From NCBI RefSeq assembly GCF_017873175.1, contig NZ_JAGGJW010000008.1, forward strand, positions 62,001-126,000: DNA of 64,000 nt, read 5' to 3'. Under the pieces are notes generated by a model that saw nothing but the letters and a program-made list of their open reading frames with translations, was not told the DNA's origin and did not search any database. The translations under genes were made by a program, and so were the position numbers. This stretch comes from Neorhizobium petrolearium. GTDB lineage: Bacteria > Pseudomonadota > Alphaproteobacteria > Rhizobiales > Rhizobiaceae. This document shows positions 1 to 64,000 of this stretch, in pieces (positions within the stretch are counted from its first letter, which is position 1; the number at the start of each line of letters is the position of its first letter).

Positions 1-1704
1 GGCTTGACCGTCGAGGAGGAGCGAGTGCTCGAACGGCACTGGAAGGGTTTCGTCCGTGCCGGCGCGAAGCTGCCGAAGGTCGAGCAAGAGCGGCTTGCGG
101 ATATCAATGAAAAGCTTGCCGGCCTCGGCGCCCGTTTCGGGCAGAATGTGCTGGGCGACGAAAAGAGCTGGTCACTGAAACTTTCCGACGAGGCCAAACT
201 CGACGGCCTGCCGGGATTCCTGCGTGATGCCATGGCGGCCGCAGCTCGGGAGCGGGGCGAGCAGGACGGATATCTGGTGACGCTGTCACGGTCGATTATC
301 GAGCCCTTCCTGACCTTTTCCACCCGCCGCGACCTGCGCGAGCAGGCTTTCAAAGCCTGGGTTGCAAGAGGAGAAAATCCCGGAGAGACCAACAATCTCA
401 GCATCGTGCGCGAGACGCTGGCGCTGAGAGCAGAAAAGGCGAAGCTGCTCGGATATGAGAATTTCGCGGCCTTCAAGCTCGACAACACGATGGCGAAGAC
501 ACCGGAGGCGGTGAATACGCTTCTGCGCCAGGTCTGGGAAAAGGCACGCGCCAAGGCGTTGGAGGAAGAGGCAAGTCTTGGCGGTCTGATCGCCGAGGAG
601 GGCAAGAACCATGAGGTCATGCCCTGGGACTGGCGCCACTATGCGGAAAAGCTCCGCCAGCGGATGTTCGATTTTTCCGAGTCGGAGCTGAAGCCCTATC
701 TGCAGCTCGAAAAGGTGATCGAGGCCTGTTTCGACGTCGCGGAGCGGCTTTTCGGCATCAAGGCGGTCGAGGTGAAGGGGGTTGCCACCTATCACCCTGA
801 CGTGCGGGTGTTCGAAGTCTACGACAAGGATGGTTCGCTGACGGCTCTGTTCCTCGGCGATTATTTCGCACGCTCCTCCAAGCGTTCCGGCGCCTGGATG
901 AGTTCATTCCAGTCGCAGCACAAGCTGACGCTGAAGAACGGCAGGAAGGGTGAGCTGCCGATCATCTACAATGTCTGCAACTTCGCCAAACCCGCCGAAG
1001 TTAAGCCGGCCCTGTTGTCGCTTGATGACGCCAAGACGCTGTTCCACGAATTCGGCCACGCGCTGCACGGCATGTTGTCGGACGTCACCTATCCGTCGGT
1101 TTCCGGCACCGGCGTCGCCCGCGATTTCGTCGAACTACCCTCGCAGCTTTATGAGCATTGGCTGACGGTGCCGGAAATCCTCGAAAAATACGCTGTGCAT
1201 TACGAGACCGGCGCGCCTATGCCGAAGGCCTTGCTGGACAAGGTGCTGGCGGCCCGCACCTTCAACGCCGGATTTGCGACCGTAGAATTCACCTCCTCCG
1301 CGCTGGTCGACATGGCCTTCCATACAGGCGCTCCCGCCGATGATCCGATGGTGGTGCAGAAGCAGGTCCTTGATGGGATCGGCATGCCGGCCTCGATCGT
1401 CATGCGTCATGCGACGCCGCATTTCCAGCACGTGTTTTCCGGCGATGGATATTCGGCCGGCTACTATTCCTACATGTGGTCGGAAGTGCTGGATGCGGAT
1501 GCCTTCTCAGCTTTCGAGGAAACCGGCAACACCTTTGATCCGGTGATGGCCCGCAAGCTCAAGAACAATATCTATTCCGTCGGCGGATCGATCGACCCGG
1601 AAGAGACCTACAAGGCTTTTCGCGGCAAGCTTCCCGACCCGCAGGCCATGCTCAAGAAGAAAGGGTTGGCCATGGTCGAGGAACTTACCGGCAGCGACGC
1701 CTAG
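1..1704 (+). CDS. M3 family oligopeptidase (Dcp/OpdA type), 5'-truncated by window edge
   Basis: Cytoplasmic zinc metallopeptidase of family M3, which cleaves short peptides (peptidyl-dipeptidase or oligopeptidase A activity). The zinc site HEFGH lies at visible residues 348-352, and the third ligand is probably the Glu of DFVELPSQ about 25 residues downstream. The C-terminal part (GYYSYMWSEVLDADAFSAF) is typical of the family. About 566 residues are visible; family members usually have about 680, so roughly 115 N-terminal residues lie before the window. A TTG codon at position 4 is in frame but is not believed to be the true start. Dcp and OpdA cannot be separated from this fragment. Confidence 0.93.
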   Translation, partial: GLTVEEERVLERHWKGFVRAGAKLPKVEQERLADINEKLAGLGARFGQNVLGDEKSWSLKLSDEAKLDGLPGFLRDAMAAAARERGEQDGYLVTLSRSIIEPFLTFSTRRDLREQAFKAWVARGENPGETNNLSIVRETLALRAEKAKLLGYENFAAFKLDNTMAKTPEAVNTLLRQVWEKARAKALEEEASLGGLIAEEGKNHEVMPWDWRHYAEKLRQRMFDFSESELKPYLQLEKVIEACFDVAERLFGIKAVEVKGVATYHPDVRVFEVYDKDGSLTALFLGDYFARSSKRSGAWMSSFQSQHKLTLKNGRKGELPIIYNVCNFAKPAEVKPALLSLDDAKTLFHEFGHALHGMLSDVTYPSVSGTGVARDFVELPSQLYEHWLTVPEILEKYAVHYETGAPMPKALLDKVLAARTFNAGFATVEFTSSALVDMAFHTGAPADDPMVVQKQVLDGIGMPASIVMRHATPHFQHVFSGDGYSAGYYSYMWSEVLDADAFSAFEETGNTFDPVMARKLKNNIYSVGGSIDPEETYKAFRGKLPDPQAMLKKKGLAMVEELTGSDA

Positions 1705-1781
1705 CCGAGCGGCCTTTCGGGGATCATTGCTCCAGCGCCGGGTATGACGGGTTGGCGGCGCCTTTTGGAGTATCTGGCTAC

Positions 1782-1812
1782 CTGTCACATGACTGTCATG
1801 GAACCTTAATAT
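1782..1812 (+). promoter_or_regulatory. Pho box with candidate -10, upstream of ABC importer
   Basis: Two 7-bp direct repeats, CTGTCAC and CTGTCAT, are separated by four bases (1782-1799). This matches the classical PhoB box layout of an 11-bp period. TAATAT follows at 1807-1812 at the distance expected for a -10 element. The spacing implies transcription starting near 1819, which would place the upstream ATG at 1811 outside the transcript. Seen directly: the repeats and hexamer. Inferred: PhoB control and the transcription start. Confidence 0.6.
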
Positions 1813-2827
1813 GCAACCGGCATCGCCCTCATTGATGCCGGCCCCCATGACGTCTCATCTCTCAGCGACCGATGCTGCCGTCTCGACGGCCGCGCTGGAA
1901 TTGCATTATGGCGCGACGCCGGTGCTGAAAGGCATCGACATTTCGCTTTCCAAAGGGAAAACGCTGGCACTGCTTGGCCCTTCCGGTTGCGGCAAGACGA
2001 CCTTGCTGCGGCTGGTCGCCGGATTGCTGGCACCAACCAGGGGCTCTGTCGCGATTGCCGGCCAGGTCGTCGCGGATGCCGCGACCGGCAGTTTCGCGCC
2101 GCCCGAGAAGCGCAATCTCGGCATGGTCTTCCAGGATTACGCGCTCTGGCCGCATCTGACGGTCGGCGGCAATGTCTCTTTTCCGCTCGAAATGCGTGGC
2201 ATCGGCAGGGCGGAGCGACAAAGCCGAACGATGCGGGCACTCGAACGCGTGGGCCTCGCCGCCTATGCCGACCGCCGGCCAAGCGATCTTTCGGGCGGCC
2301 AGCAGCAGCGGGTGGCGATTGCCCGCGCCATCGTCGCCGAACCGCAGCTCATTCTTTTCGATGAGCCTCTTTCAAACCTCGATCGCGAACTGCGAGAGAA
2401 CATGGTCGGCGAGCTTGCCGAACTGATCGCGACTCTCGGATTGACGGCCATCTATGTCACGCATGACCACAGCGAAGCGTTGACGCTTGCCGACGATGTT
2501 GCCGTCATGCGCGGTGGCCTGATCGAGCAGCTCGCCTCTCCGGATGAACTGGTCGAGCGGCCGGCATCGCCGGAAGTGGCGGACTTCCTGCGGCTCGGCG
2601 GCATTGCCGATCTCGAATACCGGGACGGGCTCTGGTTCTTCAAAGGCAGTGATGTGGCATTGCATCCGGGATGCCGGCCGCGCCGGCGCGGCCTCTCGCG
2701 TCCTGATCCCCGTTGCCTCCATCACGCCGGGAGAGATAGCGCCGGGCTGTCTGGCGGCGACCGTGTTGCGTTCGCAATTTCGCGGCGACGGACACCTCGC
2801 GACCGTTTCGCTCGCCGGGCTCGCTAA
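1811..2827 (+). CDS. ABC transporter ATP-binding protein (FbpC/AfuC type), frameshifted in the TOBE region
   Basis: Nucleotide-binding subunit of an ABC importer. Walker A (GPSGCGKTTL), the Q-loop (FQDYALWPHL), the signature (LSGGQQQR), Walker B (LILFDEPLSNLD) and the switch His (YVTHDHSEA) are all intact. After about residue 285 the reading turns into Arg-rich non-homologous sequence, while a TOBE-like sequence continues in another frame. Removing one G from GGG at 2668-2670 joins them (see next entry). Start: ATG 1811 has no clear Shine-Dalgarno sequence and lies upstream of the transcription start predicted from the Pho box; ATG 1847 (MTSHLSATD) is a plausible alternative. It is first in an ATPase / binding protein / permease operon. 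Confidence 0.85.
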   Translation: MQPASPSLMPAPMTSHLSATDAAVSTAALELHYGATPVLKGIDISLSKGKTLALLGPSGCGKTTLLRLVAGLLAPTRGSVAIAGQVVADAATGSFAPPEKRNLGMVFQDYALWPHLTVGGNVSFPLEMRGIGRAERQSRTMRALERVGLAAYADRRPSDLSGGQQQRVAIARAIVAEPQLILFDEPLSNLDRELRENMVGELAELIATLGLTAIYVTHDHSEALTLADDVAVMRGGLIEQLASPDELVERPASPEVADFLRLGGIADLEYRDGLWFFKGSDVALHPGCRPRRRGLSRPDPRCLHHAGRDSAGLSGGDRVAFAISRRRTPRDRFARRAR

Positions 2828-2963
2828 AGTCGAATTGCAGCTGTTGAGCCGTGTCAAGCTGAGGCCGGGAGACGGTATCGGCCTTTCGATCGATCCGGAC
2901 CAGCTCCGCTGGTTCGGCAATAAAGTTCATTCATCCAAAGAGGAGAATTTGGAACATGCTTAA
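2669..2963 (+). pseudogene. Out-of-frame TOBE domain tail of the ABC ATPase
   Basis: In the frame one base over, the DNA encodes HPDAGRAGAASRVLIPVASI (if one G is dropped) and then a TOBE-type beta-strand pattern (LAATVLRSQFRGDGHLATV) up to LRWF. This is what should follow the ATP-binding domain. The frame ends at a TAA that overlaps the start of the next gene by 8 bp, as expected for an intact coupled operon. It is either a single-base insertion in the genome or a homopolymer sequencing error. The ATPase motifs lie upstream of the shift, so the product may retain activity. Confidence 0.7.
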
Positions 2964-3915
2964 GTTATTGAAGAGCATTACTTTCGGCGTCGTCGCTACG
3001 GCGTTGACGGCAGGCGTCGCCCATGCCGACATTACAGTCTACACCGCGGGTCCGCAGAGCCTCATCGACAAGCTGTCGGCCGGCTTCACCAAAGAGACCG
3101 GCATCAAGGTCAACGTCTTCCAGGCCACGACCGGCAAAGTGATGGCGCGTATCGAGGCGGAAGCTTCCAACCCGGTCGTCGACGTTCTGATTTCCGCGTC
3201 CTGGGACACGGCCACCGACTTCGCCAAGCGCGGCTGGCTGCTTGCCTATACCAGCCCGAACGCCGCGAAGGTGCCAGACTTCCTGAAGACCGACACGGCC
3301 GTTGCCCAGGGCATCTCGGCGCTCGGTATCGCCTGGAACACCAAGAGCGGTACGCCGAAGCCGTCCGAATGGGCGGACCTTACCAAGTCGGAATACAAGG
3401 ATCTCGTCAACATTCCGGACCCCGCTCAATCCGGTTCCGCCTTCGAACTCGACGCGGCTCTCGCAAACCAGGACGAATTCAAACTCTTCAAGGACCTGAA
3501 GGCCAATGGCGCGATTATCGCCGGCGCCAATGCTGAAGCCCTGAACCCCGTCCTGCAGGGCGCCAAAGCCGCCGTCTTCGGTGCCGTCGACTACATCACT
3601 TTTGCCGCCAAGGCCAAAGGCGAGAGTGTCGATGTGATCTTTCCGGTTTCCGGCACGGTGATCGCGCCGCGTCCGGCTATGGTCCTCAACTGGTCCAAGC
3701 ATCAGGACGAGGCCAGGAAGTTCATCGACTACATGCTCTCCGACGAGGGGCAGAAGATGGTTGCCGACACGAAGCTCATGCCGGCCCGCACCGATATTCC
3801 CGCCGACAGGCCGCTGATCAGCGACCTGAAGCTGCTGAAGTATGATACCACCGACGTCTACGGCAAGCGCAAGGAAACGCTGGCTGAAATCACCAAGATC
3901 TACGGTGGCAAGTAA
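2956..3915 (+). CDS. ABC transporter periplasmic substrate-binding protein (FbpA/AfuA-like)
   Basis: Exported solute-binding protein of 319 aa. The signal peptide is residues 1-24, with AHA-D cleavage; the mature protein begins DITVYTAGPQSL, the usual start of the Fe(III)/2-aminoethylphosphonate/sugar-phosphate-binding cluster. A good AGGAG ribosome site precedes the ATG. The family includes true ferric binders and AfuA-type proteins shown in other bacteria to bind hexose phosphates. I do not see the paired-Tyr YY motif of classical FbpA near the C-terminus, and the Pho box upstream argues for a phosphorylated ligand. The ligand remains undetermined. Confidence 0.88.
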   Translation: MLKLLKSITFGVVATALTAGVAHADITVYTAGPQSLIDKLSAGFTKETGIKVNVFQATTGKVMARIEAEASNPVVDVLISASWDTATDFAKRGWLLAYTSPNAAKVPDFLKTDTAVAQGISALGIAWNTKSGTPKPSEWADLTKSEYKDLVNIPDPAQSGSAFELDAALANQDEFKLFKDLKANGAIIAGANAEALNPVLQGAKAAVFGAVDYITFAAKAKGESVDVIFPVSGTVIAPRPAMVLNWSKHQDEARKFIDYMLSDEGQKMVADTKLMPARTDIPADRPLISDLKLLKYDTTDVYGKRKETLAEITKIYGGK

Positions 3916-3926
3916 GGAACGGTCGG

Positions 3927-5609
3927 ATGAAGGTGAACGGCGGCATCGGCGGCGCGGCTCCGGTTGCCTGGCTCGCAATCGCGGGACTGATCGTCATCGT
4001 CGCCATTCCCTTCATTGCCGTGGCGCTGCAGGGAATTTTCCCCTATCTCGGACAGGGCTCGTTCGCGGGCCCTTTCTCCTCCTTCATCGCGACGTTGGGT
4101 GACGGTGCGCTGATCGGCATGGCCGCAAATACCGTGCTGCTCGGTGGTTGCGTGGTGCTTGCTTCGGCACTGATTGCCGTTCCTCTCGGGGTTTTCCGGG
4201 CACTCTACCGCATCCCCTTGGCACCGGTCTGGGATGTGTTGTTGCTCGTGCCCTTCATGATCCCGCCTTATATTGCGACGCTTGGCTGGATCATGACCTT
4301 GCAGCCGCGGGGATACCTGCAGCAGCTTGCAGGCTTCAATCTCGCGCCCTTCCTTTTCTCGCTGTTCGGCATGACGCTGGTCATGACGTTCAACACGTTT
4401 CCGGTCGTCTATTTCGCGGTGTCGCGCACCGTTGAGGCGGTGGGAGCTCGCTATGCGGATGTCGGCCGGGTGTTCGGCGCAACGCCGGCTCGCGCTTTCT
4501 GGCGGATCACGCTGCCGCTTTCGGCGCCCGGGCTCGCCGCGAGTCTCATGCTCGTTTTCGCCGCGGCCATCGAGGAATACGGCACGCCGGCGGCGCTTGG
4601 TCGGCGCGCCGGTTTCCAGGTGCTCGTGACGGGCATCGATCTCAGGATCACCGATTGGCCGATCGATTTACCGGGCGCGGCACTCCTGTCGATCCTGCTT
4701 GTCGCCATGTCGCTGGTGACGTTCCTGGCGCAGCGTTGGATTCTCGCGCGGCGCTCGTATCAGACGGTCGGCGGCAAGCCGACGGCGAAGGACAAGCGCC
4801 CGCTTGGGGCGCTGAAAATCCCCGTCATGATCGCATTTGCCGTCGTGGCGTTCCTGGCGACGGGCGTGCCGCTTCTCGCAATCCTGTCAACGGCGCTGTC
4901 ACGGACCATTTCCGGCGGACTGGCGCTAGACAATATCAGTTTCGACAACTTCGAATCCGTCTTCAGCAACAGCGCCGGTGCGCTGGTGGCTCTCGCCAAC
5001 AGCTTCTCGCTTGGCATCGGCACGGCGTTGATCACCGGCCTTATCGGCGTGATGGCCGCCTATACGGTGGTGAAGACGAAGATTCCGGGCCGTATGACCA
5101 TCGATATCATGACCATCCTGCCGAATGCCCTGCCGGGCATCGTTGTGGCTGTGGGCCTGATCCTCGCCTGGAACATGCCCTGGCTGCCGGCGACGCCCTA
5201 CAACACCGCCTTCATCCTGCTGCTCGCTTATTGCTGCATCCTGTTGCCACAGCCGGTGCGCTATACGACGGCGGCATTCCAGCAGATCGGCGATAATCTG
5301 GAGGCGGCGGCGCGCGTCTTCGGCGCGAGCAGTTTTACGGCCTTCCGCCGCATCCTTCTGCCGCTCGTCTTCCCGAGCCTCGCTTCCGCCATGCTGCTCG
5401 TCTTTGCGCTCGCCTCGCGCGAACTGGTCGCCTCTGTTGTCGTCGCCCCGGTCGGCATGCAGACGATTGCGACCTTCATCTGGCGGCAATTCGAGCAGGG
5501 TTCGATCGGGCTCGGGATGGCCATGGCCTTCATTGCCATCCTGATCACCACCCTTCTGCCGCTTCTTCTGCTGACGCTCCTGAGGCGCAGCGGCCTCGTG
5601 GCGGAGTAA
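3927..5609 (+). CDS. ABC transporter permease, fused two-domain (FbpB/AfuB type)
   Basis: Inner-membrane permease of 560 aa built from two tandem permease domains, roughly 1-275 and 290-560, with about 12 membrane segments. Each half has an EAA-type coupling loop: VGRVFGATPARAFWRITLPL in the first and ARVFGASSFTAFRRILLPLV in the second. These loops dock on the ATPase subunit. The fusion is characteristic of iron/AfuB-type importers. The gene follows the binding-protein gene by 11 bp, so the three form one operon. No obvious intrinsic terminator follows. Confidence 0.92.
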   Translation: MKVNGGIGGAAPVAWLAIAGLIVIVAIPFIAVALQGIFPYLGQGSFAGPFSSFIATLGDGALIGMAANTVLLGGCVVLASALIAVPLGVFRALYRIPLAPVWDVLLLVPFMIPPYIATLGWIMTLQPRGYLQQLAGFNLAPFLFSLFGMTLVMTFNTFPVVYFAVSRTVEAVGARYADVGRVFGATPARAFWRITLPLSAPGLAASLMLVFAAAIEEYGTPAALGRRAGFQVLVTGIDLRITDWPIDLPGAALLSILLVAMSLVTFLAQRWILARRSYQTVGGKPTAKDKRPLGALKIPVMIAFAVVAFLATGVPLLAILSTALSRTISGGLALDNISFDNFESVFSNSAGALVALANSFSLGIGTALITGLIGVMAAYTVVKTKIPGRMTIDIMTILPNALPGIVVAVGLILAWNMPWLPATPYNTAFILLLAYCCILLPQPVRYTTAAFQQIGDNLEAAARVFGASSFTAFRRILLPLVFPSLASAMLLVFALASRELVASVVVAPVGMQTIATFIWRQFEQGSIGLGMAMAFIAILITTLLPLLLLTLLRRSGLVAE

Positions 5610-5741
5610 CCGTGTTCGCCGCCCTTAATTGCAATTGTAACCGCATCCCCTTTCGCGAATGCGAAAAAAAGGATATGAGCCCGCCAACGAAATTTGGCGC
5701 GTCCTCCCGTTCATCGCGCCGCAGCCTCAGAGATCTTGAAT

Positions 5742-7559
5742 ATGGCACTTCGCAACATCGCGATCATCGCGCACGTTGACCATGGGAAAACGACCCTGGT
5801 TGACGAACTTCTGAAACAGTCCGGCTCGTTCCGTGAAAACCAGCGCGTCGCCGAACGCGTTATGGATTCGAACGATCTGGAAAAGGAACGCGGCATCACC
5901 ATTCTCGCCAAGGCAACTTCGGTTGAATGGAAGGGTGTCCGTATCAATATCGTCGACACGCCCGGCCACGCCGACTTCGGCGGTGAGGTCGAGCGTATCC
6001 TCTCGATGGTGGATGGAGCGATCGTCCTCGTCGATGCGTCCGAAGGCCCTATGCCGCAGACCAAGTTCGTGGTCGGCAAGGCGCTGAAGGTCGGCCTTCG
6101 CCCGATTGTCGCGATCAACAAGATCGACCGCCCGGACGGCCGCCATGAAGAAGTCATCAACGAGGTTTTCGACCTGTTCGCCAATCTCGATGCGACCGAC
6201 GAGCAGCTCGATTTCCCGATCCTGTACGGTTCCGGTCGTGACGGCTGGATGAACTACAATCCGGAAGGCCCGAAGGACGAAGGTCTCGCGCCGCTGCTGG
6301 ACCTGGTTCTGAAGCATGTTCCGGGGCCGACGGTCGAAGAAGGTCCGTTCCGGATGATCGGTACCATCCTTGAAGCCAACCCCTTCCTCGGTCGCATCAT
6401 CACCGGCCGCATCGCTTCCGGGTCGATCAAGCCGAACCAAAGCGTCAAGGTTCTCGGCCAGGACGGCAAATTGATCGAAACCGGTCGCATTTCCAAGATT
6501 CTTGCCTTCCGCGGGATTGAGCGTCAGCCGATCGAGGATGCACAGGCAGGCGACATCGTTGCGATCGCCGGCCTCTCCAAAGGCACCGTGGCCGATACTT
6601 TCTGTGACCCCTCGGTCACGGAAGCCATGAAGGCCCAGCCGATCGATCCGCCGACCGTAACGATGTCCTTCATCGTCAACGATTCACCGCTCGCCGGCAC
6701 GGAAGGCGACAAGGTAACCTCGCGCGTCATCCGCGACCGCCTTTTCAAGGAGGCGGAAGGCAATGTGGCGCTGAAGATCGAGGAAGCCGAAGGCAAGGAT
6801 TCGTTCTTCGTCTCCGGCCGCGGCGAATTGCAGCTTGCCGTCCTGATCGAGACCATGCGTCGGGAGGGTTTCGAACTGGCCGTATCGCGTCCGCGCGTCG
6901 TCATGCACAAGGACGAATCCGGCAACCTCATGGAGCCGATCGAAGAAGTCGTCATCGATGTGGATGAGGAGCATTCGGGCGTCGTCGTGCAGAAGATGTC
7001 CGAGCGCAAGGCCGAGATGGTCGAGCTGCGGCCTTCGGGCGGCAACCGTCTGCGCCTGCGTTTCTATGCTCCCACCCGCGGCCTGATCGGCTACCAATCG
7101 GAACTGCTGACCGATACGCGCGGCACGGCGATCATGAACCGTTTGTTCCATGATTATCAGCCTTACAAGGGACCGATCGGCGGCCGCGTCAATGGCGTGC
7201 TTCTGTCGAACGGTTCCGGTGAAGCCGTGGCTTATGCCATGTTCAATCTGGAAGATCGCGGTCCGATGATCATCGAACCGGGCGAAAAGGTCTACCAGGG
7301 CATGATCATCGGCATTCACAGCCGCGACAACGACCTGGAAGTGAACGTGCTGAAGGGCAAGCAGCTCACCAACATCCGCGCCGCCGGCAAGGACGAGGCG
7401 GTGAAGCTCACTCCGCCGATCCGCATGACCCTCGACCGCGCGCTCTCCTGGATCCAGGACGACGAGCTGATGGAAGTGACTCCGAAATCGATCCGTCTGC
7501 GCAAGATGTATCTCGATCCGAATGATCGCAAGCGCTACGAAAAGTCCAAGATCGCTTGA
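5742..7559 (+). CDS. typA: Translational GTPase TypA/BipA
   Basis: Ribosome-associated GTPase of the EF-G/LepA superfamily, involved in stress adaptation and 50S assembly. G1 is AHVDHGKTT (residues 10-18), G3 is DTPGHADFGGEVERI, and G4 is NKIDRPDGR. Domain 2, the EF-G-like domains and the BipA-specific C-terminus (IRLRKMYLDPNDRKR) follow. Length is 606 aa, normal for the family. The ATG beginning MALRNIAIIAHVDHG was chosen over an upstream in-frame codon at 5694 because it matches the family N-terminus. It is a single gene followed by a strong terminator. Confidence 0.97.
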   Translation: MALRNIAIIAHVDHGKTTLVDELLKQSGSFRENQRVAERVMDSNDLEKERGITILAKATSVEWKGVRINIVDTPGHADFGGEVERILSMVDGAIVLVDASEGPMPQTKFVVGKALKVGLRPIVAINKIDRPDGRHEEVINEVFDLFANLDATDEQLDFPILYGSGRDGWMNYNPEGPKDEGLAPLLDLVLKHVPGPTVEEGPFRMIGTILEANPFLGRIITGRIASGSIKPNQSVKVLGQDGKLIETGRISKILAFRGIERQPIEDAQAGDIVAIAGLSKGTVADTFCDPSVTEAMKAQPIDPPTVTMSFIVNDSPLAGTEGDKVTSRVIRDRLFKEAEGNVALKIEEAEGKDSFFVSGRGELQLAVLIETMRREGFELAVSRPRVVMHKDESGNLMEPIEEVVIDVDEEHSGVVVQKMSERKAEMVELRPSGGNRLRLRFYAPTRGLIGYQSELLTDTRGTAIMNRLFHDYQPYKGPIGGRVNGVLLSNGSGEAVAYAMFNLEDRGPMIIEPGEKVYQGMIIGIHSRDNDLEVNVLKGKQLTNIRAAGKDEAVKLTPPIRMTLDRALSWIQDDELMEVTPKSIRLRKMYLDPNDRKRYEKSKIA

Positions 7560-7586
7560 TTTCATAGCTGTTTGAACCTTCCAGAG

Positions 7587-7612
7587 CCCCGGCAGCGATG
7601 CCGGGGTTTTTT
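7587..7612 (+). terminator. Intrinsic terminator after typA
   Basis: A perfect 8-bp stem, CCCCGGCA / TGCCGGGG, with a 4-nt GCGA loop is followed directly by six T. It lies 28 bp after the typA stop. Confidence 0.92.
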
Positions 7613-7647
7613 CTGTGTCTTCGCAGCGGCTAGACTTGTGACAAAGG

Positions 7648-7663
7648 TTAAAAACACGTTAAC
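7648..7663. promoter_or_regulatory. Candidate CtrA binding site
   Basis: TTAA-N7-TTAAC, the full consensus of the alphaproteobacterial cell-cycle regulator CtrA, lies between the typA terminator and the GNAT gene, about 97 bp before that gene's start. In G+C-rich DNA this pattern is rare by chance. Binding is inferred. Confidence 0.45.
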
Positions 7664-7759
7664 GTCTTCTTGTCGTCCACATGAAAGGTCTGTGGGCAAA
7701 TCGCCCTACACCCAATGGTGAAATGGCGGATGGACCACGACAGGGCTTAAAGTAGCGTT

Positions 7760-8266
7760 ATGAAAACGTTGTCGATCGATGTCCGCCGGGCGGAACCGGA
7801 AGACGCAAGAGCCATCTCGGAGGCGCACCGTGAGGCATGGACTCAGGCTTATGCCGGGCTCATTCCTTACAAGCCGCTGACGCAGATGCTGGAGCGCCGG
7901 GGCGAAGCCTGGTGGCGCAAGGCTACACGTGGTCCCGCAACGCTGCTAGTCCTTGATGTCGCCGGTGCCATTGCCGGTTATGCGACAATCGGGCTGAACC
8001 GGGCACGCGCCCTGCCCTATGACGGCGAGGTTTACGAAATCTACCTGCGGCCCGAATTCCAGGGGATCGGGCTTGGGAGACGCCTGTTTGGCGAGAGCCG
8101 GCGGTTGCTGAGATCGCTTGGCTGCGAAGGCCTCGTGGTCTGGTGCCTCGAAGACAGCGAGCATGCGGCGAGTTTCTTCCGCCGGCATGGCGGAGCGGAT
8201 GTCGCTGAAGGCATGGAGGATTTCGACGGCACGCAGCTTCGCAAGATCGGCTTCGTCTGGCCCTGA
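7760..8266 (+). CDS. GNAT family N-acetyltransferase
   Basis: Acyl-CoA-dependent acetyltransferase of 168 aa with one GNAT domain. The opening VRRAEPEDARAISEAHREAW is the usual beta1-alpha1 region, and RPEFQGIGLGRRLF is motif A (Q/RxxGxG/A), which binds the CoA pyrophosphate. The substrate cannot be deduced. The gene stands alone behind a typical AT-richer promoter stretch containing a CtrA-type site, and ppa follows after 151 bp. Confidence 0.85.
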   Translation: MKTLSIDVRRAEPEDARAISEAHREAWTQAYAGLIPYKPLTQMLERRGEAWWRKATRGPATLLVLDVAGAIAGYATIGLNRARALPYDGEVYEIYLRPEFQGIGLGRRLFGESRRLLRSLGCEGLVVWCLEDSEHAASFFRRHGGADVAEGMEDFDGTQLRKIGFVWP

Positions 8267-8417
8267 TCAGCCGCACTACTGCCACTTTCTTAATTTTAGT
8301 GATTTCTAATTTTATAGCTGGTGCCGGGAGTTAACAATCCTCCCAAAGCCTTGTTGCTTTGCAGCATGATTCCCGCTATCGACGGATACCTTTGTCGAAC
8401 CTGACCCGAGGAAAAGA

Positions 8418-8954
8418 ATGCGTATCGATGCGATTTCCGTTGGCAAGAATCCGCCAGACGACGTCAACGTCATTGTCGAGGTGCCGGTAGGCGGCCATCC
8501 GATCAAATACGAGATGGACAAGGAAGCCGGTGCGCTTATTGTCGACCGTTTCCTCTACACGCCGATGACCTATCCGGGTAACTACGGCTTCGTGCCGCAC
8601 ACGCTGTCGGAAGACGGCGATCCGATCGACGTCCTCATCTGCAATACCCGCCCGCTGGTTCCGGGCTGCGTCATCAACGTCCGGCCGATCGGTGTCATGG
8701 TGATGGAAGACGATGGCGGCAAGGACGAGAAGATTCTCGCCGTGCCGGTGCCGAAGCTGACACGCCGCTATGACAAGATAGCCAACTATTCGGATCTGCC
8801 GGAAATCACGCTGAAGCAGATCGAGCACTTTTTCGAGCACTACAAGGATCTCGAGCCCGGCAAGTGGGTGAAGATCGGCGGCTGGCAGGATGTCGGCGTC
8901 GCGAAGAAGCTGATCCTCGAGGCCGTCGATCGTTTCAATGCGCAGAAGAAGTAA
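8418..8954 (+). CDS. ppa: Inorganic pyrophosphatase (family I)
   Basis: Cytoplasmic Mg2+-dependent enzyme that hydrolyses PPi to two Pi and pulls biosynthetic reactions forward. The signature DGDPIDVLI supplies three of the metal-binding Asp residues, and NYGFVPHTL and KW near the C-terminus are also family landmarks. Length is 178 aa, standard for bacterial family I. A strong AGGAAAAGA ribosome site precedes the ATG. The TAA stop is one end of a small palindrome (TAAGC-N6-GCTTA) whose other end is the TAA stop of the convergent DUF167 gene. Confidence 0.97.
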
Positions 8955-8964
8955 GCTGTCAGGC

Positions 8965-9276
8965 TTATAGAAACTTCCTGAATTTCTCTTCCAGATCCTC
9001 CGGGTCTCCGTCGATCCGGAGGATTTTTTTGCGCGCAGTCTCGCCGGAAATGATCGAAATGGAGGATTTGGGAAGCCGGAACGTGTCGGCGATCAACAGG
9101 ATCAGCGCCTTGTTGGCCTTGCCGTCCTCGGGAACCGCCGTGACGCGCGCCTTCAGGAAAGCCTCACCGTCGGCCGCGATCTCAACGCCTTCGACAACAT
9201 TGCGATTTGCATTCGGCATCAGCCGGATTGCAAGCCTCAGGTGATCGGGATGCCTGCTGCAGGAGGTATTGTTCAC
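8965..9276 (-). CDS. DUF167 (YggU-like) family protein
   Basis: Small basic protein of 103 aa, family DUF167 (E. coli YggU relative), of unknown biochemical function. The landmarks are [15 protein letters not shown], the conserved loop of the family, and the [13 protein letters not shown] strand-helix. I chose the GTG at 9276, which overlaps the YggT stop as GTGA; a longer upstream extension in this frame is the out-of-frame YggT sequence. The yggT-yggU pairing is common in proteobacteria and suggests translational coupling. Confidence 0.88.
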
Positions 9277-9563
9277 GCGAGCAGCGGATAGATCGACGTC
9301 CACATCAGCGAACGGATGAAGAAGATGATCAGGAGCAGGATCACCGGGGAAATATCGATGCCGCCGAGATCGGGCATGAAGCGGCGGATCGGGCGGAGCG
9401 CCGGCTCGGTCACGTTGTAGAGGAAGCGGCCGATCGCGTCCACGAACTGGTTTCGTGAATTGATGACATTGAAGGCATAGAGCCACGAGAAGATGGCGCT
9501 GGCGATCAGCACCCAAGTGTAAAGGTTCAAGGCCAAATCGATGGTCTGAAACAGGGCGAGCAT
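9273..9563 (-). CDS. YggT family membrane protein
   Basis: Integral membrane protein of 96 aa with two hydrophobic segments: about residues 10-30 ([20 protein letters not shown]) and 73-90 ([18 protein letters not shown]). The loop [19 protein letters not shown] is the YGGT-family signature (PxLRPIRRxxPxxxGxD). Family members are linked to osmotic tolerance and, in other phyla, to cell-division or photosystem assembly; the role here is not known. It is first of a two-gene minus-strand operon. Confidence 0.92.
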
Positions 9564-9616
9564 TCACGTCTCCATTTCGTTATTGACAGACATGTAGACA
9601 TTGGCGAACTAACGGG

Positions 9617-9631
9617 CAAGTGCCGCACTTG
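9617..9631. promoter_or_regulatory. 15-bp palindrome upstream of MFS gene
   Basis: CAAGTGC-C-GCACTTG is a perfect inverted repeat in the divergent region between yggT and the MFS transporter, about 75 bp before the MFS start. It looks like an operator for a dimeric repressor, but no regulator gene is adjacent. Confidence 0.35.
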
Positions 9632-9704
9632 GGCCTCATCCAAATCATGTTTAACGGGGGACGGGGACGATACTGCTTTCCGGCTCCGCTGAAAGTGCTA
9701 TTAA

Positions 9705-10940
9705 ATGTCGATTTCCGCCTCGGGCGATCGGTTCGCCGCCTTCCGGCATTCATCCTATACGCGGTTTTTCTTCGCCCGCTTTCTTTCCGCCTTTTCGATC
9801 CAGATCGTCAGCGTCGCGGTTGGATGGCAAATGTACGACGAGACGCGCAATGCGCTCTATCTCGGCCTGATCGGGCTTTTCCAGTTCCTGCCGTCCTTGC
9901 TCCTGATCCTTGTCACCGGCTCGGTGGCCGATCGCTATAATCGCCGCGCCATCGTCGCCATCTGCATGGTGGTCGGAGCGCTCTGCGCCGGCGCTTTGTT
10001 GGCGCTGACCGTCACGCACACTTTTACACCCTGGCTGGTTTTCGCGATTCTGATCGTTTTCGGCATCGAACGCGCCTTCATGGGGCCGGCGGTGCAATCG
10101 CTCGGGCCGAATCTCGTGCCGGAAGAGGATCTGCCGAATGCGGTTGCCTGGAACTCCTCTTCCTGGCAGACGGCAGCGATCCTCGGCCCCGTGGTTGGCG
10201 GCCTGCTTTACGGCGCCAGTGCAGTCGCGGCCTACACCGTTGCCTTGGCCTTCCTGGTGCTGGCAGGCCTTTTCGTTTTCCTGATACCGAAACCGGCACA
10301 GAGGCGTGCCGCCAACAAGGTGAGCTGGGAGGAGATTCTTGCCGGCTTCCGCTTCATTTCCAGCGAAAAAATCGTGCTCGGTGCGATCTCGCTCGATCTC
10401 TTCGCGGTCCTGCTCGGCGGCGCGGTGGCGCTGATGCCAATCTTCGCGCGCGATATCCTGGAACTCGGCCCCTGGGGTCTCGGCATGCTGCGGGCAGCTC
10501 CGGGAGTTGGAGCGATCGTGGTGGCAATATATCTCGCCTTCCATCCGATCCGTCATAAGGCGGGCCTTGCCATGTTCATCGGCGTCGGGCTTTTCGGCGT
10601 CGGCACTCTGATGTTTGGCCTGTCGGTAACGCCCTGGCTTTCCATCTCGGCGCTCATGCTGATGGGGGCGTCCGACATGATCTCGGTCTATGTTCGCGAG
10701 ACCCTGATCGCGCTTTGGACGCCTGACGAGGTCCGAGGCCGCGTCAATGCCGTCAACATGGTTTTCGTCGGGGCGTCGAACGAGCTCGGGGAATTCCGCG
10801 CGGGCACCATGGCCTCGATCTTCGGCGCCGTGCCGGCTGTGGTCATCGGCGGCGTCGGCACGCTTGCGGTTGCGATCATCTGGTCGCTCAGTTTCCCGAG
10901 ACTCCGCAAGATCGACAGCCTGGAAGCACCGATGCGATAG
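9705..10940 (+). CDS. MFS transporter (EntS-like MFS_3 group)
   Basis: Twelve-segment inner-membrane secondary transporter of 411 aa. The N-terminal half carries FFFARFLSAFSIQIVSVAVGWQMYDETRN and the cytoplasmic motif A relative GSVADRYNRRAIV; the C-terminal half has the second copy around MFGLSVTP and DEVRGRVNAVNMVF. The sequence resembles the enterobactin-exporter (EntS) group, which includes many uncharacterised drug/siderophore effluxers. The substrate is unknown. The gene ends only 3 bp from the convergent glutamine amidotransferase. Confidence 0.9.
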   Translation: MSISASGDRFAAFRHSSYTRFFFARFLSAFSIQIVSVAVGWQMYDETRNALYLGLIGLFQFLPSLLLILVTGSVADRYNRRAIVAICMVVGALCAGALLALTVTHTFTPWLVFAILIVFGIERAFMGPAVQSLGPNLVPEEDLPNAVAWNSSSWQTAAILGPVVGGLLYGASAVAAYTVALAFLVLAGLFVFLIPKPAQRRAANKVSWEEILAGFRFISSEKIVLGAISLDLFAVLLGGAVALMPIFARDILELGPWGLGMLRAAPGVGAIVVAIYLAFHPIRHKAGLAMFIGVGLFGVGTLMFGLSVTPWLSISALMLMGASDMISVYVRETLIALWTPDEVRGRVNAVNMVFVGASNELGEFRAGTMASIFGAVPAVVIGGVGTLAVAIIWSLSFPRLRKIDSLEAPMR

Positions 10941-10943
10941 GAT

Positions 10944-11714
10944 TCAGCCGGTCTGCAGGGCCGGCTGGCGCACCGGCTTGCTCTTTCCCTCCGATGCAGC
11001 CGGACGATCGAAGACGATATCGAGGAAGTTCCAGAGCCATTCCTTCAACGGCGCGTCGAAGATCATCCGGCCCTCGAGATGCTCGCGGCCCTGCTGGGCG
11101 TTCGGCATGATGAAGCGATGTTCTCCATGCACGACCCAGCGCTGCATCATGGCGCGCGTCAGTTCCGCATGGAACTGCAGGCCCCAGGCGTTCTCGCCGT
11201 AGCGGATCGCCTGGTTCGGATAGGCATCACCTTCGGCCAAAAGCTGGACGCCGTGCGGAACGTCGAAACCTTCGCGGTGGAAATGGTAGACCATTTGAGG
11301 CCAGTGCGTCAGCAGGCGACCGTGCTCCGTCGGGCGCAAGGGATACCAGCCGATTTCGGTGAGACCGTCCTTGTCCGGCCCGACGCTGCCACCGAGGTGC
11401 CGGATCATCATCTGAGCGCCGAGACAGATACCAAGATAAGGCTTGTTTTCCTTGAGCGGCACGCCGATCCAGTTGATTTCGGTTTTCACGAAAGGGTCAG
11501 GATCGTTGGCACTCATCGGCCCGCCGAAGATCACGGCACCGGAATGGCCTGCCATGGTTTCGGGCAGGGGATCGCCCAGGACGGGGCGACGGATATCGAG
11601 CGGAAAACCCTTGTCGATCAGCATCTGGCCCACGCGGCCTGAGGAGGAGCGCTCCTGGTGCAGCACGATCAGCACGGGGAGCTTTCCGGTACGACGGGAA
11701 GGAAGCATCAGCAT
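10944..11714 (-). CDS. Class I glutamine amidotransferase domain protein
   Basis: Stand-alone GATase1 protein of 256 aa. The nucleophile is Cys97 in LGICLGAQ; the other triad members are His182 and Glu184 in LQFHAE. The family includes GMP-synthase-like amidotransferases and gamma-glutamyl hydrolases, so the acceptor cannot be inferred. The ATG at 11714 (MLMLPSRRTG) was chosen because it follows the terB stop by 11 bp; the open frame upstream only shadows terB. It is last in the hemC-hemD-mic60-hemY-terB transcription unit. Confidence 0.85.
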   Translation of the reverse strand: MLMLPSRRTGKLPVLIVLHQERSSSGRVGQMLIDKGFPLDIRRPVLGDPLPETMAGHSGAVIFGGPMSANDPDPFVKTEINWIGVPLKENKPYLGICLGAQMMIRHLGGSVGPDKDGLTEIGWYPLRPTEHGRLLTHWPQMVYHFHREGFDVPHGVQLLAEGDAYPNQAIRYGENAWGLQFHAELTRAMMQRWVVHGEHRFIMPNAQQGREHLEGRMIFDAPLKEWLWNFLDIVFDRPAASEGKSKPVRQPALQTG

Positions 11715-11725
11715 CTTGTATACCC

Positions 11726-12205
11726 TCAGTCTCCTCCCTGATCTCCTCCCGTTGCGCGCATCGCCGCCTGCTGGCGCTGCAGAACCCTGTCCCGCGCCGA
11801 GACGCCCAGAAGATCGGCGATCCTCCAGATCACGTGATCTTCGATCTCGCTTCGCTGACCGTCCGCATAGACGATATCCCAAAGAATGCCGAGGAGCTCG
11901 ACACGATCGTTCTCGTCGACGAGATATCGTCTAAGATCGGAAGTAAAACGATAATAGTCAACCGCCTCGCTGCCGGCCTGATGACCAATCTCGATCAGCG
12001 CCTTCAGTCGTTCCTCGCTGAGGTCGTAGCGCTCGCGCAGCAGGTTGCGGAACTTCTGCTGCTCCTCCTCCGAGACGTTGCCATCGGCTTCCATGACCTG
12101 GAAGCAGAGCGCGACGAAAGCGACCCGAGGATCGTCCGGCGCGAATTCCTGTGAGTGGTGCGGTGATGTGAGAGTGTGGAGAAAGGCCTGAATGCGGTCC
12201 AACAT
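11726..12205 (-). CDS. TerB family protein
   Basis: 159-aa soluble alpha-helical protein of the TerB/DjlA-N fold. The paired acidic motifs FQVMEADGNVSEEEQ and WDIVYADGQRSEIED are the metal-binding helix repeats of this fold. Although the family name refers to tellurite resistance, single-copy alphaproteobacterial members next to heme genes have no shown link to tellurite. The ribosome site is GAGGG before ATG. It lies 21 bp downstream of hemY in the same operon. Confidence 0.87.
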   Translation of the reverse strand: MLDRIQAFLHTLTSPHHSQEFAPDDPRVAFVALCFQVMEADGNVSEEEQQKFRNLLRERYDLSEERLKALIEIGHQAGSEAVDYYRFTSDLRRYLVDENDRVELLGILWDIVYADGQRSEIEDHVIWRIADLLGVSARDRVLQRQQAAMRATGGDQGGD

Positions 12206-12226
12206 CTATATTCAGGCCCTCGCTTT

Positions 12227-13846
12227 CTAAAAGAGCCGGAGCCTTGTCGGAGGCTGCGCGGCATCAGGATCTTTCACACCCGGATCATCTGGCGGACGGC
12301 CGAAAAAGGGAACCGGCTCCTCCTCACTTTCCGGCGATTTTCCAGCCTTTGAGGTCACATTCCCGGGAGCTGGTGTTTTTGCTGCAACAGCGATTTCTGT
12401 CTGCGGGGACTTTGCAGGTTCCGAGGAAGGGGAAACCGGTACGATGATCGGCTTGGACGGCTGTTCCACTCCTGTTTCCGGCCTGATTGCGGAAACAGGA
12501 GGCAGGCTGGCTATGGCTTCCTCAGCGGCGAGTGATCCTTCCTCGATCGGTCCTTCGAGCTGGCCGAACGGCGCCTTCCATTCGAATGCATCGAGCCGGC
12601 CGGTCACCGGCGAAAGCGGCAGCCACTTTTCCGAGACGAAGCCATCCGTGACCCAGGCGGGATCCCGCGGCGCCCGCAGCGCCTGCGCCATCCAGTGGCG
12701 AACACGTCCCTGATCTCCGGTCTCCGCCTCCTCGATATCGGCCAGCAGCAGATAGGCGGCCTCGCGGGAGTCCATGCGAGCGGCAGCCTCTGCCTTGGCG
12801 CGCGCCTTCCGGAATTCATGCGCGTCGAGCGCGGCCTGGGCCACGGCCAGAAGGGACTCGACATTGTTCGGGCGGAGTGCTTCCAACTTCTCGGCACGCT
12901 TCAGGCGATCAGTCGTGCTGTCGCCGCTGCGGGCGCGGACATAGGCGCGGGCAATGTCCGGATGCGGCCCGAGCTTCCAGACGCCTTCGAGAACAGTGGC
13001 AGCCTTGCGGACATTATCCTCGCGCAGCCAGGCCTTGGCGGCGATAACGGCGGCCGGCACGAGATCCTTGGCAAGCTTCAGGGCCGCCATGGCGTCGTCG
13101 CGGGCGCCTTTCGGGTCGCCCTCCAGCCGGTCGTCGGCCTTGGCGGTCAGCAGCACGGCCTTCCAGCGGTCGGCCTGGTTCTTGTCGATGACGCTTGCCG
13201 CGCGTTGCTGATCCAGCAGGCGGATCGCATCCTCCCACCGGCCGGCCTGGCTGCGGGATTCCAGCGTTGCCTGCGCCGCCCAGGGCAGGTAGGGAGCGTG
13301 TTCCACGGCCTTTTCGGCATATTGCCGTGCGGCCTCGTTGGCTCCCAACCTGCGGGCTTCCATGTAAAGGCCGCGCAGGCCGAGTTCGCGGGTCTCCGGA
13401 TCCTCGGCCATCTGCTCGAATTTCTGGCGCGCCTCGTCATGCTTGCCCTCGATGAGGGCGGTCTGGGCTTCGAGGAGGTGGATCAGTGGCTCCTGGTCGG
13501 CGCGCAGAAGGCCGCGGGTGCGGACACTCATCTTGCGGGCTAGCAACGCATTGCCCGCGCCGGCGGCGATCAGTCCCGTCGAAAGCGCCTGATAGCCGCG
13601 GTCGCGCTTGCGGGCGCGGAAATAGCGGCGGACGGAATAGGGCGAGGTCCAGATGACGCCGACGATCCACCAGAGAATCATCGCGGCTGCGACAAGCGCG
13701 ACGACCATGGTGGCGGCAACCATGATGCTCGTCTCGATCAGGTGGTCCTGCCAGGTGATGGAGATGAGACCCGGGCGATCGGCAAGCCAGGAGAAACCCC
13801 AGCCAAGGGCCAGCACGACAACGAGGAAAATGAGAAGTCTGATCAT
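12227..13846 (-). CDS. hemY: Heme biosynthesis-associated protein HemY (TPR)
   Basis: Inner-membrane protein of 539 aa, related to proteobacterial HemY encoded next to hemC/hemD (not the HemY protoporphyrinogen oxidase of Gram-positives). Two membrane segments are near the N-terminus (about 3-22 and 40-62), followed by the SPYSVRRYFRARKRDRGYQALSTGL region of the HemY_N domain and a long TPR solenoid (about 130-390). A Pro/Glu-rich, probably disordered tail ends in TRLRLF. The exact role in late heme synthesis is not established. The stop of mic60 and GAGG just before this ATG indicate coupling. Confidence 0.92.
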   Translation of the reverse strand: MIRLLIFLVVVLALGWGFSWLADRPGLISITWQDHLIETSIMVAATMVVALVAAAMILWWIVGVIWTSPYSVRRYFRARKRDRGYQALSTGLIAAGAGNALLARKMSVRTRGLLRADQEPLIHLLEAQTALIEGKHDEARQKFEQMAEDPETRELGLRGLYMEARRLGANEAARQYAEKAVEHAPYLPWAAQATLESRSQAGRWEDAIRLLDQQRAASVIDKNQADRWKAVLLTAKADDRLEGDPKGARDDAMAALKLAKDLVPAAVIAAKAWLREDNVRKAATVLEGVWKLGPHPDIARAYVRARSGDSTTDRLKRAEKLEALRPNNVESLLAVAQAALDAHEFRKARAKAEAAARMDSREAAYLLLADIEEAETGDQGRVRHWMAQALRAPRDPAWVTDGFVSEKWLPLSPVTGRLDAFEWKAPFGQLEGPIEEGSLAAEEAIASLPPVSAIRPETGVEQPSKPIIVPVSPSSEPAKSPQTEIAVAAKTPAPGNVTSKAGKSPESEEEPVPFFGRPPDDPGVKDPDAAQPPTRLRLF

Positions 13847-13854
13847 CTAGGGCC

Positions 13855-15102
13855 TCAGCCTTGAGTGCCGGCGACGGCGCGCGTCAACGTTCCGCCCACG
13901 AGATTTTCCACCTGAATGCGAGCATCGAGCTTCTGCTTGAAATCGCGCGAGACCACCTTTGCCGGCTCCGGCAGCGCGTCCCATTCGCGGGCGGAGGCCT
14001 GGAGGTTGCCGTTGCGCAGTCCTTCTTCCAGGCGGGCGACAATCGCCTCCGGTGTATCTCCCTGGACATCTCCGACGCGCCGCACCTTGACCACGGATAT
14101 CGCCGATGACAGAAGCCGGTCGACGATGCCCTGGTTCGGGTCCGGCTGGACGACGGCTTCCAGCATGGCATCGGCCATGCGTGGAAACTCGCGCTGCAGG
14201 TCGGCGCGGGAGGGTACTCCGCCCGCGGCAAATTTCTGGAGATCGGCAACCGCAGGATCATCGCCGGCAACGCTCGCAAAGGTCTGGAGTTCGGTCTCGA
14301 ACGACCCGCCGCGATCGATGGCCGCCTTCAAAGCCGCGGCGGCAATGGCGCGTGCAATTTGTTGTTCCGGGCCACGGTCATTGAGCCGGGTTTCAATTTC
14401 CTTGACCCGGTCTTCGACAGCCAGTCCGTTGCTTGCCGTCGATTCGATTGCCGAGCGCAGTGTGTCGACATCCGTCTTCATCGCGGCAAGCGCCTGTTCG
14501 GACACGCCGCCGACTGGAGCATTTGCCGAAGCTTCAAGGGCCGCGACGCGATCGGCAAGCGCCGTATCCGCAGCCGGCGAGGCCGGCCTGTCGCGAAGTG
14601 CCGCAACTTCCTGCCGCAGTTCTGCAAGTTCCGACGAGACGGGGGTCATGTCGACGGCCGGCGCACGTGTTTCCGCTGGCAGATAGCCGGCATATTGCAT
14701 GCTGCCGGCAAGGGCGAGTGCCACGATGCCGCCGAAAATTCCGGCCGCGACGAGGGTCGATGTGGCGGGGCTGGTGTGGGGATGCGGTGCAGGCGCCGGT
14801 TCCGGTTCCGGGGCTACGGTTGCGGATTTCGGCTCTTCCGGAATTTCGTCATCCTCGACGATCGGGGAACCCTCGGTGGCGGAGGGCGGCGCGACGGGTT
14901 CGTCCGTAATGTCGCCCTTTGCTTCCTGGGGCTCCACCGGTGTTTCCGAAGCTTCCGCGACCTGTTCAGCGGGCGTCACCGGTTCGTCGGTATCGTTACT
15001 GCGGACCGGCTCCGCGACTACATCCGATTCCTCGGCCGTCAGATCGATCGTGACCGGTTCTTTTTCTGCCTTCGACCGGCGGGGTGGTTTTTCCGATACC
15101 AT
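13855..15102 (-). CDS. Alphaproteobacterial mitofilin (Mic60) homologue
   Basis: Predicted inner-membrane protein of 415 aa. An acidic, Pro/Glu-rich N-terminus (about 1-113) is followed by a single membrane segment (about 115-135, TLVAAGIFGGIVALALAG), a coiled-coil stretch with SELAELRQEVAAL and VKEIETRLND, and a C-terminal mitofilin-type helical domain (FPRMADAMLEAVVQPD to REWDALPEPAKVVSRDF). Mitochondrial Mic60 shapes cristae junctions, and alphaproteobacterial homologues are encoded beside hem genes as here. I chose ATG 15102 (MVSEKPPRR), preceded by AGAGG, over ATG 15120, which lacks a ribosome site. Confidence 0.88.
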   Translation of the reverse strand: MVSEKPPRRSKAEKEPVTIDLTAEESDVVAEPVRSNDTDEPVTPAEQVAEASETPVEPQEAKGDITDEPVAPPSATEGSPIVEDDEIPEEPKSATVAPEPEPAPAPHPHTSPATSTLVAAGIFGGIVALALAGSMQYAGYLPAETRAPAVDMTPVSSELAELRQEVAALRDRPASPAADTALADRVAALEASANAPVGGVSEQALAAMKTDVDTLRSAIESTASNGLAVEDRVKEIETRLNDRGPEQQIARAIAAAALKAAIDRGGSFETELQTFASVAGDDPAVADLQKFAAGGVPSRADLQREFPRMADAMLEAVVQPDPNQGIVDRLLSSAISVVKVRRVGDVQGDTPEAIVARLEEGLRNGNLQASAREWDALPEPAKVVSRDFKQKLDARIQVENLVGGTLTRAVAGTQG

Positions 15103-15191
15103 CTCGACCTCTTTTTGCATGCGCTCACAGGAAATTAGTCGGTGGGTGAGTGGAAGGAAAGGGGCGGGCGGGATTTTGCCGCGGGCCGCGA

Positions 15192-15902
15192 CTAAAGAAG
15201 GGCAAGAAGCCCGTCTTCGTCAGGGTGATCAGCGATCTTGATGTTTCCATGAAATTCATAGGGCACGACCCCGGCGACGTTATCGCTGAGGCAGAGCATC
15301 CGCATGGCTGCCAGAGCCGCAGCGTGCGGCACTGCGAAATCAAAGAAGAGGCGCGCATTCTCACGGGAATAAAGAAGCACTGCGTCGGCCGGCGGATCGA
15401 GCAATGCATGCCGGATAGTGTCCTCATCAGAAGCTATAGGTGACATTTCGTAGATTTCCGCCGTCACAAAAGGCACCTTCCTCGCGTGCAATCCCTCCTC
15501 GAACTTCGACGAGCGCGGTTTTCCAGCCAGATAGAGGAGAGGAGCGGTGAACTCCGGCGCGTGGCTTGCAATCAGTTCGGCGAGTTCGGCTCCGGTGCCA
15601 GGACCAACACAGATGTTTTGGAAGCCCGCTTCTCCCGCCGCCCTGGCGGTGGCATCGCCCACGACATAGAGCGTTTCTTCGAGATAGGGGTTAAGGCGAT
15701 AGGCCAGGGCCGAAAGGACCCGAACGGCTTCGGCACTGGTCGCGGCAAGCGCTGCATGTGGTTTATCGAAGGCATCTTCCGCCAAGTCCGCGCGGTGCCG
15801 TGCTTTCGTGAGCGGCAGAAGAACCGGCTCATGGCCGAGGCTCCGCAGCCGTTCGGCTGTCCGGCGGGCAGAGTTTTCCGGGCGGGTGACGACGACCCGC
15901 AC
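15192..15902 (-). CDS. hemD: Uroporphyrinogen-III synthase
   Basis: Cytoplasmic enzyme that closes hydroxymethylbilane with D-ring inversion to uroporphyrinogen III. The 236-aa product starts VRVVVTRPENSARRTAERL, typical of HemD, and has the weakly conserved two-domain pattern (YVVGDATARAAGEAGF; DAVLLYSRENARLFF). The GTG at 15902 is preferred: it follows the hemC stop (15907) by 4 bp, and the open frame upstream only shadows hemC. HemD is among the most divergent heme enzymes, so context supports the call as much as motifs. Confidence 0.92.
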   Translation of the reverse strand: MRVVVTRPENSARRTAERLRSLGHEPVLLPLTKARHRADLAEDAFDKPHAALAATSAEAVRVLSALAYRLNPYLEETLYVVGDATARAAGEAGFQNICVGPGTGAELAELIASHAPEFTAPLLYLAGKPRSSKFEEGLHARKVPFVTAEIYEMSPIASDEDTIRHALLDPPADAVLLYSRENARLFFDFAVPHAAALAAMRMLCLSDNVAGVVPYEFHGNIKIADHPDEDGLLALL

Positions 15903-15906
15903 AGGC

Positions 15907-16836
15907 TCAGCTCCAGCCTTCGAAGAAATCGGTGCCTGCGGCCACGCGCACCGCTTCACCCGCCTTGCGGCCCAGCGTCTCGGCGTGCTCGCGTTGACCT
16001 TCCACCTCGATCGAGTGCTCCTTCCCGCCGTCCGGCGTCAGGATCAGGCCGGAGAATTTCATGTGATCTCCCTCGCAGACCGCATAACCGGCAATCGGCG
16101 TGCGACAGGATCCGTCCAGGGCTGCAAGGAATGCGCGTTCGCAGGAGACCGCGTCGTAGGTCGCCCGATCGTTGATCGCTTCCAGCAGAGTATCCATGCG
16201 GGCATCGCCGATGCGGCTTTCGACGCAGATCGCGCCTTGCGCCGGGGCAGGGGGAAAGTCGGCGGGGTCCAGCAGTTCGGTGACGACGCCTTCCTTGGCA
16301 AGGCGTTTCAGGCCGGCATAGGCGAGAAGGGTTGCATCGACCTGCCCCTCGCTCAGCTTACGCAAGCGCGTGTCGACGAGGCCGCGGAAGGTGATGACAT
16401 CGATGTCCGGCCGGATGCGACGGATCAGCGCCTGGCGGCGGAGGGATGATGATCCCACCGTGGCGCCGTCGGGCAATGCGGTCAAAGTTGATGCGGTTCG
16501 GCCGATGAAGGCGTCGCGGAAATCCTCCCGCGGCAGATAGGCGGCGAGCCGCAGATCGTCGGGCAGTTTGGTTGGCATGTCCTTGGAGGAATGCACCGCG
16601 AAATCGAGATCGCCGGAAAGAAGTTGCTCCTCCAGTTCCTGAGTGAAGAGGCCTTTGCCGCCGAACTCCGTCAGCGGCCGGTCGTTGATCCGGTCGCCGG
16701 TCGTTGACAGCACGACGATCTCGAACATCTCTTCCGGCAGGCCATGCGCGGCCATGAGCCGGGCGCGTGTTTCGTAGGCCTGGGCGAGCGCCAGCGGGCT
16801 GCCTCGCGTACCGATCCGGAAAGGTTTTGTTTGCAT
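15907..16836 (-). CDS. hemC: Hydroxymethylbilane synthase (porphobilinogen deaminase)
   Basis: Polymerises four porphobilinogens into hydroxymethylbilane. Landmarks: [28 protein letters not shown], the catalytic-site [17 protein letters not shown] and the dipyrromethane-cofactor loop [12 protein letters not shown] with Cys244. Length is 309 aa, normal. ATG 16836 (MQTKPFRIG) agrees with the usual rhizobial N-terminus; ATG 16845 is also possible. First gene of the minus-strand heme/mitofilin operon, divergent from tsaD. Confidence 0.96.
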
Positions 16837-16889
16837 CCGCGTCATTCCGTTGTTACCGGAAGCTCTCGTAAACCTCTTTCTTCCGGCTC

Positions 16890-16917
16890 GCAATCAACGA
16901 TAGGCAATCAACGATAG
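16890..16917. repeat. 14-bp perfect tandem duplication in the hemC-tsaD intergenic region
   Basis: GCAATCAACGATAG occurs twice head-to-tail, ending 3 bp before the tsaD ATG. The second copy supplies part of the weak ribosome site (ATAGGG). It looks like a recent slippage duplication. Confidence 0.9.
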
Positions 16918-16920
16918 GGC

Positions 16921-18018
16921 ATGGCGACCTTTCTTCGCATCCTCGGCATCGAAACTAGCTGCGACGAGACCGCTGCGGCGGTGGTCGCGCGTCATGAGGA
17001 CGGCCGCGGCGAAATCCTTTCCGATGTCGTGCTGTCCCAACTCGATGAGCACAGCGTTTATGGCGGCGTGGTGCCGGAGATCGCGGCACGTGCCCATGTG
17101 GAGGCGTTGGACGGACTGGTCGAGGAGGCTCTTCACCGCGCCGATGTCTCGCTCGACGAGATCGATGCGGTTGCCGCGACCTCCGGGCCGGGCCTGATCG
17201 GCGGACTGATCGTCGGGCTGATGACGGCCAAGGCGATTGCACTCGCCGCCGGCAAGCCATTGCTCGCCATCAATCATCTCGAAGGCCACGCGCTGACGGC
17301 GCGTCTGACGGATGGCCTTTCGTTCCCCTACCTCATGCTGCTGGTATCCGGCGGTCATACGCAGCTCGTGCTGGTGCGCGGCGTCGGCGAATATGAGCGC
17401 TGGGGCACGACGATTGATGATGCGCTTGGCGAAGCCTTCGACAAGACGGCAAAGCTGCTCGGTCTGCCCTATCCCGGCGGGCCGGCCGTGGAAAAAGCCG
17501 CACAGGGCGGCGATCCGGACCGCTTCTCCCTTCCACGCCCGTTGGTCGGCGAGGCGCGGCTCGATTTTTCCTTCTCCGGCCTCAAGACTGCCGTGCGGCA
17601 GGCGGCGACCGAGATCGCTCCGCTTTCCGAACAGGATGTGGCCGATATCTGCGCCTCATTCCAGAAGGCGGTTTCCCGCACGCTGCGCGACCGTATCGGC
17701 CGCGGGCTGGCGCGTTTCAAGGAAGAATTCGCCAATCTCGACGTCGATCCGGCCCTGGTGGTGGCGGGAGGCGTCGCGGCCAATCAGGAAATCCGCCGCA
17801 CGCTGCAGGCGCTCTGCATCGAGAACGGTTTCCGCTTCATCGCACCGCCATTGAGGCTCTGCACCGATAATGCCGCGATGATCGCCTGGGCAGGCCTCGA
17901 ACGGCTGGCGGAGGATTTTCCGACTGATCCGCTCGATGTCGCGCCGCGCTCGCGCTGGCCGCTGGACAGGCAGGCTCAGACGCTCCTCGGTTCCGGCAAG
18001 CGGGGGGCCAAGGCATGA
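16921..18018 (+). CDS. tsaD: tRNA N6-adenosine threonylcarbamoyltransferase
   Basis: Transfers threonylcarbamoyl to A37 of ANN-decoding tRNAs, working with TsaB/TsaE (genes not in this window). Landmarks: [15 protein letters not shown], the metal-binding His119 and His123 in NHLEGHAL, the ASKHA-fold [11 protein letters not shown], and [12 protein letters not shown]. Length is 365 aa, normal for alphaproteobacteria. The stop overlaps the gpsA start (ATGA), so the two are translated in a coupled manner. Confidence 0.97.
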
Positions 18019-19004
18019 ACGTCCAGGAGCGCATCGTCGTCATCGGTGCGGGAGCTTTCGGGACCGCGCTTGCGGCCGTGATCTCGCTGGAGGGTCGGTA
18101 TCCGGTGACGTTGATCGGCCGCGACCCTGAGCTGATGAGCGACCTGCGTGAGGATCGCGTGCATGACGCAGCGCTTCCCGGCGTGCCATTGCCGGATGCG
18201 CTGGAGTTTTCCGCCGAACCGGATGCGATCAGCGAGGCGAGCCTTGTGCTTTTCGCCATGCCTTCCCAGGCGCAGGCGGATGCGGCACGGCATTATGGTC
18301 CCTATCTCGCCAGGGATGCGGTGGTGGTCATCTGTGCCAAGGGAATGGACAAGTCTTCGGGCAAGCTGCTGACGGAAGTGCTGGAAGCGGAACTGCCGCA
18401 TCATCCGATCGCCGTTTTGTCCGGTCCCGGTTTTGCTGCCGATATCGCGCGCGGTCTGCCGACCGCCATGGTGATTGCTGCGGAGGACAAGGCTCTTTCG
18501 GAACGACTTGCAAACATGCTCTCGGGCCGAACGTTCCGCCTCTACGCCTCGACCGACCGGGTCGGGGTGCAGCTCGGCGGCGCGCTCAAGAACGTGCTGG
18601 CGATCGCCTGCGGCATCATCGAAGGCGCGGGCCTCGGGGATTCTGCGCGTGCTGCGCTGATCTCGCGCGGGCTTGCGGAGATGTCGCGGCTCGTCGAGGC
18701 TATGGGCGGCAGGGCGGATACGGTGCGCGGGCTTTCGGGGCTCGGCGATCTGGTACTGACCGGCACGAGCCATCAATCCCGTAACCTTCGCTTCGGCATC
18801 GCGCTTGGCAAGGGCGAGCCTGCGGAGACTGCCGGCGGTCCGCTGGTCGAGGGCTTTCATGCGGCTTCGGTCGCGGCCCGACTGGGGGAAAAGTTCTCGG
18901 TCGAGCTTCCGGTGACCGGGGCGGTGGCGGCGATCATCGACGGGAAGCTCGATATCATGTCGGCCATGGAGCAACTCATGACACGGCCGATCAAAACCGA
19001 ATAG
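18015..19004 (+). CDS. gpsA: Glycerol-3-phosphate dehydrogenase [NAD(P)+]
   Basis: Reduces dihydroxyacetone phosphate to sn-glycerol-3-phosphate for phospholipid synthesis. The NAD(P)-binding GAGAFG is at residues 11-16; the catalytic Lys lies in [33 protein letters not shown] is the substrate-site signature. Length is 329 aa, normal. It is translationally coupled to tsaD and followed by a rhizobial palindromic element rather than a clear terminator. Confidence 0.97.
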
Positions 19005-19022
19005 CAATTCCTTTAGTTGATC

Positions 19023-19065
19023 GCGCATCTTGTCCGAAAACCGCTTCACACTTTTCGGGATGCGC
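19023..19065. repeat. Rhizobial intergenic palindromic element, copy 1
   Basis: Nested inverted repeats GCGCATC / GATGCGC (19023-19029, 19059-19065) and CCGAAAA / TTTTCGG (19034-19040, 19052-19058) form a 43-bp hairpin between gpsA and the YciI gene. A decayed relative with the same core occurs at 37854-37893, which shows it is a dispersed family. Confidence 0.8.
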
Positions 19066-19082
19066 TCTTAGGAGAAGACCCG

Positions 19083-19376
19083 ATGCTGTTTGCCTTTCTA
19101 TGCACCGACAAACCCGGCCATCTGAACGTCCGGATGGAGACCCGTCCCGCTCATCTCGAACACCTGAACAAGCTCAATGCGGAAGGTACGCTGAAAATGG
19201 CTGGTCCCTTCCTCGATGACGAAGGCAAGCCGAACGGCAGCCTGGTGATTGTCGAGGCCGCCGACATGGAGGCTGCCCGGACGATCGCGGAAGCCGATCC
19301 CTATTATCTCGCCGGTCTCTTCGAGAAGGTCGAAGTCAAACCGTATAACTGGGTCTTCAACAAGCCGGCGGAGTGA
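19083..19376 (+). CDS. YciI family protein
   Basis: Small soluble protein of 97 aa with the dimeric alpha+beta YciI fold. It shows the usual MLFAFLCTDKPGH start, the conserved RPAHLEHLNKL with a His in the putative active site, and DPYYLAGLFEKVEVKPYNW (the DP motif). The biochemical role of the family is unsettled. ATG 19083 was chosen because AGGAG stands 8 bp before it; the longer frame upstream runs through the palindromic element. An EVE-domain gene starts 8 bp downstream of its stop. Confidence 0.9.
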   Translation: MLFAFLCTDKPGHLNVRMETRPAHLEHLNKLNAEGTLKMAGPFLDDEGKPNGSLVIVEAADMEAARTIAEADPYYLAGLFEKVEVKPYNWVFNKPAE

Positions 19377-19384
19377 AGCGAAAG

Positions 19385-19825
19385 ATGGCGTACTGGCTTT
19401 ATAAATCCGAACCTTCTTCTTGGTCCTGGGAACAGCAGAAGGCGGCTGGCGCCAAGGGCACTGAATGGACCGGGGTGCGCAACTACCAGGCGCGCAACAA
19501 CATGCGGGCGATGAAGATCGGCGAAAAGGGCTTCTTCTACCATTCCAATGAGGGGCTGGAGATCGTCGGCATCGTCGAGGTCTGCGCATTGTCGCACCCC
19601 GATTCGACCGCCAAGGACGATCCCCGCTGGGACTGCGTCGATATCCGCGCGGTCACGGATATGCCGAAGCCGGTAACGCTGAAGGACATCAAGGCTAACC
19701 CGAAGTTCGAGAAGATGTCGCTCGTCACCTCCATGCGGCTTTCCGTGCAGCCGGTGACGGAAGAGGAATATTTCGAAATCTGCAGGCTCGGCGGTCTCGA
19801 CAATCCGCCGCGCTCGCCGGACTGA
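19385..19825 (+). CDS. EVE domain-containing protein
   Basis: 146-aa single-domain EVE protein, a PUA-like fold resembling human thymocyte nuclear protein 1 and the YTH reader domain. Landmarks: YWLYKSEPSSWSWEQ, the pocket residues EWTGVRNYQARNNMRAMKIGEKGFFYHS, and PVTLKDIKANPKF. Stand-alone EVE proteins are thought to recognise modified nucleobases, but no ligand is proven for this type. GTG 19373 overlapping the YciI stop is an alternative start; ATG 19385 fits the family N-terminus better. Confidence 0.92.
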   Translation: MAYWLYKSEPSSWSWEQQKAAGAKGTEWTGVRNYQARNNMRAMKIGEKGFFYHSNEGLEIVGIVEVCALSHPDSTAKDDPRWDCVDIRAVTDMPKPVTLKDIKANPKFEKMSLVTSMRLSVQPVTEEEYFEICRLGGLDNPPRSPD

Positions 19826-19830
19826 GCGAT

Positions 19831-20475
19831 TTGAAGACCGATCCCAGGACCTTTATCCTCGAAAACACCGATCTCATGCCGCCGCCGCATGTGCCGGAAA
19901 TCCGGCTGCATCTTGCGACCGAAGCGCATGAGCTCTGGCTGAAGACGGAAGAGGATCTGGACAAGATCGGCCTGCCGCCGCCCTTCTGGGCCTTCGCCTG
20001 GGCGGGCGGGCAGGGGCTGGCGCGCTTCATTCTCGACCATCCGGAAACGGTAGCCGGCAAAAGGGTGCTGGATTTCGCCAGCGGTTCGGGGCTGGTGGCG
20101 ATCGCCGCCAAACTGGCCGGCGCCTCGGACGTGCTGGCGGCGGATATCGATCCGTGGGCGGAGAGCGCCGTCGCGTTGAATGCCGCCGAAAATGGGGCCG
20201 AGATCGGGTTTACCGGTGAAAATCTGACCGGCAAGGCAGTCGATGCGGACGTGATCCTTGCCGGTGACGTCTTCTACGATAGAGATTTCGCCGATGCGCT
20301 GATTCCCTGGTTCGCGCAACTCGCAGCCGAAGGGAAACTGGTATTGATCGGTGATCCGGGGCGGAGTTATTGCCCGAAGGATCGGCTGAGGCAGCTTGCG
20401 GTCTACCAGGTGCCGGTGACCCGGGCGCTGGAGGACAGCGAGGTGAAGCGGACGACTGTGTGGCGGTTCGGGTAG
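19831..20475 (+). CDS. Class I SAM methyltransferase, ETFB-lysine-methyltransferase-like
   Basis: 214-aa methyltransferase of the family-16 lysine methyltransferase type. Motif I is VLDFASGSGLVAIAAKLAG, the acidic loop is AADIDPWA, and the post-motif DVILAGDVFYDRD matches the D-V-F/Y signature of protein lysine methyltransferases. A bacterial homologue in Agrobacterium acts on electron-transfer flavoprotein beta; that substrate is an inference by similarity. It starts with TTG 5 bp after the EVE gene stop, so it belongs to the YciI-EVE operon. Confidence 0.82.
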   Translation: MKTDPRTFILENTDLMPPPHVPEIRLHLATEAHELWLKTEEDLDKIGLPPPFWAFAWAGGQGLARFILDHPETVAGKRVLDFASGSGLVAIAAKLAGASDVLAADIDPWAESAVALNAAENGAEIGFTGENLTGKAVDADVILAGDVFYDRDFADALIPWFAQLAAEGKLVLIGDPGRSYCPKDRLRQLAVYQVPVTRALEDSEVKRTTVWRFG

Positions 20476-20557
20476 ATGGGGGGTGCCGAGCCGCCGCCCT
20501 CTGGCCGGCAGGGGAACGTAGAGGAAACTGCCAAGGCGGTGGATCGCCGACGGACGT

Positions 20558-20962
20558 TCAATTCCCGCCGCGGATGACGCAGGCGCCGGCCTCGTAGGTG
20601 CAGGCGTTGACGGGTGCGAAAGGATCCTCCGTTTCGCCGGCGACGTTGATGATCTTCACGGAAGGCGAAACCGAGCCGCTCCCTGTCATTGATATAACGG
20701 GGCTCGTGAAGGGTGTGTCGCGATAGCTCCGCAGGATATAGACGCTACGGCTTGCGGTGCGGGCTACGTCGAACGTGCCGCTGAAAATACCGGGCTTGCT
20801 GACAAAGGCGGCGAGGTCGCTATTGGAGACAAATGCACCGGCGGGTGCGGATAGATAGTGCCAGTGGCCGTAGTCGCGGTCGCCCGCCTGCGAGGGGGAC
20901 GACAATGTCGCTGCCAGCACCACGCCGGCAACGAAAACAGGCTTCATGCGATTCGCGATCAT
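20558..20962 (-). CDS. Hypothetical secreted protein
   Basis: 134-aa protein I do not recognise. It has a signal peptide (MIANRMKPVFVAGVVLAATLSSPSQA) and a mature part rich in Ser/Val with two Cys near the C-terminus (ACTYEAGACVIRGGN), possibly a disulfide. ATG 20962 was chosen because GGAG stands 8 bp upstream; an ATG 15 bp earlier lacks one. It is convergent to the methyltransferase gene. A perfect CtrA-type site lies just upstream. Confidence 0.7.
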   Translation of the reverse strand: MIANRMKPVFVAGVVLAATLSSPSQAGDRDYGHWHYLSAPAGAFVSNSDLAAFVSKPGIFSGTFDVARTASRSVYILRSYRDTPFTSPVISMTGSGSVSPSVKIINVAGETEDPFAPVNACTYEAGACVIRGGN

Positions 20963-20981
20963 GGCGAACTCCGGCAAAATC

Positions 20982-20998
20982 GTTAACGAAACGTTAAC
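20982..20998. promoter_or_regulatory. Candidate CtrA binding site within a 17-bp palindrome
   Basis: GTTAACG-AAA-CGTTAAC is a perfect palindrome that contains TTAA-N7-TTAAC, the full CtrA consensus. It lies about 20 bp before the start of the minus-strand secreted protein and about 250 bp before sdhC. Confidence 0.5.
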
Positions 20999-21171
20999 AT
21001 GAAACGGCCTCGCTCGTCATGCCGGCAACGAATTCTTTGCAAATCGTGGTTAATGTGACCGCGGGGTTTGAGCCGATGCCGCCTTGAGAAAGACACAATC
21101 GATTAAATTTGAAATCCGTTTGAATTGTTCTTGTCGTCCGTGATTTCGAAGATTAAACCACGCCGATGATG

Positions 21172-21201
21172 CAATGCACATTTCTTCGGCATCGTGCATT
21201 G
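21172..21201 (+). promoter_or_regulatory. Inverted repeat in the sdhC leader
   Basis: CAATGCAC and GTGCATTG (8 bp each, 14-nt spacer) lie about 45 bp upstream of the sdhC start. It could be an mRNA hairpin or an operator; no T tract follows, so it is not a terminator. Confidence 0.4.
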
Positions 21202-21246
21202 TTGGGCGCCCGCCCGAGATACCGCATACGACGCCGCGAGGTTCTG

Positions 21247-21639
21247 ATGGCGAATGTGACAAATAACCGGCCCCTGTCGCCGCATCTGCAAATCTATAAA
21301 TTCATTCCCACCATGGCGATGTCGATCGTCCACCGCATTACCGGCGGAGCGCTCTACTTCGGCACGCTGCTTGTTGCCGCCTGGCTGATCTCGGCCGCTT
21401 CCGGCGAGGAATATTTCAACTGGATCAATTGGCTGTTCGGCTCGATCATCGGGCAGCTCGTGCTTTTCGGCTATACCTGGGCCCTCATCCACCATCTGCT
21501 CGGTGGTCTGCGCCACATCATGTGGGATCTAGGCTACGGCTTCGAGAAGGAATTCTCGACCATGCTCGCCAAGGCCAATCTCGTCGCGTCCATCGTCCTG
21601 ACTGTCCTGGTCTGGGCGGTCGTGCTTATCGTTCGCTGA
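21247..21639 (+). CDS. sdhC: Succinate dehydrogenase cytochrome b556 subunit
   Basis: Membrane anchor of complex II; binds heme b and ubiquinone together with SdhD. 130 aa with three membrane segments (about 30-50, 60-85, 105-127). RPLSPHLQIYKFIPTMAMSIVHRITGG is the SdhC signature containing the quinone-site Ser/Arg region, and WALIHHLLGGLRHIMWD carries the heme-ligand His. ATG 21247 with GAGG upstream was chosen over a longer frame. First gene of the sdh operon; sdhD follows by 12 bp. Confidence 0.96.
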   Translation: MANVTNNRPLSPHLQIYKFIPTMAMSIVHRITGGALYFGTLLVAAWLISAASGEEYFNWINWLFGSIIGQLVLFGYTWALIHHLLGGLRHIMWDLGYGFEKEFSTMLAKANLVASIVLTVLVWAVVLIVR

Positions 21640-21651
21640 GGGGACAGGATC

Positions 21652-22032
21652 ATGGATATGCGCACTCCTCTCGGAAAAGTCCGCGGTCTTGGTTCGGCCA
21701 AGAGCGGTACGGAGCATTTCTGGCGCGTCAGGACCACGTCCATCGCGCTTGTTCCGCTCCTCGTTTTCTACATCGTTTTCCTGATCATCTATGCCGGCAA
21801 GCCCTATGCCGAAGTGGTCGGCGCGCTCGCCAATCCCTTCGTTGCCACGATCAATGCGCTGACCATCGTCGCAAGTATCGTGCATATGCGTCTCGGCATG
21901 GAAGAGATCATCCAGGATTACATCCATTCCGAAGGCATGAAGATCGCTCTTCTCATCCTCAATGCCTTCTTTTCCTTCCTGATCGGCGGCCTCTGTCTTC
22001 TCGCCGCCCTGAAAATCGCGTTTGCAGGATAA
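21652..22032 (+). CDS. sdhD: Succinate dehydrogenase hydrophobic membrane anchor subunit
   Basis: Second membrane anchor of complex II, 126 aa with three hydrophobic segments (about 30-48, 58-76, 90-115). The N-terminal [33 protein letters not shown] is the SdhD signature, and [17 protein letters not shown] carries the conserved heme-side His and Asp/Tyr. It lies between sdhC and sdhA with short gaps. Confidence 0.95.
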
Positions 22033-22039
22033 TCCCGTT

Positions 22040-23881
22040 ATGGCATCGATCACACCCATCGCCCAGACCGGCAAGGCCTATACCTATGTCGACCATTCCT
22101 ATGACGTGATCGTCGTGGGCGCCGGTGGCGCTGGCCTGCGCGCCACGCTCGGTATGGCCGAGCAGGGCTTCAAGACCGCCTGCATCACCAAGGTTTTCCC
22201 GACCCGCTCGCATACGGTCGCGGCACAGGGCGGCATCGCCGCCTCGCTGCAGAACATGACGCCGGACAGCTGGCAGTGGCACCTCTACGACACCGTCAAG
22301 GGCTCCGACTGGCTCGGTGACGTCGATGCCATGCAGTACATGGTCATGGAAGCGCCGAAGGCCGTCTATGAACTCGAGCATTACGGCGTGCCCTTCTCGC
22401 GCAACGAGGAAGGCAAGATCTATCAGCGTCCGTTCGGCGGCCATATGCAGAACTATGGCGAAGGCCCGCCGGTGCAGCGCACCTGCGCTGCCGCCGACCG
22501 CACCGGTCACGCGATCCTGCACACGCTTTACGGTCAGTCGCTCAGGAACAATGCGGAATTCTTCGTCGAATATTTCGCGCTCGACCTGATCATGTCGGAC
22601 GACGGCCGCTGCACCGGCGTTGTCGCCTGGTGCCTGGACGACGGCACGATCCATCGCTTCGCCGCCAAGATGGTGGTGCTGGCGACCGGCGGTTACGGCC
22701 GCGCCTATTTTTCGGCAACGTCCGCCCATACCTGCACCGGCGACGGCGGCGGTATGATCGCCCGCGCCGGCCTGCCCCTGCAGGACATGGAGTTCGTGCA
22801 GTTCCATCCGACCGGCATCTATGGTTCGGGCTGTCTCATCACCGAAGGCGCACGCGGCGAGGGCGGCTACCTCGTCAATTCCGAGGGCGAGCGCTTCATG
22901 GAACGCTATGCGCCCTCGGCCAAGGACCTCGCCTCCCGCGACGTTGTTTCCCGTTGCATGACGCTGGAAATCCGCGAAGGCCGCGGCGTCGGCAGAAACA
23001 AGGACCATATCTTCCTGCATCTCGACCATCTCGATCCGGCGGTCCTACACGAGCGCCTGCCGGGCATTTCCGAGAGCGCCAAGATTTTCGCAGGCGTGGA
23101 TGTGACGCGGGAGCCGATCCCGGTCCTGCCGACCGTCCACTACAACATGGGCGGCATCCCGACCAATTTCTGGGGTGAAGTCCTGAATGCCGACGGTGCC
23201 AATCCGGAACGGATCGCACCCGGCCTGATGGCTGTCGGCGAAGCAGGCTGCGCCTCCGTACACGGCGCGAACCGCCTCGGCTCCAACTCGCTGATCGACC
23301 TCGTCGTCTTCGGCCGCGCCGCCGCCATCCGCGCCGGCCAGGTCATCGACAGGGACGCACCGGTGCCGGCGCTGAACAAGGCGGCCTGCGACCGGATCAT
23401 GGCGCGCTTCGACGGACTGCGCAATGCCAGCGGCGGCACGCCAACCGCCGTGCTGCGCGACAAGATGCAACGCGCCATGCAGGAAGACGCGGCGGTGTTC
23501 CGGACCCAGGAATCGCTTGAATCCGGCTGCCGCCGGCTTTCGGAAATCTGGGGCGAGCTCAAGGACATCAAGGTCACCGACCGTTCGATGATCTGGAACT
23601 CCGACCTCGTGGAAACGCTCGAACTGCAGAACCTGATGGCGAACGCGATCACCACGGTCTACGGCGCGGAAGCCCGCAAGGAAAGCCGCGGTTCGCATGC
23701 CCGCGAGGACTATACGTCCGGCCCCTTCGGCGGCCGCGACGACGAGAACTGGCGCAAGCATACGCTCGCCTGGGTGAGCGAGGTCGGTGAGGTCAAGCTC
23801 GACTACCGCCCGGTCCACACCGAGCTCATCGCAGAAGGTATCGATCCGCACAAGATCGAGCCCAAGGCACGCGTGTACTGA
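22040..23881 (+). CDS. sdhA: Succinate dehydrogenase flavoprotein subunit
   Basis: Catalytic FAD subunit that oxidises succinate to fumarate. The N-terminal Rossmann [13 protein letters not shown] is followed by the covalent-FAD His58 in [32 protein letters not shown] and the active-site Arg region ([10 protein letters not shown]) follow. The C-terminal domain ends [28 protein letters not shown]. Length is 613 aa. The ATG beginning [12 protein letters not shown] was chosen over one 18 bp upstream. Unusually, sdhB does not follow directly: a GT25 gene intervenes. Confidence 0.98.
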
Positions 23882-23885
23882 GGCC

Positions 23886-24812
23886 ATGACAGCTATGCCG
23901 TCCATCGCGAATTCTGCCGAGAAAGTGCCCTCCAGGCGTCTTCTCGGCATATTCGCGATCAATCTCGATCGCTCGCCTGACCGGTGGGCCGAGATCGAAC
24001 GGCATTTCGGCCATCTCAAATGGCCACTTGAGAGGATTGCGGCCGTCGATGCGCGGAACAATCCTCAGGCCGTTCTGTCTGTTCGCGGGCTGTCGCTGCG
24101 GTTCCCGCCGGACGGCGTTGCCTGGAACGGCCACCGCAACCGGCTCTTCATGCTGACGGAAGAAGCCTGTCTCGCTGGCCATGTGCTGACCTGGCGGCGG
24201 TTTCTTGCCTCCGATTTCACCTATGCACTTGTGCTGGAGGATGACGCAGAGCCGCAGCCCGGTTTCGTCGAGGCTGTTTCCGAATTGCTCGGTTCGGATC
24301 TCGGCGTCGATATCGTCAAGCTCGAGGGCGTTTTCCGCCCGGGTGGTCGCAAGGCGGTAACGATACGTCAACTCGGTGAACACAGGCTGGTTCGTTCGCT
24401 GCGTCCCGCATCGGGTTCGGCCGCGTATCTGGTGACGCGCCGAGGTGCGGAGCGCCTGCTTGCGAGTGTCGACCAGAACTGCGTGCCGGCCGACGATTTC
24501 CTCTGGAGCGGCGCCTACCACGATTGCGACGTGGCGCATCTTGCTCCCTGGGTCATCATGCAGTCGGGCTCGGCGAGCGTGATCGCCACCGACAAGACGT
24601 CGAAACGGGCGCATGTCCGCGCGCCGTTCGGCCGGGCCGCGTGGATGCCGCTGCTCCGGGCTCTGGAACGGCTGAAGCTTGTCTGGGCGGCGATCAAAGG
24701 CCAACCCTTGAAACTTTTGAACACGACGGTCGCCCCCTGGGCGCCGAATGGTTATAACCTGAAAGACAGTATGGCGCTTGCCGCCAAGGATCGGAAGTCT
24801 AGCAATGGTTGA
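23886..24812 (+). CDS. Glycosyltransferase family 25 protein (LPS-type)
   Basis: 308-aa protein with a GT25 domain: [20 protein letters not shown] at the start, AVDAR, then [29 protein letters not shown], in which the LEDDA run is the DXD-like metal site, and [18 protein letters not shown] later. GT25 enzymes add galactose or similar sugars in LPS or capsule synthesis. The gene starts 4 bp after sdhA and its end overlaps the sdhB start by 8 bp, so it is locked inside the sdh operon although no biochemical link is apparent. No membrane segment is obvious. Confidence 0.87.
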
Positions 24813-25584
24813 ACTCGCTCTCCCCAAGAACTCTCAGATGACCGAAGGCAAGGTCTGGCCGAAGCCGGAAGGCGCCAAGAATGTTCGCGAGTACCGCGTC
24901 TATCGCTGGAATCCGGACGACGGCCAGAACCCGCGCATCGACACTTATTACATCGATGTCGATGATTGCGGGCCGATGGTTCTCGACGGTCTGCTCTACA
25001 TCAAGAACAATATCGACCCGACCCTGACGCTACGCCGCTCCTGCCGCGAAGGCATCTGCGGCTCCTGCGCGATGAATATCGACGGTACCAACACGCTCGC
25101 CTGCACCAAGGGCATGGACGACATCAAGGGCACCGTGAAGATCTATCCGCTGCCCCACATGCCGGTGGTGAAGGACCTTGTTCCGGACCTCACCAATTTC
25201 TATGCCCAGCACCGCTCGATCGAGCCCTGGCTGAAGACGGTTTCGCCGCCGCCGGCCAAGGAGTGGAAGCAGAGCCACGAGGATCGCCTGAAGCTCGACG
25301 GTCTCTACGAATGCATCCTCTGCGCCTGTTGCTCGACCTCCTGTCCGAGCTATTGGTGGAATGGCGACCGTTATCTCGGTCCGGCCGTTCTGTTGCAGGC
25401 CTATCGCTGGCTGATCGATAGCCGCGACGAAGCCAAGGGCGAGCGCCTCGACAATCTCGAGGATCCTTTCCGGCTCTATCGTTGCCATACAATCATGAAC
25501 TGTACGCAGACCTGCCCGAAGGGTTTGAACCCGGCCAAAGCTATCGCCGAAATCAAGAAGATGATGGTCGAGCGCCGCGTCTGA
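24805..25584 (+). CDS. sdhB: Succinate dehydrogenase iron-sulfur subunit
   Basis: Electron-transfer subunit of complex II, 259 aa. [2Fe-2S] ligands lie in [22 protein letters not shown]; [4Fe-4S] and [3Fe-4S] ligands in [16 protein letters not shown] and [20 protein letters not shown] 24805 ([12 protein letters not shown]) is the family start and overlaps the GT25 gene end by 8 bp, suggesting coupling. Followed by a strong terminator that ends the sdh operon. Confidence 0.98.
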
Positions 25585-25613
25585 GGCGTTCGGGTGTCTG
25601 CTCTTCTTTGCGG

Positions 25614-25648
25614 CCCGCTCCCGTATTTCGGGGGCGGGTTGATTTTTT
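25614..25648 (+). terminator. Intrinsic terminator after sdhB
   Basis: CCCGCTCCCG pairs with CGGGGGCGGG (10-bp stem with one G-T pair, TATTT loop) followed by TTGA and six T, 29 bp after the sdhB stop. Confidence 0.9.
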
Positions 25649-25845
25649 CCTTGCCGGCGAAGGTCTTCCAAAACAGCACCGGCGCCCTGTTGCTTGCCGA
25701 AACCGATCGAAGCGTTCTGCAGGCGCGAACTCGCAATAAGCGGCCAAATTGTTCCAGTCACACTTGATTAACCAAGGGGCTTTACGGTAATTCGGTCTCA
25801 ATTCAGTGGCATTAGCGGCGGATACCGACTGAAAGCGGGAGTTAG

Positions 25846-26376
25846 ATGATGCAGTTCAGATATGTGGCGACAGGCCTCGTTCTTGCGATAGCACTTGCCG
25901 GTTGCCAGCGTACTTCATACAGTCCCTACAGCGACTTGCCTTCTCAACCCGCTCCTCTTCAGGCCCAGCCCGTTCCGTCGGTGCAGGGCGGGCAGCTTCC
26001 GCCTCCGGGCGGCGCATCGCAGTTCCCCACCGCTCCGGCTGCCAACCCGAACACGGCTGCGGTTGACCCGAATGCGGCGGCGCCGGCGAGTGCTCTCGAC
26101 GTCAAGAAGGAAGCCATGGTCGGCAACTGGCGCGTCTCGAATGCCGGTGCCTCCTGCGACATGTTCCTGACGCTCACCAATCTCGGGGGCGGTTCGCGTG
26201 GCGGAACCCGCGGTTGTGTCGGGGAACTGACGACCATGGGCTCCTGGGACGTGTCGGGCAAGATGGTCCAGTTCAAGAATCGGGCCGGCGACGTCATCGG
26301 ACGAGTCTACAAGAGTGCCGACAACCGTTTCGACGGTACGATGAATTCCGGACAGCCGGTCAGCCTGAGCCGCTGA
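25846..26376 (+). CDS. Outer-membrane lipoprotein, AprI/Inh (Omp19-like) family
   Basis: 176-aa lipoprotein. The signal peptide ends in the lipobox LAGC with lipidated Cys20; a Pro/Gln/Ala-rich flexible linker (about 25-85) precedes a C-terminal AprI/Inh beta-barrel domain ([34 protein letters not shown]). This is the architecture of Brucella Omp19, a protease-inhibiting surface lipoprotein. Protease inhibition here is an inference. The stop codon sits in the centre of a perfect palindrome GAGCCGCT-G-AGCGGCTC. Confidence 0.88.
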
Positions 26377-26404
26377 GCGGCTCCATACATTTGAGAGCGT
26401 CCGG

Positions 26405-27568
26405 TTGGAACCCATTCCCGAATACACGGCGAGCGTCGGCGAAGAGCTGAAGGCGCTGACGTTGTCGGGTGCGTTGACGGCCGATGCCGCCCAACTCGAT
26501 GTGGCGGCGAGGCTCGACCATGTCCTGACATGCCTTAGGGAAACGAAGCCGGCGAAGAAGAAGAGCGCGCTCGGCTGGCTGTTCGCCAGGGGCGGCGGGC
26601 GGCCGCGGGAAATCCGCGGACTTTACGTCCATGGCAGCGTCGGGCGCGGCAAGACCATGCTGATGGACATGTTCTTCAAGAAGGTGCCGACAGAGAAGAA
26701 GCGCCGCGCGCATTTCCACGAGTTCATGGCGGACGTGCACAACCGCATCCATGAGCATCGGATGAGGGTGAAGCGCGGTGAAACGCGGCAGGCCGATCCG
26801 GTGCCGCCGGTCGCTGCAGCGCTTTATGCGGAGGCCGAGCTTCTCTGCTTCGATGAATTCTCCGTGACCGACATTACGGATGCGATGATTCTGGCGCGTC
26901 TTTTCACCGAGCTTTTCAATCTCGGTTGCGTATTGATCGCGACCTCCAATGTGGCGCCGGAAAACCTCTACAAGGATGGGCTCAACCGCGGGCTCTTCCT
27001 GCCGTTCATCGCGCTGCTCAACAAATATGTCGACGTGGTGACGCTAGACTCGCCCAACGATTATCGCATGCAGAAGCTTGCGAGCCTGCCGGTCTATGTG
27101 ACGCCGCTCGATGGGCGCGCCGACGCGGCGATGGAGGCCGCCTGGCATCAGGTGACGGAAGGCAAGAGGGCCGAACCCGTCGAGATCCCGAGGAAAGGCC
27201 GCAGTATTCACGTTCCCGCCGCCGCCGGACGCGCCGCGCGCTTCGATTTTTCGGATATCTGCGGCAAGCCGCTGGGTGCTTCCGATTATCTAGCCATCGC
27301 CGGTCGTTTTGATACCGTTTTCGTCGAACATATTCCGCAGCTCGGACCGGACAGGCGGAACGAGACAAAGCGGCTGATCAACCTGATCGATGCGTTTTAT
27401 GACCATACGGTCAGACTCTACGTTTCCGCAGCGACGTCGCCGGAGGATATTCTCCTTGAGCGTAAGGGGACGGAAGGCTTCGAATTCGACCGAACCGTGT
27501 CGCGCCTCTTCGAGATGCGCAGCCCCGACTATCTTGCGCTGCATCAGGAAAAACGCCGCCGAGTTTGA
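26405..27568 (+). CDS. zapE: Cell division protein ZapE (AFG1-like ATPase)
   Basis: 387-aa AAA-type ATPase; ZapE associates with the FtsZ ring in E. coli, and its mitochondrial relative AFG1/LACE1 acts in respiratory-complex quality control. Walker A is GSVGRGKT (residues 77-84), Walker B is ELLCFDEFSVTDI, and the sensor region is VLIATSNVAPENLYKDGLNR. Start is TTG with GAGAG upstream; no better ATG exists at the family N-terminus. It sits between an Omp19-like gene and mdh, as usual in rhizobia. Confidence 0.93.
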   Translation: MEPIPEYTASVGEELKALTLSGALTADAAQLDVAARLDHVLTCLRETKPAKKKSALGWLFARGGGRPREIRGLYVHGSVGRGKTMLMDMFFKKVPTEKKRRAHFHEFMADVHNRIHEHRMRVKRGETRQADPVPPVAAALYAEAELLCFDEFSVTDITDAMILARLFTELFNLGCVLIATSNVAPENLYKDGLNRGLFLPFIALLNKYVDVVTLDSPNDYRMQKLASLPVYVTPLDGRADAAMEAAWHQVTEGKRAEPVEIPRKGRSIHVPAAAGRAARFDFSDICGKPLGASDYLAIAGRFDTVFVEHIPQLGPDRRNETKRLINLIDAFYDHTVRLYVSAATSPEDILLERKGTEGFEFDRTVSRLFEMRSPDYLALHQEKRRRV

Positions 27569-27586
27569 AGTTTTGGTGACATTATG

Positions 27587-27604
27587 TCTTACGTTTACGT
27601 AAGA
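27587..27604. promoter_or_regulatory. 18-bp palindrome between zapE and mdh
   Basis: TCTTACG-TTTA-CGTAAGA is a perfect inverted repeat, 18 bp after the zapE stop, followed by ATTTTAT. It may be a weak terminator or an operator for the mdh-suc promoter region; the stem is A+T-rich and the T run is short, so the choice is open. Confidence 0.4.
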
Positions 27605-27618
27605 ATTTTATGATCTAA

Positions 27619-28707
<1,089 letters not shown>

Positions 28708-28743
28708 TGGGCGCGCTGAAATAATCGAAACAGGGATTGACCC

Positions 28744-29937
28744 ATGAATATCCATGAATATCAGGCCAAGGCTCTGCTGAAGAGCTACGGTGCGCCGGTG
28801 GCCCAGGGCGTGGCCATCCTGAAGGTTGAAGAGGCGGAAGCTGCTGCGAAGTCGCTTCCTGGCCCGCTTTACGTGGTGAAGAGCCAGATCCATGCGGGCG
28901 GTCGCGGCAAGGGCAAGTTCAAGGAACTCGGCCCGGAAGCCAAGGGGGGCGTGCGCCTTGCAAAGTCGATCGAAGAAGTGGTTGCCAATGTCAAGGAGAT
29001 GCTCGGCAACACGTTGGTGACCGCGCAGACCGGCGAAGCCGGCAAGCAAGTCAACCGCCTCTATATCGAGGATGGCGCCGACATCGCCCGTGAGCTCTAT
29101 TGCTCGCTGCTGGTCGATCGCTCGGTCGGCCGCGTGGCCTTCGTCGTCTCGACCGAAGGCGGCATGGACATCGAGGCCGTTGCCCACGATACGCCCGAGA
29201 AGATCCACACGATCGCCATCGATCCGGAAGCCGGGGTGACGGCTGCCGACGTCGCTGCGATCTCCAAGGCTCTCGAGCTTACCGGTGCTGCCGCCGAGGA
29301 CGCCAAGTCGCTCTTCCCGATCCTCTACAAGGCCTTCGACGAGAAGGACATGTCGCTTCTCGAAATCAACCCGCTGATCGTCATGAAGAACGGCCACCTG
29401 CGCGTGCTCGACGCCAAGGTTTCGTTCGACGGCAATGCGCTCTTCCGCCACGACGACATCAAGGCGCTGCGCGACGAGACAGAAGAAGACAGCAAGGAAA
29501 TCGAGGCCTCCAAGTGGGACCTCGCCTATGTGGCGCTTGACGGTAATATCGGCTGCATGGTCAACGGCGCAGGCCTCGCCATGGCGACGATGGACATCAT
29601 CAAGCTTTATGGCAAAGAGCCGGCGAACTTCTGCGACGTCGGCGGCGGCGCCGGCAAGGAGAAGGTCGCTGCGGCCTTCAAGATCATCACCGCGGACCCC
29701 AAGGTCGAAGGCATTCTCGTCAATATCTTCGGCGGCATCATGCGCTGCGACGTTATTGCCGAGGGCGTTGTCGCTGCCGTGCAGGAAGTCGGCCTGAAGG
29801 TTCCGCTCGTCGTGCGTCTGGAAGGCACCAATGTCGAGCTCGGCAAGAAAATCCTGAACGAGTCCGGTCTCGCGATCACTGCGGCTGACGATCTTGATGA
29901 CGCGGCGAAGAAGATCGTCGCGGCGATCGAAGCCTAA
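28744..29937 (+). CDS. sucC: Succinate-CoA ligase [ADP-forming] subunit beta
   Basis: Beta subunit of succinyl-CoA synthetase, substrate-level phosphorylation in the TCA cycle. Starts [22 protein letters not shown]; the ATP-grasp domain has [16 protein letters not shown], and the C-terminal CoA-ligase domain has [15 protein letters not shown], the signature of the family. Length is 397 aa, normal. AGGGA precedes the ATG; sucD follows by 19 bp. Confidence 0.98.
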
Positions 29938-29956
29938 CCTGGAAGGACCGCAACCA

Positions 29957-30862
29957 ATGTCTATTCTCGTCAACAAAGACACGAAGGTCATCGTCCAGGG
30001 CCTGACCGGCAAGACCGGTACCTTCCATACGGAACAGGCGCTCGCCTATTACGGCACCAAGATGGTGGGGGGCGTTCATCCCAAAAAGGGCGGGGAATCG
30101 TGGTCGTCCGGCGTCGACGGCACGTCGCTGCCGATCTTCACGTCCGTTGCTGAAGCCAAGGAAAAGACTGGCGCCGACGCGTCCGTCATCTACGTCCCGC
30201 CGGCGGGCGCCGCCGACGCGATCATCGAGGCGATCGAGGCCGAGATTCCGTTCATCACCTGCATCACCGAGGGTATCCCGGTCATGGACATGGTTCGCGT
30301 CAAGGCTCGCCTTGACCGGTCCAAATCCCGCCTGCTCGGCCCGAACTGCCCCGGCATCCTGACGCCGGAAGAGTGCAAGATCGGCATCATGCCGGGCTCC
30401 ATCTTCCGCAAGGGTTCGGTCGGTATTGTTTCGCGCTCCGGCACGCTGACCTACGAAGCGGTCTTCCAGACCTCGAACGAAGGCCTCGGCCAGACCACGG
30501 CCGTTGGCATCGGTGGCGACCCGGTCAAGGGCACCGAGTTCATCGACGTCTTGGAAATGTTCCTGGCTGATGACGCCACGCAGTCGATCATCATGATCGG
30601 CGAAATCGGCGGCTCGGCGGAAGAAGATGCGGCGCAGTTCCTCAAGGACGAAGCCAAGAAGGGCCGCAAGAAGCCGATGGCTGGCTTCATCGCCGGACGC
30701 ACGGCTCCGAAGGGCCGCACGATGGGCCATGCCGGTGCTGTCGTTTCCGGTGGCAAGGGCGACGCGGAATCGAAGATCGCGGCCATGGAATCGGCGGGTA
30801 TCAAGGTATCGCCGTCTCCGGCCCGCCTAGGTAAGACGCTGGTTGAAGTCCTCAAGGGCTGA
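29957..30862 (+). CDS. sucD: Succinate-CoA ligase subunit alpha
   Basis: Alpha subunit, 301 aa; binds CoA and carries the phospho-His. [19 protein letters not shown] is the CoA-binding domain; [18 protein letters not shown] is the ligase signature; [17 protein letters not shown] contains the active-site His. ATG 29957 ([15 protein letters not shown]) was chosen, with GGAAGGA upstream, rather than a longer frame overlapping sucC. A 12-bp stem hairpin separates it from sucA. Confidence 0.98.
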
Positions 30863-30882
30863 CGCCACATAAGGGCAAGCTT

Positions 30883-30917
30883 CGGGCAGGCGAAAAGGAA
30901 CATGGTTCGCCTGCCCG
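30883..30917 (+). promoter_or_regulatory. Strong hairpin between sucD and sucA
   Basis: CGGGCAGGCGAA pairs perfectly with TTCGCCTGCCCG across an 11-nt loop. No run of T follows (TATTTCGCG), so it is more likely an mRNA-stability or processing element, or a leaky attenuator, than a full terminator. Confidence 0.7.
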
Positions 30918-31014
30918 TATTTCGCGTAAAGCGCGCGTGACATTCCGCATCTGCGGTCTATGTCACACCATGAATGAAAGCGGCGGCCGACGCTCTTCGG
31001 CCCTCAATTACGGC

Positions 31015-31044
31015 AGGAGGCGGGCGCGGCGCCCGCAAGAAACC
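31015..31044 (+). promoter_or_regulatory. Shine-Dalgarno of sucA separated from the start by a hairpin
   Basis: AGGAGG (31015-31020) is 24 nt before the sucA ATG, too far for normal use. The spacer folds as GCGGGCG-CGG-CGCCCGC (31020-31036), a perfect 7-bp stem. Folding would leave AGGAG separated from ATG by only 8 unpaired nt, an optimal spacing. Confidence 0.55.
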
Positions 31045-34041
31045 ATGGCACGGCAAGAAGCCAACGAGCAATTTCTCATCACCTCTTTCCTGGACGGTCA
31101 GAACGCAACCTATATCGAGCAGCTTCATGCCCGGTATGAGGATGATCCGAATTCGGTTGCACCGGAATGGCAGGCTTTCTTCAAGGCGCTTGCCGACAAT
31201 CCGGACGATGTGAAGAAAGCGGCAAACGGAGCTTCCTGGCAGCGCAAGAACTGGCCGATCGTCGCCAATGGCGAACTGGTCTCAGCGCTCGACGGCAACT
31301 GGCCCGTTGTCGAAAAGGCGATCGAAAAAAAGGTCCAGGCGAAGGCCGAAGCCTCTGCCGCTGCCTCCGGCAAGCCGATCGATCCCGCCGCTGTCCTGCA
31401 GGCGACCCGCGACAGCGTGCGTGCCATCATGATGATCCGCGCCTACCGCATGCGGGGCCACCTGCATGCCAAGCTCGATCCGCTCGGTCTTGCAGCTCCG
31501 GTCGAGGATTATAACGAGCTTTCGCCGACGGCCTACGGTTTCACGGAAGCCGATTACGACCGCAAGATCTTTATCGACAACGTGCTCGGCCTCGAATACG
31601 CGAGCATTCGCGAGATGATCGAGATTCTGGAGCGCACCTATTGCTCGACGATCGGCGTGGAGTTCATGCACATCTCCAACCCGGAGGAGAAGCAGTGGAT
31701 TCAGGAGCGCATCGAGGGCCCGGACAAGGGCGTTGAATTTACTCAAAACGGCAAGAAGGCGATCCTGCAGAAGTTGGTCGAGGCGGAAGGCTACGAGCAG
31801 TTCCTCGATGTCAGGTTCAAGGGTACGAAGCGTTTCGGTCTCGATGGCGGTGAATCGCTCATCCCGGCACTGGAGCAGATCATCAAGCGCGGTGGCCAGG
31901 AAGGGCTCGAGGAAGTCGTTCTCGGCATGGCGCATCGCGGCCGCCTCAACGTGCTGACCAATGTCATGGGCAAGCCGCACCGCGCCGTCTTCCACGAGTT
32001 CAAGGGCGGTTCCTTCAAGCCGGACGAGGTCGAAGGCTCGGGCGACGTTAAATACCACCTCGGCGCTTCCTCGGATCGTGAGTTCGACGGCAACAAGGTG
32101 CACCTGTCGCTGACGGCCAATCCGTCGCATCTGGAAATCGTCAACCCGGTCGTCATGGGCAAGGCCCGCGCCAAGCAGGACATGCTCGCCAAGGTTTGGG
32201 AAGGCGATATCATCCCGCTGCGCGAGCGCGCCAAAGTTCTGCCGCTGCTGTTGCACGGCGACGCGGCCTTTGCGGGCCAGGGCGTAGTTGCCGAAGTGCT
32301 CGGCCTTTCCGGCCTACGCGGCCATCGCGTCGCCGGCACGATGCATTTCATCATCAACAACCAGATCGGCTTCACCACCAATCCGGCCTTCTCGCGCTCG
32401 TCGCCCTATCCGTCGGATGTTGCCAAGATGATCGAGGCGCCGATCTTCCACGTCAACGGCGACGATCCGGAAGCGGTGGTCTATGCGGCAAAGATCGCGA
32501 CCGAATTCCGGATGAAGTTCCACAAGCCGGTCGTGATCGACATGTTCTGCTATCGCCGCTTCGGCCATAACGAAGGCGACGAGCCGGCGTTCACGCAGCC
32601 GAAGATGTACAAGGTCATCCGCGGCCACAAGACGGTGTCCCAGCTTTATGCCGACCGCCTGATTGCCGAAGGCCTCGTGACCGAGGGCGAATTCGAGAAG
32701 ATGAAGGCTGATTGGCGCGCGCATCTGGAGGCCGAGTTCGAGGCCGGCCAGAGCTACAAGCCGAACAAGGCCGACTGGCTGGATGGCCAATGGTCCGGCC
32801 TGCGCTCGGCCGACAATGCCGACGAGCAGCGTCGCGGCAAGACGGCCGTGCCCATGAAGCAGTTGAAGGAGATCGGACGCAAGCTTTCGACGATCCCGGA
32901 AGGCTTCAACGCGCATCGCACCATCCGCCGCTTCATGGAAAACCGTGCGCAGATGGTCGAAACCGGCGAAGGGATCGACTGGGCGATGGCCGAGGCTTTG
33001 GCGTTCGGTTCGCTCGCAACGGAAGGCACGAAGATCCGCCTCTCCGGCCAGGATTGCGAACGCGGCACGTTCTCGCAGCGCCATTCGGTCCTCTACGATC
33101 AGGATACCGAGGACCGCTATATCCCGCTTGCCAACCTGTCGCCCACACAGGCCCGCTACGAAGTCATCAACTCCATGCTCTCGGAAGAGGCAGTGCTGGG
33201 CTTCGAATACGGTTATTCGCTGGCTCGTCCGAATGCCTTGACGCTCTGGGAAGCCCAGTTCGGCGACTTCGCCAATGGTGCGCAGGTCGTGTTCGACCAG
33301 TTCATCTCGTCGGGCGAACGCAAGTGGCTCCGCATGTCCGGTCTCGTCTGCCTGCTGCCGCACGGTTACGAAGGCCAGGGGCCTGAACACTCGTCGGCCC
33401 GCCTTGAGCGCTGGCTGCAGATGTGCGCGGAAGACAACATGCAGGTCGCCAACTGCACCACGCCGGCCAACTACTTCCATATCCTGCGCCGGCAGGTGAA
33501 GCGCGATTTCCGCAAGCCGTTGATCCTGATGACGCCGAAGTCTCTCCTGCGTCACAAGCGGGCGACCTCGGCACTTGCCGAAATGGCGGGTGAATCCTCT
33601 TTCCATCGCCTGCTTTGGGACGATGCGGAGGTCATCAAGGACGGTCCGATCAAGCTGCAGAAGGATTCGAAGATCCGTCGTGTCGTTCTCTGCACCGGCA
33701 AGGTCTATTATGATCTTCTGGAAGAGCGCGAAAAGCGCGGCATCGACGACATCTACCTGCTGCGCATCGAACAGCTCTATCCGTTCCCGGCCAAGGCGCT
33801 CATCAACGAGCTTTCCCGCTTCCGTAACGCGGAAATGGTCTGGTGCCAGGAAGAGCCGAAGAACATGGGCGCCTGGGCCTTCATCGATCCATACCTGGAA
33901 TGGGTGCTCGCCCATATCGATGCGAAGTATCAGCGGGTCCGCTATACCGGCCGGCCGGCTGCGGCTTCGCCCGCGACAGGCCAGATGTCCAAACATCTGG
34001 CGCAGCTCGAGGCCTTCCTCGAAGACGCGCTCGGCGGCTGA
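31045..34041 (+). CDS. sucA: 2-oxoglutarate dehydrogenase E1 component
   Basis: Thiamine-diphosphate-dependent decarboxylase of the 2-oxoglutarate dehydrogenase complex, 998 aa. The N-terminal E1 motif FLDGQNATYIEQLHARYEDDP is followed by RMRGHLHAKLDPL, the ThDP region (LHGDAAFAGQGVVAE, then FIINNQIGFTTNP) and the transketolase-like C-terminal domain (QRHSVLYDQ, LPHGYEGQGPEHSSARLERWLQ). ATG 31045 (MARQEANEQF) is the usual rhizobial start; the in-frame extension upstream lacks a ribosome site. sucB follows by 58 bp. Confidence 0.97.
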   Translation: MARQEANEQFLITSFLDGQNATYIEQLHARYEDDPNSVAPEWQAFFKALADNPDDVKKAANGASWQRKNWPIVANGELVSALDGNWPVVEKAIEKKVQAKAEASAAASGKPIDPAAVLQATRDSVRAIMMIRAYRMRGHLHAKLDPLGLAAPVEDYNELSPTAYGFTEADYDRKIFIDNVLGLEYASIREMIEILERTYCSTIGVEFMHISNPEEKQWIQERIEGPDKGVEFTQNGKKAILQKLVEAEGYEQFLDVRFKGTKRFGLDGGESLIPALEQIIKRGGQEGLEEVVLGMAHRGRLNVLTNVMGKPHRAVFHEFKGGSFKPDEVEGSGDVKYHLGASSDREFDGNKVHLSLTANPSHLEIVNPVVMGKARAKQDMLAKVWEGDIIPLRERAKVLPLLLHGDAAFAGQGVVAEVLGLSGLRGHRVAGTMHFIINNQIGFTTNPAFSRSSPYPSDVAKMIEAPIFHVNGDDPEAVVYAAKIATEFRMKFHKPVVIDMFCYRRFGHNEGDEPAFTQPKMYKVIRGHKTVSQLYADRLIAEGLVTEGEFEKMKADWRAHLEAEFEAGQSYKPNKADWLDGQWSGLRSADNADEQRRGKTAVPMKQLKEIGRKLSTIPEGFNAHRTIRRFMENRAQMVETGEGIDWAMAEALAFGSLATEGTKIRLSGQDCERGTFSQRHSVLYDQDTEDRYIPLANLSPTQARYEVINSMLSEEAVLGFEYGYSLARPNALTLWEAQFGDFANGAQVVFDQFISSGERKWLRMSGLVCLLPHGYEGQGPEHSSARLERWLQMCAEDNMQVANCTTPANYFHILRRQVKRDFRKPLILMTPKSLLRHKRATSALAEMAGESSFHRLLWDDAEVIKDGPIKLQKDSKIRRVVLCTGKVYYDLLEEREKRGIDDIYLLRIEQLYPFPAKALINELSRFRNAEMVWCQEEPKNMGAWAFIDPYLEWVLAHIDAKYQRVRYTGRPAAASPATGQMSKHLAQLEAFLEDALGG

Positions 34042-34099
34042 GACATCAGCCGCCTTTCCATCCTTTCAAAAACACATCTGACAAACACGGAAACAGATC

Positions 34100-35332
34100 A
34101 TGGCCACCGAAATCCGCGTCCCCACCCTCGGCGAATCCGTCAGCGAGGCGACCGTCGGCACCTGGTTCAAGAAAGTCGGCGATACGGTCAAGGCCGATGA
34201 ACCGCTCCTTGAGCTCGAAACGGACAAGGTGACCGTCGAAGTGCCGTCGCCGGCAGCCGGCGTGCTTTCCGAGATCGTTGCCAACAATGGCGAGACCGTC
34301 GGTCTCGGCGCGCTGCTCGGCCAGATTGCCGAAGGTGGTGCAGGCGTTGCGGCTGCCGCACCGGCCGCCAAGCCCACTGAGGCCGCTCCGGCCAAGGTTG
34401 CCGAGCCGGCTGCGGCTGCTCCCGCGGCAGCCTCGGCACCGGCTGCCGCCGCGTCCTCCATGCCGCCGGCGCCGGCTGCCGCCAAGATCGCTGCGGACAA
34501 CAACATTTCCACCGCCGATATCGAAGGCTCGGGCAAGCGTGGCCAGGTGCTGAAGGGTGATGTGATCGCAGCCGTCGCCAAGGGCATTTCCGCACCGGCT
34601 GCGCCGCGTCCGGTTTCCTCGGCCGACGATGCCGCCCGCGAAGAGCGAGTGAAGATGACGCGCCTGCGCCAGACGATCGCCCGCCGCCTCAAGGATGCGC
34701 AGAACACCGCCGCCATGCTGACCACCTATAACGAGGTGGACATGAAGGCCGTCATGGATCTGCGCAACAAGTACAAGGACATCTTCGAGAAGAAGCACGG
34801 TGTGAAGCTCGGCTTCATGGGTTTCTTCACCAAGGCGGTCACCCATGCGCTGAAGGAACTGCCGGCCGTCAACGCCGAGATCGACGGTACCGACATCATC
34901 TACAAGAACTACTGCCATATCGGCGTCGCGGTCGGCACCGACAAGGGCCTCGTCGTTCCGGTCGTGCGCGATGCCGACCAGATGTCGATCGCCGAGATCG
35001 AAAAGGATATCGGCCGCCTCGGCAAGCTTGCTCGTGACGGCGCGTTGTCGATGGCCGACATGCAGGGCGGCACGTTCACGATCTCCAACGGCGGCGTCTA
35101 TGGCTCGCTGATGTCCTCGCCGATCCTCAACGCGCCGCAATCGGGCATCCTCGGCATGCACAAGATCCAGGAGCGTCCGGTCGTCATCGGCGGCCAGATC
35201 GTCATCCGTCCGATGATGTATCTGGCGCTCTCGTACGATCACCGCATGGTAGACGGCAAGGAAGCCGTGACCTTCCTGGTCCGTGTGAAGGAGAGCCTGG
35301 AAGATCCGGAACGCCTGGTTCTCGATCTCTAA
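34100..35332 (+). CDS. sucB: Dihydrolipoyllysine-residue succinyltransferase (E2)
   Basis: E2 core of the 2-oxoglutarate dehydrogenase complex, 410 aa. The lipoyl domain (1-76) carries Lys43 in [13 protein letters not shown]; an Ala/Pro-rich linker (about 80-130) leads to the E3-binding domain ([22 protein letters not shown]) and the catalytic domain with the active-site His in [16 protein letters not shown]. Length and order are normal. A MAPEG-family gene follows by 12 bp. Confidence 0.98.
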
Positions 35333-35344
35333 GACGGGATTGCA

Positions 35345-35764
35345 ATGATGGAAGCGCTCGGGGTTACCGCAACGCCTTACATGACGCTGCTGGCCCTGAG
35401 CGTGATCCTGCTCGTTGTCCACATCTCGGTTCAGGCCGTGCTATCGACCCGCGAACTCGGCCGCGACTGGAACGCGGGGCCGCGGGATGAAGGACTGGAG
35501 CCGAAAGGCAAGTTCGTTGGCCGTGCTGCGCGGGCGTCGAAGAATTTTCAGGAGACCTATCCGGCCTTTATCGGGCTTTTGCTCGGAGTCGCCTTTGCGG
35601 GTGACGATGCCTCGGGTTTGGGACTGATCGGTGGCTGGATCTGGTTCATCGCCCGCCTCATCTATCTGCCGCTCTATCTGGCAGGCATCCCGTATTTTCG
35701 GTCGTTCGCCTGGCTGATCGGTCTCGCCGGACTTGTCGCCATGATGATCGCACTGTTCCGGTGA
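35345..35764 (+). CDS. MAPEG family membrane protein
   Basis: 139-aa integral membrane protein with about four hydrophobic segments (10-32, 72-88, 95-110, 117-137). The motif FVGRAARASKNFQETYPAFIGLLL is the MAPEG signature (R-A-x-x-N-x-x-E). Eukaryotic MAPEG proteins act on glutathione or eicosanoids; bacterial members of this size are uncharacterised. ATG 35348 is an alternative start. It lies between sucB and lpdA and its stop overlaps the next start (GTGA). Confidence 0.88.
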   Translation: MMEALGVTATPYMTLLALSVILLVVHISVQAVLSTRELGRDWNAGPRDEGLEPKGKFVGRAARASKNFQETYPAFIGLLLGVAFAGDDASGLGLIGGWIWFIARLIYLPLYLAGIPYFRSFAWLIGLAGLVAMMIALFR

Positions 35765-36273
35765 ATGCGATGAAAGCACCCTTCAAGACATGGCTTGTTT
35801 CGCTCTGCCTGCTGCCGGGAATGGCGGAGGCCCAAGAACGATGCGCAATCGAGAAGGCGGTGTTCACCGAGGCGGAAGCCGGGACGACACTTTCGTTCAG
35901 GCCGGTGGGCTCGGATGCGGCGGCTGTCAGCCATCTGTTTACGATCACCGGGGGCAAGTTGAAACTCGACGGCCACATCATGTACGACGAGGAAACGCGC
36001 CGCCCGGGCGGCATGGTAATGAACAACTGCCCTGAGGGCGATGCGACGGGAACGGAGCTCAGGGCTTGTACGATCTGGACAGGCGTCCCCTATGTCCTTG
36101 ATGTGGCAACCGGCCATATCGACATATTGGGACCGGAAGGAAGCGAGGCTCCGGACGCGATCCTGATGCCGGGGTTTGGCCCTGCGATCCGCCATTCGGC
36201 GCTGTGGGACAAGAGCGGTCTCGGGCAAGTCCCCTGGGACCTTTATGAATTCAAGGAATGCAGGGCGGCGTGA
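35761..36273 (+). CDS. Hypothetical secreted protein in the suc operon
   Basis: 170-aa protein I cannot assign to a family. A signal peptide (about 1-24, cleavage near MAEAQ-E) precedes a mature domain with four Cys (ERCAIEKA, NNCPEGD, RACTIWT, KECRAA), suggesting two disulfides in the periplasm. GTG 35761 overlaps the MAPEG stop; ATG 35770 (MKAPFKTW) is equally plausible. The tight coupling to the MAPEG gene suggests that the pair is co-translated. Confidence 0.72.
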   Translation: MNAMKAPFKTWLVSLCLLPGMAEAQERCAIEKAVFTEAEAGTTLSFRPVGSDAAAVSHLFTITGGKLKLDGHIMYDEETRRPGGMVMNNCPEGDATGTELRACTIWTGVPYVLDVATGHIDILGPEGSEAPDAILMPGFGPAIRHSALWDKSGLGQVPWDLYEFKECRAA

Positions 36274-36312
36274 GCTTTGCTCCTCCCCGGGTTATCAAGA
36301 GAAGGATTTGTG

Positions 36313-37719
36313 ATGGCTTATGATCTCGTCGTAATCGGTAGCGGCCCCGGTGGTTATGTGTGCGCCGTCAAGGCGGCCCAGCTCGGCCTCAAGGTCGCGG
36401 TCGTCGAAAAGCGCGCCACCTATGGCGGGACCTGCCTCAACATCGGCTGCATTCCCTCCAAGGCACTGCTGCATGCTTCCGAAATGTTCCATCACGCGGC
36501 CCACGGCATGGATGCACTCGGCGTTGAGGTTTCTGCCCCTAAGCTGAACCTCGAAAAGATGATGGCGCACAAGGACGCCACGGTGAAATCCAACGTCGAT
36601 GGCGTTTCCTTCCTGTTCAAGAAGAACAAGATCGACGGATTCCAGGGGACGGGCAAAATCGTCTCCGCCGGCAAGGTTTCGGTGACCGGCGAGGACGGCA
36701 AGGTCCAGGAATTGGAGACGAAGAGCATCGTCGTCGCTACCGGTTCCGACGTCGCCGGCATTCCGGGCGTCAATGTCGAGATCGATGAAAAGGTGATCAT
36801 CTCCTCGACCGGCGGCATTGCGCTTGAAAAGGTGCCGGAGCAGTTGATCGTGGTCGGCGGCGGCGTCATCGGCATGGAACTCGGTTCGGTCTGGTCGCGC
36901 CTTGGCGCCAAGGTCACCGTCGTGGAATATCTCGACAAGCTGCTCGGCGGTATGGACGGCGAAGCCGCAAAGCAGTTCCAGCGCATGATGGTCAAGCAGG
37001 GCATGGATATTCGCACCGAGGCCAAGGTTACCGGTGTCGAAAAGACTGCCAAGGGCGCCAAGGTCACCTACGAGCCGGTCAAGGGCGGCGAAGCCCAGAC
37101 GCTGGAGGCGGACGTCGTGCTGATCGCTACCGGCCGCAAGCCTTACACGGCGGGTCTTGGTCTCGAGGAGGTCGGCGTCAAGCTGGACAACCGCGGCCGC
37201 GTCGAGATCGACGATCATTTCAAGACCAATGTCGACGGCATCTATGCCATTGGTGACGTCGTTCGCGGCCCGATGCTGGCCCACAAGGCGGAAGACGAGG
37301 GCGTGGCGCTTGCCGAAATTCTTGCCGGCCAGCACGGCCATGTGAACTACGACGTCATCCCGGGTGTCGTCTATACACAGCCGGAAGTGGCTTCCGTCGG
37401 CAAGACGGAAGAGGAATTGAAGGCGGCGGGCATCGCCTACAAGGTCGGCAAGTTCCCCTTCACGGCGAACGGCCGCGCCCGCGCGATGCTGGCAACCGAT
37501 GGTTTCGTGAAGATCCTGGCCGACAAGGAGACCGATCGCGTGCTCGGCGGTCATATCGTCGGCTTCGGCGCCGGCGAGATGATCCACGAAATCGCCGTGC
37601 TGATGGAGTTCGGCGGATCGTCGGAAGATCTCGGCCGCACCTGCCACGCACACCCGACCATGTCGGAAGCGGTCAAGGAAGCGGCACTCGGCACCTTCTT
37701 CAAGCCGATCCACATGTAG
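36313..37719 (+). CDS. lpdA: Dihydrolipoyl dehydrogenase (E3)
   Basis: FAD enzyme that reoxidises the lipoyl arm and makes NADH, 468 aa. FAD site VIGSGPGGYVCAVKAAQLG; redox-active Cys41 and Cys46 in GGTCLNIGCIPSKAL; NAD site VVGGGVIGMELGSVW; C-terminal catalytic His in CHAHPTMSEAVKEA. ATG 36313 (MAYDLVVIG) was chosen over a frame extension. It ends the TCA gene run and has a very strong terminator downstream. Confidence 0.98.
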   Translation: MAYDLVVIGSGPGGYVCAVKAAQLGLKVAVVEKRATYGGTCLNIGCIPSKALLHASEMFHHAAHGMDALGVEVSAPKLNLEKMMAHKDATVKSNVDGVSFLFKKNKIDGFQGTGKIVSAGKVSVTGEDGKVQELETKSIVVATGSDVAGIPGVNVEIDEKVIISSTGGIALEKVPEQLIVVGGGVIGMELGSVWSRLGAKVTVVEYLDKLLGGMDGEAAKQFQRMMVKQGMDIRTEAKVTGVEKTAKGAKVTYEPVKGGEAQTLEADVVLIATGRKPYTAGLGLEEVGVKLDNRGRVEIDDHFKTNVDGIYAIGDVVRGPMLAHKAEDEGVALAEILAGQHGHVNYDVIPGVVYTQPEVASVGKTEEELKAAGIAYKVGKFPFTANGRARAMLATDGFVKILADKETDRVLGGHIVGFGAGEMIHEIAVLMEFGGSSEDLGRTCHAHPTMSEAVKEAALGTFFKPIHM

Positions 37720-37743
37720 AAAATGCCAGAGATAGAACGTTCA

Positions 37744-37783
37744 GAAGCCGCGGGATGGAAGCATCCCGCGGCTTCTGCTTTTT
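37744..37783 (+). terminator. Intrinsic terminator after lpdA
   Basis: A perfect 14-bp stem, GAAGCCGCGGGATG / CATCCCGCGGCTTC, with a GAAG loop is followed by TGC and five T. It is the strongest terminator in the window and marks the end of the TCA gene block. Confidence 0.95.
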
Positions 37784-38083
37784 GGCTTGGATTGCTTGCG
37801 CATATTGCCGCAAGGCCTGCTCACCTCATCCTGATCTGTGTCAAAAAATTAGCGGGATTCTAGCCGAAAACCGCTCACACTTTCAGGCATCCCACTCTGG
37901 TTTCATCGATGCTGGTCGGTATGGGAAACCGGCTGTCTTGCTCCGGCACTCGTTCGTAGAGACCAGCTTTTTGCGGAACAGCAAATCCAGGATTAAATCT
38001 CTGTCATCTTGCAGATCGTCGCTTGTAGGCAGAGCTGCGGCTCCTATAGTTTCTATCGATAAGATATTGAAAAGGTATAAAAA
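37784..38083. other. Intergenic region lpdA - cytochrome b561
   Basis: About 300 bp without a credible gene. It holds a short inverted repeat (CTTGCG-N8-CGCAAG), a decayed copy of the rhizobial palindromic element, and an A+T-richer stretch before the cytochrome gene that includes TATCGATA and presumably its promoter. Open frames here have no ribosome site and no recognisable protein similarity. Confidence 0.7.
37854..37893. repeat. Rhizobial intergenic palindromic element, decayed copy 2
   Basis: The core CCGAAAACCGCT-CACACTTT matches copy 1 at 19034-19055 with one deletion; the outer arms here are GGGAT / ATCCC, and the right inner arm has changed from TTTTCGG to TTTCAGG, so the hairpin is weakened. 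Confidence 0.65.
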
Positions 38084-38584
38084 ATGGAAAGCGTTACTCC
38101 AGTTTCATTCTCGCTTCCGCAGCGTGTGGTGCATTGGGCCACCGCATTGCTCGTCTTCTTCAACCTCTTGTTCACGGAAGGCATGGAGGAATGGAATCGT
38201 GCCGTCCGCCGTACCGGCAGTGCGACTGCGGAACAGGTGGCCAGCGCCAACATCCATGCCTATGTCGGTATTGCCATCCTCATTCTTCTTGCTCTCCGTC
38301 TCATCCTCCGTTTCACGTCCGGGGCGCCGGCGGCACCGCCGGAGGAACCTGCTCTCTTCAGGCTCGGTGCCAAGCTCGCTCATGTGGCACTCTACGTTTT
38401 GCTGATCGCCATGCCGCTGACGGGCATCGGCGCCTACTATCTCGGCAGCAGCCAGGCAGGCGAAGTGCATGCGGAGGTTCTGAAGACCCTGCTCTGGATC
38501 GTCATCGCCGCCCATGTTCTGGGAGCGCTGATGCATCAGTTCTACTGGAAGACCAATGTCCTGCGGCGCATGACGGTCGGCTGA
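38084..38584 (+). CDS. Cytochrome b561 family protein
   Basis: 166-aa inner-membrane di-heme cytochrome of the bacterial b561 (CybB) family, proposed to pass electrons between quinol and acceptors such as superoxide. Four membrane segments (about 14-32, 58-78, 95-115, 128-148). Likely heme ligands are the His in QRVVHWATALL, NIHAYVGIAIL, KLAHVALYVLL and VIAAHVLGALMHQFYW. A purine-rich AAAAGG stands before the start. It ends 3 bp from the convergent TraB/GumN gene. Confidence 0.88.
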   Translation: MESVTPVSFSLPQRVVHWATALLVFFNLLFTEGMEEWNRAVRRTGSATAEQVASANIHAYVGIAILILLALRLILRFTSGAPAAPPEEPALFRLGAKLAHVALYVLLIAMPLTGIGAYYLGSSQAGEVHAEVLKTLLWIVIAAHVLGALMHQFYWKTNVLRRMTVG

Positions 38585-38587
38585 GGC

Positions 38588-39667
38588 TCAATCGGCCCGC
38601 GTGACCGTGAACCCCTGCTTGCGCAGGAGTTCCACGAGACCTTCCTCGCCCGGCAGGTGAAGGGCGCCCACGGCGATGAATGCCCCGCCTTCTGCGAGAA
38701 TGGGGGCGGCGCGTTCGGCCATCACGTGATTGCGCTTGGTGACGACCAGCCTCTCGAATTCGGCGTAACCCGCATCATCGTCGCCTTCGGGAGCAATGGT
38801 CTTGAGCAGGGGCATGGTGAGACCAATCTCTCCTGAGAGGTAGAGTTCCGTCATCGTTTCGAAGACATCATCCATCTTCGGGCCAAGCCTGACGGTTTCG
38901 ACCAGCGATTTCAGGTGGAATTCGACCGGGATGGCGGCCATGGCAGAAAGCTGCTCGACAAATGTCTCAAGGCCCTTCACCGGCTTGCCGGCGGCAACGG
39001 CATCGAGAGCGATCCGCTTGTCCAGAAAATCGGGGTTTGCCGCTTTCCGTGCCATCTCGCATGCGGGAAGCGATACGAAGGCCATCAGCATCCAGGGCTT
39101 CATATGCGAGACGGCGGCAAGCGGAATGCCTCGCTGCTTCAATCCCGCTTCGAGCAGGGCGGCGTCTTCCTTCGGCAGTAGCTTTTCGATGGAGCTGCCG
39201 TCCGTGAACATCGTGAGTTCCGGCTTGGCCAAAATGCCCGCCATCGCCTTCTTCTCATCGAGGACCTCGTCGGATTCGATGACGATCGTGCTGCTCTTCG
39301 CCTGGGCATTCGCCGCTCCGGGCGGCATTTTCAGGACCCGCGGATCGGAGACATGCATGGTTCCGAGAAGATACGAGGGAGCGACGCCTTCTTTTTCGAT
39401 CTTCCAGAAGATGCCCCTGCCGTTTGGCACCTTGTCGGCTTCCGCCACGAGCTGCTGATAGGTGGACGGATTTTCAACCTTCATCCCGTCAAGGAGATTT
39501 GTGCCGGGGCAGGCCGGCGTTTCTGCGTGCGCGGGCGACAGCGAGCCAAGGATGAGAAGGAGGGAAGCCAGCGTGATCAGATGCGCAGCTGCAATCAGCC
39601 ACAGGGTGATACTCTGAGCGCGCCTTAAAAAGGCGCCAGCGGGTAAGGCAAAGGCGGGAGTCGTCAT
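38588..39667 (-). CDS. TraB/GumN family protein
   Basis: 359-aa protein with an N-terminal hydrophobic leader (about 20-48, ending SPAHA-E), hence exported or membrane-anchored. The TraB/GumN domain shows its two conserved motifs: YLLGTMHVSDPRV near the start (GxxH) and AFIAVGALHLPGEEGLVELLRKQG at the end (GxxHLxGxxG). Distant relatives of the Tiki family are metalloproteases, so a metal-dependent hydrolase is possible, but function is unproven in bacteria. Confidence 0.88.
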   Translation of the reverse strand: MTTPAFALPAGAFLRRAQSITLWLIAAAHLITLASLLLILGSLSPAHAETPACPGTNLLDGMKVENPSTYQQLVAEADKVPNGRGIFWKIEKEGVAPSYLLGTMHVSDPRVLKMPPGAANAQAKSSTIVIESDEVLDEKKAMAGILAKPELTMFTDGSSIEKLLPKEDAALLEAGLKQRGIPLAAVSHMKPWMLMAFVSLPACEMARKAANPDFLDKRIALDAVAAGKPVKGLETFVEQLSAMAAIPVEFHLKSLVETVRLGPKMDDVFETMTELYLSGEIGLTMPLLKTIAPEGDDDAGYAEFERLVVTKRNHVMAERAAPILAEGGAFIAVGALHLPGEEGLVELLRKQGFTVTRAD

Positions 39668-39746
39668 GTCATCCGTCCGGAAAGGCTGCCGGCATATTAG
39701 CCATAGGCTCTAGATAAGCACTTAATGCAGGTGGTTAATGACATAT

Positions 39747-40682
39747 TTACGCTCGCGGGTGGGCGCGGTCGTAGACTTCGAGCAGCCGGGACGAATCGAC
39801 GCCGGTATAGACCTGGGTCGTCGAAAGGCTGGCATGGCCCAGGAGTTCCTGGATGGTGCGCAGATCGCCGCCACCGGCCAGAAGATGCGTGGCGAAGGAA
39901 TGGCGCAGCGCATGCGGCGTTGCCGTTTCCGGCAGGCCGAGGGCGCTCCTGAGCTTCTGCATCTCGCGCTGGATGATCGCCGGCTGTAGCGGCCCGCCGC
40001 GCGCGCCGCGGAAAAGTGGTTCGTCCGCGCCGATATGGTACGGACAAAGCTTCCTGTAGGTCGCCACCGCATCGAACACGATCGGCAGCAATGGCACGAT
40101 GCGCGTCTTGCCGCCCTTGCCGGTGATACGCAGCGTTGTCGAACCGGGGGTGAGGTCGGCGGACTTGAGGCCTAGCGCTTCCGAGATGCGCAGTCCGCAG
40201 CCATAGAGCAGGGTGAGCACTGCGGCATCGCGCGCCGCGATCCAGGGTTCTTCCTGCAATTGGGCGTCGGTAGTGACGAGGTTCAGCGCCTGGCGATCGG
40301 TGAGCGGCTTCGGCAGGGATTTCGGCTGTTTCGGCGCGCGGATCGCGCCGGCGGCTGCAGCGTTCACCAGGCCCTTGCGCTCCAGATAGCGCAAGAAGGA
40401 GCGAAGTCCTGCCAGATGGCGGCCTAGCGAGCGTGCTCCGGACCCTTCCCGACGGCGCGCGGCCAGGAAGGCGCGCAGGTCCGCAGGACGCAGGGTATGG
40501 ATATCGGCAAGCCTGACCGGACCTCCCAGGTGAGCGGTTAGGAATGTCAGGAATTGCCGCGTGTCGCGCTCATAGGCATCCAGGGTGTTGTCGGAAAGGC
40601 GACGTTCGTTAGCCAGGCTCTGAAGCCATTCGCGGCGTTTTGCGACCAGATCGGGTGCGGCAATAATCAGCAGTTCGTTCAT
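39747..40682 (-). CDS. xerC: Site-specific tyrosine recombinase XerC
   Basis: 311-aa phage-integrase-family recombinase that resolves chromosome dimers at dif with XerD. N-terminal SAM-like domain (about 12-105), C-terminal catalytic domain with Arg165, Lys189, His257, Arg260, His283 and nucleophile Tyr292 (HALRHSFATHLL; LGHASLSTTQVYTG). XerC rather than XerD is inferred from the neighbouring priA, as in many alphaproteobacteria. A TraB/GumN gene follows downstream by 79 bp. Confidence 0.92.
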   Translation of the reverse strand: MNELLIIAAPDLVAKRREWLQSLANERRLSDNTLDAYERDTRQFLTFLTAHLGGPVRLADIHTLRPADLRAFLAARRREGSGARSLGRHLAGLRSFLRYLERKGLVNAAAAGAIRAPKQPKSLPKPLTDRQALNLVTTDAQLQEEPWIAARDAAVLTLLYGCGLRISEALGLKSADLTPGSTTLRITGKGGKTRIVPLLPIVFDAVATYRKLCPYHIGADEPLFRGARGGPLQPAIIQREMQKLRSALGLPETATPHALRHSFATHLLAGGGDLRTIQELLGHASLSTTQVYTGVDSSRLLEVYDRAHPRA

Positions 40683-40803
40683 TCCCGGACCCGGTTGAAT
40701 TCTGAGAAAAGCCGCCCCAGATTGCTACCGACGGCGTTACGAAATTCCTAAGCCCTATTTTAGTCCATGTAACAATGTCATCGTTCGATCATACAGGCTG
40801 CGA

Positions 40804-40833
40804 TATAATGGCGGCCTGCCAGCGGGAGTTTCT
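40804..40833 (+). promoter_or_regulatory. Candidate -10 and short leader of the acyltransferase gene
   Basis: TATAAT at 40804-40809 is a perfect -10 hexamer, followed by a short leader with GGGAG before the ATG at 40834. The -35 region is poorly conserved. Confidence 0.35.
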
Positions 40834-41739
40834 ATGGCGCGCCGTGATTCCACCACCACGTTCGGACAGTTCGCGGAGACAATCGCTCTCGTTTCTCAAG
40901 GCAAGCCCGGCCATATCGTTGACACGCTGATCGCCGAACGCGGCGAGCGCATCGTGAAGAATCCGCTTTGGCCAGTGATGCGGCCGTTTCTCTATGCGCT
41001 GCTGCGCTACGGCAAGGCAATCGAATTCGCGGACGACGTTGCCAGCATGCCCGGCTTCCAGTCCTTCGAATATCTGAGCAATGTGCTGAAGCTGGATATT
41101 GCTATCGCCAATGCCGAGCGCATTCCTGCTGCGGGCGGTTTCATCCTTGTCAGCAATCATCCGACTGGTATTGCCGATGGAGTCGCTATCTTCGACCTGC
41201 TGAAAGGGCGCAGGCCCGACATGATGATCTTTGCCAATCGCGATGCGATCCGCGTCAACCCGCGTTTTGCCGAAATGATCATTCCGGTCGAATGGCGGGA
41301 AGAATACAAGAGCAAGCTGAAGGCCCGCGAAACTTTGGTTCTGACCAACAAGACGGTCGAGGACGGCAAGGTGATGGTGCTCTTCCCGTCGGGCCGTATC
41401 GCCTATTGGGCGGACGGGAAGCTCAATGAACGCCCCTGGAAGACTTCGGCCGTGGGGCTGGCGCGCAAATACAACATGCCCATACTGCCGATCCATATGC
41501 GGGCACGCAATTCCGGCCTGTTCTACTGGTTCGCCAAGTGGTCGACCGAACTGCGCGACATGACGGTATTCTACGAGCTTTTGAACAAGAAGGGCGACCG
41601 TTTCGATTTCACCATCGGCCAGATGATCCAGCCGGATCAGCTCGAAGGTGATGCGGCCGAGGTCACCAAGGCACTGGAGCATCATACCGTCTTCGAACTT
41701 GCCGCCAATGGTGATGCGAAGTTCATGCCTCGCTTCTAA
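40834..41739 (+). CDS. Lysophospholipid acyltransferase-like (PlsC superfamily) protein
   Basis: 301-aa acyltransferase of the LPLAT superfamily, probably acting on a membrane lipid. The catalytic block is NHPTGIADG (His109, Asp115), with five residues between His and Asp as in hemolysin-like acyltransferases rather than the four of classical PlsC; the second block is VLFPSGRIAYW. One weak hydrophobic segment exists, so association is likely peripheral. The natural substrate (glycerolipid or ornithine lipid) cannot be told. Confidence 0.85.
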   Translation: MARRDSTTTFGQFAETIALVSQGKPGHIVDTLIAERGERIVKNPLWPVMRPFLYALLRYGKAIEFADDVASMPGFQSFEYLSNVLKLDIAIANAERIPAAGGFILVSNHPTGIADGVAIFDLLKGRRPDMMIFANRDAIRVNPRFAEMIIPVEWREEYKSKLKARETLVLTNKTVEDGKVMVLFPSGRIAYWADGKLNERPWKTSAVGLARKYNMPILPIHMRARNSGLFYWFAKWSTELRDMTVFYELLNKKGDRFDFTIGQMIQPDQLEGDAAEVTKALEHHTVFELAANGDAKFMPRF

Positions 41740-41767
41740 CTTGCGCGGGATCGTGTAGAAATCGGGC

Positions 41768-42904
41768 ATGCTGCTTCGCTCGATGTTCGCCCAAAACTAC
41801 CGTTCGCTCCGGTCGATCCGCATGGATCTTTCCGGCGTCAACCTGTTCATTGGCGAGAACGGCGTCGGAAAGTCCAACCTCTATCGCGCTCTTCAACTCG
41901 TTCAGGCGGCTGTGCGGGGTAATCTGGCTTACGAGATTGCGGCCGAAGGCGGCATGGCGTCTGCGCTCTGGTCAGGCCCGAGGCGGGAGGGGAAGAATTT
42001 TCGGATCAAGTTCGAGGCGGAGGTGCTGGACGAGGAGCGGGCCATCACCTTTCGCTATCGGGTCGAGGCGGGGCTTCGCCCGCCCATCGACGCGGCGGGC
42101 TTTGTCTTCGAGCCGCAGGTGAAAGCGGAAGAGCTGTCGGTCGAGACGGGTTCGCGGCCGGTGACGATGATGAAGCGCGCCGGGCCGGGCATCATGGTGC
42201 GGGGAACAAGCGGGCGAATGGAGGAATATCCCGAACAGGCGATGACGTCCGAGACGGCGATCGCGCTGCTTGGCGATGCCGGGCACTACCCGGAAGTCGG
42301 CGCCTTTCGGCGCATGGTCGATGGATGGCGGTTCTTCCATGGGTTTCGCACGGACCGGGACTCGGCTTTGCGGCAGCCCTGTCTCGCTGTGACCTCTCCT
42401 CTCCTGGATCAGGACGGCAGCAACATGGCCGCGGTCTTTGCGACGCTGGTGCACACGCGCGGGGATACGGTGGAGCTCGACCGGGCGGTTGCCGCCGCTT
42501 TCGGCGGGGCGAAGCTCTCTGTGCCGGAGCCCGGCGAACATGCGGAATTCGGCCTCGTCTTTCCGGATTTTCCGCGGCGGGTGTTTCAACCGCGCGAGCT
42601 TTCCGACGGTCAGATCCGTTTTCTGGGACTCGCGGCCGCGCTGATGTCCTATCGCCAGCCGCCGCTGATTGCGCTCAACGAGCCGGAAACCAGCCTGCAC
42701 CCGGACATGCTGCCGCCGCTTGCCGACATGATTGCGGAAGCCTCCCGCTCCAGCCAGATCTGGATTGTCACGCATTCGGACGTGCTGGCTGCGGCGGTCG
42801 AGGCGCGTTGCGGCAGCCGGCCACGCAGAGTGATCAGACAGGGGGGCGCCACCTGGATCGAAGGCATGAGGCTGACGGGGGTCATCGACACAGAGGATGA
42901 GTAG
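41768..42904 (+). CDS. AAA family ATPase (RecF/OLD-like, AAA_21)
   Basis: 378-aa ABC/SMC-type ATPase. Walker A GENGVGKS is at residues 29-36 after the RecF-like opening MLLRSMFAQNYRSLRSIRMDLSGVN; the signature-like stretch is RELSDGQIRFLGLAAAL, Walker B is LIALNEPETSLHPDML, and the H-loop is IWIVTHSDVLA. No TOPRIM or nuclease domain and no partner nuclease gene are present, unlike OLD or Gabija defence modules. The role is unknown. priA begins 49 bp later. Confidence 0.85.
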   Translation: MLLRSMFAQNYRSLRSIRMDLSGVNLFIGENGVGKSNLYRALQLVQAAVRGNLAYEIAAEGGMASALWSGPRREGKNFRIKFEAEVLDEERAITFRYRVEAGLRPPIDAAGFVFEPQVKAEELSVETGSRPVTMMKRAGPGIMVRGTSGRMEEYPEQAMTSETAIALLGDAGHYPEVGAFRRMVDGWRFFHGFRTDRDSALRQPCLAVTSPLLDQDGSNMAAVFATLVHTRGDTVELDRAVAAAFGGAKLSVPEPGEHAEFGLVFPDFPRRVFQPRELSDGQIRFLGLAAALMSYRQPPLIALNEPETSLHPDMLPPLADMIAEASRSSQIWIVTHSDVLAAAVEARCGSRPRRVIRQGGATWIEGMRLTGVIDTEDE

Positions 42905-42953
42905 CCCTCTTCAGGGTTCACTTTTGTTCCGCTTCGGGGCATGGTCGCCACCC

Positions 42954-45176
42954 ATGGGCAAAGATTCGTCCGATCTCTTCGGTTCGCTGTTTAAAACACC
43001 ACCCTTGGTTAAAGTGGTGCCGGTCCTGGTGCCGCTGCCGGTGCCGGGCGCCTATAGCTATGCGGTTCCGGAAGGCTTGGCAGTGGAGCCCGGCTCGGTC
43101 GTGCAGGTACCGGTCGGGCCGCGGCAATTGATCGGCGTTGTCTGGGACGGCGAGAACGACGACAGGCTCGATCCGAAGAAGCTCCGACCGATGACACTCG
43201 CCTTCAATTGCCCGCCGCTTTCAAAAGAAATGCGCGATTTCATCGACTGGGTTGCGAACTATACGCTCTCGCCGCCCGGGCTGGTGGCACGCATGGCGAT
43301 CCGGGCGCCGGCGGCCCTCGAACCAGAGCCGATGGTGGAGGGCCTGCGTTACCTCGGCGGCCAGCCGGAGCGTTTGACGCCTGCGCGGACCCGGGTGCTC
43401 GATCTGGCCAATCAGGAAGACATCCCCTGGACCCGCAGCGGGCTGGCGCATGCGGCTGGCGTCTCATTGAGCGTCATCGACGGGCTCACCGCACAGGGCA
43501 TATTCGAAACGATCTTCCTGGCCCCCCCTCCCGTCGTCGCCAAGCCCGATCCGGACTATATCGCGCCGCGCATCGAGGGGCCGCAGAAGGACGCCGCCGA
43601 GGAGATCGTCAGCTCGATCCGGGCCGGCGGCTTTTCCACGTCGCTGATCGACGGCGTTACCGGCTCCGGCAAGACGGAAGTGTATTTCGAGGCGATCGCG
43701 GAGACCTTGCGGCGAGGCAAGCAGGTGCTGATCCTGCTGCCGGAAATTGCGCTGACTGCAAGCTTTCTCGAACGTTTCCAGGACCGGTTCGGCGCCAAGC
43801 CGGGCGAATGGCATTCCGATCTTTCGCCGCGCATGCGCGAAAAGGTCTGGCGCGGTGTCGTGACGGGCGAGGTGCAGGTCGTGGCCGGCGCCCGCTCCGC
43901 GCTCTTCCTGCCTTTCGAGAACCTTGGTCTCATCATCGTCGACGAAGAACACGATCCCGCCTACAAGCAGGAAGACCGCGTTTTCTACAATGCCCGTGAT
44001 ATGGCCGTGGTGCGCGCCCGGATCGGTGATTTTCCGATCGTACTCGTCTCGGCGACGCCATCGGTCGAAAGCCAAGTTAACGGGCTTTCCGGTCGTTACA
44101 ACACCGTGCATCTGCCGACCCGTTTCGGCGATGCGGCGATGCCAGACCTGCATCTCATCGACATGCGACGCCACCCGCCGGAGCGCGGCGGCTTTTTGTC
44201 GCCCGTGCTGATCCGGGCAATTGCCAAGACGATCGGACGTGGTGAGCAGGCACTGCTCTTCCTCAATCGTCGCGGTTACGCGCCGCTGACGCTCTGCCGG
44301 GTCTGCGGCCACCGCTTCCAGTGCCCGCAATGTTCGAGCTGGCTGGTGGAGCACCGCTTCAAGAACCAGATCCAATGCCATCAATGCGGTTACTCCGAGC
44401 CGAAGCCCGAAGCCTGTCCGGAATGCGGGACGCTCGACCACCTCGTCGCCTGCGGGCCGGGCGTCGAACGCATCGCCGAGGAAGTGGAAAAGCACTTTCC
44501 GGACGCTCGGACGATCGTCATGTCGTCGGACCTGCTCGGTGGCGTCAAGCGCATGCGGTTGGAGCTGGAGGCTATCGCCAAGGGCGATGCCGATATCGTC
44601 ATTGGCACGCAGCTGGTCGCCAAGGGGCACAATTTCCCGCTGATGACGTTGGTCGGCATCGTCGACTCCGACCTTGGACTGTCGAACGGCGATCCGCGGG
44701 CGGCGGAGCGGACATTCCAGCTTCTTTCGCAGGTGACGGGACGCGCCGGCCGGACCGGCCTGAAAAGCCACGGCCTGTTGCAGACCTTCCAACCGCAGCA
44801 TCCGGTCATGCAGGCGATCGTTTCGGGCGACGCTGGCGCTTTCTACGAGCGCGAGATTGCCGAGAGAGAAAAGGCGATACTCCCTCCTTTCGGTCGACTC
44901 GCCTCGCTGATCGTATCGGCCGATACGCGGGCGGATGCGGAAAACCATGCCCGCGGGCTCAGAGCCGCCGCGCCAAAGGTTAGCGGCATTTCCGTGCTCG
45001 GACCGGCGGAAGCGCCGCTTGCGCTGGTGCGGGGCCGGCACCGTTTTCGGCTGCTCGTACATGGGCGGCGCAATTCCGACATGCAGGCTTTCCTCCGGGC
45101 GATGCTGGCAAGCGGGCCGAAGCAGCGCGGGGCGGTGCAAATCCAGCTCGATATCGACCCGCAGAGCTTTCTCTAA
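42954..45176 (+). CDS. priA: Primosomal protein N' (replication restart helicase PriA)
   Basis: 740-aa 3'-5' helicase that reloads the replisome at stalled forks. Walker A GVTGSGKT at 234-241, DEEH box at 330-333, and eight zinc-ligand Cys (448, 451, 457, 460, 475, 478, 488, 491) inserted in the helicase domain. The N-terminal 3'-DNA-binding domain begins VVPVLVPLPVPGAYSY. ATG 42954 (MGKDSSDLFG) was chosen; an in-frame start 57 bp upstream overlaps the ATPase gene and lacks family similarity. Confidence 0.96.
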   Translation: MGKDSSDLFGSLFKTPPLVKVVPVLVPLPVPGAYSYAVPEGLAVEPGSVVQVPVGPRQLIGVVWDGENDDRLDPKKLRPMTLAFNCPPLSKEMRDFIDWVANYTLSPPGLVARMAIRAPAALEPEPMVEGLRYLGGQPERLTPARTRVLDLANQEDIPWTRSGLAHAAGVSLSVIDGLTAQGIFETIFLAPPPVVAKPDPDYIAPRIEGPQKDAAEEIVSSIRAGGFSTSLIDGVTGSGKTEVYFEAIAETLRRGKQVLILLPEIALTASFLERFQDRFGAKPGEWHSDLSPRMREKVWRGVVTGEVQVVAGARSALFLPFENLGLIIVDEEHDPAYKQEDRVFYNARDMAVVRARIGDFPIVLVSATPSVESQVNGLSGRYNTVHLPTRFGDAAMPDLHLIDMRRHPPERGGFLSPVLIRAIAKTIGRGEQALLFLNRRGYAPLTLCRVCGHRFQCPQCSSWLVEHRFKNQIQCHQCGYSEPKPEACPECGTLDHLVACGPGVERIAEEVEKHFPDARTIVMSSDLLGGVKRMRLELEAIAKGDADIVIGTQLVAKGHNFPLMTLVGIVDSDLGLSNGDPRAAERTFQLLSQVTGRAGRTGLKSHGLLQTFQPQHPVMQAIVSGDAGAFYEREIAEREKAILPPFGRLASLIVSADTRADAENHARGLRAAAPKVSGISVLGPAEAPLALVRGRHRFRLLVHGRRNSDMQAFLRAMLASGPKQRGAVQIQLDIDPQSFL

Positions 45177-45246
45177 GTCGCCACTCTTAGCGAGTTGTTT
45201 ACCGCTTGCGCTAAAATCAGACGATTCGAATAAGGGCGAGAACCGG

Positions 45247-45630
45247 ATGGAACTCTATTTTCCCACTGAACTCGGCGAACAACTCGCTTTCGTTTGCGCC
45301 GCGGCAACTGCTGTTCTCGGCCTCGTCGCTTTCCTGTTCCCAGCTTTCGTCCTGCGCCTGACGGCATTCCAGATCGGCGAAGTGCGGCCGGAGGGATACG
45401 CTTCCGTTCGCGCCGCGGGAGCGCATCATCTTGGGCTGGGGCTGACGGCCATCATGCTCGCCCAGGACTGGATCTATATGGTGCTCGGTATCGCACTCGG
45501 ATTCGCAGCCATCGGACGTCTCGTCTCCTGGGCCTTCGACCGGGCCTTTACCCCTCGAAATATTGCATTTTTCTTACTTCAGGTTGTGCTGGCGGCCGGA
45601 CCGCTCGCCTATGTCTTCGGGACGATTTGA
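45247..45630 (+). CDS. Hypothetical small membrane protein
   Basis: 127-aa protein with four predicted membrane segments (about 10-32, 55-72, 76-92, 104-124). The AGAHHLGLGLTAIMLAQDW stretch in the second segment resembles DUF4345-type proteins, but I am not sure of the family. It starts 70 bp after priA and precedes the atp operon; no functional link is evident. Confidence 0.75.
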   Translation: MELYFPTELGEQLAFVCAAATAVLGLVAFLFPAFVLRLTAFQIGEVRPEGYASVRAAGAHHLGLGLTAIMLAQDWIYMVLGIALGFAAIGRLVSWAFDRAFTPRNIAFFLLQVVLAAGPLAYVFGTI

Positions 45631-45704
45631 CGCCTCCATTCGAGACCGCGGACCACAATTGCCTGAAAATCCCTCCGCTTGCGGGATAAAATGCGGTTCA
45701 AGCC

Positions 45705-45732
45705 CTTGCATCCAAGGCTTTTTCCTCTATCA
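45705..45732 (+). promoter_or_regulatory. Weak candidate promoter for the atp operon
   Basis: CTTGCA and CTATCA are separated by 16 bp, resembling the rhizobial CTTGAC / CTATAT pair, about 160 bp before atpH. The match is partial. The rest of the 260-bp gap also contains AGGGCG-CC-CGCCCT-like dyads. Confidence 0.25.
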
Positions 45733-45892
45733 GGCGTGTTGCGGTGGCCTACATCCTATGCTAGACGAACCGCGAAAGTCGGAAAGGGTAGGGCGCCCGC
45801 CCTGCAGGTTCTGAGAAATAATCAAACGATTTCAAGGTCTTGCTGCACCTTTTACGGAAGGTTTGGCGCTTGGATGGCAATACAGGGAAACT

Positions 45893-46459
45893 GTGCCCGT
45901 GGCAGACACGTCCCAGCTTATTTCCGGTGTAGCGGAGCGTTACGCTTCCTCGCTTTTCGAACTGGCTCTGGAGGCTGGTTCGGTCGACAAGGTCGGTGCC
46001 GATCTTGATCGTTTTCAGGTGCTGTTGGACGAAAGCGAAGACCTGCGACGCCTGGTCGCAAGCCCGGTTTTTTCCGCCGAGGAGCAGCAAAAAGCCATCG
46101 TCGCCGTTGCCGACAAGGTTGGCATCACGGGCCTCGTGGGCAATTTTTTGAAGGTCGTTGCCGGCAATCGCCGCCTCTTCGCGCTCCCCGGCATGATCCG
46201 CGCCTATCGCGAGATCGCTGCGGCGCATCGCGGAGAAATCACCGCCGAGGTCACTTCGGCATATGCGCTTTCCACGGCGCAGGAAACTGAGCTCAAGTCG
46301 GCGCTGAAGGGCGTTACCGGCAAGGATGTGGCAATCGCCGTGACGGTCGATCCGTCGCTTCTCGGCGGTCTCATCGTCAAGGTCGGTTCTCGTCAGATCG
46401 ACACCTCCCTTCGCACCAAACTTTCCACCCTTAAGCTTGCACTGAAAGAGGTTGGCTGA
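45893..46459 (+). CDS. atpH: F1Fo ATP synthase subunit delta
   Basis: Stator subunit (OSCP) linking F1 to the b subunits, 188 aa. [22 protein letters not shown] is the N-terminal OSCP signature and [27 protein letters not shown] the C-terminal one. The GTG giving MPVADTSQL agrees with rhizobial homologues; GTG 45899 is 6 bp further. Its stop overlaps the atpA start (TGATG). Confidence 0.95.
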
Positions 46460-47988
46460 TGGATATCCGCGCCGCGGAAATTTCCGCAATTCTGAAAGAT
46501 CAAATCAAAAACTTCGGCCAGGAGGCTGAGGTTTCCGAAGTCGGCCAGGTTCTTTCCGTTGGCGATGGTATCGCCCGCGTTTATGGTCTGGACAATGTCC
46601 AGGCCGGTGAAATGGTCGAGTTCCCGGGCGGCATCCGCGGCATGGCGCTGAACCTCGAAGCCGACAACGTCGGCGTGGTTATCTTCGGTTCCGACCGTGC
46701 TATCAAGGAAGGCGACACCGTCAAGCGGACCGGCGCCATCGTTGACGTTCCGGTTGGTCCGGAGCTGCTCGGCCGCGTCGTCGACGCGCTTGGTAATCCG
46801 ATCGACGGCAAGGGCCCGATCAATGCAACCCGCCGTTCTCGCGTCGACGTGAAGGCTCCGGGCATTATTCCGCGCAAGTCGGTTCATGAGCCGATGTCGA
46901 CCGGTCTCAAGGCCATCGACGCCCTCATCCCGGTCGGCCGCGGCCAGCGCGAGCTCGTCATCGGCGACCGCCAGACCGGCAAGACCGCCATTATTCTCGA
47001 TACGATCCTGAACCAGAAGGCCATTCACGACAACGGCCCTGATTCGGAAAAGCTGTACTGCGTCTACGTCGCCATCGGCCAGAAGCGTTCGACCGTTGCT
47101 CAGTTCGTCAAGGTTCTCGAAGAGCGCGGCGCCCTGCAGTATTCGATCATCGTTGCCGCTACGGCTTCCGACCCGGCCCCGATGCAGTATCTGGCGCCGT
47201 TCGCCGGTTGCGCCATGGGCGAATACTTCCGTGACAACGGTCAGCACGCCCTGATTGGTTACGACGACCTTTCCAAGCAGGCCGTCGCCTATCGTCAGAT
47301 GTCGTTGCTGCTGCGCCGTCCGCCAGGCCGTGAAGCCTACCCGGGTGACGTCTTCTACCTGCATTCCCGCCTTCTGGAGCGCGCCGCAAAGCTCAACGAC
47401 GATCGCGGTGCTGGTTCCCTGACTGCTCTGCCGGTCATTGAAACCCAGGGCAACGACGTTTCGGCCTTCATTCCGACCAACGTGATCTCGATCACCGACG
47501 GCCAGATCTTCCTCGAAACTGACCTCTTCTACCAGGGTATCCGCCCGGCCGTTAACGTCGGTCTGTCGGTTTCCCGTGTCGGTTCTGCCGCACAGATCAA
47601 GGCGATGAAGCAGGTTGCCGGCTCGATCAAGGGTGAACTCGCCCAGTATCGCGAAATGGCTGCCTTCGCCCAGTTCGGTTCGGATCTCGATGCCGCGACA
47701 CAGCGCCTTCTGAACCGCGGTGCCCGCCTGACCGAGCTCCTGAAGCAGCCGCAGTTCTCGCCGCTCAAGACGGAAGAGCAGGTTGTGGTGATCTTCGCCG
47801 GCGTCAACGGCTATCTCGACAAGATTTCCGTCGCGGAGGTCGGCAAGTTCGAGCAGGGCCTGCTGTCCTACCTGCGTACCGAAGGCAAGGCTATCCTCGA
47901 TACGATCCGTACCGAGAAGCAGATTTCGGACGACACGCGCGCGAAACTCAAGGCTGCTCTCGACAGCTTTGCCAAGTCTTTCGCCTGA
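46459..47988 (+). CDS. atpA: F1Fo ATP synthase subunit alpha
   Basis: Non-catalytic nucleotide-binding subunit of F1, 509 aa. Walker A is [10 protein letters not shown], the alpha-specific arginine-finger region is [14 protein letters not shown], and the ATPase alpha/beta signature region lies around [22 protein letters not shown]. Start overlaps the atpH stop by one base. Second gene of atpHAGDC. Confidence 0.98.
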
Positions 47989-48030
47989 GAACGGATCAAG
48001 CCCAACTAACCCCCAGGGGACCGATAACGG

Positions 48031-48912
48031 ATGCCTTCACTTAAGGATCTGAAAAACCGGATCGCCTCCGTAAAGGCGACGCAGAAGATCACCAAGGCGA
48101 TGAAGATGGTTGCCGCGGCGAAGCTGCGCCGTGCCCAGGAGGCGGCCGAGGCCGCCCGTCCTTATGCGGAGCGGATGAACAAGGTGTTGGCCGGCCTTTC
48201 GGCCGCCAACGCCGGCAATGCCGAAGCGCCGTTGCTGCTGTCGGGAACGGGCAAGGATCAGGTTCATCTCCTGATCGTCGCGACCGGCGAACGCGGTCTG
48301 GCCGGGGGCTTCAACTCCTCGATCATCCGTCTTGCCCGCGATCATGCGCAGAAATTGCTCTCCCAGGGCAAGACGGTGAAGATCTTGACCGTCGGCCGCA
48401 AAGGCAACGATGTCCTGCGCCGCAGCTTCAAGGAAAATATCGTCCACTACATCACCTTCCGCGAAGTCAAGCAGCTTGGTTTCGTGCAGGCGGATGAAGT
48501 GGCGCACAAGGTATTGGAACTGTTCAATGCCGGCGAGTTCGACGTTGCGACTTTGTTCTTCGCGCGTTTTCAGTCGGTGATTTCGCAGGTGGCAACTGCT
48601 AAGCAGATCATTCCGGCAAAGTTCGAAGCGAGCGAGGCAGCGAATAACGGGTCTTCGGCGCTCTACGAATATGAGCCCGGCGAACAGGAAATTCTCGAAG
48701 ACCTGCTGCCGAAGAACATCGCAGTGCAGATCTTCCGGGCGCTGCTTGAAAACAACGCTTCCTTCTATGGCGCGCAGATGTCCGCGATGGACAGCGCGAC
48801 GCGCAATGCCGGTGAGATGATCAACAAGCTGACGCTTTCCTACAACCGCCAGCGTCAGGCGCAGATCACCAAGGAACTCATTGAAATCATTTCGGGCGCG
48901 GAAGCGCTCTGA
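48031..48912 (+). CDS. atpG: F1Fo ATP synthase subunit gamma
   Basis: Central stalk rotor subunit, 293 aa. Long N- and C-terminal helices ([77 protein letters not shown]) form the coiled coil, with a globular part between containing [12 protein letters not shown]. The ribosome site is AGGGGA. It lies between atpA and atpD. Confidence 0.98.
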
Positions 48913-48917
48913 GGTAA

Positions 48918-50366
<1,449 letters not shown>

Positions 50367-50422
50367 TCCTGAACGAGATGGCGCGCGGGAAAATTTCCGG
50401 TGCGCCGTCACTGCATAGAACA

Positions 50423-50526
50423 CAGAGCATCGCAGCTAAAACAGAATTGCCTTTGATGCTCTGACTTTTGTTTTCCCGCGATTCCGGACGCAAAACCGTT
50501 AGGAATTTTTGCTGGAATTGCTCTAA
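50423..50526. repeat. Putative rhizobial mosaic repeat between atpD and atpC
   Basis: A 9-bp inverted repeat CAGAGCATC / GATGCTCTG (50423-50431, 50455-50463) opens the stretch, which ends GGAATTGCTCTA. From memory this resembles intergenic mosaic elements frequent in rhizobial genomes; no second copy is present in the window, so family membership is unproven. Confidence 0.4.
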
Positions 50527-50540
50527 GGAAGTGGACCGTT

Positions 50541-50948
50541 ATGGCCGACGCTTTCAATTTTGAACTGGTTTCGCCCGAGCGTCTCCTCGTGTCGGAGAAG
50601 GTCACAGAAGTGGTGATTCCGGCCACTCTCGGCGAAATGACGGTGCTGGTCAATCACGCGCCGACGATGACGACCATCAAGCCGGGCGTGGTCTCCGTGA
50701 AGCTCGCCTCCGGCCAGGTCAACAAATACGTGGTGTTCGGCGGCTTCGCCGACATCCTGCCGACCGGATGCACGCTGCTTGCCGAATCCGCCGTGCCGCT
50801 CAGCGAAGTGACGCGCGAGACGCTGCAGCGGCGGATCGAGGTTACGCAGGCCGAGATCGATAGAGCCCAGAGCGACGAGCACAAGACCAAGCTGGAACTG
50901 TTCTTGGCAGAACTGACTCATCTGAACGGCATCGTCATGCCGGCCTAA
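50541..50948 (+). CDS. atpC: F1Fo ATP synthase subunit epsilon
   Basis: Rotor/regulatory subunit of F1, 135 aa. The beta-sandwich domain starts FNFELVSPERLLVSEKVTEVVIPATLGEMTVLVNHAPTMTTIKPGVV; the helical C-terminus (ETLQRRIEVTQAEIDRAQSDEHKTKLELFLAELTHL) completes the fold. ATG follows AAGGAAGTGG. Last gene of the operon, with a terminator 24 bp on. Confidence 0.97.
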   Translation: MADAFNFELVSPERLLVSEKVTEVVIPATLGEMTVLVNHAPTMTTIKPGVVSVKLASGQVNKYVVFGGFADILPTGCTLLAESAVPLSEVTRETLQRRIEVTQAEIDRAQSDEHKTKLELFLAELTHLNGIVMPA

Positions 50949-50972
50949 GTGCCCAACCATTCAAGAGTTGCA

Positions 50973-50998
50973 GGCGGCCCGAAAGGCCGTCTTCTTTT
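50973..50998 (+). terminator. Intrinsic terminator after atpC
   Basis: GGCGGCC pairs with GGCCGTC (7 bp including one G-T, loop CGAAA), followed by TTCTTTT. It ends the atp operon and lies directly before the end of the convergent LysR gene. Confidence 0.8.
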
Positions 50999-51000
50999 GT

Positions 51001-51897
51001 TTATTGACCTGCGAGCAGATGCTGATGCAGGCGCGCGGCCCCCGGTGAAAGAGAGCGGTAGCGTGGCATGCCCAGATAATAGCCGTAACCGGTTTCGATC
51101 CGGTTCAGGCCGACTTCGATCAGTGTGCCGGAAGCAAGCTGCTCCGCGATCAGTCTGATACTACCGAGTGTGATGCCTTCGCCTTGCAGGGCCGCGTCGA
51201 TTGCCAGCGAATAGGTGGAAAAGGAAAGCCGCGGGTTAGGCCACGTTTTCGGCGGATGCGGGATGCGTGTGAACCACTGCCGGAACGAGATCCAGTTGGC
51301 GTTGAACCGCTCGTAGTCGATCAGGTCAAGATCGGCAACTTTATCGGCAGTTAGTGATGCGGCATCCAGGCCTCTTCGGGCAAGATAGGCGGGAGAGGCG
51401 ACCGGTGCCAGGATTTCCTTCATCAGCAGCGTCAAATTCCAGCGCGGGTGTTCGCCGGTGGAATAGAGGATGACGAGATCGTTGGCCTCGGACGCCAGTT
51501 CCGATGGTGAATCTGTCGTCAGCAGCCGTACGGAAACGGACGGACTTTCGTTGTCGAAATCCTTAAGCCGCTTGCCGAGCCAGAGATGCGAGACTGAGCC
51601 GCTTGCGGCAATCGAGATGATTTCGCGCCCGCCGCCGCGGAAGGGCTCAAGGCTTTCCTCCAGATATTCGAGCATTGCGCGCACACGCTGAAAAAGCCGC
51701 TCGCCCTCCGGCGTCAGGGCCAGATTGCGGCCGCGGCGGTTGAAGAGCTTTGCGCCGAGTTGATCCTCCAGCCCCTGGATGCGGCGGCTCACGGCGGCTT
51801 GGGCGATATGAAGCTCACGGCCGGCGCGGGAAAAGTTCATGAAGCGGCAGGCGGCGTCGAAGACGCGAAATGCTTCCAGAGGAATGCGGTCGAGCAT
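51001..51897 (-). CDS. LysR family transcriptional regulator (GcvA-like)
   Basis: 298-aa regulator. The winged helix-turn-helix is MLDRIPLEAFRVFDAACRFMNFSRAGRELHIAQAAVSRRIQGLEDQLGAKLFNRRGR, followed by a periplasmic-binding-like effector domain of the GcvA/AmpR subgroup (ISIAASGSVSHLWLGKRL). ATG 51897 is the family start with GGAGA upstream; the longer frame reads back through the divergent ADH gene. Divergent from the ADH-ALDH-enolase cassette by 70 bp, so it is its probable regulator. Confidence 0.92.
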   Translation of the reverse strand: MLDRIPLEAFRVFDAACRFMNFSRAGRELHIAQAAVSRRIQGLEDQLGAKLFNRRGRNLALTPEGERLFQRVRAMLEYLEESLEPFRGGGREIISIAASGSVSHLWLGKRLKDFDNESPSVSVRLLTTDSPSELASEANDLVILYSTGEHPRWNLTLLMKEILAPVASPAYLARRGLDAASLTADKVADLDLIDYERFNANWISFRQWFTRIPHPPKTWPNPRLSFSTYSLAIDAALQGEGITLGSIRLIAEQLASGTLIEVGLNRIETGYGYYLGMPRYRSLSPGAARLHQHLLAGQ

Positions 51898-51967
51898 CAC
51901 GTTTCTCCATAATCTCAAGTCATCCAATATCCCGAAAAACCGATGGATTTGAAGAGCTGAGATTGTG

Positions 51968-53152
51968 ATGCAGACTGAAGACATTTCCAAACCGGATTTG
52001 CTGCCCGTGTCATTTTCGACCTTTTCCATTCCCGGCATCCGCTTCGCCGCCGGGGCGTTTCGTGAGGTCGCATCCGCCGCAAAGGCCTTCGAGGGCGTGC
52101 ATACCGCCCTGATCGTCATGGATGGCTTCCTGGTCTCTTCGGGATTGGCCAGGGAACTTTCAGGCGATCTGGCTGAGATCGGGCTGGAGGCGCGGCTCTA
52201 TTCGGATTTTTCCGGCGAGCCGAAGCTTGCGCATGCGCGAGCAGCGACGGAAGCAGCCAGAGGCGCTGATCTGGTGATCGGCGTCGGCGGCGGTTCGGTG
52301 CTGGATATCGCCAAGATCGCAGCCTGCTGCGCAGCGTCCGATGAGGATCCGATGTTCTACGCGCTTGCCGCCAACCAATTGCCGAAAAAGCCGCTGAAGA
52401 AAATCATGGTGCCGACGACAGCCGGCACGGGATCGGAAACGTCTGCGACGAACATTTTTACAGGCCCGGAAGGCAAGAAGCTGTGGATCTGGGGCAAGGA
52501 GACGAAGGCGGACCTCGTCATTCTCGATCCGGAGCTGACAATTTCGCTGCCGCCGCATCTCACGGCCTGGTGCGGCATGGATGCCTTCATCCATGCTTTC
52601 GAGGCCTCGACCAACCGCAATGCCCATATCGGTGCAAAGCTCTATGCCCATGAAGCGATGCGGCTCATCGCAGGCTCGCTTGAAACGGCGGTCAAGGTGC
52701 CTGGCAATCTCGATGCGCGCGGAAAGGTGCTGCTCGGCTCCTGTTATGCCGGCGTCGCGATCGACAATTGCGGGACGGCGGTCGCGCATAATATCAGTCA
52801 TGCGCTGGCGGGGCTGGCGCCGGTGCATCACGGGCTTGCGACTGCGCTCGGCTTCGAGGCGACATTGCCGTGGCTTGTCGAGGCCGATACGATCGATCTG
52901 CATGCGGCGGCCAAAACGGTTCGTCTCGATAACGCTGCGGCGCTGCCGGCCTTCGTCTCCGACATGATGGAGCGCTGCGGGATAGTGCGCGCGCTGCCGA
53001 AGGCATTCGAGCCCTTCAGTGCCGCCGACCTAGCCGCCGAGATGCGTGCGCCGGAAAATCAGCCGATGCGGCGTTCGACAATCCGCGCCATTTCCTATGC
53101 GGATATCGATGTGTTCGCCGACAAGATCATGTCGCTTCCGAGGACCCTCTGA
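51968..53152 (+). CDS. Iron-containing alcohol dehydrogenase
   Basis: 394-aa family III dehydrogenase. NAD-binding GVGGGSVLDIAKIAA, then PTTAGTGSETS (metal/cofactor loop), WCGMDAFIHAFEASTNRNAH with metal-ligand Asp/His, and GLAPVHHGLATALGF with the further His ligands. Members oxidise primary or secondary alcohols or hydroxy acids; the substrate is unknown. GTG 51965 is an alternative start. The stop overlaps the next start (TGATG), giving coupling with the aldehyde dehydrogenase. Confidence 0.92.
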   Translation: MQTEDISKPDLLPVSFSTFSIPGIRFAAGAFREVASAAKAFEGVHTALIVMDGFLVSSGLARELSGDLAEIGLEARLYSDFSGEPKLAHARAATEAARGADLVIGVGGGSVLDIAKIAACCAASDEDPMFYALAANQLPKKPLKKIMVPTTAGTGSETSATNIFTGPEGKKLWIWGKETKADLVILDPELTISLPPHLTAWCGMDAFIHAFEASTNRNAHIGAKLYAHEAMRLIAGSLETAVKVPGNLDARGKVLLGSCYAGVAIDNCGTAVAHNISHALAGLAPVHHGLATALGFEATLPWLVEADTIDLHAAAKTVRLDNAAALPAFVSDMMERCGIVRALPKAFEPFSAADLAAEMRAPENQPMRRSTIRAISYADIDVFADKIMSLPRTL

Positions 53153-54651
53153 TGACTGGAATCTATACCCGCGACTATTGGGAAAAGAAGCTGGCGGCGC
53201 TGACGCTGGAAGGCCGCCATTTCATCGATGGCGAATATCGGGCTTCGACGTCCGGGCAGACCTTTACCCGCGTTCGCCCGATGGACGGCAAGCCCGGTGC
53301 GGAACTGGCTCTCGGCAGTGCTGCGGACATTGATGCGGCGGTTGCTGCGGCGCGGGCTGCATTCGAAAGCGGCGTCTGGCGAAGGCAGGAACCGCTCGAA
53401 AAGAAGAAGATCATGCTCAGATGGGCGGAGTTGATCCGCGTCCATGGCGAAGAGCTCGCGCTGCTGGAAACGCTCGATGTCGGCAAGCCGGTGCTCGCGT
53501 CGCTGAACGTCGACGTGCGGCTGTGCGCGGATGGCATCCAGTATTATGCCGAGATGATCGACAAGATGTATGACGAGATTGCGCCGACCGGGCCGAACGC
53601 CCGCGCGCTGGTGCGCAAAGTGCCGCTCGGGGTGGTCGGCGTGATCACGCCCTGGAACTACCCGATGATCATCGATGCCTGGAAGCTCGGTCCGGCGATC
53701 GCGGCCGGCAATTCCGTAGTGCTGAAACCTGCCGAACAATCTTCGCTCTCGGCGATCCGGCTCGCCGCATTGGCCGTCGAAGCAGGCTTGCCGGCCGGTG
53801 TGCTGAACGTCGCAACCGGTTATGGCGAGGAGGCGGGCAAGCCGCTGGCGCTGCATATGGATGTGGATATGATCGCCTTTACCGGCTCGACCGAAGTGGG
53901 CAGGCTGATGATGGGGTACGCGGCGCAATCGAACGTCAAGCGCGTGGCGCTGGAGCTGGGCGGCAAGTCACCGCTCGTCGTCTTCGCGGATGCCGATCTC
54001 GATGCGGCCGCATCGGCTGCCGCGTGGGGCTGCTTCTACAATTCCGGCGAAACCTGCCATGCCTCGACCCGGCTTCTCGTACAGCGCTCGGTTCAGAACG
54101 CGCTGATCGAGAAGATAGAGGCGGTCACGAAAAACGACATCACGCTTGCGCATCCCTTCGAGCCCTCGGCACAGATCGGTGCATTGATCGAGGAAGCACA
54201 TATGCAGAAGGTGCTCGGGATGATCGCAGCCGGCGAGAGGGAAGGTGCACGGCGCGCCTTCGGAGCCGAGCGGGTGCTTTCGGACACCGGCGGTTACTAT
54301 GTCTCGCCCGGCGTTTTCGTGGACATGACGAACGACATGAGCCTCGCCCGGCAGGAAATCTTCGGCCCGGTCCTGGCGGTTATCCCCTTCGATACGGAGG
54401 AAGAGGCGCTGCGGCTTGCCAACGACACGATCTACGGGCTTGCCGGCGCAGTCTTCACGAAGGACATGGACCGGGCGCACCGTTTTTCCGAAGCAATCCA
54501 TGCCGGCACGGTGTGGATCAACACCTATGACATGTCGAGCTTTGCAACGCCCTTCGGCGGCTTCAAGCAATCCGGTTTCGGGCGAGATCGTTCAGTGCAT
54601 GCGATCGACAAGTATTGCGACTACAAGACCATCTGGCAGCAGTTCGGATAG
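53152..54651 (+). CDS. NAD(P)+-dependent aldehyde dehydrogenase (PuuC/BetB-like)
   Basis: 499-aa enzyme oxidising an aldehyde to an acid, presumably the product of the adjacent alcohol dehydrogenase. Catalytic Glu268 in LELGGKSP and nucleophile Cys302 in NSGETCHAST; cofactor motif FTGSTEVGR; N-terminal PWNYPMIIDAWKLGPAIAAGN. It resembles omega-aminoaldehyde dehydrogenases, but substrate cannot be fixed by sequence. Middle gene of the cassette. Confidence 0.94.
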   Translation: MTGIYTRDYWEKKLAALTLEGRHFIDGEYRASTSGQTFTRVRPMDGKPGAELALGSAADIDAAVAAARAAFESGVWRRQEPLEKKKIMLRWAELIRVHGEELALLETLDVGKPVLASLNVDVRLCADGIQYYAEMIDKMYDEIAPTGPNARALVRKVPLGVVGVITPWNYPMIIDAWKLGPAIAAGNSVVLKPAEQSSLSAIRLAALAVEAGLPAGVLNVATGYGEEAGKPLALHMDVDMIAFTGSTEVGRLMMGYAAQSNVKRVALELGGKSPLVVFADADLDAAASAAAWGCFYNSGETCHASTRLLVQRSVQNALIEKIEAVTKNDITLAHPFEPSAQIGALIEEAHMQKVLGMIAAGEREGARRAFGAERVLSDTGGYYVSPGVFVDMTNDMSLARQEIFGPVLAVIPFDTEEEALRLANDTIYGLAGAVFTKDMDRAHRFSEAIHAGTVWINTYDMSSFATPFGGFKQSGFGRDRSVHAIDKYCDYKTIWQQFG

Positions 54652-54664
54652 GCGGGGAGGAGAT

Positions 54665-55789
54665 ATGAGCCGGATCGCATCGATAGAAATTTCGCACCAC
54701 CGCCTGGAGCTCGATCCGCCTTTCAAGGCAAGCTGGGACGGTCGGCCGCGGCATTATTTCGACGCAACGATCGTCCGGGTGCGGGACGAGGATGGACGCG
54801 AGGGTGTCGGTTCCGGTGACCTGATGAAGGGTTTCGAAGGCCATGAAGACCTGTTCATCGGTCAGGATCCTCGTCATATCGAGCGACATTACGAGATCCT
54901 GTCGCACATCAACTTTCACTACGGTCGCTGCTGGCCGCTCGATCTGGCACTCTGGGATCTTGCGGGCAAGGTAACCGGCGAGCCAGTCTGGCGCATGCTC
55001 GGAGGGCGGACCGATCGTGTCCGGCTCTACGCTTCTTCCGGCGTGCTGCGAGATCCTTCCGCGATGGTGGACCAGGCGGAGCATTATGTCGAGGAGGGGT
55101 TCACCGCGATGAAAGTGCGGTTCTCCTCATCCGCTGGCGGGCGTTCGAGCTGGCGCGACGACGTGAAGGCGCTGGAAGCGATCTGCCTTCGTGTCGGCGA
55201 TCGGCTGGAGCTGATGGTCGACTGCAACCAGGGTTGGCGCATGCCCTGGGATACGACGCTGCCCTGGGCCTTCAAGGACGCGCTCGTCGTGGCGCAGGAG
55301 CTCGAACAGCTCAATATCTATTGGATGGAGGAGCCGCTGCATCGTTCCGACCGCAAGGGCATGAAGGCCCTGAGGGAGGTGACCTCGGTGCGGATCGCCG
55401 GCGGCGAGATGACTCGTGAGCTTTACGAGTTCCGTGACATCATCGAGGAACGGGCCTTCGACGTGATCCAGCCGGACGTGGCGCTGGTCGGCGGTATCAC
55501 CGGCTGCCGTCGGCTCGTCTATCAGGCGCGCGAAGCGGGTGTGATGTTCACGCCGCATAGCTGGACGAACGGGATCGGCGTGTTGGCGAATGCGCATCTG
55601 ACGGCCGGCGCGGGCGATGCCCCCTTTCTCGAATACCCTTACGACAATCCGGAATGGAGCGAGGCGCGACGCGATTTTCCGCTTGTCCAGCCGCTGAAGC
55701 ATGAAAACGGCTGGCTGGAACTCGGTGAAAGTCCCGGTCTCGGCATCGTGCTGAATGAGGAGCGGTTGAAGGCCACGCGGATCGGTTAG
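54665..55789 (+). CDS. Mandelate racemase/muconate lactonizing (enolase-superfamily) enzyme
   Basis: 374-aa enolase-superfamily protein. Metal ligands are likely Asp186 (MVDCNQGW), Glu222 or Glu223 (YWMEEPL) and Glu248 (AGGEM). The catalytic second-strand motif is Lys150-Val-Arg152, a KxR in place of the mandelate racemase KxK, and the opposite side has Asp271 (QPDVALVGG) and His298 (FTPHSW), typical of acid-sugar dehydratases. The substrate is unknown. GGAGGAG precedes the ATG. Last gene of the cassette. Confidence 0.9.
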   Translation: MSRIASIEISHHRLELDPPFKASWDGRPRHYFDATIVRVRDEDGREGVGSGDLMKGFEGHEDLFIGQDPRHIERHYEILSHINFHYGRCWPLDLALWDLAGKVTGEPVWRMLGGRTDRVRLYASSGVLRDPSAMVDQAEHYVEEGFTAMKVRFSSSAGGRSSWRDDVKALEAICLRVGDRLELMVDCNQGWRMPWDTTLPWAFKDALVVAQELEQLNIYWMEEPLHRSDRKGMKALREVTSVRIAGGEMTRELYEFRDIIEERAFDVIQPDVALVGGITGCRRLVYQAREAGVMFTPHSWTNGIGVLANAHLTAGAGDAPFLEYPYDNPEWSEARRDFPLVQPLKHENGWLELGESPGLGIVLNEERLKATRIG

Positions 55790-55857
55790 GGTCATCGCTG
55801 CCAACCGGCTTGTATGCCGGCGCGCAACGCGTTAGCGCTGGTGCCAGGAGGTTTGCG

Positions 55858-56751
55858 ATGATCGACAAGTTGGAATTCTTCATCGCGCTCGCCCGCGAAG
55901 GCCATTTCGGCCGGGCAGCCGAGGAATGCGGCATCTCGCAGCCATCGCTTTCGGCAGCGATACGGCAGCTTGAGGAGAGCCTCGGCGTGCAGCTCGTGGT
56001 GCGTGGCTCCCGGTTCCAGGGTCTGACGCCGGAGGGACAGCGGGTGCTGGAATGGGCAAAGCGCATCGTCGGCGACACGCGCACCATGCGCGAGGAGATG
56101 CGCGCCGCGCGCAAGGGGCTTGCCGGGCACATCCGGCTTGCGGCTATCCCGACCGCGCTTGCCATGATACCGCGGCTCACGGAACCCTTTCAGGCAAAGC
56201 ATCCGGATGTCACCTTTTCGGTCGTCTCGCGCAACTCGCTGCAGGTGCTCTCTCAACTCGACAATTTCGAGATCGATGCGGGGATCACTTATCTTGATAA
56301 CGAGCCGCTTGGCCGCGTCACGAGCGTGCCGCTCTATTCCGAACATTATAATCTGGTCACGGCAGCCGGTACGCCCTTGGCCGATCGCGAGCAGGTGACC
56401 TGGAAGGAGATGGCCGATCTCAGGCTTTGCTTGTTGACGCCGGACATGCAAAACCGGCGGATTATCAATCAGCATCTCGCAGATGCCGGCGTCACCATAG
56501 AGCCGATGCTTGAGTCGAATTCTATGGTCGTGCTGCTCTCGCATGTGGGCACTGGCCGATGGGCGAGCATCATGCCGCGCAATGTGGCTCGGTCATTCGG
56601 ATTCGCCAAGCAAATTAGCACGATTCCGATCGTTGAACCGGAAGCCAGTCACATCGTCGGATTGGTGGCAACGCATCGCGAGCCGTTTACGCCGCTGGTC
56701 TCCGCTCTATTGCACGAAGCACGCAGTCTGAGTCCGGCAGCCATGGATTGA
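55858..56751 (+). CDS. LysR family regulator of the formate dehydrogenase operon (FdsR-like)
   Basis: 297-aa LysR protein: helix-turn-helix MIDKLEFFIALAREGHFGRAAEECGISQPSLSAAIRQLEESLGVQLVVRG, then an effector domain (IPTALAMIPRLTEPFQAKHPDVTF). AGGAGG stands before ATG 55858. It lies directly upstream of and on the same strand as fdsGBA, the arrangement of FdsR in other formate oxidisers, so formate-operon control is the likely role. A GATAG-N7-CTATC palindrome overlaps its stop codon. Confidence 0.9.
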   Translation: MIDKLEFFIALAREGHFGRAAEECGISQPSLSAAIRQLEESLGVQLVVRGSRFQGLTPEGQRVLEWAKRIVGDTRTMREEMRAARKGLAGHIRLAAIPTALAMIPRLTEPFQAKHPDVTFSVVSRNSLQVLSQLDNFEIDAGITYLDNEPLGRVTSVPLYSEHYNLVTAAGTPLADREQVTWKEMADLRLCLLTPDMQNRRIINQHLADAGVTIEPMLESNSMVVLLSHVGTGRWASIMPRNVARSFGFAKQISTIPIVEPEASHIVGLVATHREPFTPLVSALLHEARSLSPAAMD

Positions 56752-56766
56752 TAGTTTTTTTCTATC
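56750..56766. promoter_or_regulatory. Candidate LysR operator for the fds operon
   Basis: GATAG-TTTTTTT-CTATC is a perfect 17-bp dyad containing the LysR T-N11-A box, at the very end of the LysR gene. It precedes TTGACG (56786-56791), a possible -35 element of the fdsG promoter. Such ATAG-N7-CTAT sites are classical LysR-type targets. Confidence 0.55.
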
Positions 56767-56918
56767 GATCAACCAATCTCCTTTATTGACGGTTGCGGCA
56801 TGCGTTGCGAGACTCCACCGTAACAGGTGAAGCACGACCGCCGGACGGCTTCGCCAGCTTTCTGATCTGCAAATGGTCGCAAAAACGGCCGCGTGGGTCA
56901 GCCGGGAGGCTAGAAGAT

Positions 56919-57398
56919 ATGAATATGCGCATTTCCGCTGGTGAGTTCACCGAGCGGTCGCTTCAGATCATCGGGGATCTGAAGCATCTCGAAGGCCCGA
57001 TGCTGCCGATCCTGCATGCGATCCAGGCGGAGTTCGGTTATGTGCCGGAGGAAGTGAAGCCGATCATCGCCAGCGAACTCAACCTGTCGCGGGCAGAAGT
57101 GCATGGCGTCGTCACTTTCTACCATGATCTCCGCGAGCACCCGGCCGGTCGGCATGTGTTGAAGCTCTGTCGGGCGGAGGCCTGCCAGTCGATGGGCAGC
57201 GATCGTATTGCTGATCGTGTCCGCGAGCTTTTCGGGATCGACTTTCACCAGACGACGCTGGACGGTGCCGTCACGCTGGAGCCGGTCTACTGCTTGGGCC
57301 TTTGCGCCTGCGCGCCGGCTGCAATGCTGGACGGGGAGGTTTACGGTCGCGTGGACGAGCACTGTCTTGACGAGATCATTACGGAGGTGCGCCGATGA
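56919..57398 (+). CDS. fdsG: NAD-dependent formate dehydrogenase subunit gamma
   Basis: 159-aa NuoE-like subunit carrying one [2Fe-2S] cluster. Ligands are the Cys in LCRAEACQSMG and CLGLCACAP (the CxxxxC...CxxxC pattern). The N-terminal helical part (LPILHAIQAEFGYVPEEVKPIIASELNLSRAEVHGVVTFYHDLRE) is the usual NuoE fold. ATG 56919 follows GGGAGG; ATG 56925 is also possible. The stop overlaps the fdsB start (ATGA). Confidence 0.94.
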   Translation: MNMRISAGEFTERSLQIIGDLKHLEGPMLPILHAIQAEFGYVPEEVKPIIASELNLSRAEVHGVVTFYHDLREHPAGRHVLKLCRAEACQSMGSDRIADRVRELFGIDFHQTTLDGAVTLEPVYCLGLCACAPAAMLDGEVYGRVDEHCLDEIITEVRR

Positions 57399-58951
57399 CG
57401 GTGGCAATCTTCGTGCCGCGCGATGCCGCTGCGCTCGCGCTCGGAGCCGAGAAGGTGGCGAAGGCGATTACCCAGGAGATCGCAGCCCGCGGCCTCGATG
57501 CGAAAGTGGTGCGCAACGGCTCGCGCGGCATGTTCTGGCTGGAGCCGCTCGTCGAGGTCCGCAATGGGCATGGCCGTGTCGCCTACGGCCCGGTGAAGGC
57601 GAGCGATGTGAAAGGCCTATTTGATGCCGGATTCCTGACGGGCGGCGATCATCCGCTCTGTCTCGGGCTGACGAAGGACATTCCGTTCCTTCGTCAGCAA
57701 ACGCGTCTTACTTTTTCCCGGTGCGGGGTTACCGATCCGCTTTCCCTTGATGACTATCGGCAGTATCAGGGGCTGAAGGGACTGGAAAAAGCGCTCTCCA
57801 TGGCTCCTGCCGAGGTCGTCAAGGAAGTCACCGACAGCGGCCTGCGCGGACGTGGCGGAGCCGGCTTCCCGACCGGTATCAAATGGAAGACGGTTCTGGA
57901 TGCGGCCGATCCGCAGAAATACATCGTCTGCAATGCCGACGAAGGGGACAGTGCGACCTTTGCCGACCGTATGATCATGGAGGGCGATCCCTTCGTGCTG
58001 ATCGAAGGCATGATCATTGCGGGCGTCGCGACCGGTGCCACCAAGGGTTATGTCTATATCCGTTCCGAATATCCGCATGCGATCGAGACGATGACGGAGG
58101 CGGTAGAGATCGCCCGTGTCGCCGGTATCCTCGGACCGTCGGTGATGGGGTCGGCGCATGCGTTCGACATGGAAATCCGATCGGGTGCCGGTGCCTATGT
58201 CTGCGGTGAGGAGACCTCGCTCCTCAATTCTCTCGAAGGCAAGCGGGGGATCGTGCGCGCCAAACCGCCGCTGCCGGCATTGAAGGGGTTCCTTGGCCGT
58301 CCGACAGTGGTCAACAATGTCATCTCGCTTGCTTCCGTGCCGGTCATCATGGATCGGGGGGCGGCCTTCTATCGCGATTTCGGCATGGGCCGGTCGCGGG
58401 GCACGATCCCAATCCAGATCGCCGGCAATGTCAAATATGGCGGGCTCTACGAGACCGCTTTCGGCCTTTCGCTCGGCGAAATTGTCGACCATATCGGCGG
58501 CGGCACGGCAAGCGGACGGCCGGTGAAGGCGGTTCAGGTGGGCGGTCCGCTGGGCGCCTATTTCCCGCGTGCTCTGTTCGATACACCGTTCGATTACGAA
58601 GCCTTTGCGGCCAGGGACGGACTGATCGGCCATGCGGGGATTACCGTTTTCGACGACACTGTGGATATGCTCAAACAGGCCCGGTTCGCGATGGAATTCT
58701 GCGCCATCGAAAGCTGCGGCAAATGTACGCCCTGCCGTATCGGCTCAACACGGGGCGTCGAAACGGCCGACAAGATTGCTCAAGGCGTCGAGCCTGAGAA
58801 AAACAAGGCGCTGCTTGCCGACCTCTGCAACACGATGAAGTTTGGCTCGCTGTGTGCTCTCGGCGGCTTCACACCCTATCCCGTCATGAGCGCGATGAAC
58901 CACTTCCCGGAGGATTTCGCTCCAACACCCTTTATCGAAGCGGCGGAGTAA
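57395..58951 (+). CDS. fdsB: NAD-dependent formate dehydrogenase subunit beta
   Basis: 518-aa NuoF-like flavoprotein with a thioredoxin-like N-terminal domain (1-110), the FMN/NADH site (GLRGRGGAGFPTGIKWKTV; NADEGDSATFADRMIMEGDPF) and a [4Fe-4S] cluster (ESCGKCTPCRIGS plus a later Cys in CNTMKFGSLCALG). It delivers electrons from formate oxidation to NAD+. Translationally coupled to fdsG; fdsA starts 4 bp later. Confidence 0.95.
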   Translation: MTVAIFVPRDAAALALGAEKVAKAITQEIAARGLDAKVVRNGSRGMFWLEPLVEVRNGHGRVAYGPVKASDVKGLFDAGFLTGGDHPLCLGLTKDIPFLRQQTRLTFSRCGVTDPLSLDDYRQYQGLKGLEKALSMAPAEVVKEVTDSGLRGRGGAGFPTGIKWKTVLDAADPQKYIVCNADEGDSATFADRMIMEGDPFVLIEGMIIAGVATGATKGYVYIRSEYPHAIETMTEAVEIARVAGILGPSVMGSAHAFDMEIRSGAGAYVCGEETSLLNSLEGKRGIVRAKPPLPALKGFLGRPTVVNNVISLASVPVIMDRGAAFYRDFGMGRSRGTIPIQIAGNVKYGGLYETAFGLSLGEIVDHIGGGTASGRPVKAVQVGGPLGAYFPRALFDTPFDYEAFAARDGLIGHAGITVFDDTVDMLKQARFAMEFCAIESCGKCTPCRIGSTRGVETADKIAQGVEPEKNKALLADLCNTMKFGSLCALGGFTPYPVMSAMNHFPEDFAPTPFIEAAE

Positions 58952-58955
58952 CATC

Positions 58956-61835
58956 ATGTCCCTCGTTCATGAAATCGACTACGGCACGCCGGCGTCCCGA
59001 TCCGAAACCTGGGTGGCACTGACCATCGATGGGCGGCAGATTACCGTGCCGGAAGGCACATCGATCATGCGCGCCTCGATGGAGGCCGGCATCCAGGTGC
59101 CGAAGCTTTGCGCCACCGACATGGTGGATGCTTTCGGCTCCTGCCGCCTCTGTCTCGTGGAGATCGAAGGCCGCGCCGGAACGCCGTCCTCCTGCACTAC
59201 GCCGGTCATGCCTGGCATGGTCGTGCACACTCAGACAAATCGGCTGAAGGACATCCGCCGCGGCGTGATGGAACTCTATATCTCCGACCATCCGCTCGAC
59301 TGTCTCACCTGCGCTGCCAATGGTGATTGCGAATTGCAGGACATGGCCGGTGCCGTGGGCCTACGCGATGTGCGTTACGGCTATGAGGGCGACAATCACG
59401 TCCGGGGCCGCAACAATGGCGAGATCAATGCCAGATGGATGCCGAAGGACGAATCGAACCCTTACTTCACCTATGATCCGTCGAAGTGCATCGTCTGCTC
59501 CCGCTGCGTGCGCGCCTGCGAGGAAGTGCAGGGCACTTTCGCGCTGACGATCGAGGGGCGCGGTTTCGAAAGCCGGGTTTCGCCCGGCATGCACGAACAT
59601 TTCCTCGATTCCGAATGCGTGTCGTGCGGCGCCTGCGTGCAGGCTTGCCCGACCGCAACGCTTACGGAAAAGTCGGTGATCGCCATCGGCCAGCCGGAGC
59701 ACTCGGCGGTTACCACCTGCGCCTATTGCGGCGTCGGCTGTTCCTTCAAGGCGGAGATGCGCGGCGAAGAGCTGGTGCGCATGGTGCCCTATAAGGATGG
59801 CCAGGCGAACCGCGGCCATTCCTGCGTCAAGGGCCGTTTCGCTTATGGATATGCGACCCACAAGGACCGCATCCTCAACCCGATGATCCGCGAGAAGATC
59901 TCCGATCCGTGGCGCGAAGTGACCTGGGAAGAGGCTTTTGCGCACGTGGCGTCGGAATTCAGGCGCTTGCAATATCAGTATGGCCGTGACTCGGTCGGCG
60001 GCATCACCTCGTCGCGCTGCACCAACGAAGAGACCTTCCTTGTGCAGAAGCTTATCCGCGCCGGCTTCGGCAACAACAATGTTGATACCTGCGCGCGCGT
60101 CTGCCACTCGCCGACCGGTTACGGCCTCGGCCAGGCTTTCGGCACCTCGGCCGGCACGCAGGATTTCGACTCCGTCGAACATACGGACGTGGTGATCGTC
60201 ATCGGCGCCAATCCGACTGATGGTCATCCGGTGTTCGGCTCGCGGCTGAAGAAGCGGTTGCGCCAAGGTGCCAAGCTGATCGTCATCGATCCGCGCCGCA
60301 TCGATCTTGTCCGCACGCCGCATGTGGAAGCCGCCTATCATCTGCCGTTGCAGCCAGGCACCAATGTCGCCGTGCTGACTGCGCTGGCGCATGTCATCGT
60401 CGCCGAAGGCCTGTTCGACGAAAAATTCATCCGCGAGCGCTGCGACTGGTCGGAATTCGAGGACTGGGCAGCCTTTGTATCCGAAGAGCAGCACAGCCCG
60501 GAGGCGACGGAAAAATTCACCGGCGTACCGGCCGACCTCGTCCGCGGCGCGGCGCGGCTCTATGCCACCGGCGGCAACGGCGCGATCTATTACGGCCTCG
60601 GCGTCACCGAGCACAGTCAGGGTTCGACGACCGTCATGGCGATCGCCAATCTTGCGATGGCGACCGGCAATATCGGCCGTCCGGGTGTCGGCGTGAACCC
60701 GCTGCGCGGCCAGAACAATGTGCAGGGTTCCTGCGACATGGGTTCCTTCCCGCATGAACTGCCGGGTTATCGCCATATTTCCGACGACGCGACCCGCGAT
60801 ATCTTCGAGAAGATGTGGGGCGTGACGCTCAACAACGAACCGGGACTGCGAATTCCTAACATGCTGGATGCGGCCGTCGAGGGCACGTTCAAGGGTATCT
60901 ACATCCAGGGCGAGGATATCCTGCAGTCCGACCCGGACACCAAGCATGTTTCGGCAGGGCTTGCGGCGATGGAATGCGTGGTGGTCCACGACCTCTTTTT
61001 GAATGAGACGGCCAATTACGCTCACGTCTTCCTGCCGGGCTCGACCTTCCTGGAAAAGGACGGGACCTTCACCAATGCCGAGCGCCGCATCAACCGGGTT
61101 CGCAAGGTGATGAGCCCGAAGAACGGTTACGCCGACTGGGAAGTGACCCAGAAGCTTGCGCAGGCGATGGGGCTCAACTGGAGCTATACCCATCCATCCG
61201 AAATCATGGACGAAATCGCCGCGACGACGCCGAGCTTCGCGCTCGTATCGTATGACTATCTCGACAAGATGGGTTCGGTTCAGTGGCCGTGCAACGAGGC
61301 GCATCCGGCCGGCTCGCCGATCATGCACGTCGACGGTTTCGTACGCGGCAAGGGCAAGTTCATCCGCACGGAATATGTCGCGACCGACGAACGCACAGGC
61401 CCGCGCTTCCCGCTGCTGCTCACCACCGGCCGCATCCTCAGCCAGTACAATGTCGGCGCCCAGACGCGGCGCACCGACAATGTCACCTGGCATACGGAGG
61501 ACCGACTGGAGATCCATCCGCACGACGCCGAACAGCGCGGCATCAAGGACGGCGACTGGGTGAAGCTTGCCAGCCGCTCCGGTGATACGGCGCTCAGGGC
61601 ACTGATCACGGACCGTGTTGCTCCGGGCGTGGTCTACACGACCTTCCATCACCCAAACACGCAAGCGAACGTCATCACCACCGACTTCTCCGATTGGGCG
61701 ACCAATTGCCCGGAATACAAGGTGACGGCGGTGCAGGTTTCGCCCTCCAACGGTCCGACCGAATGGCAGAGCGACTACGAAGAACTGTCTCGCCGGTCGC
61801 GGCGGATCGCGGGGAAACTGGAGGCTGCGGAGTAA
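58956..61835 (+). CDS. fdsA: NAD-dependent formate dehydrogenase subunit alpha (Mo-bisMGD)
   Basis: 959-aa catalytic subunit that oxidises formate to CO2. An N-terminal NuoG-like region holds [2Fe-2S] (CATDMVDAFGSCRLCLVEI) and several [4Fe-4S] clusters (CIVCSRCVRAC; CVSCGACVQAC), then the cluster TTCAYCGVGCSFKAE begins the molybdopterin domain. Mo is coordinated by Cys383 in CARVCHSPTGYGLG, with His384 next to it. The C-terminal molydopterin-dinucleotide domain (LLLTTGRILSQYN) closes it. Cys, not Sec, is used. Confidence 0.97.
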   Translation: MSLVHEIDYGTPASRSETWVALTIDGRQITVPEGTSIMRASMEAGIQVPKLCATDMVDAFGSCRLCLVEIEGRAGTPSSCTTPVMPGMVVHTQTNRLKDIRRGVMELYISDHPLDCLTCAANGDCELQDMAGAVGLRDVRYGYEGDNHVRGRNNGEINARWMPKDESNPYFTYDPSKCIVCSRCVRACEEVQGTFALTIEGRGFESRVSPGMHEHFLDSECVSCGACVQACPTATLTEKSVIAIGQPEHSAVTTCAYCGVGCSFKAEMRGEELVRMVPYKDGQANRGHSCVKGRFAYGYATHKDRILNPMIREKISDPWREVTWEEAFAHVASEFRRLQYQYGRDSVGGITSSRCTNEETFLVQKLIRAGFGNNNVDTCARVCHSPTGYGLGQAFGTSAGTQDFDSVEHTDVVIVIGANPTDGHPVFGSRLKKRLRQGAKLIVIDPRRIDLVRTPHVEAAYHLPLQPGTNVAVLTALAHVIVAEGLFDEKFIRERCDWSEFEDWAAFVSEEQHSPEATEKFTGVPADLVRGAARLYATGGNGAIYYGLGVTEHSQGSTTVMAIANLAMATGNIGRPGVGVNPLRGQNNVQGSCDMGSFPHELPGYRHISDDATRDIFEKMWGVTLNNEPGLRIPNMLDAAVEGTFKGIYIQGEDILQSDPDTKHVSAGLAAMECVVVHDLFLNETANYAHVFLPGSTFLEKDGTFTNAERRINRVRKVMSPKNGYADWEVTQKLAQAMGLNWSYTHPSEIMDEIAATTPSFALVSYDYLDKMGSVQWPCNEAHPAGSPIMHVDGFVRGKGKFIRTEYVATDERTGPRFPLLLTTGRILSQYNVGAQTRRTDNVTWHTEDRLEIHPHDAEQRGIKDGDWVKLASRSGDTALRALITDRVAPGVVYTTFHHPNTQANVITTDFSDWATNCPEYKVTAVQVSPSNGPTEWQSDYEELSRRSRRIAGKLEAAE

Positions 61836-61839
61836 CTGC

Positions 61840-62667
61840 ATGAATTTGCCCAAGACCACCGCCGCAGTTCCGGAAATCGCTCGCCGTAATGGTGTCATTC
61901 GCGCCGGTTCGCGGGTGGTGCCTGAGGAGGTACCGATCGCCTTTTCTTATGGCGGTTCCACCCATGCGGTGATGATGGGCACGCCCGCCGATCTCGAAGA
62001 TTTTGCCGCCGGCTTCAGCCTTACGGAGGGTATCATCACCTCGATTGCGGAGATCGAGGCTATCTCGGTCGTGGCCGAAGGGCGGGGCCTCGATGTGCAG
62101 GTGACGCTTGCGGAAGAAAAGGAAGATGCACTGCGCGCCCGCCGTCGCCACATGGCGGGGCCGGTCGGCTGCGGGCTCTGCGGTATCGAGTCGATCGACC
62201 AGGCGATACGGCCTGTACCGGATGTTTCAGCCGTTTCAATGGCGCTGACCATGAAGGACGTTGCCGATGCTGCCGCAGCGCTCAATGATGCACAGCCGCT
62301 GCATGCCGAGACCCATGCGGTCCACGGCGCCGGTTTTTTCGTGCCCGGCAAAGGCCTGATCGCAGTCCGCGAGGATGTCGGCCGCCATAATGCTCTCGAT
62401 AAGCTGGCTGGCGCATTGGTTCGGCAGGGCATCGGAGGCCAGTCCGGCGTGGTCGTCGTCACCAGCCGGATTTCGGTTGAGATGGTCCAGAAGACGGCGA
62501 TTCTCGGCAGTGCCCTTCTGATCGCCATTTCCGCACCGACCGCGCTTGCTATTCGCACGGCAGAAGAAGCGGGTATGACCCTCGTCGCCCTGACGCGCGG
62601 CGAGGATTTCGAAATCTTTACGCGTACCGATCGCATTACCACTGGAGTTGTCGCCGATGTCGCATGA
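61840..62667 (+). CDS. fdhD: Formate dehydrogenase accessory sulfurtransferase FdhD (FdsC)
   Basis: 275-aa chaperone that transfers sulfur to the bis-MGD cofactor of formate dehydrogenase and helps insert it. The conserved CxxC is in GPVGCGLCGIESIDQA, preceded by MGTPADLEDFAAGFSLTEGI; later FFVPGKGLIAVREDVGRHNALDKLAG and SRISVEMVQKT are family blocks. It begins 4 bp after fdsA and overlaps fdsD by 11 bp. Confidence 0.96.
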   Translation: MNLPKTTAAVPEIARRNGVIRAGSRVVPEEVPIAFSYGGSTHAVMMGTPADLEDFAAGFSLTEGIITSIAEIEAISVVAEGRGLDVQVTLAEEKEDALRARRRHMAGPVGCGLCGIESIDQAIRPVPDVSAVSMALTMKDVADAAAALNDAQPLHAETHAVHGAGFFVPGKGLIAVREDVGRHNALDKLAGALVRQGIGGQSGVVVVTSRISVEMVQKTAILGSALLIAISAPTALAIRTAEEAGMTLVALTRGEDFEIFTRTDRITTGVVADVA

Positions 62668-63001
62668 TCAGGGGCTGGAAAAACTGATCCGGATGGCGAA
62701 CCAGATTGCCACCTTCTTCATGTCGCAGCCGGAAAATGTACGTGCCGAAGGGGTCGCCACACATATCAACAAGTTCTGGGAGCCGCGCATGCGCCGGCAC
62801 CTTTTAGAGCATCTCGACAACGGCGGTGAGGGGCTTCTGCCGCTTGTCGTCAAGGCTTCGGTGCTGATCCGCCGACCGGACGCCAAGGCCGGATCGGGCG
62901 TTGGCGTCGGAGAGGACGCGGAGGAGGGGGCACCCGGCGGCAAGGGACCGGCATCGGGAGAATCGCTTTCCGAACCGAGCATCCCGGAAGTCAGGGCCTG
63001 A
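62657..63001 (+). CDS. fdsD: Formate dehydrogenase subunit delta, with an extended tail
   Basis: Small FDH subunit/assembly factor, 114 aa. The first ~75 residues (LIRMANQIATFFMSQPENVRAEGVATHINKFWEPRMRRHLLEH...GGEGLLPLV) match the FdsD family. The remaining ~40 (RRPDAKAGSGVGVGEDAEEGAPGGKGPASG and on) form a Gly/Ser/Glu-rich low-complexity tail longer than most FdsD. ATG 62657 lies inside the end of fdhD; TTG 62648 is possible but weaker. Last gene of the operon. Confidence 0.9.
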   Translation: MSHDQGLEKLIRMANQIATFFMSQPENVRAEGVATHINKFWEPRMRRHLLEHLDNGGEGLLPLVVKASVLIRRPDAKAGSGVGVGEDAEEGAPGGKGPASGESLSEPSIPEVRA

Positions 63002-63258
63002 TAGCGCGAATTTCTGTCTTCCGGATCGCGAAACAACGATTGCCGAGTCGCCGTCGTCCCACGGAGGCGGACAAATCTTCGCTCACATAAAAGTTCCCAA
63101 AAAACGGAGGCGGCTCCGATTGACGAAACGGGAATGCGATCTAGATTGATCGTGGAGCCTGACGCCGCTTTCCCCAAGCTCATCCCGCGCTCCCCGCGCC
63201 GCCCGGCTCTGTACAGATTATTCCGATCTTCAGCCGTCAGTGCACACGGGAGTTTTCC

Positions 63259-64000
63259 ATGCGCTACAATCAGCTCGGTAATACGGGTCTTTTCGTTTCA
63301 GAAATTTGCCTCGGCACCATGACGTTCGGTGAAGCAGGCGCCGCCTCGCAATGGGGCCAGATCGCCGGCGTCGAACAGGACGCCGCCGACAGGATCGTCG
63401 AGCGATCACTGACTGCCGGCGTCAACTTCATCGATACGGCAAACGTTTATTCGCTCGGCAATTCCGAGCGTATTCTCGGCCAGTCTCTCAAAAATCTCGG
63501 CGTACCGCGCAAGGACGTCATCATCGCCACCAAGGTTCATGGCCAAATGGGCGACAAGCCAAACGATCGGGGTTCTTCGCGCGGCCATATCATGGATTCC
63601 GTAGAGCAAAGCCTCGAACGGCTGCAGACGGATCATATCGATCTCTATCAAGTTCATGGCACGGATACGGTGACGCCGATCGATGAGACGTTGCGGGCGC
63701 TGGACGATCTAGTGTCACGTGGCCTCGTGCGTTATGTCGGTCTTTCCAACTGGGCGGCCTGGCGCATCGCCAAGGCACTCGGCATTTCTGAACGCAAGGG
63801 TTTTGCCCGTTTCGAGACGGTGCAGGCCTATTACTCGATCGCCGGTCGTGATCTGGAGCGCGAGATCGTTCCGTTGATGCAGGAAGAGAAGCTTGGCCTG
63901 ATGGTCTGGTCGCCGCTCGCCGGCGGTCTGCTTTCCGGAAAGTACGGTCCCGGTGCGTCAGGCAACGGCGAAGGCCGCCGCGCGAGCTTCGATTTTCCGC
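63259..64000 (+). CDS. Aldo/keto reductase, 3'-truncated by window edge
   Basis: NADPH-dependent oxidoreductase with a (beta/alpha)8 barrel; about 247 residues are visible of a probable 340-350. Starts MRYNQLGNTGLFVSEICLGTMTFGE; catalytic Asp/Tyr in GVNFIDTANVYSLGNSERILGQ; Lys in DVIIATKVHG; His in IDLYQVHGTDTVTPIDET. Resembles the YajO/YghZ-type or Gfo-related AKR group. The ATG at 63259 has GGGAG 7 bp upstream. The preceding 258 bp hold only short dyads and probably its promoter. Confidence 0.9.
   Translation, partial: MRYNQLGNTGLFVSEICLGTMTFGEAGAASQWGQIAGVEQDAADRIVERSLTAGVNFIDTANVYSLGNSERILGQSLKNLGVPRKDVIIATKVHGQMGDKPNDRGSSRGHIMDSVEQSLERLQTDHIDLYQVHGTDTVTPIDETLRALDDLVSRGLVRYVGLSNWAAWRIAKALGISERKGFARFETVQAYYSIAGRDLEREIVPLMQEEKLGLMVWSPLAGGLLSGKYGPGASGNGEGRRASFDFP

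Follow-up and report, generated by a model that had tools for sequence, protein, structure and literature searches.

A hairpin between a distant Shine-Dalgarno sequence and the sucA start codon: a putative structured-spacer ribosome-binding site in rhizobial leaders

The question raised by this locus is how ribosomes could find the start of sucA when the only good Shine-Dalgarno (SD) sequence lies 24 nt before the ATG. The window (the whole stretch of 64,000 nucleotides that was analysed) is contained in a 6.97-Mb assembly and carries the gene order sucC-sucD-sucA, followed by sucB and lpd; gene names were assigned from translations. According to the first-pass annotation, no other good SD precedes sucA, and the spacer contains a perfect GCGGGCG-CGG-CGCCCGC hairpin that leaves 8 nt between AGGAG and ATG once folded. 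Both statements were confirmed: AGGAGG occupies positions 31015-31020 with no close SD-like match, and the hairpin spans 31020-31036. The SD and the stem share one base, the final G of AGGAGG, and the folded hairpin therefore leaves AGGAG free, 8 nt from the ATG. The anti-SD core of the source organism is presumably CCUCC; a 16S 3' end pattern had no match in the assembly. The arrangement was not seen by eye in the leaders of the other operon genes. The features of the region are as follows.

30985-31002, plus strand: upstream hairpin P1, GGCCGA/CGCTCT/TCGGCC, ending 12 nt 5' of the SD.
31015-31020, plus strand: Shine-Dalgarno sequence AGGAGG, 24 nt 5' of the ATG; GGAG is invariant in the 56-row alignment A1.
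31020-31036, plus strand: spacer hairpin GCGGGCG/CGG/CGCCCGC of 7 bp with a 3-nt loop (5' arm GCGGGCG, 31020-31026; loop CGG, 31027-31029; 3' arm CGCCCGC, 31030-31036), supported by its sequence, compensatory changes and 161 of 172 family leaders.
31037-31044, plus strand: tail AAGAAACC between hairpin and start, 8 nt.
31045-34041, plus strand: sucA, 2-oxoglutarate dehydrogenase E1, 998 amino acids from the ATG at 31045-31047; orthologues share the start methionine.

Leaders of sucA were collected from several sources: the best 80 of 571 named loci, the best matches in 60 relatives, in 249 genomes of the order, in 199 of the family and in 142 of the class, and 100 leaders retrieved from those match lists. 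Overall, 295 leaders were obtained, four of which had no nearby ATG and were dropped (L248, L258, L260, and L283); the remaining 291 included 249 distinct sequences. These comprised 172 leaders of the home family, 49 of other families of the order, and 28 labelled as other orders, where home family and order are those of the source genome, and f35, f20, and f43 denote other families. One leader tallied under other orders, L270, comes from the home order, and L277 probably has the wrong orientation; neither was scored with the arrangement. Two alignments were made of rows chosen by eye after the leaders had been viewed. A1 contains 56 Rhizobium/Agrobacterium/Sinorhizobium-type rows (the window leader, 43 leaders from the 80 named loci, and 12 further ones), with near-identical rows avoided, and A2 contains 49 home-family leaders of another type. 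The survey of 249 leaders is the unpicked counterpart to these hand-chosen sets. The terms Rhizobium-type and Mesorhizobium-type are our own labels.

The start codon itself appears secure. The same methionine begins the sucA orthologues, and A, T, and G of the ATG are all invariant in the 56 aligned leaders of A1. In the window the reading frame is open 5' of the ATG back to a GTG at 30937. Among the family leaders, 157 of 172 have an in-frame stop within 220 nt upstream, and 92 of the 172 lack any in-frame NTG in the interval from the closest upstream stop to the ATG. A longer sucA reading frame from GTG 30937 is therefore unlikely, and so is initiation at another codon, a circumstance that the first-pass annotation had named as contrary to its reading.

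The arrangement was scored under a strict definition. The stem had to be perfect or to contain G-U pairs only, with 4-10 pairs, a loop of 3-9 nt, an energy of -5 kcal/mol or lower, and an end 4-14 nt before the ATG; the SD had to be a six-mer of -4.4 kcal/mol or lower, ending from 5 nt before to 2 nt inside the stem. Thirty letter-shuffled leader sets served as the control. The combination of an SD and an immediately following stable hairpin was found in 161 of the 172 distinct home-family leaders (shuffled mean 3.8, maximum 7), in 15 of the 49 from other families (mean 1.1, maximum 3), and in 9 of 28 labelled as other orders (mean 0.37, maximum 2). The leaders are related by descent, and the counts are not independent events; in a subset of 68 leaders, approximately one per genus, the hairpin was present in 62. 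An earlier hairpin count with another score gave the same picture. Eleven family leaders missed the strict test, some with mismatched stems (e.g., L154) and some without a recognisable SD. In 20 leaders from other classes of the phylum, none of the 19 with a start codon had the arrangement at any candidate start. The device is thus common among the sucA genes of the home family. One leader, from a metagenome-assembled genome titled Arenimonas sp. (L035), hardly differs from the Ciceribacter sp. leader L026; a mis-binned contig or an erroneous title is the probable reason.

The geometry of the family leaders is narrow once the hairpin is taken into account. Raw spacing between the SD six-mer and the ATG was 22-32 nt in the 161 leaders; with the hairpin subtracted, it was 7-9 nt in 138 of them. 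Hairpin length averaged 17.0 nt (sd 1.5) and tail length 8.7 nt (sd 1.2). Of 167 family hairpins, 131 have a tail of 8 or 9 nt. A hairpin that cuts the distance to a functional one is a mark of structured-spacer sites, and it was found here both in the window (8 nt) and in the family. Another mark, an SD too far from the start in combination with no good close SD, was also found: to the 24 nt of the window can be added that in 167 of 172 family leaders the distant SD surpasses the near one by more than 1 kcal/mol, and the reverse holds in none. A weak near SD-like match is also present in 17 of the 172, and the window leader is not among these.

Outside the home family, the arrangement and an ordinary SD nearly exclude each other. 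A close SD was present in 1 of 24 leaders with the arrangement vs. 26 of 53 without it (Fisher p 7e-5, a value that is too small since the leaders are related). Families f35 and f20 lack the arrangement (0/6 each) and have a close SD in 6/6 leaders each. Orthologues with a normal SD and no hairpin had been named beforehand as evidence against a spacing role. Such orthologues do exist, in these other families; they nevertheless fit the model, because there a close SD takes the place of the hairpin. This near-exclusion is expected of a spacing device and not of a mere regulator site. A separate observation concerns a leader of family f43 (L249), which has the same architecture with the stem CACGGTT/AACCGTG and the loop TTTT and amounts to a natural stem-swap.

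Compensatory base changes, which had been proposed as a check of the idea, were found in two separate clades. In A1, six stem pairs were 97.0% paired, and the two most variable pairs alternated between G-C, A-U, and G-U. Changes on both sides affected 32 cells in three pairs, a level reached by 0 of 500 shuffles; two-sided change was absent in the other three of the six pairs. Sliding the partner cut the pairing to 21-49%. In A2, with the SD AAGGAGA and the stem CGGAGC/GCTCCG, 92.8% of cells were paired and 15 two-sided cells occurred in five of six pairs; its covariation score was likewise reached by 0 of 500 shuffles. Altogether, the family hairpins at or below -4 kcal/mol, 166 in number, included 59 distinct stems and 102 distinct loops. 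It is the pairing that is kept, not the sequence of stem or loop, which points to an architectural role of the hairpin.

The same sequence freedom bears on the possibility that the hairpin is a binding site for a regulator, protein or ligand, controlling sucA translation, with spacing of secondary importance. Deep conservation at one central metabolic gene would suit such a site. So would the over-representation of a second hairpin 5' of the SD in Rhizobium-type leaders, namely P1, the best hairpin in its region (median -8.6 vs. -4.6 kcal/mol shuffled, 104 leaders). With so many stems and loops, however, little beyond the SD is left for a regulator to read, and a sequence-specific regulator is unlikely because stem and loop are largely free. 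The near-absence of a close SD alongside the hairpin would also stay unexplained. Furthermore, no Rfam family exceeded its cut-off in window positions 30600-31300, where the weak matches were int-alpA (E 0.051), Bp1_781 (E 0.63), and SNORA54 (E 0.7), none of them a cis-element of sucA; 20 diverse leaders gave no family at E <= 1. We regard this explanation as quite unlikely; a general control that depends on folding is possible.

A DNA palindrome acting as an operator, or an RNA-stability or processing hairpin lying 5' of the start codon by coincidence, was also considered. A hairpin can, in general, protect or mark an mRNA, and the strand asymmetry of mismatches is modest: G-U and A-C cells numbered 27 and 13 (p 0.04), with 15:4 in A1 and a slight excess of 12:9 in A2. 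This asymmetry leans towards a role in the sense RNA over a DNA palindrome. Neither a terminator nor a promoter (sigma-70 consensus) match was found in 30840-31060, and an operator would not be expected to show unrelated stems whose distances to ATG and SD hardly vary. Explanations of this type seem highly improbable to us.

Folding of the single sequence was rejected as evidence, since the local fold of the window has a z of 0.05, and 96 of 200 shuffled sequences reach an equally good fold. The support is comparative: 161 of 172 leaders against a shuffled maximum of 7 places the arrangement beyond chance across relatives, not in a single sequence. In the context -60 to +30 the window hairpin has a predicted probability of 0.98; in the context -180 to +55 this drops to 0.007, and competing pairing wins in both the minimum-energy and the centroid folds. 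Such a competing long-range fold was rejected as a general feature, because the hairpin exceeded a probability of 0.5 in 141 of 166 family leaders in that longer context (119 for the same hairpins in shuffled context), with the window as an exception. In the shorter context, the value was 148 of 166 (136 in shuffled context). Real contexts are thus predicted to permit the hairpin somewhat more often than random ones. For the SD core, the real context gave no gain in predicted openness over the shuffled one (0.46 vs. 0.43, 163 leaders, p 0.31).

These predictions touch on another explanation, in which the hairpin lowers translation as a brake, or belongs to an alternative fold, and must melt, and the distant SD is used by sliding or through S1 after unfolding. 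The stability of the stems (already demanded by the strict energy limit), the alternative long-range fold of the window, and an SD core not predicted to be specially open are all in line with it. In that case, however, the unfolded SD would stand 22-32 nt from the ATG, mostly with no close SD to help, although a brake needs no displacement of the SD; the near-constant tail of 8 or 9 nt also speaks against it. We consider a brake very improbable.

The proposal that the hairpin brings a distant AGGAGG to the sucA start is supported by the family-wide arrangement, by the compensatory changes, and by the exchange with a close SD. It is likely, in our opinion, that sucA mRNA has a structured-spacer (split) ribosome-binding site working like those of T4 genes 38 and 25. 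The 30S subunit would pair with an SD whose linear distance from the AUG, 24 nt in the window, is too great. The hairpin, which starts at the last base of the SD, would stay folded during initiation and remove 16-17 nt from the path, and the remaining approximately 8 nt would allow the AUG to reach the P site. Under this model, the ribosome would use the distant SD without unfolding the hairpin, breakage of the stem would lower SucA synthesis, and E1 synthesis would presumably be sensitive to RNA folding.

To our knowledge, most known cases of an RNA structure separating SD and AUG come from phage T4. Reportedly, the T4 sites were described by Nivinskas in 1999 and by Malys and Nivinskas in 2009. 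According to a review, structure in T4 genes 38 and 25 brings the SD from 22 and 27 nt to 5 and 11 nt, destabilising mutations reduce initiation, and the gene 25 structure persists in close relatives but not in distant ones (PMC3014915). The sucA leader shares with these genes a distant SD, an intervening hairpin, and a shortened distance. Unlike them, sucA is a chromosomal gene of the TCA cycle, its arrangement extends through a family and parts of a class, and it is known from sequence alone. The kind of site is already known, and sucA would be a chromosomal, widely conserved member of it.

Several other leader structures were compared. In the E. coli thrS mRNA the domain 2 hairpin is located upstream of the SD, unlike that of sucA, and not between SD and AUG. 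According to one article, the thrS split site involves a 24-nt single-stranded domain 3 and the long hairpin of domain 2, and the ribosome is said to accommodate the hairpin without unfolding it (PMC3936740). The serC element RF00517 is presented as a short alphaproteobacterial element of two stems with the start codon no more than 11 nt past the last hairpin and with the ribosome-binding site proposed to be hidden in this final hairpin (Corbino 2005, PMC1273637). By that description, the serC site lies inside the last hairpin, and the sucA SD outside and 5' of its hairpin. The one listed RF00517 match of the source genome (69.7 bits; L269 1501-1553, G000:C12:50093-50145) lies before a serC-like gene, with GAGGAG in its first hairpin and GGAAGGA in its second. 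The serC element was rejected as the same device, since its SD-like GGAAGGA, as read from the sequence, sits in the last hairpin; RF00517 had no match at E <= 1 in window positions 30600-31300. The motifs sucA RF01070, sucA-II RF01758, and sucC RF01759 are candidate structured RNAs named after genes of the same complex or pathway, the latter two being listed for Pseudomonadales and gamma-proteobacteria. None of the three matched the sucA leaders at E <= 1, either in window positions 30600-31300 or in the 20 leaders. Full-text searches of open-access literature gave no paper recognisable, from its title and the start of its abstract, as a report of the sucA arrangement; subscription literature was largely out of reach of this search.

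Further examples were sought in the source genome. A generic scan of 400 kb of the 6.97 Mb, in which a simple gene caller found just 228 genes, gave the arrangement at 3 of 1025 candidate gene starts, and only sucA was convincing; the other two, a GTG and an ATG, lay 18 and 156 nt inside ORFs, respectively. In the same 400 kb, the arrangement occurred at 35 of approximately 32,100 other NTG triplets. The A1 covariance model, for which 150 of 4133 first-look candidates were scored and which knows sucA-like sequence only, found sucA alone below E 1 in the assembly (1e-11; the next were 3.63 and 6). No second example was found by this generic scan of 400 kb and partial covariance search. The first-pass annotation had called such spacers rare in chromosomal genes, which agrees with the searched part of the source genome but not with sucA in the home family, where the device is common.

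A family-wide, covariation-supported case in core metabolism would show that chromosomes retain structured spacers over long times. The more than 100 natural variants of stem, loop, and tail could reveal which inserts between SD and P site are acceptable to the 30S subunit. Wherever start-site predictors or ribosome-site calculators insist on a close SD, they may go wrong with genes of this kind, and sucA makes it possible to test whether 2-oxoglutarate dehydrogenase is controlled through RNA structure. A bolder reading, doubtful in our view, is that alphaproteobacterial sucA carries an old "folded-is-on" translation switch, in which opening of the spacer hairpin lowers E1 synthesis. If so, the hairpin could be opened by heat, by a helicase or RNA chaperone, by an antisense RNA, or by the competing long-range fold of the window leader, each of which would lower E1, in reverse of the classical RNA thermometer or SD-hiding hairpin, and the switch would set 2-oxoglutarate dehydrogenase flux. 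Lineages such as f35 and f20 would then lack the switch and have a plain SD instead.

Other elements were noticed near sucA. P1 was absent by eye from Mesorhizobium-type leaders, and the SD of Rhizobium-type leaders thus lies between two hairpins. At 30937-30966, approximately 80 nt 5' of sucA, the window has a palindrome GTGACAT...ATGTCAC with inner CCGCA/TGCGG; it was not seen by eye in the other leaders of a 29-leader set, and no sigma-70 consensus was found in the region. Directly 3' of sucD, at 30883-30917, is a perfect 12-bp hairpin, CGGGCAGGCGAA/TTCGCCTGCCCG, with an 11-nt loop and without a T-run. Hairpins of differing sequence were seen by eye at the equivalent place in many of the 29 leaders, and this element is possibly a 3'-end stabiliser or a processing site between sucD and sucA.
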